Shown here in pieces: positions 1 through 21,500 of a stretch of DNA of 21,500 bases. This DNA is from a virus. The notes below the pieces were generated by a model, which ran no database searches, was not told the origin of the DNA, and was given only the letters and a program-made list of their open reading frames with translations. Position 1 is the stretch's first letter, and each line of letters starts with the position of its first letter. A program made the position numbers and the translations under genes. The DNA lies in the IMG/VR virus record IMGVR_UViG_3300031565_007256, positions 1 to 21,500 of that record. One strand, 5' to 3'.

Positions 1-329
1 TAGAGGAGTATAAGCAGGTCATCCTCTCTGTCAAGTCCTGGCATTTACAGCCCAGCATGGTCAGAGATTTACGCGGAACAATCGAACGTGAACAGGCCGC
101 AGTCGGAATCTTATTAACACTTGAACAACCAAGCCGAGGGATGACACAAGAGGCCAAAGAAGCCGGGTTCTACCAAAACCCATTGATGGCTGGACAGAAT
201 TTTGACAGAGTCCAGATTGTGACGGTCGAAGACATGCTCGAAGGAAAACGCTTGACATTACCAATGACACATGATGTCTTGAAAAAAGCGAAGTCGCAAA
301 CACGGGGAGGGCAAGAACTATTATTCTAA
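1..329 (+). CDS. DNA methyltransferase with restriction-nuclease-like C-terminus (3' end only)
   Basis: Only the last 108 residues are present; the reading frame is open from base 3 and enters from outside the window, so the ATG at 57 is internal. The visible part reads YKQVILSVKSWH, then MVRDLRGTIERE, then GILLTLEQPSRGMTQEAKEAG, and ends near VEDMLEGKRLTLP. This order (a short beta strand ending in V-K, the VRDLRGTxERE helix, LxTLExPxxxMxxEAxxAGFY, then xxVEDxLEGK) is what I know from the C-terminal restriction-endonuclease-like domain found on many N4/N6 DNA methyltransferases of phages and bacteria. The methylase domain itself lies upstream and cannot be seen. In a phage it would most likely modify phage DNA against host restriction. 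Family placement is from recognition; whether the nuclease-like domain is active cannot be judged. Confidence 0.7.
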   Translation, partial: EEYKQVILSVKSWHLQPSMVRDLRGTIEREQAAVGILLTLEQPSRGMTQEAKEAGFYQNPLMAGQNFDRVQIVTVEDMLEGKRLTLPMTHDVLKKAKSQTRGGQELLF

Positions 330-342
330 TGAGGTAAATGTA

Positions 343-519
343 ATGAAAAATATGAATACAAAGATATTTACGGAGATGAGGCTTCTTTTTTGTAATTGGT
401 GTTTTAGTATTGCTCTGTGGCTTGCACCACAGAATGATCCTGAAGGATTGATTATCATTGAAACGATAAGAACATGGGCGATACAAACAAAAAGTTACAT
501 ATATCTTCATCGCATTTAA
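343..519 (+). CDS. small hypothetical phage protein (58 aa)
   Basis: An ATG follows a GAGG ribosome site (331-334) with 8 bases between them, 13 bases after the methyltransferase stop. The product begins MKNMNTKIFTEMRLLFCNWC, continues with a hydrophobic stretch FSIALWLAPQNDPEG and ends IKTxxY-like at TKSYIYLHRI. It resembles small proteins of no known function that sit in phage late regions and carry an LWLAP-type segment. The hydrophobic part is too short and broken by N, C and P to be a confident membrane helix. Its TAA stop is followed by GCC and then the GTG start of the next ORF in the same frame, so the two are probably co-translated. Confidence 0.55.
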   Translation: MKNMNTKIFTEMRLLFCNWCFSIALWLAPQNDPEGLIIIETIRTWAIQTKSYIYLHRI

Positions 520-522
520 GCC

Positions 523-714
523 GTGAAAAAAATTATCATCTGCACACAGTGCGGACGAAGAGGGATCCTAAAAGGGCATGACCTTTGCCCTGTATGCTAT
601 GACAAAACCCCGCACCGTGTCGCCTACTTCGTCGCCTATAGAGCAACCCCAGCATATAAAAAGAAACGTATTATTTATGACATCAAATACTATTTGAAAT
701 CCTCAAATACCTAG
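523..714 (+). CDS. small zinc-ribbon-like protein (63 aa)
   Basis: It starts at a GTG; there is no strong SD (only AAG just upstream), so translation likely depends on ribosomes finishing the upstream ORF three bases before. The product has CTQCG near residues 7-11 and CPVCYD near residues 22-27, a CxxC...CxxC pair 12 residues apart that is typical of a zinc ribbon. The rest is basic and tyrosine-rich (YRATPAYKKKRIIYDIKYY), which would suit nucleic-acid binding. Nothing shows its target. It ends before a short gap that holds a promoter-like sequence. Confidence 0.55.
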   Translation: MKKIIICTQCGRRGILKGHDLCPVCYDKTPHRVAYFVAYRATPAYKKKRIIYDIKYYLKSSNT

Positions 715-741
715 CTATCACGAATGCCACAAGGTGTTCTC

Positions 742-780
742 AAAAAAAAAATTGACTTTATTGGCAGCACTGCATATATT
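742..780 (+). promoter_or_regulatory. putative sigma70-type promoter before the portal gene
   Basis: TTGACT (752-757) and TATATT (775-780) are separated by exactly 17 bases and preceded by a run of nine A (742-750, continuing into 751), which could act like an UP element. This is the best promoter match I saw in the window. The predicted RNA start (about 787) lies almost on the portal ATG at 789, so the message would be nearly leaderless unless the real portal start is different. It could therefore also be a chance match in AT-rich DNA. Confidence 0.35.
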
Positions 781-788
781 ATAGGTAT

Positions 789-2723
789 ATGCAGATACGT
801 GAATATATTCAATCAATTTTTCGTGCAATTATCCAGCCCTGGGGAAGGGCCGAAGACACAGAATATACGTGGACGCAAGGCTCGCCCGATGACGTTGAAC
901 AGCGGTATGGACTTACCCCTTTTTATGAGGCGTCGTTGACCCCTTATGTCTTTGCCGCAATGAACATGCGAAAACATGTGGCGTCATTATTTGTGTCGGC
1001 AACGGGATTGAAACCAAATGACACGGGAGCATACTTTCCCCCTCAAATTATTCCCCCCCCATTTTCGCAGACCATAGACCAACAACATCTTGAATTTACA
1101 CAATGGCAATACGATGAGGCGTTGGAACGGGATTTTAGCGAAATTTTGCGAGATGCCTTAGATTCCACATTGACCTATGGGCGGGCAGTTATCGAAAATA
1201 TGTGGACACGAGGGGAAACCCCGTTCTCAAAGACACCCCTTGTGTATGCTACTAACTTTCAGGATAAAGACCCGGAGCGGTTTATCCTGAATCCACAAGA
1301 CAGAGAACCCGGTATCTATGAAAAACAATCATATTTTGATGACTCCAACCTTGAACGGATGCCAGACAGGAAATTTATGGTCATCACCAACCATGGATAT
1401 TTTCAGAATCCCTATGGCATTGCAGAACTGCGGCCACTCTTCGACACACTGAAAGGGATTAAGGAAGGATGGAAAAACTGGAATAGAGGCATTGAAAGGG
1501 CAGGTACAGGGCAATGGATGGGAACGTATCCCAAAACAAAATCAGGGAAAGATACTGACCGAGCACAGTGGCGGGCGAAGTTTTTAGCGGATCTGACCAA
1601 AATGTCATCTGATAAGGTGATCATTAAAGAAGAGGGGGTTTTGATTGAAGCCTTAAAAGCAGAGATAGAAAGTTCCGCGTTTCAATCCAATATTGAATTA
1701 GCCATAAGAATTGTGTCAATTGTGTTATTACACAATCCCACAGCCCTCTTAGATGGACAATACGGGAGCTATGGCGCCGAAGAATCCAAAGGAACACGGG
1801 CAAAATCAGAACTTCAACAGGACGATGCTAATATGCTGTCTAATGCCTGGACATACCAGGCTATCCCCTGGGGGATTGATTATAACTGGTCAGATGTGCA
1901 GGTATATCCCTGGTTGCAAATAATCCAGCCTGAGCGGATTGTCCCGGCAACGCCCAAAGATCAAGAACAAAATATCAATGCACAGCAAGAGGAAGAACCT
2001 GAAAAAGAAAAAAGCGAAGTAGAAGAAGAAAAAGAATTTATTCAGATCTATCAGGACAAAGAAGGCGAAGAGGAAGAGAAACCATCAACGATTAAGAACT
2101 TCCCGGCAAAGGCTCCGGCTCCTGACATCTTTGGAAAAGTTGCAAAGGATGCAAAAAAAGCATTGGATGCAATGCCTGTATATAACAAACAAGATTTTGA
2201 CGGTTTACCTCAAAAAGATAAAGAAAATAGCTTTACAATCTCCTCTCTAGGAAGTACAAAGGGACGTACTGAGCTTATCACACGGTTAAAAAATGAAATT
2301 GCAGACACGTTAAAGCTAACGAATGAGGCGGAAGCCTGGGAAGTATACCGGAAGAAAGCGAGAACAATCTTTGTAGGGGCGTCTATTCCCTTCGAAGAGG
2401 AGAAACTCATCGCTTCGTTTCGGTTTGCACGAAGCAAAGCGTATTCAGACGGTACAATGGAACTCGCGCAACGGGAAAAAGATTCGATTCACGGTCTTAT
2501 CCAAATGACCGCGAATGATTCAGATGTTCGTGCCTCACATAGGGCTTATCATAAGGTCATCCGTCCTATTGATGATCCTATATGGGAGAAGATAAGAGCC
2601 CCTATAGAATTTGACTGTCGTTGTTGGGAAGAAATTATTACCAAAGAAATGTTTGAGGCCGACCCGGTAAGATATGCCTATACTAAAAAACTTCCCGAAA
2701 TAGTACCAAAGAGGTTCAGCTGA
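789..2723 (+). CDS. portal protein fused to Mu-F-like minor head protein (644 aa)
   Basis: Residues 1-390 look like the DUF935/Mu gp29 portal family. There is a conserved middle block around 196-245 (KFMVITNHGYFQNPYG, then LKGIKEGWKNWN and GTYPKT), and near 300-360 the block ELAIRIVSIVLLHNPTAL, then GSYGAEES and a DDAN-containing helix. A very acidic linker follows (about 398-432). Residues 480-625 resemble the Mu gpF/SPP1 gp7 head-morphogenesis domain, ending with the diagnostic TANDSDVRASHRAYHK (574-589), DDPIW (595-599) and FDCRC (608-612). The portal forms the ring at one capsid vertex through which DNA is packaged; MuF-like proteins sit with it inside the procapsid. Separate genes are common, so the fusion is notable. 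AGG (783-785) is only three bases from the ATG, so the start is not firmly fixed. No terminase is in view; it may lie upstream. Confidence 0.85.
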   Translation: MQIREYIQSIFRAIIQPWGRAEDTEYTWTQGSPDDVEQRYGLTPFYEASLTPYVFAAMNMRKHVASLFVSATGLKPNDTGAYFPPQIIPPPFSQTIDQQHLEFTQWQYDEALERDFSEILRDALDSTLTYGRAVIENMWTRGETPFSKTPLVYATNFQDKDPERFILNPQDREPGIYEKQSYFDDSNLERMPDRKFMVITNHGYFQNPYGIAELRPLFDTLKGIKEGWKNWNRGIERAGTGQWMGTYPKTKSGKDTDRAQWRAKFLADLTKMSSDKVIIKEEGVLIEALKAEIESSAFQSNIELAIRIVSIVLLHNPTALLDGQYGSYGAEESKGTRAKSELQQDDANMLSNAWTYQAIPWGIDYNWSDVQVYPWLQIIQPERIVPATPKDQEQNINAQQEEEPEKEKSEVEEEKEFIQIYQDKEGEEEEKPSTIKNFPAKAPAPDIFGKVAKDAKKALDAMPVYNKQDFDGLPQKDKENSFTISSLGSTKGRTELITRLKNEIADTLKLTNEAEAWEVYRKKARTIFVGASIPFEEEKLIASFRFARSKAYSDGTMELAQREKDSIHGLIQMTANDSDVRASHRAYHKVIRPIDDPIWEKIRAPIEFDCRCWEEIITKEMFEADPVRYAYTKKLPEIVPKRFS

Positions 2724-2778
2724 ATGATTTATTTTTTTATTCGGCAAAATAGTAGATTGTTCAAAAGCAAAAAAGAAT

Positions 2779-3027
2779 ATGAGTCCAGAACTAAGTGATT
2801 TACTGATGAGAAAACTAGATATTAAGGATGGCGATATTGTAGTTATTGACCATTTACCGAGATATGATAAAGTCGCAAAGGAATCTATTATTCAACTGTC
2901 TCAACATCTTTTAGAGCAGAATAAGCATATAACTTTTATTGGATTGCATGAACACCAAACGCTCCAAACACTCAACGAAGAAGAAATGAATAAACTCGGT
3001 TGGTTTAAAAAAAACAGTAATATTTGA
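2779..3027 (+). CDS. hypothetical protein (82 aa)
   Basis: Not recognised. The product begins MSPELSDLLMRKLDIKDGD, followed by a likely beta strand (IVVIDHLP), a helix (KVAKESIIQLSQHLLEQN), another strand (ITFIGLH) and a short helix (LNEEEMNKLGW). It therefore looks like a small alpha/beta fold of roughly beta-alpha-beta-alpha order. It has no signal peptide, membrane segment or metal motif. SD is weak (AAAAGAAT just upstream). A 24-codon mini-ORF starting at the portal stop (TGAATG, 2721-2726) overlaps its start and could deliver ribosomes to it. Similar small alpha/beta proteins of unknown role sit between portal and protease genes in some phages. Confidence 0.6.
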   Translation: MSPELSDLLMRKLDIKDGDIVVIDHLPRYDKVAKESIIQLSQHLLEQNKHITFIGLHEHQTLQTLNEEEMNKLGWFKKNSNI

Positions 3028-3046
3028 CAGAAATTTGAACGGCATA

Positions 3047-3079
3047 GGTTATTGAAAGACCGTACATCTAACAATAACT
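3047..3079 (+). repeat. hairpin in the leader of the protease gene
   Basis: GTTATTG (3048-3054) is the exact reverse complement of CAATAAC (3072-3078), extended by a G-U pair (3047/3079), with a 17-base loop. It stands 9 bases before the terminator-shaped hairpin, so the leader could fold as two consecutive stems. Confidence 0.4.
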
Positions 3080-3088
3080 GAAGAAATT

Positions 3089-3136
3089 AGGCGGCGATAT
3101 GGGTAGCCCATACTACTCATATTTTCCGCCTTTTTT
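3089..3136 (+). terminator. terminator-shaped hairpin (possible attenuator) before the protease gene
   Basis: The outer stem AGGCGG (3089-3094) pairs exactly with CCGCCT (3126-3131). After a small internal loop (CG against TTT), ATATGGGTAG (3097-3106) pairs with CTACTCATAT (3113-3122), including one G-U pair, around a 6-base loop. Six T follow (3131-3136). This is the form of a rho-independent terminator reading rightward. It lies only 14 bases before a gene of the same strand, between portal and protease, where a full stop of transcription would be costly. Partial termination or controlled read-through is more likely. Confidence 0.65.
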
Positions 3137-3152
3137 CGTGCCTGCTACCCAT
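3099..3152 (+). promoter_or_regulatory. alternative stem that would sequester the protease start codon
   Basis: ATGGGTAGC (3099-3107) is the perfect reverse complement of GCTACCCAT (3144-3152), whose last two bases are the first two of the ATG at 3151. The left arm is the same sequence used in the terminator stem, so the two folds exclude each other: one ends transcription, the other hides the start codon. There is no SD in the 15 bases before this ATG, which also suggests unusual control of initiation. The regulatory role is inference; the base complementarity is seen. Confidence 0.45.
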
Positions 3153-4404
3153 GAAAGTAGAAGAATATAGCACATTTTTTGATGTCCCTCTGCTGAGGGC
3201 CGGGACATTTTACCCTGGGAACATGAAGGGAAAATCATTCTCATACACTGACGAAGAGCTAGAGCGTATGGCGGCTGATACAAACGAGGCTATGCCATAT
3301 ATTTTATCAAGTATCCAGGATGGAGAATATAAAGGGAATCCTCAGATAAAAAATGAAAAAGGCATCCCTGCAATGGTGAATATCCTTCACCAACTACACT
3401 TAAAAGACACCATGAAGACAGCCATGAAAGATGTCACCGTTGAATTTGCTACGCAACTTATAGACGGCGTGAAATGGCTGACCGGAACACTCCGAAACAT
3501 CCCCCAAGAATGGGCGGCATTTATCGAGGAACAATTTCCGCTGCGAAGCATCGAAATTTTGCCGCCGATAAAAGACCCGAAAACGGGTAAAGTTTGGAAT
3601 AAATTAGTCAGAGGAATTAGCTTTCTCGACAGGTTGACAATGCCAGCCGTTCGAGACCAGCCGACATCCTTTGCTGTCGAATTTATGGAGGAAGGCGAAA
3701 GCGAAACGAACGTCTTGACGTTGTATTCGCAATTTGATCATCGAGAACAACAAAAGGAGACAACACACATGCCAGAAAAACTCAAAAAAGAAGAAGGGAA
3801 AACCACGTCTATCCCAACAAAAGAGAATAACGCAGTGCCACACGGGGGAGACATCGCCGACGACATGGCAGCAGAACTGAATGCTATGAAAGTACGACAG
3901 GCGAAGGCAGACACGCTCATCCAGGAGATGCAAGAACACCTGAGAGCGAAAGATAATATGATCCAGTCACTTGAACGTGGGTTGCAACAAGAACAGGACG
4001 TGACGAAACAACAGCACGTCAAATTATTTTTTGACCGAATGGCGCATGAGCATCACGCAAGCCCAAAGGCTGTGAAGCTTATGACCCCGTTTTTACTCAA
4101 TGGGCCTGGGAGTGTCATTGAGTTTGCCGACGGGGAAAAAGATTTCACGGCGGCACTTGAGAACTGTTTTGAGACGTTGCTTAAAGAGCATGACAGTCTT
4201 GTTGTGCCGGTTGGGGAATTTGCGGCACAGAAAGAGTATCATGACCCATCAGAGAAACCACTCACCAAGACAGAAATTCAAGAATCGCATATTGCCGAAT
4301 TCGCAGAGGCCGCAAAGCCTTATGTCAATGACCCGAACGACCCTGAACAGGTATGGTTGAAAGCTCGCGAAATGGCAATCAATAAATACCCAAAAGCATT
4401 TTAG
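3151..4404 (+). CDS. prohead protease-scaffold protein (417 aa)
   Basis: Residues 1-200 are read as a Mu I-like capsid assembly protease: STFFDVPLLRAGTF near the start, then GVKWLTGTLRNIPQEWAAF and RSIEILPP, then KLVRGISFLDRLTMPAV. The pattern (a strand block, a helix facing an S-x-E strand, then a gxxxLxxxxxPAv block) is what phage proteases of this group show. The serine in RSIEI is a candidate catalytic residue, but I cannot place its partner histidine, so activity is not proven. Residues 207-417 are a scaffold: Lys/Glu-rich, with a long predicted coiled coil (about 238-290, MKVRQAKADTLIQEMQ and following) and a helical C-terminus ending near WLKAREMAINKYPKAF. The start has no SD and is covered by a possible RNA stem. 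It sits between portal and decoration/capsid genes, the usual place. Confidence 0.7.
   Translation: MKVEEYSTFFDVPLLRAGTFYPGNMKGKSFSYTDEELERMAADTNEAMPYILSSIQDGEYKGNPQIKNEKGIPAMVNILHQLHLKDTMKTAMKDVTVEFATQLIDGVKWLTGTLRNIPQEWAAFIEEQFPLRSIEILPPIKDPKTGKVWNKLVRGISFLDRLTMPAVRDQPTSFAVEFMEEGESETNVLTLYSQFDHREQQKETTHMPEKLKKEEGKTTSIPTKENNAVPHGGDIADDMAAELNAMKVRQAKADTLIQEMQEHLRAKDNMIQSLERGLQQEQDVTKQQHVKLFFDRMAHEHHASPKAVKLMTPFLLNGPGSVIEFADGEKDFTAALENCFETLLKEHDSLVVPVGEFAAQKEYHDPSEKPLTKTEIQESHIAEFAEAAKPYVNDPNDPEQVWLKAREMAINKYPKAF
3753..3759 (+). promoter_or_regulatory. internal ribosome binding site for scaffold
   Basis: AAAGGAG lies inside the protease coding sequence, 9 bases before an in-frame ATG at 3769. 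It is much stronger than anything before the upstream start at 3151, so it should decide most scaffold synthesis. Confidence 0.65.
3769..4404 (+). CDS. nested scaffold protein (211 aa, internal start in protease gene)
   Basis: The ATG at 3769 is codon 207 of the longer ORF, in frame, and has its own SD (AAAGGAG). The product begins MPEKLKKEEGK, which is exactly where the sequence changes from the globular protease part to a charged, low-complexity linker and coiled coil. Phage Mu (I and Z) and lambda (C and Nu3) make free scaffold in the same nested way, giving a few protease-scaffold fusions and many plain scaffolds in the procapsid core. By that model this protein would coat the inside of the growing shell, bind the capsid protein through its helical C-terminus and be cut out on maturation. 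The nested start is seen; the use is inferred. Confidence 0.65.
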   Translation: MPEKLKKEEGKTTSIPTKENNAVPHGGDIADDMAAELNAMKVRQAKADTLIQEMQEHLRAKDNMIQSLERGLQQEQDVTKQQHVKLFFDRMAHEHHASPKAVKLMTPFLLNGPGSVIEFADGEKDFTAALENCFETLLKEHDSLVVPVGEFAAQKEYHDPSEKPLTKTEIQESHIAEFAEAAKPYVNDPNDPEQVWLKAREMAINKYPKAF

Positions 4405-4416
4405 GAGGAAACTATT

Positions 4417-4809
4417 ATGGCCTACACAACTCATGGCGAACGATGGGATACACAAGATGTCTTTACCGCAACGGCTGGCGAAGCTATTGCCTTTGCACGA
4501 GCTTGTGTCAAGTTTGAAAGCGAAGGTGTCGTCATTAAAACGGTGGCTGATACTGACGTTGCTGTGGGATTATCAGCAGACATCTATGCTGATGAAGAGC
4601 AGTGTGAATATTTACAGCGCGGACGTTTAGATTTTATCGCTGGGGGAACTATCGCCGTTGGCGATCAACTCTGTCCTGATGACGGCACGGCTGGGCGTAT
4701 TAGAACAGCGATAGCCGGTGACTTAGTGGTCGGGACAGCAACTGTTGCCGCTTCTGTTGGTGAAAAATGCACAGGCGATTTCGATTTTGTCGCCGCAACC
4801 GTACTTTAG
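4417..4809 (+). CDS. capsid decoration (cement) protein, DUF2190-like (130 aa)
   Basis: SD AGGAGG overlaps the previous stop (about 4402-4409), with the ATG 8 bases later. The product is small, rich in Ala, Gly, Val and Asp. It has a run of short strands: TATAGEAIAFARACVKFE, then VAVGLSADIYADEEQ, then the motif GGTIAVGDQLCPDDGTAGRI. The phrase in which a parameter is 'on by GD at ... DG.GR' (AVGDQLxxDDGTAGRI) is typical of DUF2190-type phage head proteins placed just before the major capsid gene. It probably binds the outer face of the shell and stabilises the head. The position between scaffold and capsid genes supports this strongly. It could alternatively be a lambda gpD-type trimeric protein; the two have the same role. 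Confidence 0.75.
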   Translation: MAYTTHGERWDTQDVFTATAGEAIAFARACVKFESEGVVIKTVADTDVAVGLSADIYADEEQCEYLQRGRLDFIAGGTIAVGDQLCPDDGTAGRIRTAIAGDLVVGTATVAASVGEKCTGDFDFVAATVL

Positions 4810-4822
4810 GAGGTACATTATT

Positions 4823-5920
4823 ATGGCAGAAATTAGGAACCGCGACCTCATCAAAGAGGTTGCCAAAGCCAGCCCGTTATTCGGAAGCATCCGATGGGAT
4901 ATCCCAGGCGGCCAAATAACAACAGAATTATCAGCACATAACCATCAGGTCGCAGAGTATGCGACAAAAGAAAAATTTCGGACACTGGACTCAAAGGCGT
5001 CGGCGATGTATAAAGATCCCGATCAAATTTATATCGCAGACCAGGTGGCTCCGTTTTTCCCCCGTCCGGATCTGATCGGGTCATATCGTAAGATTGATGA
5101 AAAGACGTTCTATACACGCCCAAAAGTGGGAGCCGCGAAGAACACTCCGCCGAACCGTATTGATTGGGGCGACTCTCTGGTGAATTACGATTTGACTGGG
5201 CGCGCTTTGTCGATTTATTTGAGCCGGATTGACTTAGATCAGGCAAAAACGCAATACGGTAGTGAACAGCGTTACCGAGAGTTGGCGCGTATGTTTTTGA
5301 CACGGTTGTTAGTGTTAGACCGTGAAATCACCGTTGCCAGCCTCTATCAGACAACAGGGAATTTCGACGCTGGCTTTACGGCGACCGCCTCACCGTTATG
5401 GAGCTCGTCCTCAGCAACCATTCTTGGCGACATGGCAACGGCTGAAGATGCGCTTCTTGCTCCGCGAGACATGACGATTATTGCACATAATGTCTACCGT
5501 GAGATGCAGAAAAACACCTTAATCACAGGCGCATCCACTGTTTCAGGCAGCAAACGGCAAGAATTGCAGACGTATGTCAATAAGGAAGCTATCGAGAATT
5601 ATTTAGATTCTTCGGTCATTGTCGGATCTGCTCGTTATGACTCATCGCCGAAAACTCCGGCAACGCTTACGATGTCGCGTATTTGGGAGGACTATGTCAC
5701 GGTTTGTCATTTGTCTTCTGACCCAAGTTCTGAAATTGCGAGTCCTTGCGTCAGAACATTCATCCTTGATAGTAATGTTGTCCCGAATTATCAGGGTTGG
5801 AGTGTCAAAGTTGTCCCGGATGACTCTACTCTGGCGGGCGGCGAATTGATGATGCTTGGATATTTCGCGCAAGAAAAAGTGTTCGCACAGAAAAATATGT
5901 ACTCGATTAAAGCATTATAA
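4823..5920 (+). CDS. major capsid protein (365 aa)
   Basis: The true start is the ATG at 4823, chosen because AGGAGG (4808-4813) overlaps the upstream stop with 9 bases to spare; the longer frame from 4745 would run through the previous gene. The product starts MAEIRNRDLIKEVAKASPLF. It has the features I associate with HK97-fold capsid proteins of this group: QIYIADQVAPFFPRPDLIG near residues 64-82, a strand block with KTFYTRPKV, a helix block RELARMFLTRLLVLDREITVA around 155-175, and a YQTTGNF segment after it. There is no long N-terminal scaffold (delta) domain, which fits a separate scaffold gene. It should build the icosahedral shell with the decoration protein. Neighbours on both sides agree. 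Confidence 0.85.
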   Translation: MAEIRNRDLIKEVAKASPLFGSIRWDIPGGQITTELSAHNHQVAEYATKEKFRTLDSKASAMYKDPDQIYIADQVAPFFPRPDLIGSYRKIDEKTFYTRPKVGAAKNTPPNRIDWGDSLVNYDLTGRALSIYLSRIDLDQAKTQYGSEQRYRELARMFLTRLLVLDREITVASLYQTTGNFDAGFTATASPLWSSSSATILGDMATAEDALLAPRDMTIIAHNVYREMQKNTLITGASTVSGSKRQELQTYVNKEAIENYLDSSVIVGSARYDSSPKTPATLTMSRIWEDYVTVCHLSSDPSSEIASPCVRTFILDSNVVPNYQGWSVKVVPDDSTLAGGELMMLGYFAQEKVFAQKNMYSIKAL

Positions 5921-5927
5921 CGATATT

Positions 5928-5952
5928 AGCGCCTTACTATGAGTAAGGCGCT
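5928..5952 (+). terminator. strong hairpin after the major capsid gene
   Basis: AGCGCCTTACT (5928-5938) and AGTAAGGCGCT (5942-5952) form an 11-bp perfect stem around ATG. It lies 8 bases after the capsid stop. Only CTTAAAA follows, with no real T run, so it is a poor terminator on its own. A stem here could slow read-through or protect the 3' end of the abundant capsid message, lowering expression of the genes beyond it. Confidence 0.55.
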
Positions 5953-5976
5953 CTTAAAATATAGGAGAAACATCAC

Positions 5977-7104
5977 ATGAAACGATTAGGAATGGTATTA
6001 CTGGCCTGTGTTCTTGTGTTTATCACAACAGACAATGTGCAAGGGCAGACCACAGAATCGCTGCTTGACTCTGTGATCAATGGCACAGAGTCAGTTCGGT
6101 ATTCGTTGGTTGGCACGACAAGCGGCCTGGACGTGTCAGAAGAAACGGCATTAACAAACACAGTACATCCGTTGGTTGATTTCACACATACAACAAGTGC
6201 GACCCCTGCTAATGGGATCGGGTTATCACTCCGCTGGCTCCAAGAAACGGCGGCTGCGAACACCGAGAACGGGGCGAATATCGCCGTAATTGCCACTGAT
6301 ACAACGGCAGCCTCAGAAGATTTCCAGATGGATTTTATGCTGATGACTGCTGGTGCGGCTCCGGCAACCAAGTGGAGCTTAGGCAGTACTGGTGTTGTTA
6401 CGTTGGTCAACGGAGAAACGATTGACAACTCTGTTAATGGAACCATTACATACACCGCGACAACTCATGCCTTCGCGGGCAATGTGACCTCTTCAGGCTC
6501 TGTGGACATCGTTGGCGCAGGTGGTCTCATCTTAGAAAATGATGAAACAATCACCAATTCGGTCAATGGCGTTATCTCTGTTGATGGTACGCTTGATATT
6601 ACGGCAGCGGGTGGCCTCGTCTTAAGTAATGATGAGACAATCACAAATGCTGTTAACGGTGCGGTCGTAACGGATGGAACATTTCAAGCCCCTGGATTTT
6701 TGACAGTTGATGCGACAGAAGCCAGTGGGGCGCTTGTCTTACAGACAGTCACAGCATCAAGCGGGGCTCTCACGGGGGCGACGGATAAAATTGAGGTAAA
6801 TATCCCGACAGGGTCACTATTACATGCCTGTCAATTACGCGTTGATGTCGCCGTGACGAATGACGGTGATAATACATGGGCTGCGGCATATTCAGGCGGT
6901 TCTAGCGCAGCAATCCAGGGAGCCGGCGGAGCCGCTGCCAAAAACACCAAGGTGAATACGTTTTTTGACGCGAATGCCGCAACGGCTATTACAAGCGGGG
7001 AAACTGACATCACACTAACCCCACAAGGCGCAGACTTTACGGATGGTGAAATTACCGCCGTATGTTATTATTATACATTGACAGCCTTGGATAGTGCTCC
7101 CTAG
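5977..7104 (+). CDS. signal-peptide-bearing beta-repeat protein, probable exported or virion surface protein (375 aa)
   Basis: SD AGGAG (about 5962-5967) precedes the ATG. Residues 1-24 have a typical Sec signal peptide: KR after the start, a hydrophobic core (LGMVLLACVLVFIT) and a small-residue cut region (NVQGQ). LLAC is only marginally lipobox-like, so a lipoprotein is less likely. Residues 139-235 contain three related segments: VNGETIDNSVNG (144-155), ENDETITNSVNG (187-198) and SNDETITNAVNG (217-228); the last two are 30 residues apart. Residues 240-375 form a likely beta sandwich with two cysteines (285, 363). The composition is low in charge and rich in Thr, Ala, Gly, Val, as in fibre-like beta proteins. 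I do not recognise the family. A secreted protein in the middle of a head-tail module is odd. Confidence 0.65.
   Translation: MKRLGMVLLACVLVFITTDNVQGQTTESLLDSVINGTESVRYSLVGTTSGLDVSEETALTNTVHPLVDFTHTTSATPANGIGLSLRWLQETAAANTENGANIAVIATDTTAASEDFQMDFMLMTAGAAPATKWSLGSTGVVTLVNGETIDNSVNGTITYTATTHAFAGNVTSSGSVDIVGAGGLILENDETITNSVNGVISVDGTLDITAAGGLVLSNDETITNAVNGAVVTDGTFQAPGFLTVDATEASGALVLQTVTASSGALTGATDKIEVNIPTGSLLHACQLRVDVAVTNDGDNTWAAAYSGGSSAAIQGAGGAAAKNTKVNTFFDANAATAITSGETDITLTPQGADFTDGEITAVCYYYTLTALDSAP
6523..6684 (+). repeat. tandem 90-bp repeat in the signal-peptide gene
   Basis: Two neighbouring coding units (about 6523-6612 and 6613-6684) each encode GGL-x-L-xNDETIT-N-x-VNG followed by a DG-T block. 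A third, more diverged copy of the VNGETI-like core occurs at about 6406-6441. The protein copies are much alike, while third codon positions differ (for example gaaacaatc and gagacaatc), so duplication is old or selected at the protein level. Confidence 0.6.
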
Positions 7105-7111
7105 AGGGACT

Positions 7112-7564
7112 ATGGCAACTGAATATTTTTCAACGGAAGAGAGCCTGGAAGCCACTGCGAGGAGTATTCAACTCTTCCAGTGGTTCGACAGGAATAAGGA
7201 TGATATACTTGACGCTGATGTCTTAGAATCTGGCTATAAATTTGCAAAGGGGAAGATTCTTGCGTATATCATTCCGCGTTATGGTGATCAAGTCAATGAT
7301 TGGGACTCTGACACCGTTCCTGACTTTTTGCAGTCTATGTCTGATATACTTGTGCTATATAGAGGCGGTTCAACCTCAAATAATGCTGCTGTCGGGGAGA
7401 TCCTTGCGGCAAATCGCCAGATTGTCGTCGACGATCTCACCGCGATCCGAAACGAAGAAATTAGCATCCCTGGGGTATCTGATTACAGCAGTACAAGTAC
7501 AGATGTTGACTCGATGGAAACAGCGTTTGAAACAGAAGACGGGGAACCTATTATTACGTTATGA
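7112..7564 (+). CDS. head-tail connector, Mu gp36/DUF1320-like (150 aa)
   Basis: The start is the ATG at 7112, with SD AGAGGGA (7103-7109) overlapping the previous stop; a GTG at 7094 in the same frame has no SD and would run into the previous gene. The core reads DILDADVLESGYKFAKGKILAYIIPRYGD (about residues 27-55): a helix with a position pattern of 'D-x-x-V-x-x-x-x-x-x-A-x-x-x-I-x-x-Y-I-x-x-RY', then a proline and a second helix (PDFLQSMSDILVLYRGG). This is the layout of Mu gp36-type/DUF1320 connectors and adaptor proteins, which bind below the portal ring and seal the head. The C-terminus is acidic. It overlaps the next gene by ATGA, which suggests coupled translation. Confidence 0.7.
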   Translation: MATEYFSTEESLEATARSIQLFQWFDRNKDDILDADVLESGYKFAKGKILAYIIPRYGDQVNDWDSDTVPDFLQSMSDILVLYRGGSTSNNAAVGEILAANRQIVVDDLTAIRNEEISIPGVSDYSSTSTDVDSMETAFETEDGEPIITL

Positions 7565-8352
7565 GTGACATCACGGTGAGTCTTTTGAATGCGATTAAGG
7601 CACAACTCGACACGCAGACAGCGCCTGGAATGACACTTGAAGAGATTAATTCACATTTTGTCATCTACACTGATGTGCCTAGAGCGTATGGCACGATGAC
7701 ACCAATGTTACTCGTCAAGATGGGCGTTGTCACGGCAGAACCTATTACACTCTTAAACTGCATGATACGGAAAGAATACCCCGTCAATTTTTCAGTACTC
7801 TATGAAAATGATGGAGATCCCGAAGACACCACAGGAGCAGAATTATTAGATAAGGTTGAGAATGTGTTTTATGGCGATACATTTTCTCTGTCTCAATTTG
7901 TGTCAGTCACCTCAAAAGATTATAGCCAGTCAAGCATTAATCCTGACTTTGGCGTGTGGACAGGGGCATCCGAGATGATCATGACACACATTGATACTGA
8001 TATGAGGGGTATAACAATGCCGACAGCGTGCGCAAGGACAGTTTCGCCAGATACCACAGTCTTAGCGACTGATACGCTTTCACGTGGTTATGATGTCTTA
8101 CGCATCCAGGGCGGTGTGATAATGACATCAACTCCTACAATTTATGCTGGAACTGATGGACAAATCTTAACGATTGAAGGACTTGATGACAGTTCGCTTG
8201 TCACGTTACAGGATGGCTCTAATTTGGTTGGGAGTGGAATGCGGATGCAGAACGGAAGAGATATGGTATTAGGGAAAAACGACAGTATTCAATTTTCGTA
8301 TGATTCAGGGCAAAAACTCTGGATAGAACAACATAGGGCAGACGTATATTAA
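7561..8352 (+). CDS. probable tail terminator/joining protein with an added C-terminal beta domain (263 aa)
   Basis: It begins in an ATGA overlap with the connector gene. Residues 1-146 look like a head-tail joining or tail terminator protein: a first helix (TVSLLNAIKAQLDTQ), strands around VIYTDVPRAYG and MLLVKMGVVTAEP, then DTTGAELLDKVENVFYG, which is the helix that usually precedes the last strands in the family. A linker (147-175) with TMPTACARTVSPDTT follows. Residues 176-263 are different: repeated short strands with GTDGQILTIEGLDDSSLVTLQDG, then GSGMRMQNGRDMVLGKNDSI and ending LWIEQHRAD. I know this second pattern from phage spike and fibre-like proteins in metagenomes, where it forms a beta sandwich. 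The fusion is unusual. The call for the first domain is from position and shape only. Confidence 0.6.
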   Translation: MSDITVSLLNAIKAQLDTQTAPGMTLEEINSHFVIYTDVPRAYGTMTPMLLVKMGVVTAEPITLLNCMIRKEYPVNFSVLYENDGDPEDTTGAELLDKVENVFYGDTFSLSQFVSVTSKDYSQSSINPDFGVWTGASEMIMTHIDTDMRGITMPTACARTVSPDTTVLATDTLSRGYDVLRIQGGVIMTSTPTIYAGTDGQILTIEGLDDSSLVTLQDGSNLVGSGMRMQNGRDMVLGKNDSIQFSYDSGQKLWIEQHRADVY

Positions 8353-8361
8353 AGGGATATT

Positions 8362-11300
8362 ATGCCAACAAAAGGCGGAGCCGGAAAAGACAACGAAGTT
8401 TATGTTCCATCTCTCAACGTAGCTGATGAGTACGTGTTACCTCTGCTTGATGGTGCTGATGGTCAGGTTATGACAACAGACGGCGCGGGTAGGATAACGT
8501 TTAAGAATGCAACCGGAGGCGGGAATGTCTCTACATCAGGCACTCCCGTTACTAACGACTACGCAAGATTCTCAGATGCGACACACATCGAAGGTAGAGA
8601 CTATAATGACGTCAAATCAGATTTAGGATTCATGAGCAGTTCTGGCGATACGATGAGTGGCGATATTGATATGGATGGGAATACTCTCCAAAATGTAGAG
8701 CAACTCATTTTTGACACAACCCCATCCTCTCCGGGAAATAGCGAAGGAACAACGTATTGGGATACAATAGAGCAGACACTTAATGTCGTTTTAGAGGATA
8801 ACAGTGTTGTTATGCGTACAGGCCAAGAAACATTGGTTCGCGCCTATAATGGGAGCGGGACGCAAATAGACAAGGGCACTGTTGTTTCTCCGATTGGAAT
8901 TTTTAACGGCGTTCCAAGCCTCGTTAAATCGATAGCAAGCGTATTTGAATCATTATCTGTTGAGATAGGCATGGCTATAATGGACATCCCAGACGGTGAA
9001 TATGGTTTCTATTCCAGAGCCGGAAAAGTTAGAGGTTTAAATACATCTGGTTATACTGTAGCCGATCTAATATGGGTATCAGATACAATTGTAGGGGGAT
9101 TCACGAAAGATAAGCCAAGCTTTCCAAGCTTTCCTATATTGCTTGGAGTCATTGCAGTGGTTGATGAGACGGATGGAGAGCTTTACATCGACATCAAGGG
9201 ATCAATCAGCGAAACAACCGCAAATTTTTTTAACGGCATATTTCGAGAATCGTTTGATCTCAGAGTTTTAAGTAACGGCTCAACGATCACTGGCTATCTA
9301 TCACCAACAAACGGTCATGAAGATTTGACTATGATGTTTTCTGACGGGTTTACAAGGTTTGATGCAACTCCACCAGCAACGATAACTTTAACGCCAGGGA
9401 CTAATAATAATCCTCAAACAAATTATATCTACGTACCACAAAGTACAAAATCTTTGACCGTATCACCATCCGGATGGCCGACAGCAGAACACATAAGAGT
9501 CGCCAGAGTGGCCCTAAAGACAGCAGCAACCGTCAAAGCTGAAGGAGCATCGAGAAATCAAAACTGGAATGATGAAATTCAAGACGCTGAGACAAATCAA
9601 GGACATCTCACAGATATTACATCAAATATCCGCAGCAAAGCCGCACAATATGTATCAGGAGCAAAAACCTCCGTCACAATTGCAGGTGGTGGACAGGTAT
9701 ATGTCAAGTCAACAGGCGGAATTGTGCAACAATTGCATAATCATGTATTTCCCCAACTTGACATGACACAATATGTCATTGATGCCGTTTCAACGAGCAA
9801 CAAAACGTTTACAATTTCAAATGATGGAGATCTCTCATCAACATTCCCAGATGGTAGAATTATAAAAATAAACAACTCTACTGGAAATAATGGATTATAC
9901 ACGATTGCAAGTTCTGTATGGGCTACACCTAATTTTATTATCACCGTTGACAATGTAATTCCGAGCGGAACACCTGGCGGTACAATCGGAGATTATATTG
10001 AGGTCATCAACGATTTCTCAACGTCATATCGTTCAGTTCTGAATCTAGCTACGATCACAACTGATGCGAGCGGTAACCCTTTAAATAATACAAGTTTCAG
10101 CATTGTGGTATTCGGTGTACAAAATAAAACAGGAGAGCCGTCTCATCTCTGCGCTAATATGCCGCTTGGCACGTATAGTAAAAATTTCCCAGAACTCGCG
10201 ATAGAAGATGCCAACGCATCGACAGTATATAGCACACCTCAATTATACGAGGGAGTAAGCTTTCTCATGGCACTTCTAACCTTTATCAACACGTCTGGCG
10301 TTTGGTCTCTCTATTCAAACAAGGACCTAACAGGTCTACTCCCAAATACAACAGCAGGGGGAGGAGGGGGAGGGGGCGGTGGAGTGACAACATTTCTTGG
10401 GTTAAGCGATACACCAAATGCGTATGTCGATAAAGCCAACAATCTCACAAAAGTTAATGCCGGAGCAACCGCACTTGAATTTTTTAATCCAACGACAGAC
10501 TGGCTTGCACAATACATAATGGCAGCGGGCAGGGCGGGAGGTCAAACTCTTTCAGGTGGAACTGCTGCTGGCGATGATCTCACGCTAAAATCAACCTCAG
10601 ATCCCACGAAAGGTGATCTTCTTTTCGGCGCAGCCGGCAATAGTAAATATGATGAGGCCAATGATGCCTGGCGATTTCAACCAGCCGTTGATTCTACAAC
10701 ATTCTTGCAGGTGTTGGATGCAGACGGTGGCGCTCCCGTTTTGGACGTCGACAGCACGAATGAGCGTGTTGGCATAGGAACGGGAGCGCCACTCTCGACC
10801 CTTCATATAAACGGAGGAACGGGAGCGCTTGCAAACGGTTTGTCTTTTGGTGATGGTGATAGTGGAGTCTATGAAAGTTTTGATGATACGCTTCAATTCG
10901 TGACAGCAGGTGTTAGCCAGTTATCTTTTGCAAGCAATCAGGTCAGTTTTTTTGGCAGTGGAAGTGTTAGTTTCTACATCAATACATCTCAAAGTGATGA
11001 CGGTGTTCATTTTGCCCCTCGGAATTTAAACGGGATCGGCAACCGAAATTTCATCTTCGCCGAATGGGATTCCGTGGCGAAAGATTATGACCATGACACA
11101 CTATCGCCCCATCCAACTGTATTTTTCCAGTCATCAACCAACCCCGATACCAATAACACAGAATGGGGAAGTTTAAGCTTTGTCGGAACTGGGGCAGGGG
11201 ATGGATATTTCAATGTAGTGACAGGAACGGGGGATGTAGCTTTGCAACCTGTTGGGAATGTATCAATCGGACACGCTGCCCCAACCGCGAAACTCCATGT

Positions 11301-11892
11301 CGTCGGTACGTCAGACACCGAACAACTCCTCGTACAATCCAATGCCACCCAAAATGATGATGTTGCACAAATTGGAGATGTCAGTGCGGGGAACTATACG
11401 AGCATTCAAGATGACGGTGATGTGCGGTTTGTAGGGACAGCGGGCTTACCTTACGGTTCTTTATATCTTCACGAAGGCACGAGCAATGTTGACATTTCAG
11501 CCGTTGGACAAGGCGTCTATGTGAAGATTACCGGACTGACAACAGGACTTTTAAACAATGTTACCATTAATTCAGACGCCTTTAATGTGGGAACGGTCGG
11601 CGTGTATAAGATTGATTGGCAGATAAGTGGCGATTCACAAGGTCTTAATAAGGATTATGAGGTTGATATTTTTGTCAATGGCGTCGAACAGGAAGATGGT
11701 TCATCACGCCGTGAATTTGCAGCGGTTGCATCATTAGGCAGCATGTCTGGATCTGGACTGATAGATATTACAAACACAGGCCATGATATTGATTTACGGA
11801 TGAAAGAGGTTGGCGCTGGCGCTGGCACGGACTTTGATATTTTCAACATGAACTTTAACGTTCTGCATATCGGAGGAAGGCTACCTGTCTAA
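8362..11892 (+). CDS. large fibre-like virion protein (1176 aa)
   Basis: SD AAAGGGA (about 8352-8357) precedes the ATG at 8362. The sequence is a chain of fibre-type motifs. They include GQVMTTDGAGRITFKN (about 35-50), GDTMSGDIDMDGN (94-106), YWDTIEQTLNV followed by VRAYNGSGTQIDKG (about 132-175), a run of nine glycines (666-674), LSDTPNAYVDKANNL and VNAGATALEF after it, and two copies of a VGIGTGAPLSTLHI / VSIGHAAPTAKLHV motif (about 803-818 and 966-980). From about residue 1027 a C-terminal jelly-roll-like domain ends FNVLHIGG. No S74 chaperone or enzyme motif is visible. It should be a trimeric surface fibre or spike. Its place, between tail terminator and tail tube, is unusual: fibre genes normally lie after the tape measure. 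A head- or neck-attached fibre is possible. Confidence 0.7.
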   Translation: MPTKGGAGKDNEVYVPSLNVADEYVLPLLDGADGQVMTTDGAGRITFKNATGGGNVSTSGTPVTNDYARFSDATHIEGRDYNDVKSDLGFMSSSGDTMSGDIDMDGNTLQNVEQLIFDTTPSSPGNSEGTTYWDTIEQTLNVVLEDNSVVMRTGQETLVRAYNGSGTQIDKGTVVSPIGIFNGVPSLVKSIASVFESLSVEIGMAIMDIPDGEYGFYSRAGKVRGLNTSGYTVADLIWVSDTIVGGFTKDKPSFPSFPILLGVIAVVDETDGELYIDIKGSISETTANFFNGIFRESFDLRVLSNGSTITGYLSPTNGHEDLTMMFSDGFTRFDATPPATITLTPGTNNNPQTNYIYVPQSTKSLTVSPSGWPTAEHIRVARVALKTAATVKAEGASRNQNWNDEIQDAETNQGHLTDITSNIRSKAAQYVSGAKTSVTIAGGGQVYVKSTGGIVQQLHNHVFPQLDMTQYVIDAVSTSNKTFTISNDGDLSSTFPDGRIIKINNSTGNNGLYTIASSVWATPNFIITVDNVIPSGTPGGTIGDYIEVINDFSTSYRSVLNLATITTDASGNPLNNTSFSIVVFGVQNKTGEPSHLCANMPLGTYSKNFPELAIEDANASTVYSTPQLYEGVSFLMALLTFINTSGVWSLYSNKDLTGLLPNTTAGGGGGGGGGVTTFLGLSDTPNAYVDKANNLTKVNAGATALEFFNPTTDWLAQYIMAAGRAGGQTLSGGTAAGDDLTLKSTSDPTKGDLLFGAAGNSKYDEANDAWRFQPAVDSTTFLQVLDADGGAPVLDVDSTNERVGIGTGAPLSTLHINGGTGALANGLSFGDGDSGVYESFDDTLQFVTAGVSQLSFASNQVSFFGSGSVSFYINTSQSDDGVHFAPRNLNGIGNRNFIFAEWDSVAKDYDHDTLSPHPTVFFQSSTNPDTNNTEWGSLSFVGTGAGDGYFNVVTGTGDVALQPVGNVSIGHAAPTAKLHVVGTSDTEQLLVQSNATQNDDVAQIGDVSAGNYTSIQDDGDVRFVGTAGLPYGSLYLHEGTSNVDISAVGQGVYVKITGLTTGLLNNVTINSDAFNVGTVGVYKIDWQISGDSQGLNKDYEVDIFVNGVEQEDGSSRREFAAVASLGSMSGSGLIDITNTGHDIDLRMKEVGAGAGTDFDIFNMNFNVLHIGGRLPV
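10357..10383 (+). repeat. G-rich tract encoding nine glycines
   Basis: Three runs of five G (10357-10361, 10366-10370, 10372-10376) with smaller runs between and after them encode residues 666-674, all glycine. In the protein it would be a flexible hinge between two halves of the fibre. On DNA it could slip during replication. Confidence 0.8.
10727..10792 (+). repeat. 14-bp perfect inverted repeat inside the fibre gene
   Basis: The arm at 10727-10740 (GTGGCGCTCCCGTT) is the exact reverse complement of 10779-10792, with a 38-base spacer. The right arm's core (AGGAACGGGAGCGC, 10776-10789) is repeated directly at 10815-10828. A repeat this long and exact within a coding sequence is not required by the protein. 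Confidence 0.8.
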
Positions 11893-11904
11893 GGCGGGTA
11901 GCCT
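11878..11904 (+). repeat. hairpin over the fibre gene stop codon
   Basis: AGGCTACC (11878-11885) pairs exactly with GGTAGCCT (11897-11904) across an 11-base loop containing the TAA stop. No T run follows. The SD of the next gene (GGAGG, 11906-11910) lies just after the right arm, so the stem might affect its use. Confidence 0.4.
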
Positions 11905-11920
11905 CGGAGGAACGTAAACA

Positions 11921-12238
11921 ATGGCAATCACAACACAGGTAAACGGTAGCAATCGGACCGTGACCCTAACGTATGAAGCACTAAAAGTTAAGGTTGATCC
12001 AACTCTGGCTAAGGCGGCAGAATGGATCTACACTACCAAAGGTCGGTATCACATTCAGAATCCAGACCAAACCGACAAGGTGTATGACGATCTCACAAAC
12101 CAAGAAAAGCTTAATGTGATTGATAAGGCTGTGAAGGGCGCGATTATACATTGGGCGAAATCAAAATTTATCACAGAAGAAACTTTTATAAACAGAGCAG
12201 AAACCGAGATAGAGGCAAACGAAAATTATGACTTGTGA
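11921..12238 (+). CDS. hypothetical phage protein (105 aa)
   Basis: A strong SD (GGAGG, 11906-11910) precedes the ATG by 10 bases. It opens with MAITTQVNGSNRTVTLTYEAL, two short beta strands, and then becomes helical. It includes the phrase YDDLTNQEKLNVIDKAVKGA (about residues 55-75), which resembles a phrase (F-D-x-LTNQQKLN-x-x-D) that recurs in small uncharacterised phage proteins encoded near tail or fibre genes. The exact role is unknown. It ends inside the start of the next ORF, overlapping it by 11 bases, so the two probably act or are made together. Confidence 0.6.
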   Translation: MAITTQVNGSNRTVTLTYEALKVKVDPTLAKAAEWIYTTKGRYHIQNPDQTDKVYDDLTNQEKLNVIDKAVKGAIIHWAKSKFITEETFINRAETEIEANENYDL

Positions 12239-12401
12239 GCAGCGAATTGAAAAGGCTATAACTGATTTTTACCACACAACCCGCAAGCTCAAATTAGAAG
12301 CAGACGATCATGAGAGGTTGCGGGTTGTTGCTCAAAATATCATCAATAGAGAATATAGAGACGTTCAAAAAACACAACAACCTAACGAGGAAGGGGGATA
12401 A
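12228..12401 (+). CDS. small hypothetical protein (57 aa)
   Basis: The ATG at 12228 lies 11 bases inside the end of the preceding ORF; AGAGG (12211-12215) is upstream at a long distance of 12 bases, so coupling is likely. The product begins MTCEQRIEKAITDFYHTTRK and is mostly predicted helix (ADDHERLRVVAQNIINREYR), with a short acidic tail. The stop is 3 bases before the tail tube ATG, and its last codons contain the purine-rich AGGAAGGGGG (12388-12397) that serves as the tube's SD. Not recognised. Confidence 0.5.
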   Translation: MTCEQRIEKAITDFYHTTRKLKLEADDHERLRVVAQNIINREYRDVQKTQQPNEEGG

Positions 12402-12404
12402 CCG

Positions 12405-13793
12405 ATGGCAGAAAAACTTGTAGTCCTGCAAAATACAAAAATGAGCATTGAAGAAGAAACGGTAGAAGGCACTGCGGTTGTAGAAACGGCGAACGGTGCG
12501 CTCCTCCTGCATTCTGATGGTGCTGAATTCAACCTTGAACGTGACCTTGTTGAAAATGCGTTCATGACAGGGAGTTTGAGTAAGACGGCGCCGGCGGCTG
12601 GGATGTGGTCTGATGATTTAGGCCCGACAATCCCAACCTTAATACGTGGGGTTGGAACATTAGGGACTCACGGCCCAGATTGGCATCTGCTCATGAAATC
12701 TCTGATGGGCACAGAGCTGAGGGCAGAGGCTGGGGTTGTTGACGCTGGAAGTACAGCGTTAATAATACAGGTCAAGTCGGGTTGTGCAAGCCCGGCGATT
12801 ATTCCGGGAATGCTGCTTTATTTCCCAACACAAGGCGAGATCAGAAGGATTGCGACATATTCAGCGCCTGCGATCACCCTGGACATTCCACTGTCAAGCA
12901 TCCCCGCAGAAGATGACTTGATTAAAACAGGGGTAAACTGGATGCTTTCAAGTTCAGACTTTCCGAGTTTCACCGCCTATACGTATTTCGATGGCCCCAA
13001 ACGCCTTCGATATGCGGGCTGCAAATGCACAAACTGGGAGGCGACCTTTGAAGTTGGCCAGAATGTCCCCATGACCTTCGCGTCCAAGGCCTTATCGGCC
13101 TTGTATGATAATACGGCTCAGGCGATTACCCCAAATTACGACACGACAACAAAACCATTAATGTGCTTAGGTATTGATGGATTGAATATGTTTACGCGTT
13201 ATGAAGGTACCGCAAGCGGAACACCATCAGCGACAGAAACCATCCTTGCGACTCCGGCGTTTGATGTTGGAGTTGGTGATGAAATCCAAATTGAGGTGAG
13301 TGCGGGCGTGTGGGAAACGAAGTCTATCTCTGTTGTATCAGGGGATGCCGGGTCTAATATCACCCTGACACACGCGGCTGTGAGCATTGCGGCCAGTGCT
13401 GACGATACAGTGTATATTCTTCGTGGGGCCTGCGCGGCGGTTGGTGATACCCTCACGGTCACGGTTGAAATGGAAAGTGAATTCGAAAATTGTATGGCGG
13501 CGAATTATGGGAAGAAAAGCCAGGCAATTACCGGACGTACCGTGACTCTGGCAAAAACGCCATATTTCAAGTCGTGGCAAGAGTTCTTGATGCGTGATAA
13601 CGTTATTGGCAGCGGGTTTATGATTACCTTGGGGGATGAACTCCTGAATATAATGGCGATTTATGTCTCGAACCAAATCAATACTGAGGTTAGCTTATCA
13701 ACAGATGCGCTCATGAAAAATGATACTACGAGTCGAGGAGTGATTGACGCGACATTAGGCAATGACCATGAAATTGTCATTGCTACATTTTAA
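12405..13793 (+). CDS. major tail tube protein (462 aa)
   Basis: SD AGGAAGGGGG lies just before the start. The N-terminus, MSIEEETVEGTAVVETANGALLLHSDG (starting near residue 13), followed by LERDLVENAFMTGSLSKT (residues about 44-61), is the usual opening of the tail tube family in which T-x-G-T-A/P is followed by a strand, then an E-R-D-x-x-x-x-x-x block. Later blocks are TIPTLIRGVG, GPDWHLLMKSLMG and a long sandwich. Residues 268-345 hold an extra compact strand-rich section with repeated TLT-type and VSxxAG phrases, which may be an inserted Ig-like display domain; residues 110-165 are a smaller one. The protein is long for a tube subunit (commonly 150-350 residues). It would stack as hexameric rings around the tape measure. 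Order (tube, chaperones, tape measure) supports the call. Confidence 0.75.
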   Translation: MAEKLVVLQNTKMSIEEETVEGTAVVETANGALLLHSDGAEFNLERDLVENAFMTGSLSKTAPAAGMWSDDLGPTIPTLIRGVGTLGTHGPDWHLLMKSLMGTELRAEAGVVDAGSTALIIQVKSGCASPAIIPGMLLYFPTQGEIRRIATYSAPAITLDIPLSSIPAEDDLIKTGVNWMLSSSDFPSFTAYTYFDGPKRLRYAGCKCTNWEATFEVGQNVPMTFASKALSALYDNTAQAITPNYDTTTKPLMCLGIDGLNMFTRYEGTASGTPSATETILATPAFDVGVGDEIQIEVSAGVWETKSISVVSGDAGSNITLTHAAVSIAASADDTVYILRGACAAVGDTLTVTVEMESEFENCMAANYGKKSQAITGRTVTLAKTPYFKSWQEFLMRDNVIGSGFMITLGDELLNIMAIYVSNQINTEVSLSTDALMKNDTTSRGVIDATLGNDHEIVIATF

Positions 13794-13796
13794 CCC

Positions 13797-13810
13797 GCTC
13801 GATTTCGAGC
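13797..13810 (+). repeat. short hairpin between tail tube and chaperone genes
   Basis: GCTCG and CGAGC flank ATTT (13797-13810), placed a few bases after the tube stop. It has no T run after it. It may help protect the 3' end of the tube message, or be incidental. Confidence 0.3.
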
Positions 13811-13827
13811 ACATTAGAAAGGAAATT

Positions 13828-14262
13828 ATGCCATATTTATTTGATGTTCAAGACATCTTAAACGACACTGAAGCACCGAAAGTCATTGCCTTAGATTTTT
13901 TTGTGCTCCCTGAAGGGACTGACGTGCCAACCTTGACAATTATACTGAATGACGTGACTCGGAATATTTTCAAGCAAGCCTCCCACAAATATAGTGGGAT
14001 TAAAGATAAGGTGAGATATTATCGTGATAAAGGCGTCGGGGCCACACTTAATAGCAACCCTGAAAAGTTCTGTCTTATGATCTTGGATGTCGCGTACAAG
14101 GAGAGTCAGGGGCTATTCGAGAAACCATCAAAAGATGGGGTGCTCGCACTGATTCGGAAGAAAGCGAAGTTTGCAAGGTTGTTGGCGTCAAAACTTGTGG
14201 AAGTCTTTGAGGATGACGACATGTTTCGAACAAACGAAGAGGAAGACGACGAAAAAAACTGA
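13828..14262 (+). CDS. tail assembly chaperone, G-like (144 aa)
   Basis: The start is the ATG at 13828, with SD AAAGGA (about 13818-13823). The frame is open further up to 13762, but that lies within the tube gene and has no SD. The product is helical and charged (HKYSGIKDKVRYYRDKG, then PEKFCLMILDVAYKESQGLF and SKLVEVFEDDDMFR) with a strongly acidic end (NEEEDDEKN). Its place between tail tube and tape measure, its size and its ending on a slippery sequence match lambda G and its relatives. Such proteins bind the tape measure and keep it soluble while tube subunits are added, and are absent from the finished phage. It ends at TGA directly after the slippery site. Confidence 0.75.
   Translation: MPYLFDVQDILNDTEAPKVIALDFFVLPEGTDVPTLTIILNDVTRNIFKQASHKYSGIKDKVRYYRDKGVGATLNSNPEKFCLMILDVAYKESQGLFEKPSKDGVLALIRKKAKFARLLASKLVEVFEDDDMFRTNEEEDDEKN
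14253..14259 (+). other. -1 programmed frameshift site (A AAA AAC)
   Basis: AAAAAAC sits in the zero frame as the last A of GAA, then AAA and AAC, followed at once by TGA. This is the X XXY YYZ form needed for tandem slippage into the -1 frame. The -1 frame then reads CTG ATA GAG TTT GTG and stays open to 14594. Such a site between the two chaperone genes is conserved in most long-tailed phages. Confidence 0.85.
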
Positions 14263-14594
14263 TAGAGTTTGTGGCGTGGCGTGGGGGAACGTATTGTCTG
14301 AAATGCTTACAGGATGATATTGAGAAGAAGGTTCCCCCGCTTCGACGAAGAGTGCAAGATGTTGATTGTCCGATTCATGGGCACCCTGCATTTCTTCCGC
14401 ACCATCTAAGGGCCTGGGTTGATTTTTTTAACCTGGTAGTTCCATACACGACACAAACAGGACTTCTTAATATAGACCTTATAGGCAGGATTTGTGATGA
14501 ATATCAGATAAAATTCACAGACGCTTTTTATTGGCTGAATATTATCATGAGAGAGGTGCAGAAACGAGATGCCCATCAAAATAACGGGACTTAA
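14259..14594 (+). CDS. tail assembly chaperone extension, T-like, made by -1 frameshift (111 aa extension)
   Basis: It is read from base 14259 in the -1 frame after the AAAAAAC site, giving a G-T fusion of about 255 residues. GTG at 14271 could start it alone, but only GATAGAG is nearby as a weak SD. The extension begins LIEFVAWRGGTYCLKC and has C-x2-C followed by DCPIHGH about 25 residues later, a possible zinc-binding set. The rest is helical (AWVDFFNLVVPYT, then IDLIGRICDEYQIKFTDAFY). In lambda the GT fusion is made in a minority of products; its G part binds the tape measure and its T part recruits tube subunits. The T part overlaps the next gene by 26 bases. Confidence 0.75.
   Translation: MIEFVAWRGGTYCLKCLQDDIEKKVPPLRRRVQDVDCPIHGHPAFLPHHLRAWVDFFNLVVPYTTQTGLLNIDLIGRICDEYQIKFTDAFYWLNIIMREVQKRDAHQNNGT
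14281..14340 (+). repeat. stem downstream of the frameshift site
   Basis: GGGGGAAC (14283-14290) is the exact reverse complement of GTTCCCCC (14331-14338); two further pairs (T-G wobble and G-C) extend it to 10 bp with a 40-base loop. It begins 21 bases after the slippery site. That is longer than the usual 5-9 base spacer, so a role as a stimulator is uncertain. Confidence 0.5.
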
Positions 14595-14997
14595 CCAGGC
14601 CCGGAAGAATATGAAAACGCGGGAAGAGGCATTCAAGGGCACAAAGACATATGATGACGTTGGGAAAATAGCGTCAAAGGATATTGCGCGGCAAGTCCAG
14701 GCAGGGGGGGACCCTGCCTGGAAACCACGAAAATATCAATACTCTCATCCTATCCTTGATAAGACCGGAAGAATGCGTGATAAGGCGGAAAAAACCGCAA
14801 CTGAATGGAAACATGGGCAGGTATGGCATATCAATACAATATTAGGGCCTTTGTATGGCAGAGTCCACCAATATACAGGGGTACGTACAAAAATAGGCGG
14901 GAGTCTCAAGAAGATTATACGAAAGTACGTTGTGTTTAAGTCTCCGGTTCGCAAAAAAATGATTCAAGTTTTCAGGGATGCTTTTTTACTGAAATAA
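14569..14997 (+). CDS. virion morphogenesis protein, Mu gpG/HK97 gp10-like (142 aa)
   Basis: The ATG overlaps the end of the T-like gene by 26 bases, with AGAGGTG upstream (about 14552-14558). The middle contains GGDPAWKPRKY, SHPILDKTGRMRDKAEK and then GPLYGRVHQYTG. The pattern of 'P-x-W-x-P-R ... IL-x-x-TGxMRDx ... Yaxx-HQxG' is diagnostic for phage virion morphogenesis/tail completion proteins (Mu gpG, HK97 gp10 families). These take part in the head-tail joint or tail completion. The C-terminus is basic. In many phages this gene is before the tail tube; here it is after the chaperones, next to the tape measure. A strong intragenic hairpin lies at codons for QAGGDPAW. Confidence 0.8.
   Translation: MPIKITGLNQARKNMKTREEAFKGTKTYDDVGKIASKDIARQVQAGGDPAWKPRKYQYSHPILDKTGRMRDKAEKTATEWKHGQVWHINTILGPLYGRVHQYTGVRTKIGGSLKKIIRKYVVFKSPVRKKMIQVFRDAFLLK
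14696..14722 (+). repeat. 11-bp perfect inverted repeat inside the gp10-like gene
   Basis: TCCAGGCAGGG (14696-14706) pairs fully with CCCTGCCTGGA (14712-14722) around GGGGA. A 7-G run (14704-14710) spans arm and loop. It has no T run after it. It encodes VQAGGDPAWK, so part of the pattern is constrained by the protein, but the exact match is striking. Confidence 0.65.
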
Positions 14998-17580
14998 ATG
15001 GCAACAACAACTGATACAGCAATATTCGAGCTAAAATTTAAGGATGATTCTGGGAAAACCTTTGATGCCTGGGATAAACGTCTCGAAGACCTTGAAGGTA
15101 ACTTTAAAAAGACATTCAAGAACATTGGGAAGACTCTGGGGAATGTTGATTTTTCAGGTTTTGGCGGGGTGTTCGGTGTCGTATCAAAAACAATCACCTC
15201 AACACTTATTCCAGGCATTAATCTTTTAAAGAATGCTTTTTCTGCATTGGTTATTCCTCTAAAAACAACTGCTAATCTCATTAAAGAAGGATTCATTAAG
15301 GGATTAGAAACAATGCAGGATGTACTTGTTTCTAGCGTTAAAAATTTTAGTAAGTTTGAAGATTCCTTCGTTGTTGCACAACGGACAATTGGACGGACTC
15401 GCGAAAGGACAAAGGAATGGTTCGACACGCTTGCTGATGGAATACGGACATTGTCAGCTGTTGAATTGAAAGGTGGGGTTGCAAGTAAGACTTTAGCTGA
15501 CATTGCATCTATTGGCGGGACTTTAGGCATAAAAACAAAAAAAGATTTAGAGGCATTTACCGAAACCATTGCAAAGATGACAGTTGCAACGGATCTAACG
15601 GCGGAAGCTGCCGCTCGCGCACTCCCTAAATTATTAAATGCCTGGGATCTCCCCATTGCAGCAAACATTGAAGGTTTAGGTTCAGTGATAAATCAGCTTG
15701 GGAATGATTTTAATGCAACCCAGTCTGAAATTGTTGATTCTATGCTAAGAATGCAACAAGCATCGTCAGCGTTTAAGCTAACAATAGATCAAGCCGCTGC
15801 ATTATCAGCAACAATGATTGATGCTGGACTGCGCACGCGATTAAGTGCGACTGCGATGTCTAACGTTATGCGTGAGTTAACCGCTGATCATACAAAATTT
15901 GCTGAGGTCTTAAGCATAAACAGTGCTCAACTAAAGCAGGCGATTCTATCAAATGATCCAACTGATGCCCTTCGTCTAGTGTTTGAAGCGTTTCAAAAAA
16001 TTACAACGGCAACACCAGACGGAAAAATTAAAGCATCGCAAGCCTTAAAGGAATTGGGATTTACAGGACAAGGGGTATCTGAAACATTTCTGGCTATGGC
16101 TAAAAATATGGGCACTCTTGATGAGGCGTTGAAAACAGCTTCAGAAGAGATGATAAATCAAGAATCATTAAGCAAAGAATACGACATTGCTATGCAAACA
16201 CTCACAAATGCATGGCAAGCATTTCAAAATATATTAATAGCAATTACAGAGTTTATCGGTAAACCTCTGTCAGAAGCATTAGCAAGACTATTAAATGATA
16301 AAATTACACCTATTTTGATTAAGTTATTTGAATGGATCACAACAAATGAGTCATTAAAAAAAAGTTGGGAGGGATTAATCACAGAGATTGAAACGGAAAT
16401 TGGTGAAATTATTGATAACTTTGAATTATGGAGAAAATCACTGATAGGAAACGAAGATGTATTAAAGTCTATCGAATCAATATGGATCTCATTAGGAAGT
16501 ATCTTTGATAGTATTGTTTTAAAAATAGGTTCATTTGGGGCGGCTATAAGCAGTGCTGGAAAAAAACTATCTCCTATAGAATCAGCGATACTCAGAATAG
16601 ATCAAGCCCTTGCCATGTTTTTATTTAACCTTGAGACACAAGGCCCCTGGGAAGCATTCAAAGAGTTAGCGTTAACAGCATGGGAAGCTATAAAAAATGC
16701 AGCAAAAACAGCATGGGATTTTATTAAAACAGAATTCAACGCTGCCGTTTCTGACGCTGATGAAAATACAAAAAAATGGATAGCTCGATTCAAAAATTTA
16801 CCTCAAACATTTGATGATATGATTGTAGATGTCAAAACATTTATCGCAGTTGTTAAACTATTAGCAGATGAGTGGAGTGGGGTTATTACGGTACTAAGAA
16901 CGGCAGCAAAGATTGTAAAAGAGCTGACATTTGATGCCCGAAGAGACGATCCTGTAATGCAACGATTACAAAATATCGATAAAGAAAATCAAAAGATTAA
17001 ACAATCTACTAAAGAGGTGACTCAGGCTGTTGGCGATATGAAAGATGCATATAACAGCGCGAATGATGACATTACCATTCATTCTGTACTTCCAGATATA
17101 GACACTTGGACAAAAAAAGTAACTCAATCAATAGGCATCATGAATAATGCCGTTGACCAAACGCAACAAGCATATAGTTCTGTTGGACGGACCGCGAGTC
17201 AAATGACAAACGTCAATCTTGAAGGAATTACAAAACGGATAGAAGAAGTTCAGAGCTATTTGCAACACGGCGCGAGTTTTGGAACAGCCCAATCATTAAC
17301 ACAAGCATCACGGGAATTAGCAACACTTGGGGGGAATCAGTTTCAAGCGCAAATAGCAGCTTATCAAGCACAAAAAAAAGTGCAGCCGATACAACCTGCA
17401 TCGGTTAATAGTCAAACAATTACAAGTACCCCATACGTTCAACAGCCGGTCGGTAGCTCAAGAATGCAACCGATGACATTGCAAGCAAATATTTTACTCG
17501 ATGACATGGTCATAGGAAAGGTTGCGCAACGTTTCACGCAGGAGCAAAAAACACAAGCCGGAAGAATTACGATAGGGTAA
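14998..17580 (+). CDS. tape measure protein (860 aa)
   Basis: The ATG follows the previous stop with no gap (TAA ATG) and no clear SD, so it is probably translated by re-initiation. Residues 110-430 carry the TP901-type tape measure core: FEDSFVVAQRTIGRT, then LADIASIGGTLGIKTKKDLE, MTVATDLTAEAAARALPKLL, SQSEIVDSMLRMQQASSAF, IDQAAALSATMIDAGLRTR and ELGFTGQGVSETFLAMAKNM. Hydrophobic stretches precede it (52-95). The rest is long-helical with repeated coiled-coil type patterns to the C-terminus. The protein sets the tail length and leaves with the DNA. By the usual 1.5 angstrom per residue, 860 residues would give a tail of about 130 nm; that is an inference, not a measurement. It is the largest tail gene and fixes the tail module here. 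Confidence 0.9.
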   Translation: MATTTDTAIFELKFKDDSGKTFDAWDKRLEDLEGNFKKTFKNIGKTLGNVDFSGFGGVFGVVSKTITSTLIPGINLLKNAFSALVIPLKTTANLIKEGFIKGLETMQDVLVSSVKNFSKFEDSFVVAQRTIGRTRERTKEWFDTLADGIRTLSAVELKGGVASKTLADIASIGGTLGIKTKKDLEAFTETIAKMTVATDLTAEAAARALPKLLNAWDLPIAANIEGLGSVINQLGNDFNATQSEIVDSMLRMQQASSAFKLTIDQAAALSATMIDAGLRTRLSATAMSNVMRELTADHTKFAEVLSINSAQLKQAILSNDPTDALRLVFEAFQKITTATPDGKIKASQALKELGFTGQGVSETFLAMAKNMGTLDEALKTASEEMINQESLSKEYDIAMQTLTNAWQAFQNILIAITEFIGKPLSEALARLLNDKITPILIKLFEWITTNESLKKSWEGLITEIETEIGEIIDNFELWRKSLIGNEDVLKSIESIWISLGSIFDSIVLKIGSFGAAISSAGKKLSPIESAILRIDQALAMFLFNLETQGPWEAFKELALTAWEAIKNAAKTAWDFIKTEFNAAVSDADENTKKWIARFKNLPQTFDDMIVDVKTFIAVVKLLADEWSGVITVLRTAAKIVKELTFDARRDDPVMQRLQNIDKENQKIKQSTKEVTQAVGDMKDAYNSANDDITIHSVLPDIDTWTKKVTQSIGIMNNAVDQTQQAYSSVGRTASQMTNVNLEGITKRIEEVQSYLQHGASFGTAQSLTQASRELATLGGNQFQAQIAAYQAQKKVQPIQPASVNSQTITSTPYVQQPVGSSRMQPMTLQANILLDDMVIGKVAQRFTQEQKTQAGRITIG

Positions 17581-17586
17581 ACTATT

Positions 17587-18663
17587 ATGTCATTTGGGCC
17601 AACGAGATTTTTATATAACAACTTTTTGACATCGCCAGAAATGATTACCGCTGATTCTCAAGCTTCTGGTGTTGTCGGAGGTGCGGAAAAAATACAAGGT
17701 ACTTCTGGGGTAGCAATAATGGTATCATACGGATCATATTCTGGCACGTCAGGGTTAAGATACACGGTACAGATTGTTTCTCCTGGTGACGTTGGCGTCG
17801 CAACCTTCAGGTGGAAGACCTCAGAAACACCGTCGGGCACATGGGAAGCAACAGGAATTACGACACTATCGACACCAACTCTGCTGAATTATAATACCTA
17901 TATATTTTGGGTAGGAGGCACTGGCGTAGATTTTGAGCAAAATGATACATGGATACTTGAGACACAAGCAACGTATTCAACAGAAAATCTTTTTGATAAA
18001 GATCGAAATACGATTTTTCGTTCGGGCTCAACGTTTAATATTGAATTTAATCTTGGTTCTGCTCGACATATAACAGCAATCATCCTATATGGTCATAATC
18101 TAACATCAGCAACATCAACAGCGATCCTGCAAATGAACACAACAAGCTCATGGGCCTCCCCTCCATATACTCAATCTTTAACTATAGCAAACCCTATCAT
18201 TATCTATGTCGATGAAAACTATCAATATCAAAGAATATCAATAACAGACACAGAACTGAGCTATGTTGAATTTTCTCAAATTTATATTGGAGATTATCTT
18301 GAATTGAGCCACAACGCTAAATGGGATACCCCCCTAACGCCTGGCTTAAATATCATTGAAAGCGGTGACGTTACTGGAATAAATCGCAGAAAAATCTATA
18401 CTAAGCAAGATCGAATACAACTTGATTATCAGATTCTTAAATACGCAGATATTGACAACCTTATCACAATGCAAAAATCATTATACCATACTGATACAGG
18501 TATAATCGACAGACTTTTCCTACATTTATTTTCTGACGATGCCACAAAATATATATGGCTCATGGATTGGACAAATATTAATGCGATAGATTATATCTTT
18601 AAATATGTGACACATGGATCAATAATGTTAGAATTTTCAGAACAAGTAAATACTAGGCGATAA
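17587..18663 (+). CDS. distal tail-like protein with discoidin-type domain (358 aa)
   Basis: AGGG (about 17573-17576) precedes the ATG by 10 bases, overlapping the tape measure stop. Residues 1-128 form a beta-rich domain (VATFRWKTSETPSGTWEA, then FWVGGTGVDFEQNDTWILET). Residues 134-235 read NLFDKDRNTIFRSGSTFNIEFNLGS (134-158) and ITAIILYGHNLTS, the shape of an F5/8 type C (discoidin) jelly roll: NLxDxxxxTxxxs, xxxxxxxLGs, xxxxxxxxxGhN. Residues 236-358 look like a second structural block, with ISGD-, RRKIYTKQDRIQLDY and LFLHLFSDDATKY. Discoidin folds often bind sugars or proteins. The position just after the tape measure suggests a distal tail protein (Dit-like) adaptor for the tip. The Dit role is from position only. 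Confidence 0.55.
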   Translation: MSFGPTRFLYNNFLTSPEMITADSQASGVVGGAEKIQGTSGVAIMVSYGSYSGTSGLRYTVQIVSPGDVGVATFRWKTSETPSGTWEATGITTLSTPTLLNYNTYIFWVGGTGVDFEQNDTWILETQATYSTENLFDKDRNTIFRSGSTFNIEFNLGSARHITAIILYGHNLTSATSTAILQMNTTSSWASPPYTQSLTIANPIIIYVDENYQYQRISITDTELSYVEFSQIYIGDYLELSHNAKWDTPLTPGLNIIESGDVTGINRRKIYTKQDRIQLDYQILKYADIDNLITMQKSLYHTDTGIIDRLFLHLFSDDATKYIWLMDWTNINAIDYIFKYVTHGSIMLEFSEQVNTRR

Positions 18664-18666
18664 CCT

Positions 18667-20088
18667 ATGTTTCATACGACCAACGCATATAACATAGCAA
18701 AAAATTCAGGTAAAAAACCTGTATTATTAGCGTACTTGACCGGGAAAAAAGCTCGACGTGTGTTTGGAAAGTTAACTCCGACAGAGTCTGAAACTGGCAC
18801 GAATACAATTACACTCTGGGACGGGACGACAGTAACAGGAGACGGAGGGTATTTTGATGGAGGGGGGTCTCCAATATTTGCAAGAGAGGCCAGAGTCGTA
18901 AGCTTTGGGAGCATAGAAAAAACACTAACGCCGGAGAGAGGCAATTTAATCGCGAGCCTCAACAAATCCGAACTCAGTGCTTTCAGCGTTACTCTGGATA
19001 ATACTGACGATTATTTCTCAGAAATTTTAGGAGATGATCGAAACGAGAGTTTTTTGACTCAAGAGCTTAGCATTGGTCAGGCATTTTTAGGATTACACGC
19101 AAAAGACTTTCAAACTCTTACATCAGGGAGTGTTGTCGAATTACGTTTAACGGAAAAAACGCTAACGCTTATGTGTGAGCCAACAATACTAAGTAGCAAT
19201 ACTGTTGTCGTGTCGAAAGAAGAAGTGTCAATTATCGACGGTGTTGAATTTGAGTTGAAATGGGGGTCAAAAGGTTCCGGAGATGGTCAGTTTGACGACC
19301 TTAGAGGTATATACCTGGATTCAGATGATAATGTATTTATTGTTGATTCTAAAAATCATCGGATTCAAAAGTTTGACAAAAACGGATCATATATTAGCAA
19401 ATTCGGAACATTTGGAACTGGAAACAAGGAATTTAATATTCCCTACGATATTGTTATCGACAAATCAGATAATATCTATGTAACCGACTCATTAAATAAT
19501 AGAGTTCAAAAATTTGATTCAAATTTCTCATATATAAGTCAATTCGGCTCATACGGTACGCTTGAAGGACGTTTTCAAGAGCCACGGGGAATAGCTCTTG
19601 ACTCTTCTGGAAATATTTTTGTAGTTGATAGACTCAATTACAGAGTACAGAAATTTGACTCAAGCGGAGCATATATAAGTTCATTCGGAACATTTGGAAC
19701 TGGTGACGGACAGTTTAAACATTCGTATTATATATGCGTAGACACCTCAGACAATGTGTTTGTTGGTGATGCCAGTCAAAACCAACGAGTCCAAGCGTTT
19801 ACTAACGATGGAATATTTTTATATAAGTTCGGAGATTCTTCTTTTATGATTCCAAGAGGACTGAGGTTAGGGCCATTAGGTTATCTATTCGTCGTTTCAT
19901 CGTTCCCTTTTAACAATGTCCAGTTTTTTAGCGGAACTACCATCAAAGGAACATTTGGTTCAACAGGTTCTGGAGATGATGAGTTTTCTAATCCACGAGG
20001 TATAGCTTTTAATAGCACATTTACATCTCTCTATATTACTGATACTTTTTATAATCGCGTTAAGAAGTTTAAGGTGAATATTACATGA
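18667..20088 (+). CDS. tail-tip hub protein with six-bladed NHL beta-propeller (473 aa)
   Basis: The start is 3 bases after the previous stop. Residues 1-190 are a tail-tip domain of the hub type: RVVSFGSIEKTLTPERG (77-91), then SAFSVTLDNTDDYFSEI (104-120) and ELRLTEKTLTLMCEP (158-172). Residues 195-470 are NHL repeats: FDDLRGIYLDSDDNVFIVDS, FNIPYDIVIDKSDNIYVTDS, FQEPRGIALDSSGNIFVVDR, FKHSYYICVDTSDNVFVGDA, a degenerate fifth (MIPRGLRLGPLGYLFVV) and FSNPRGIAFNSTFTSLYITDT. Each is followed by a VQKFD-type strand in most copies, about 47 residues per blade. The first strand (EFELKWG) would close the ring with the last. NHL propellers mainly bind proteins, RNA or sugars; here host surface binding is inferred. 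Such a propeller in the tail tip is unusual. Confidence 0.75.
   Translation: MFHTTNAYNIAKNSGKKPVLLAYLTGKKARRVFGKLTPTESETGTNTITLWDGTTVTGDGGYFDGGGSPIFAREARVVSFGSIEKTLTPERGNLIASLNKSELSAFSVTLDNTDDYFSEILGDDRNESFLTQELSIGQAFLGLHAKDFQTLTSGSVVELRLTEKTLTLMCEPTILSSNTVVVSKEEVSIIDGVEFELKWGSKGSGDGQFDDLRGIYLDSDDNVFIVDSKNHRIQKFDKNGSYISKFGTFGTGNKEFNIPYDIVIDKSDNIYVTDSLNNRVQKFDSNFSYISQFGSYGTLEGRFQEPRGIALDSSGNIFVVDRLNYRVQKFDSSGAYISSFGTFGTGDGQFKHSYYICVDTSDNVFVGDASQNQRVQAFTNDGIFLYKFGDSSFMIPRGLRLGPLGYLFVVSSFPFNNVQFFSGTTIKGTFGSTGSGDDEFSNPRGIAFNSTFTSLYITDTFYNRVKKFKVNIT
19249..20076 (+). repeat. six NHL repeat units (about 141 bp period)
   Basis: Blades begin near residues 195, 247, 294, 341, 388 and 430. Blades 1-4 share the phrase GSxGTGDGQF or a relative, a PRGIxLDSSxNIFVVD-like strand and an RVQKFD strand. 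Blades 5 and 6 are more degenerate, and blade 5 is shorter. Third-position differences between the copies point to an old duplication. Confidence 0.7.
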
Positions 20089-21302
20089 GTATCATAGACA
20101 CATTCATATTGCCACGATCCGGAAGATACGCGAATCCAACAAATCAAAATGATATACTTCCGATCCTTTATGGGGATTTAACCGAAAACTCTGCTACTGG
20201 TATATTTATACCACCCTGTATTGACACTATAAATCAATATTATTGTCTTTGTGCCTCGGAGATATTGTCAGAAAATAATGGTAATGTTGTTAAAGTATAT
20301 AATAATGATGTCTTGTTGACATCAGGGTATACTGTCATTACCGATGGAGATCTCGAAAATCAAGGTAGGATTGCTTATCTTGCGTTTGATGAAATCCAAT
20401 CTGGAACAATAACAGTCTCATGCTCAGGCCGAGCTTCCGCCGGCATACTTATCACAAATCCAATAGACATTGCAGAAGATTTATTATCTTTAGCAGGTGA
20501 TTCGACATCATACAATATACACTCATTTTCTCAAGCAAAATACTCAGCATCTTTTTATAACTATGTTGCTGCTGGTATTATTAATTCAGATAATAGTTTA
20601 TTTTTCTGGATTGTTAATATTTTGTCATCATTTTTAGGCGAGGCATTCTTCAATAATCGCGGAGAATTGGTCTTAATGATTGACACTCCATTATCATCTA
20701 CTATACAAATATCGGGAAATATAAGAGAACGTAATTGCAGCGGTTGGTCAGGAGTTCAAAGTATTAAAAACCTCATTAATATCGTCCCTGTAAATTATGC
20801 TAAGTCCTATACTAAGATCGATCTGAGATACACGGAAGATGTCAAAAATGAATATCTTAAGGAAGACAATGGAGAATCAACACAAGATGCTTTTTCTGTA
20901 AAAAAATTTGGAGTTTTTTATCCAAAGACAGCTTTTACGTTTGATTGGTGCCGAAAGACTGAAAATGTAAGAAAGATACAAGCAAGAACAATTGAAAAAC
21001 ATTCAAAGCCAATCTGGTTCCCAATCTCGACGCAAGAACTTGGGTTTGAAAACATCCACGTCGAAGAAGGCGATTTTGTGACTTATAGTTGGGAAGGTCG
21101 AAGAGATGAAAACGGGTATCCATTGAGAAACCAGATCGCCGAAGTACTAACCAAACGCATTGATGGAGACTTTGAAAATATACAATGGGAATTACGAGAC
21201 ACTGGAACATATCTTTCAGAACCTCCTGATATATGGGATGGAAGTACATATACAGGAGATGGAGGAATATTTGGCGGGAAACGTGATAGGAGAATTCTAT
21301 AA
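20085..21302 (+). CDS. tail-tip/baseplate hub protein (405 aa)
   Basis: It begins in an ATGA overlap with the NHL gene, so it is made with it. The N-terminus reads PRSGRYANPTNQNDILPILYGDL, then IPPCIDTINQYYCLCASEI (about 41-61) and VVKVYNNDVLLTSGY. In the middle are GILITNPIDIAEDLLSLAGD and FYNYVAAGIINSDNSLFFWI, then AFFNNRGELVLMIDT (187-201). This order (YGD, a proline-led entry, a ID-x-x-x-x-Y block, nP.DI.xDLL, then xxNxxGELVL) matches a family of phage tail-tip hub proteins that I know mainly from uncultured phages. The C-terminal DIWDGSTYTGDGGIFGG repeats a motif found near the N-terminus of the NHL protein (18817-18864). No enzymatic motif was seen. It would be part of the tip ring around the tape measure's end. 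Confidence 0.6.
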   Translation: MSIIDTFILPRSGRYANPTNQNDILPILYGDLTENSATGIFIPPCIDTINQYYCLCASEILSENNGNVVKVYNNDVLLTSGYTVITDGDLENQGRIAYLAFDEIQSGTITVSCSGRASAGILITNPIDIAEDLLSLAGDSTSYNIHSFSQAKYSASFYNYVAAGIINSDNSLFFWIVNILSSFLGEAFFNNRGELVLMIDTPLSSTIQISGNIRERNCSGWSGVQSIKNLINIVPVNYAKSYTKIDLRYTEDVKNEYLKEDNGESTQDAFSVKKFGVFYPKTAFTFDWCRKTENVRKIQARTIEKHSKPIWFPISTQELGFENIHVEEGDFVTYSWEGRRDENGYPLRNQIAEVLTKRIDGDFENIQWELRDTGTYLSEPPDIWDGSTYTGDGGIFGGKRDRRIL

Positions 21303-21500
21303 TGGCAGATTTAACAACGATTGAATGGGTAAGGTCAGGCGAACGCTGTGACGCGGCAAACGATCCAAATGGCAACCCTGATGTTTTTAACAGGCCTAAT
21401 CGCACAATATATGCTGTTTTGGCAAACCAGCATAATGACGATGGAACTCATAAACTCGCTGAGTTTATGGCTGTTGAACAAGGGAGCTATCAGGGGGACT
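21302..21500 (+). CDS. tail fibre/collar-type protein (5' end only)
   Basis: The ATG at 21302 overlaps the previous TAA by one base (TAATG). GATAGGAGAATT upstream (AGGAG near 21289-21293) is the SD. The visible 66 residues start MADLTTIEWVRSGERCDAAN and contain DVFNRPNRTIYAVLANQ followed by HNDDGTHKLAEF and VEQGSYQGD. The phrases FNRPxxxxxxxN, H-DGxHKL and xGSYxGD are typical of the N-terminus of phage tail fibre or receptor-binding proteins (the last resembles the xGxYxGNGxxNR motif). The rest lies beyond the window. Confidence 0.6.
   Translation, partial: MADLTTIEWVRSGERCDAANDPNGNPDVFNRPNRTIYAVLANQHNDDGTHKLAEFMAVEQGSYQGD

What the first reader, a model, noticed from the sequence alone, without database searches (positions are those of the whole stretch)
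18667..20088. NHL beta-propeller built into a tail-tip hub protein
Residues 195-470 of the tail hub carry six NHL-type repeats (period about 47 residues) closed by an N-terminal strand, while residues 1-190 are tail-tip type. NHL propellers are well known in TRIM proteins and in PknD-type kinase sensors, mainly as protein or RNA binders. A tail tip with a single propeller per subunit would give a ring of propellers on the distal tail, a plausible receptor-binding or symmetry-adaptor device.
Basis: partly seen in the sequence, partly recalled or inferred. Interest (0 to 1): 0.65.

Follow-up and report, generated by a model that had tools for sequence, protein, structure and literature searches.

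The report
NHL propeller on phage tail-tip protein
A gene in the tail-tip block of an uncultured phage encodes a protein ending in a six-bladed NHL propeller, a fold best known from animal TRIM proteins; it probably serves as an extra gripping module on the tail tip, and similar grafts occur in tail proteins of several other phages.

Summary
ORF 18667-20088 (473 aa) carries six NHL repeats in residues 200-473 (Pfam NHL E=3.8e-26). AlphaFold folds residues 207-473 as a six-bladed propeller from one sequence, and Foldseek matches it to the NHL domains of Thin and TRIM71 (E down to 5.7e-26, TM to target 0.85-0.89). The gene lies two genes after the tape-measure gene and overlaps the next gene (405 aa). 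Base composition gives no sign of a chimera.

The 'tail hub' half is only partly supported. Residues 1-193 have no detectable relative and no confident fold. Support is gene position plus one motif, FSVTLDNTDDYFS. In IMG/VR a degenerate form of it marks ORFs next to tape-measure genes (five of seven tested) or in minor-tail families, but masking the motif removes the similarity.

NHL modules also sit in unrelated phage tail proteins: a lambda-J-like hub, a probable distal tail protein whose neighbouring paralogue lacks it, a DUF2460 protein, and fibres. NHL repeats in NrS-2 and NrS-3 tail fibres are published. Best reading: an adhesion module like those of 'evolved' Dit and Tal proteins, with NHL in place of a carbohydrate-binding module. 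New variant of a known kind; binding is untested.

The parts
18667..20088 (+). 473-aa protein: N-terminal tail-tip-like domain plus NHL propeller
   Evidence: ORF; Pfam NHL; AF2 and Foldseek
18667..19245 (+). N-terminal domain, residues 1-193, proposed hub domain I
   Evidence: No database relative or confident fold; motif and gene position only
18982..19020 (+). Motif FSVTLDNTDDYFS, residues 106-118
   Evidence: Degenerate motif marks hub-position ORFs in IMG/VR
19243..19263 (+). VEFELKW, residues 193-199, inferred closing strand of blade 6
   Evidence: Repeat register; model confidence low here
19264..19404 (+). NHL repeat 1
19405..19545 (+). NHL repeat 2
19546..19686 (+). NHL repeat 3
19687..19830 (+). 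NHL repeat 4
19831..19956 (+). NHL repeat 5 (divergent, 42 residues)
19957..20085 (+). NHL repeat 6 (three strands)
20085..21302 (+). 405-aa protein, overlaps the NHL gene by 4 bases (ATGA); candidate remainder of the hub
   Evidence: Position; no family or relative found; hub identity is inference
17587..18663 (+). 358-aa protein between tape measure and NHL gene, candidate distal tail protein
   Evidence: phrog_8610 (unknown function) E=8.6e-9; position
14998..17580 (+). Tape-measure protein
   Evidence: phrog_28 E=1.5e-43; TIGR01760 E=1.1e-34

Best explanation
The protein is a tail-tip component, probably the part of the hub that carries hub domain I, as gpL does in lambda and gp13 in RcGTA, where domain I is on a different gene from the rest of the hub. 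Its C-terminus is a complete six-bladed NHL propeller. In the virion it would be present in about three copies, with the N-terminal domain in the tip and the propeller on the outside, where it binds a host surface protein or glycan and helps attachment alongside other receptor-binding proteins. Shown: the propeller fold, its fusion in one ORF, and the place in the tail-tip gene block. Suggested by motif and position: hub domain I. Inferred from parallels: outward display, copy number and binding.
For: Propeller. Place two genes after the tape measure. Motif TLDNTDGxF[ST] in IMG/VR lies in ORFs next to tape-measure genes in five of seven loci tested, and in minor tail families in the other two. 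[quoted passage not shown] Binding modules grafted onto Dit and Tal are documented, and evolved Dits bind host cells (PMC7291167). NHL modules occur in five other tail-block proteins with different scaffolds, two of them beside paralogues without the propeller. NrS-2 and NrS-3 tail fibres carry NHL repeats and differ in their number (PMC9723563).
Against: With the motif masked the N-terminus is no more hub-like than shuffled sequence, and motif-keeping shuffles score as well. hhalign aligns only the motif, probability 15% or less. AF2 of the N-terminus failed. The 405-aa gene is not recognisable as hub. No host, ligand or virion data.
Confidence: 0.5

Rival explanations
1. The propeller is a structural platform that anchors or spaces another fibre or receptor-binding protein, rather than contacting the host itself.
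For: NHL domains are general protein binders (general knowledge), and the record ends just after the next gene begins, so a downstream fibre could exist.
Against: In the other tail proteins with NHL the scaffolds differ, which suits a self-contained binding module better than one fixed partner.
Confidence: 0.2
2. The N-terminus is not hub domain I; the protein is a separate minor tail or side-fibre protein with an NHL head.
For: No detectable similarity of the N-terminus to hub profiles beyond the motif. NrS-2, NrS-3 and L014 NHL proteins are annotated as, or look like, fibres.
Against: The gene lies close behind the tape measure and overlaps the next gene, and the motif is found in hub-position ORFs.
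Confidence: 0.2
3. The propeller is an enzyme, for example a lyase or lactonase acting on host surface material.
For: Weak matches to SMP-30/gluconolactonase and Vgb lyase profiles.
Against: NHL repeats score far higher and the closest structures are the non-enzymatic NHL domains of Thin and TRIM proteins.
Confidence: 0.06
4. Assembly chimera joining a phage gene to a host NHL gene.
For: No independent copy of this exact gene was found.
Against: Open frame throughout and a 4-base overlap with the next gene. GC and third-position GC of the NHL part (0.354, 0.271) match the downstream gene (0.362, 0.269), and codon usage is not an outlier. Comparable fusions occur in other contigs.
Confidence: 0.02

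Closest known systems
Evolved Dit and evolved Tal proteins of siphophages (PMC7291167)
   Same: Accessory, probably binding, domain grafted onto a tail-tip scaffold protein encoded just after the tape measure.
   Different: Known grafts are carbohydrate-binding modules; here the graft is an NHL propeller at the C-terminus, and the scaffold is not proven to be a hub.
Nitratiruptor phage NrS-2 and NrS-3 tail fibre proteins (PMC9723563; locus L002)
   Same: NHL repeats in a tail protein encoded two genes after the tape measure.
   Different: Sequences are weakly related (29% identity over 38% of the query); the N-terminus there is fibre-like; three of six repeats are missing in NrS-3.
lambda gpL and gpJ, RcGTA gp13 and gp15 (PMC10721106)
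   Same: Hub domain I on a separate gene before the rest of the hub, by position and one motif.
   Different: gpL and gp13 carry an iron-sulfur cluster; the window protein has two cysteines in all and an NHL propeller instead. No significant sequence similarity.
NHL domains of Thin and TRIM71
   Same: Same six-bladed fold and repeat; 36% (Thin) and 28-30% (TRIM71) identity in the structural alignment.
   Different: Those are animal TRIM-family proteins, some binding RNA; this domain is acidic (pI 5.5) and in a phage tail gene.

Membership tests
NHL repeat propeller (PF01436) | NHL repeats above the family cut-off | tested here: met
   90.2 bits against a cut-off of 20, E=3.8e-26
NHL repeat propeller (PF01436) | Six-bladed propeller fold like known NHL domains | tested here: met
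   AF2 model and Foldseek, TM to target 0.85-0.89; the closing strand itself is low confidence
Tail hub protein, domain I (gpL/gp13 type) | Place in the tail-tip gene block behind the tape measure | tested here: met
Tail hub protein, domain I (gpL/gp13 type) | Sequence similarity to hub proteins | tested here: inconclusive
   One motif shared with hub-position ORFs; nothing beyond it
Tail hub protein, domain I (gpL/gp13 type) | Hub domain I fold | tested here: inconclusive
   AF2 failed for residues 1-206, pLDDT 32
Tail hub protein, domain I (gpL/gp13 type) | Iron-sulfur domain of gpL and gp13 (four cysteines) | tested here: not met
   Two cysteines in the whole protein; so it is not filed as a gpL or gp13 member, only as working like one
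Evolved Dit or Tal | Accessory domain on a Dit or Tal scaffold | tested here: inconclusive
   Accessory domain shown; scaffold identity not shown
Evolved Dit or Tal | Accessory domain binds the host surface | not testable with these tools
   Needs binding or adsorption experiments

The most novel reading that the evidence does not exclude
NHL propellers are a recurrent, independently acquired class of phage tail-tip adhesion module, grafted onto hub, distal tail, minor tail and fibre scaffolds in unrelated phages; the window shows one that takes the place of the C-terminal domain of a split hub protein.
Probability: 0.4. Interest if true: 0.6.

Novelty: new variant of a known kind. Interest (0 to 1): 0.45.

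Why it matters
Phages change host by swapping binding modules on their tail tips. The documented modules on Dit and Tal proteins are mostly carbohydrate-binding folds. A propeller of six similar blades would be a different kind of binding platform, and the loss of blades between NrS-2 and NrS-3 suggests it can be varied. If the pattern holds, NHL hits in phage tail genes become a way to find unannotated receptor-binding proteins, and paralogues with and without the propeller (as in L008) allow a direct test of its role.

Tried and rejected
Close relatives of the protein, its N-terminus and both neighbours were sought in IMG/VR and INPHARED, and the 405-aa neighbour also in GTDB genomes; only weak NHL-region matches were found.

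An alignment with invented motif variants (A3) was used only to widen a search pattern; it matched 25 stretches, none confirmed.

A motif shared by the two tail genes (WDG..TGDGG, BLAST E=3e-5 between them) gave one match in GTDB genomes, judged chance from its ORFs.

A second AF2 job with an eight-sequence alignment of the N-terminus failed (pLDDT 32).

Direct DNA repeats of 18 bases or more in the NHL part, as a sign of recent blade duplication, were not found.

Human-gut 'Bacteriophage sp.' records with weak NHL hits are unverified scaffolds and were not used. RNA binding was set aside because the domain is acidic. NHL loci without a tail context in what was read (L006, L007, L011, L012, L021, L022) were not counted.

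Full report
OBSERVATION. The ORF at 18667-20088 encodes 473 residues. Residues 200-473 hold six repeats of 47, 47, 47, 48, 42 and 43 residues. Pfam NHL scores 90.2 bits against a cut-off of 20, E=3.8e-26. phmmer finds the NHL domains of Thin (E=1.3e-59) and TRIM71 (E=2.8e-56) in the PDB. AlphaFold2, from the single sequence, gives five four-stranded blades and a sixth with three strands, at pLDDT mostly 70-90 from residue 211 on. Foldseek places it on the Thin and TRIM71 NHL domains with TM to target 0.85-0.89. Closure by the strand VEFELKW fits the repeat register, but that strand lies in a low-confidence part.

NOT A CHIMERA. The gene is open throughout and overlaps the next start codon by four bases. 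GC content of the NHL part (0.354; third positions 0.271) equals that of the downstream gene (0.362; 0.269), and codon usage is unremarkable.

SURROUNDINGS. The window is a 21.5-kb viral record. Upstream are a Mu-type portal and a tape-measure gene at 14998-17580 (phrog_28 E=1.5e-43). Between the tape measure and the NHL gene is one 358-aa gene (phrog_8610, unknown function). The 405-aa gene follows at 20085-21302. In siphophages the tape-measure, Dit and Tal (hub) genes form a neighbouring triad (PMC7291167).

THE N-TERMINUS. Residues 1-190 match nothing in PHROGs, NCBIfam, INPHARED or IMG/VR, and only a chance-level hit in the PDB. They do contain FSVTLDNTDDYFS. A degenerate DNA pattern for TLDNTDGxF[ST] run over IMG/VR gave 14 loci. 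In 13 the motif lies in a plausible tail-like ORF; L025 is the exception. Nine of these ORFs were run against PHROGs: six match phrog_5313 and one phrog_13879 (both of unknown function), and two match minor tail families phrog_18 and phrog_4199, which I take to be the gpL type. Upstream ORFs were tested for seven loci: in L027, L029, L032, L034 and L037 the upstream gene is a tape measure; in the two minor-tail loci it was unassigned. So the motif marks proteins in hub position. A control limits this. With the motif masked, 60 of 200 shuffles score as well as the real N-terminus, and when the motif is kept and the rest shuffled, 79 of 200 do. hhalign against three hub-like alignments aligns only the motif, with probability of 15% or less. 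A second AF2 job with an eight-sequence alignment failed. Hub domain I is a reasoned proposal, not a finding.

A USEFUL PRECEDENT. In lambda, hub domain I is on gpL and the other hub domains on gpJ; in RcGTA they are on gp13 and gp15. [quoted passage not shown] If the 473- and 405-aa proteins correspond to gpL and gpJ, the propeller takes the place of that outer domain. The window protein has two cysteines in all, so it lacks a four-cysteine site and is not filed as a gpL member. The 405-aa protein could not be recognised as a hub, so this correspondence is inference.

NHL PROPELLERS IN OTHER TAIL PROTEINS. A scan of IMG/VR with an NHL alignment gave 19 loci on 17 contigs. Five distinct cases lie in tail gene blocks. 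L020 is a 1389-aa lambda-J-like hub (phrog_31 E=1.4e-85, PF13550) whose propeller, about residues 932-1215, appears to interrupt an FN3-like domain. L008 has, next to a probable tape-measure gene (weak match, E=4.2e-5), a 441-aa protein whose first 136 residues are 58% identical to the next gene, which has no propeller. L015 and L016 carry NHL plus DUF2460; in L015 this lies directly after a clear tape-measure gene, and a propeller-less paralogue of the C-terminal part follows (32% identity). L010 has an NHL protein directly after a tape-measure gene and before a tail protein of phrog_1887. L014 has two NHL proteins downstream of tape-measure and baseplate wedge genes. In annotated phages NHL is rare: seven of 50,697 INPHARED records at E<=1e-5, four of them from human-gut scaffolds; the ones opened are unverified. 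NHL repeats in the NrS-2 and NrS-3 tail fibres, with three of six repeats missing in NrS-3, are published (PMC9723563). The IMG/VR scan was pattern-based and its hits are not a rate.

MECHANISM. Accessory binding modules grafted onto Dit and Tal are documented, and those of evolved Dits bind host cells (PMC7291167). The simplest reading is that the NHL propeller is such a module: a tail-tip scaffold protein holds it, and its exposed face binds a host surface protein or glycan. Three copies are expected if the protein is gpL-like. The acidic character (pI 5.5) makes nucleic-acid binding unlikely. Binding, orientation and copy number are inferred; no ligand or host is known.

VERDICT. The propeller is real and sits in a tail-tip gene. 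The hub claim is plausible but unproven, and 'symmetry adaptor' has no support. A binding module on a tail-tip protein is a known idea; an NHL propeller in that role has a published fibre example and appears here in several further scaffolds. It is a new variant of a known kind.

Noticed in passing
window 789-2723: One ORF matches both the Mu portal family (residues 109-396) and Mu F (residues 536-612), a portal and head-morphogenesis fusion.
   Followed up: no
window 18814-18861 and 21231-21278: The NHL gene and the next gene share the motif WDG[TS]T.TGDGG.F.G (BLAST E=3e-5 between the two proteins); its role is unknown and one genome-wide match was judged chance.
   Followed up: partly
window 5977-7104: A 375-aa ORF that begins with a signal-peptide-like stretch, lying among the structural genes.
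   Followed up: no
L020 2154-6323: A lambda-J-like hub protein in which an NHL propeller appears to interrupt an FN3-like domain; a clearer hub-NHL fusion than the one in the window.
   Followed up: partly
L008 4479-6242: Neighbouring paralogues, 58% identical over 138 residues, one with and one without an NHL propeller.
   Followed up: partly
L027, L028, L029, L035, L038: Hub-position ORFs of phrog_5313 type that look as if they carry extra lectin-like (LamG-like) stretches after the motif domain, absent in the shorter L034; judged by eye, no domain search was run for these stretches.
   Followed up: no
L013 4153-5840: Two neighbouring, very similar NHL genes on the same contig as the NHL gene of L018.
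   Followed up: no
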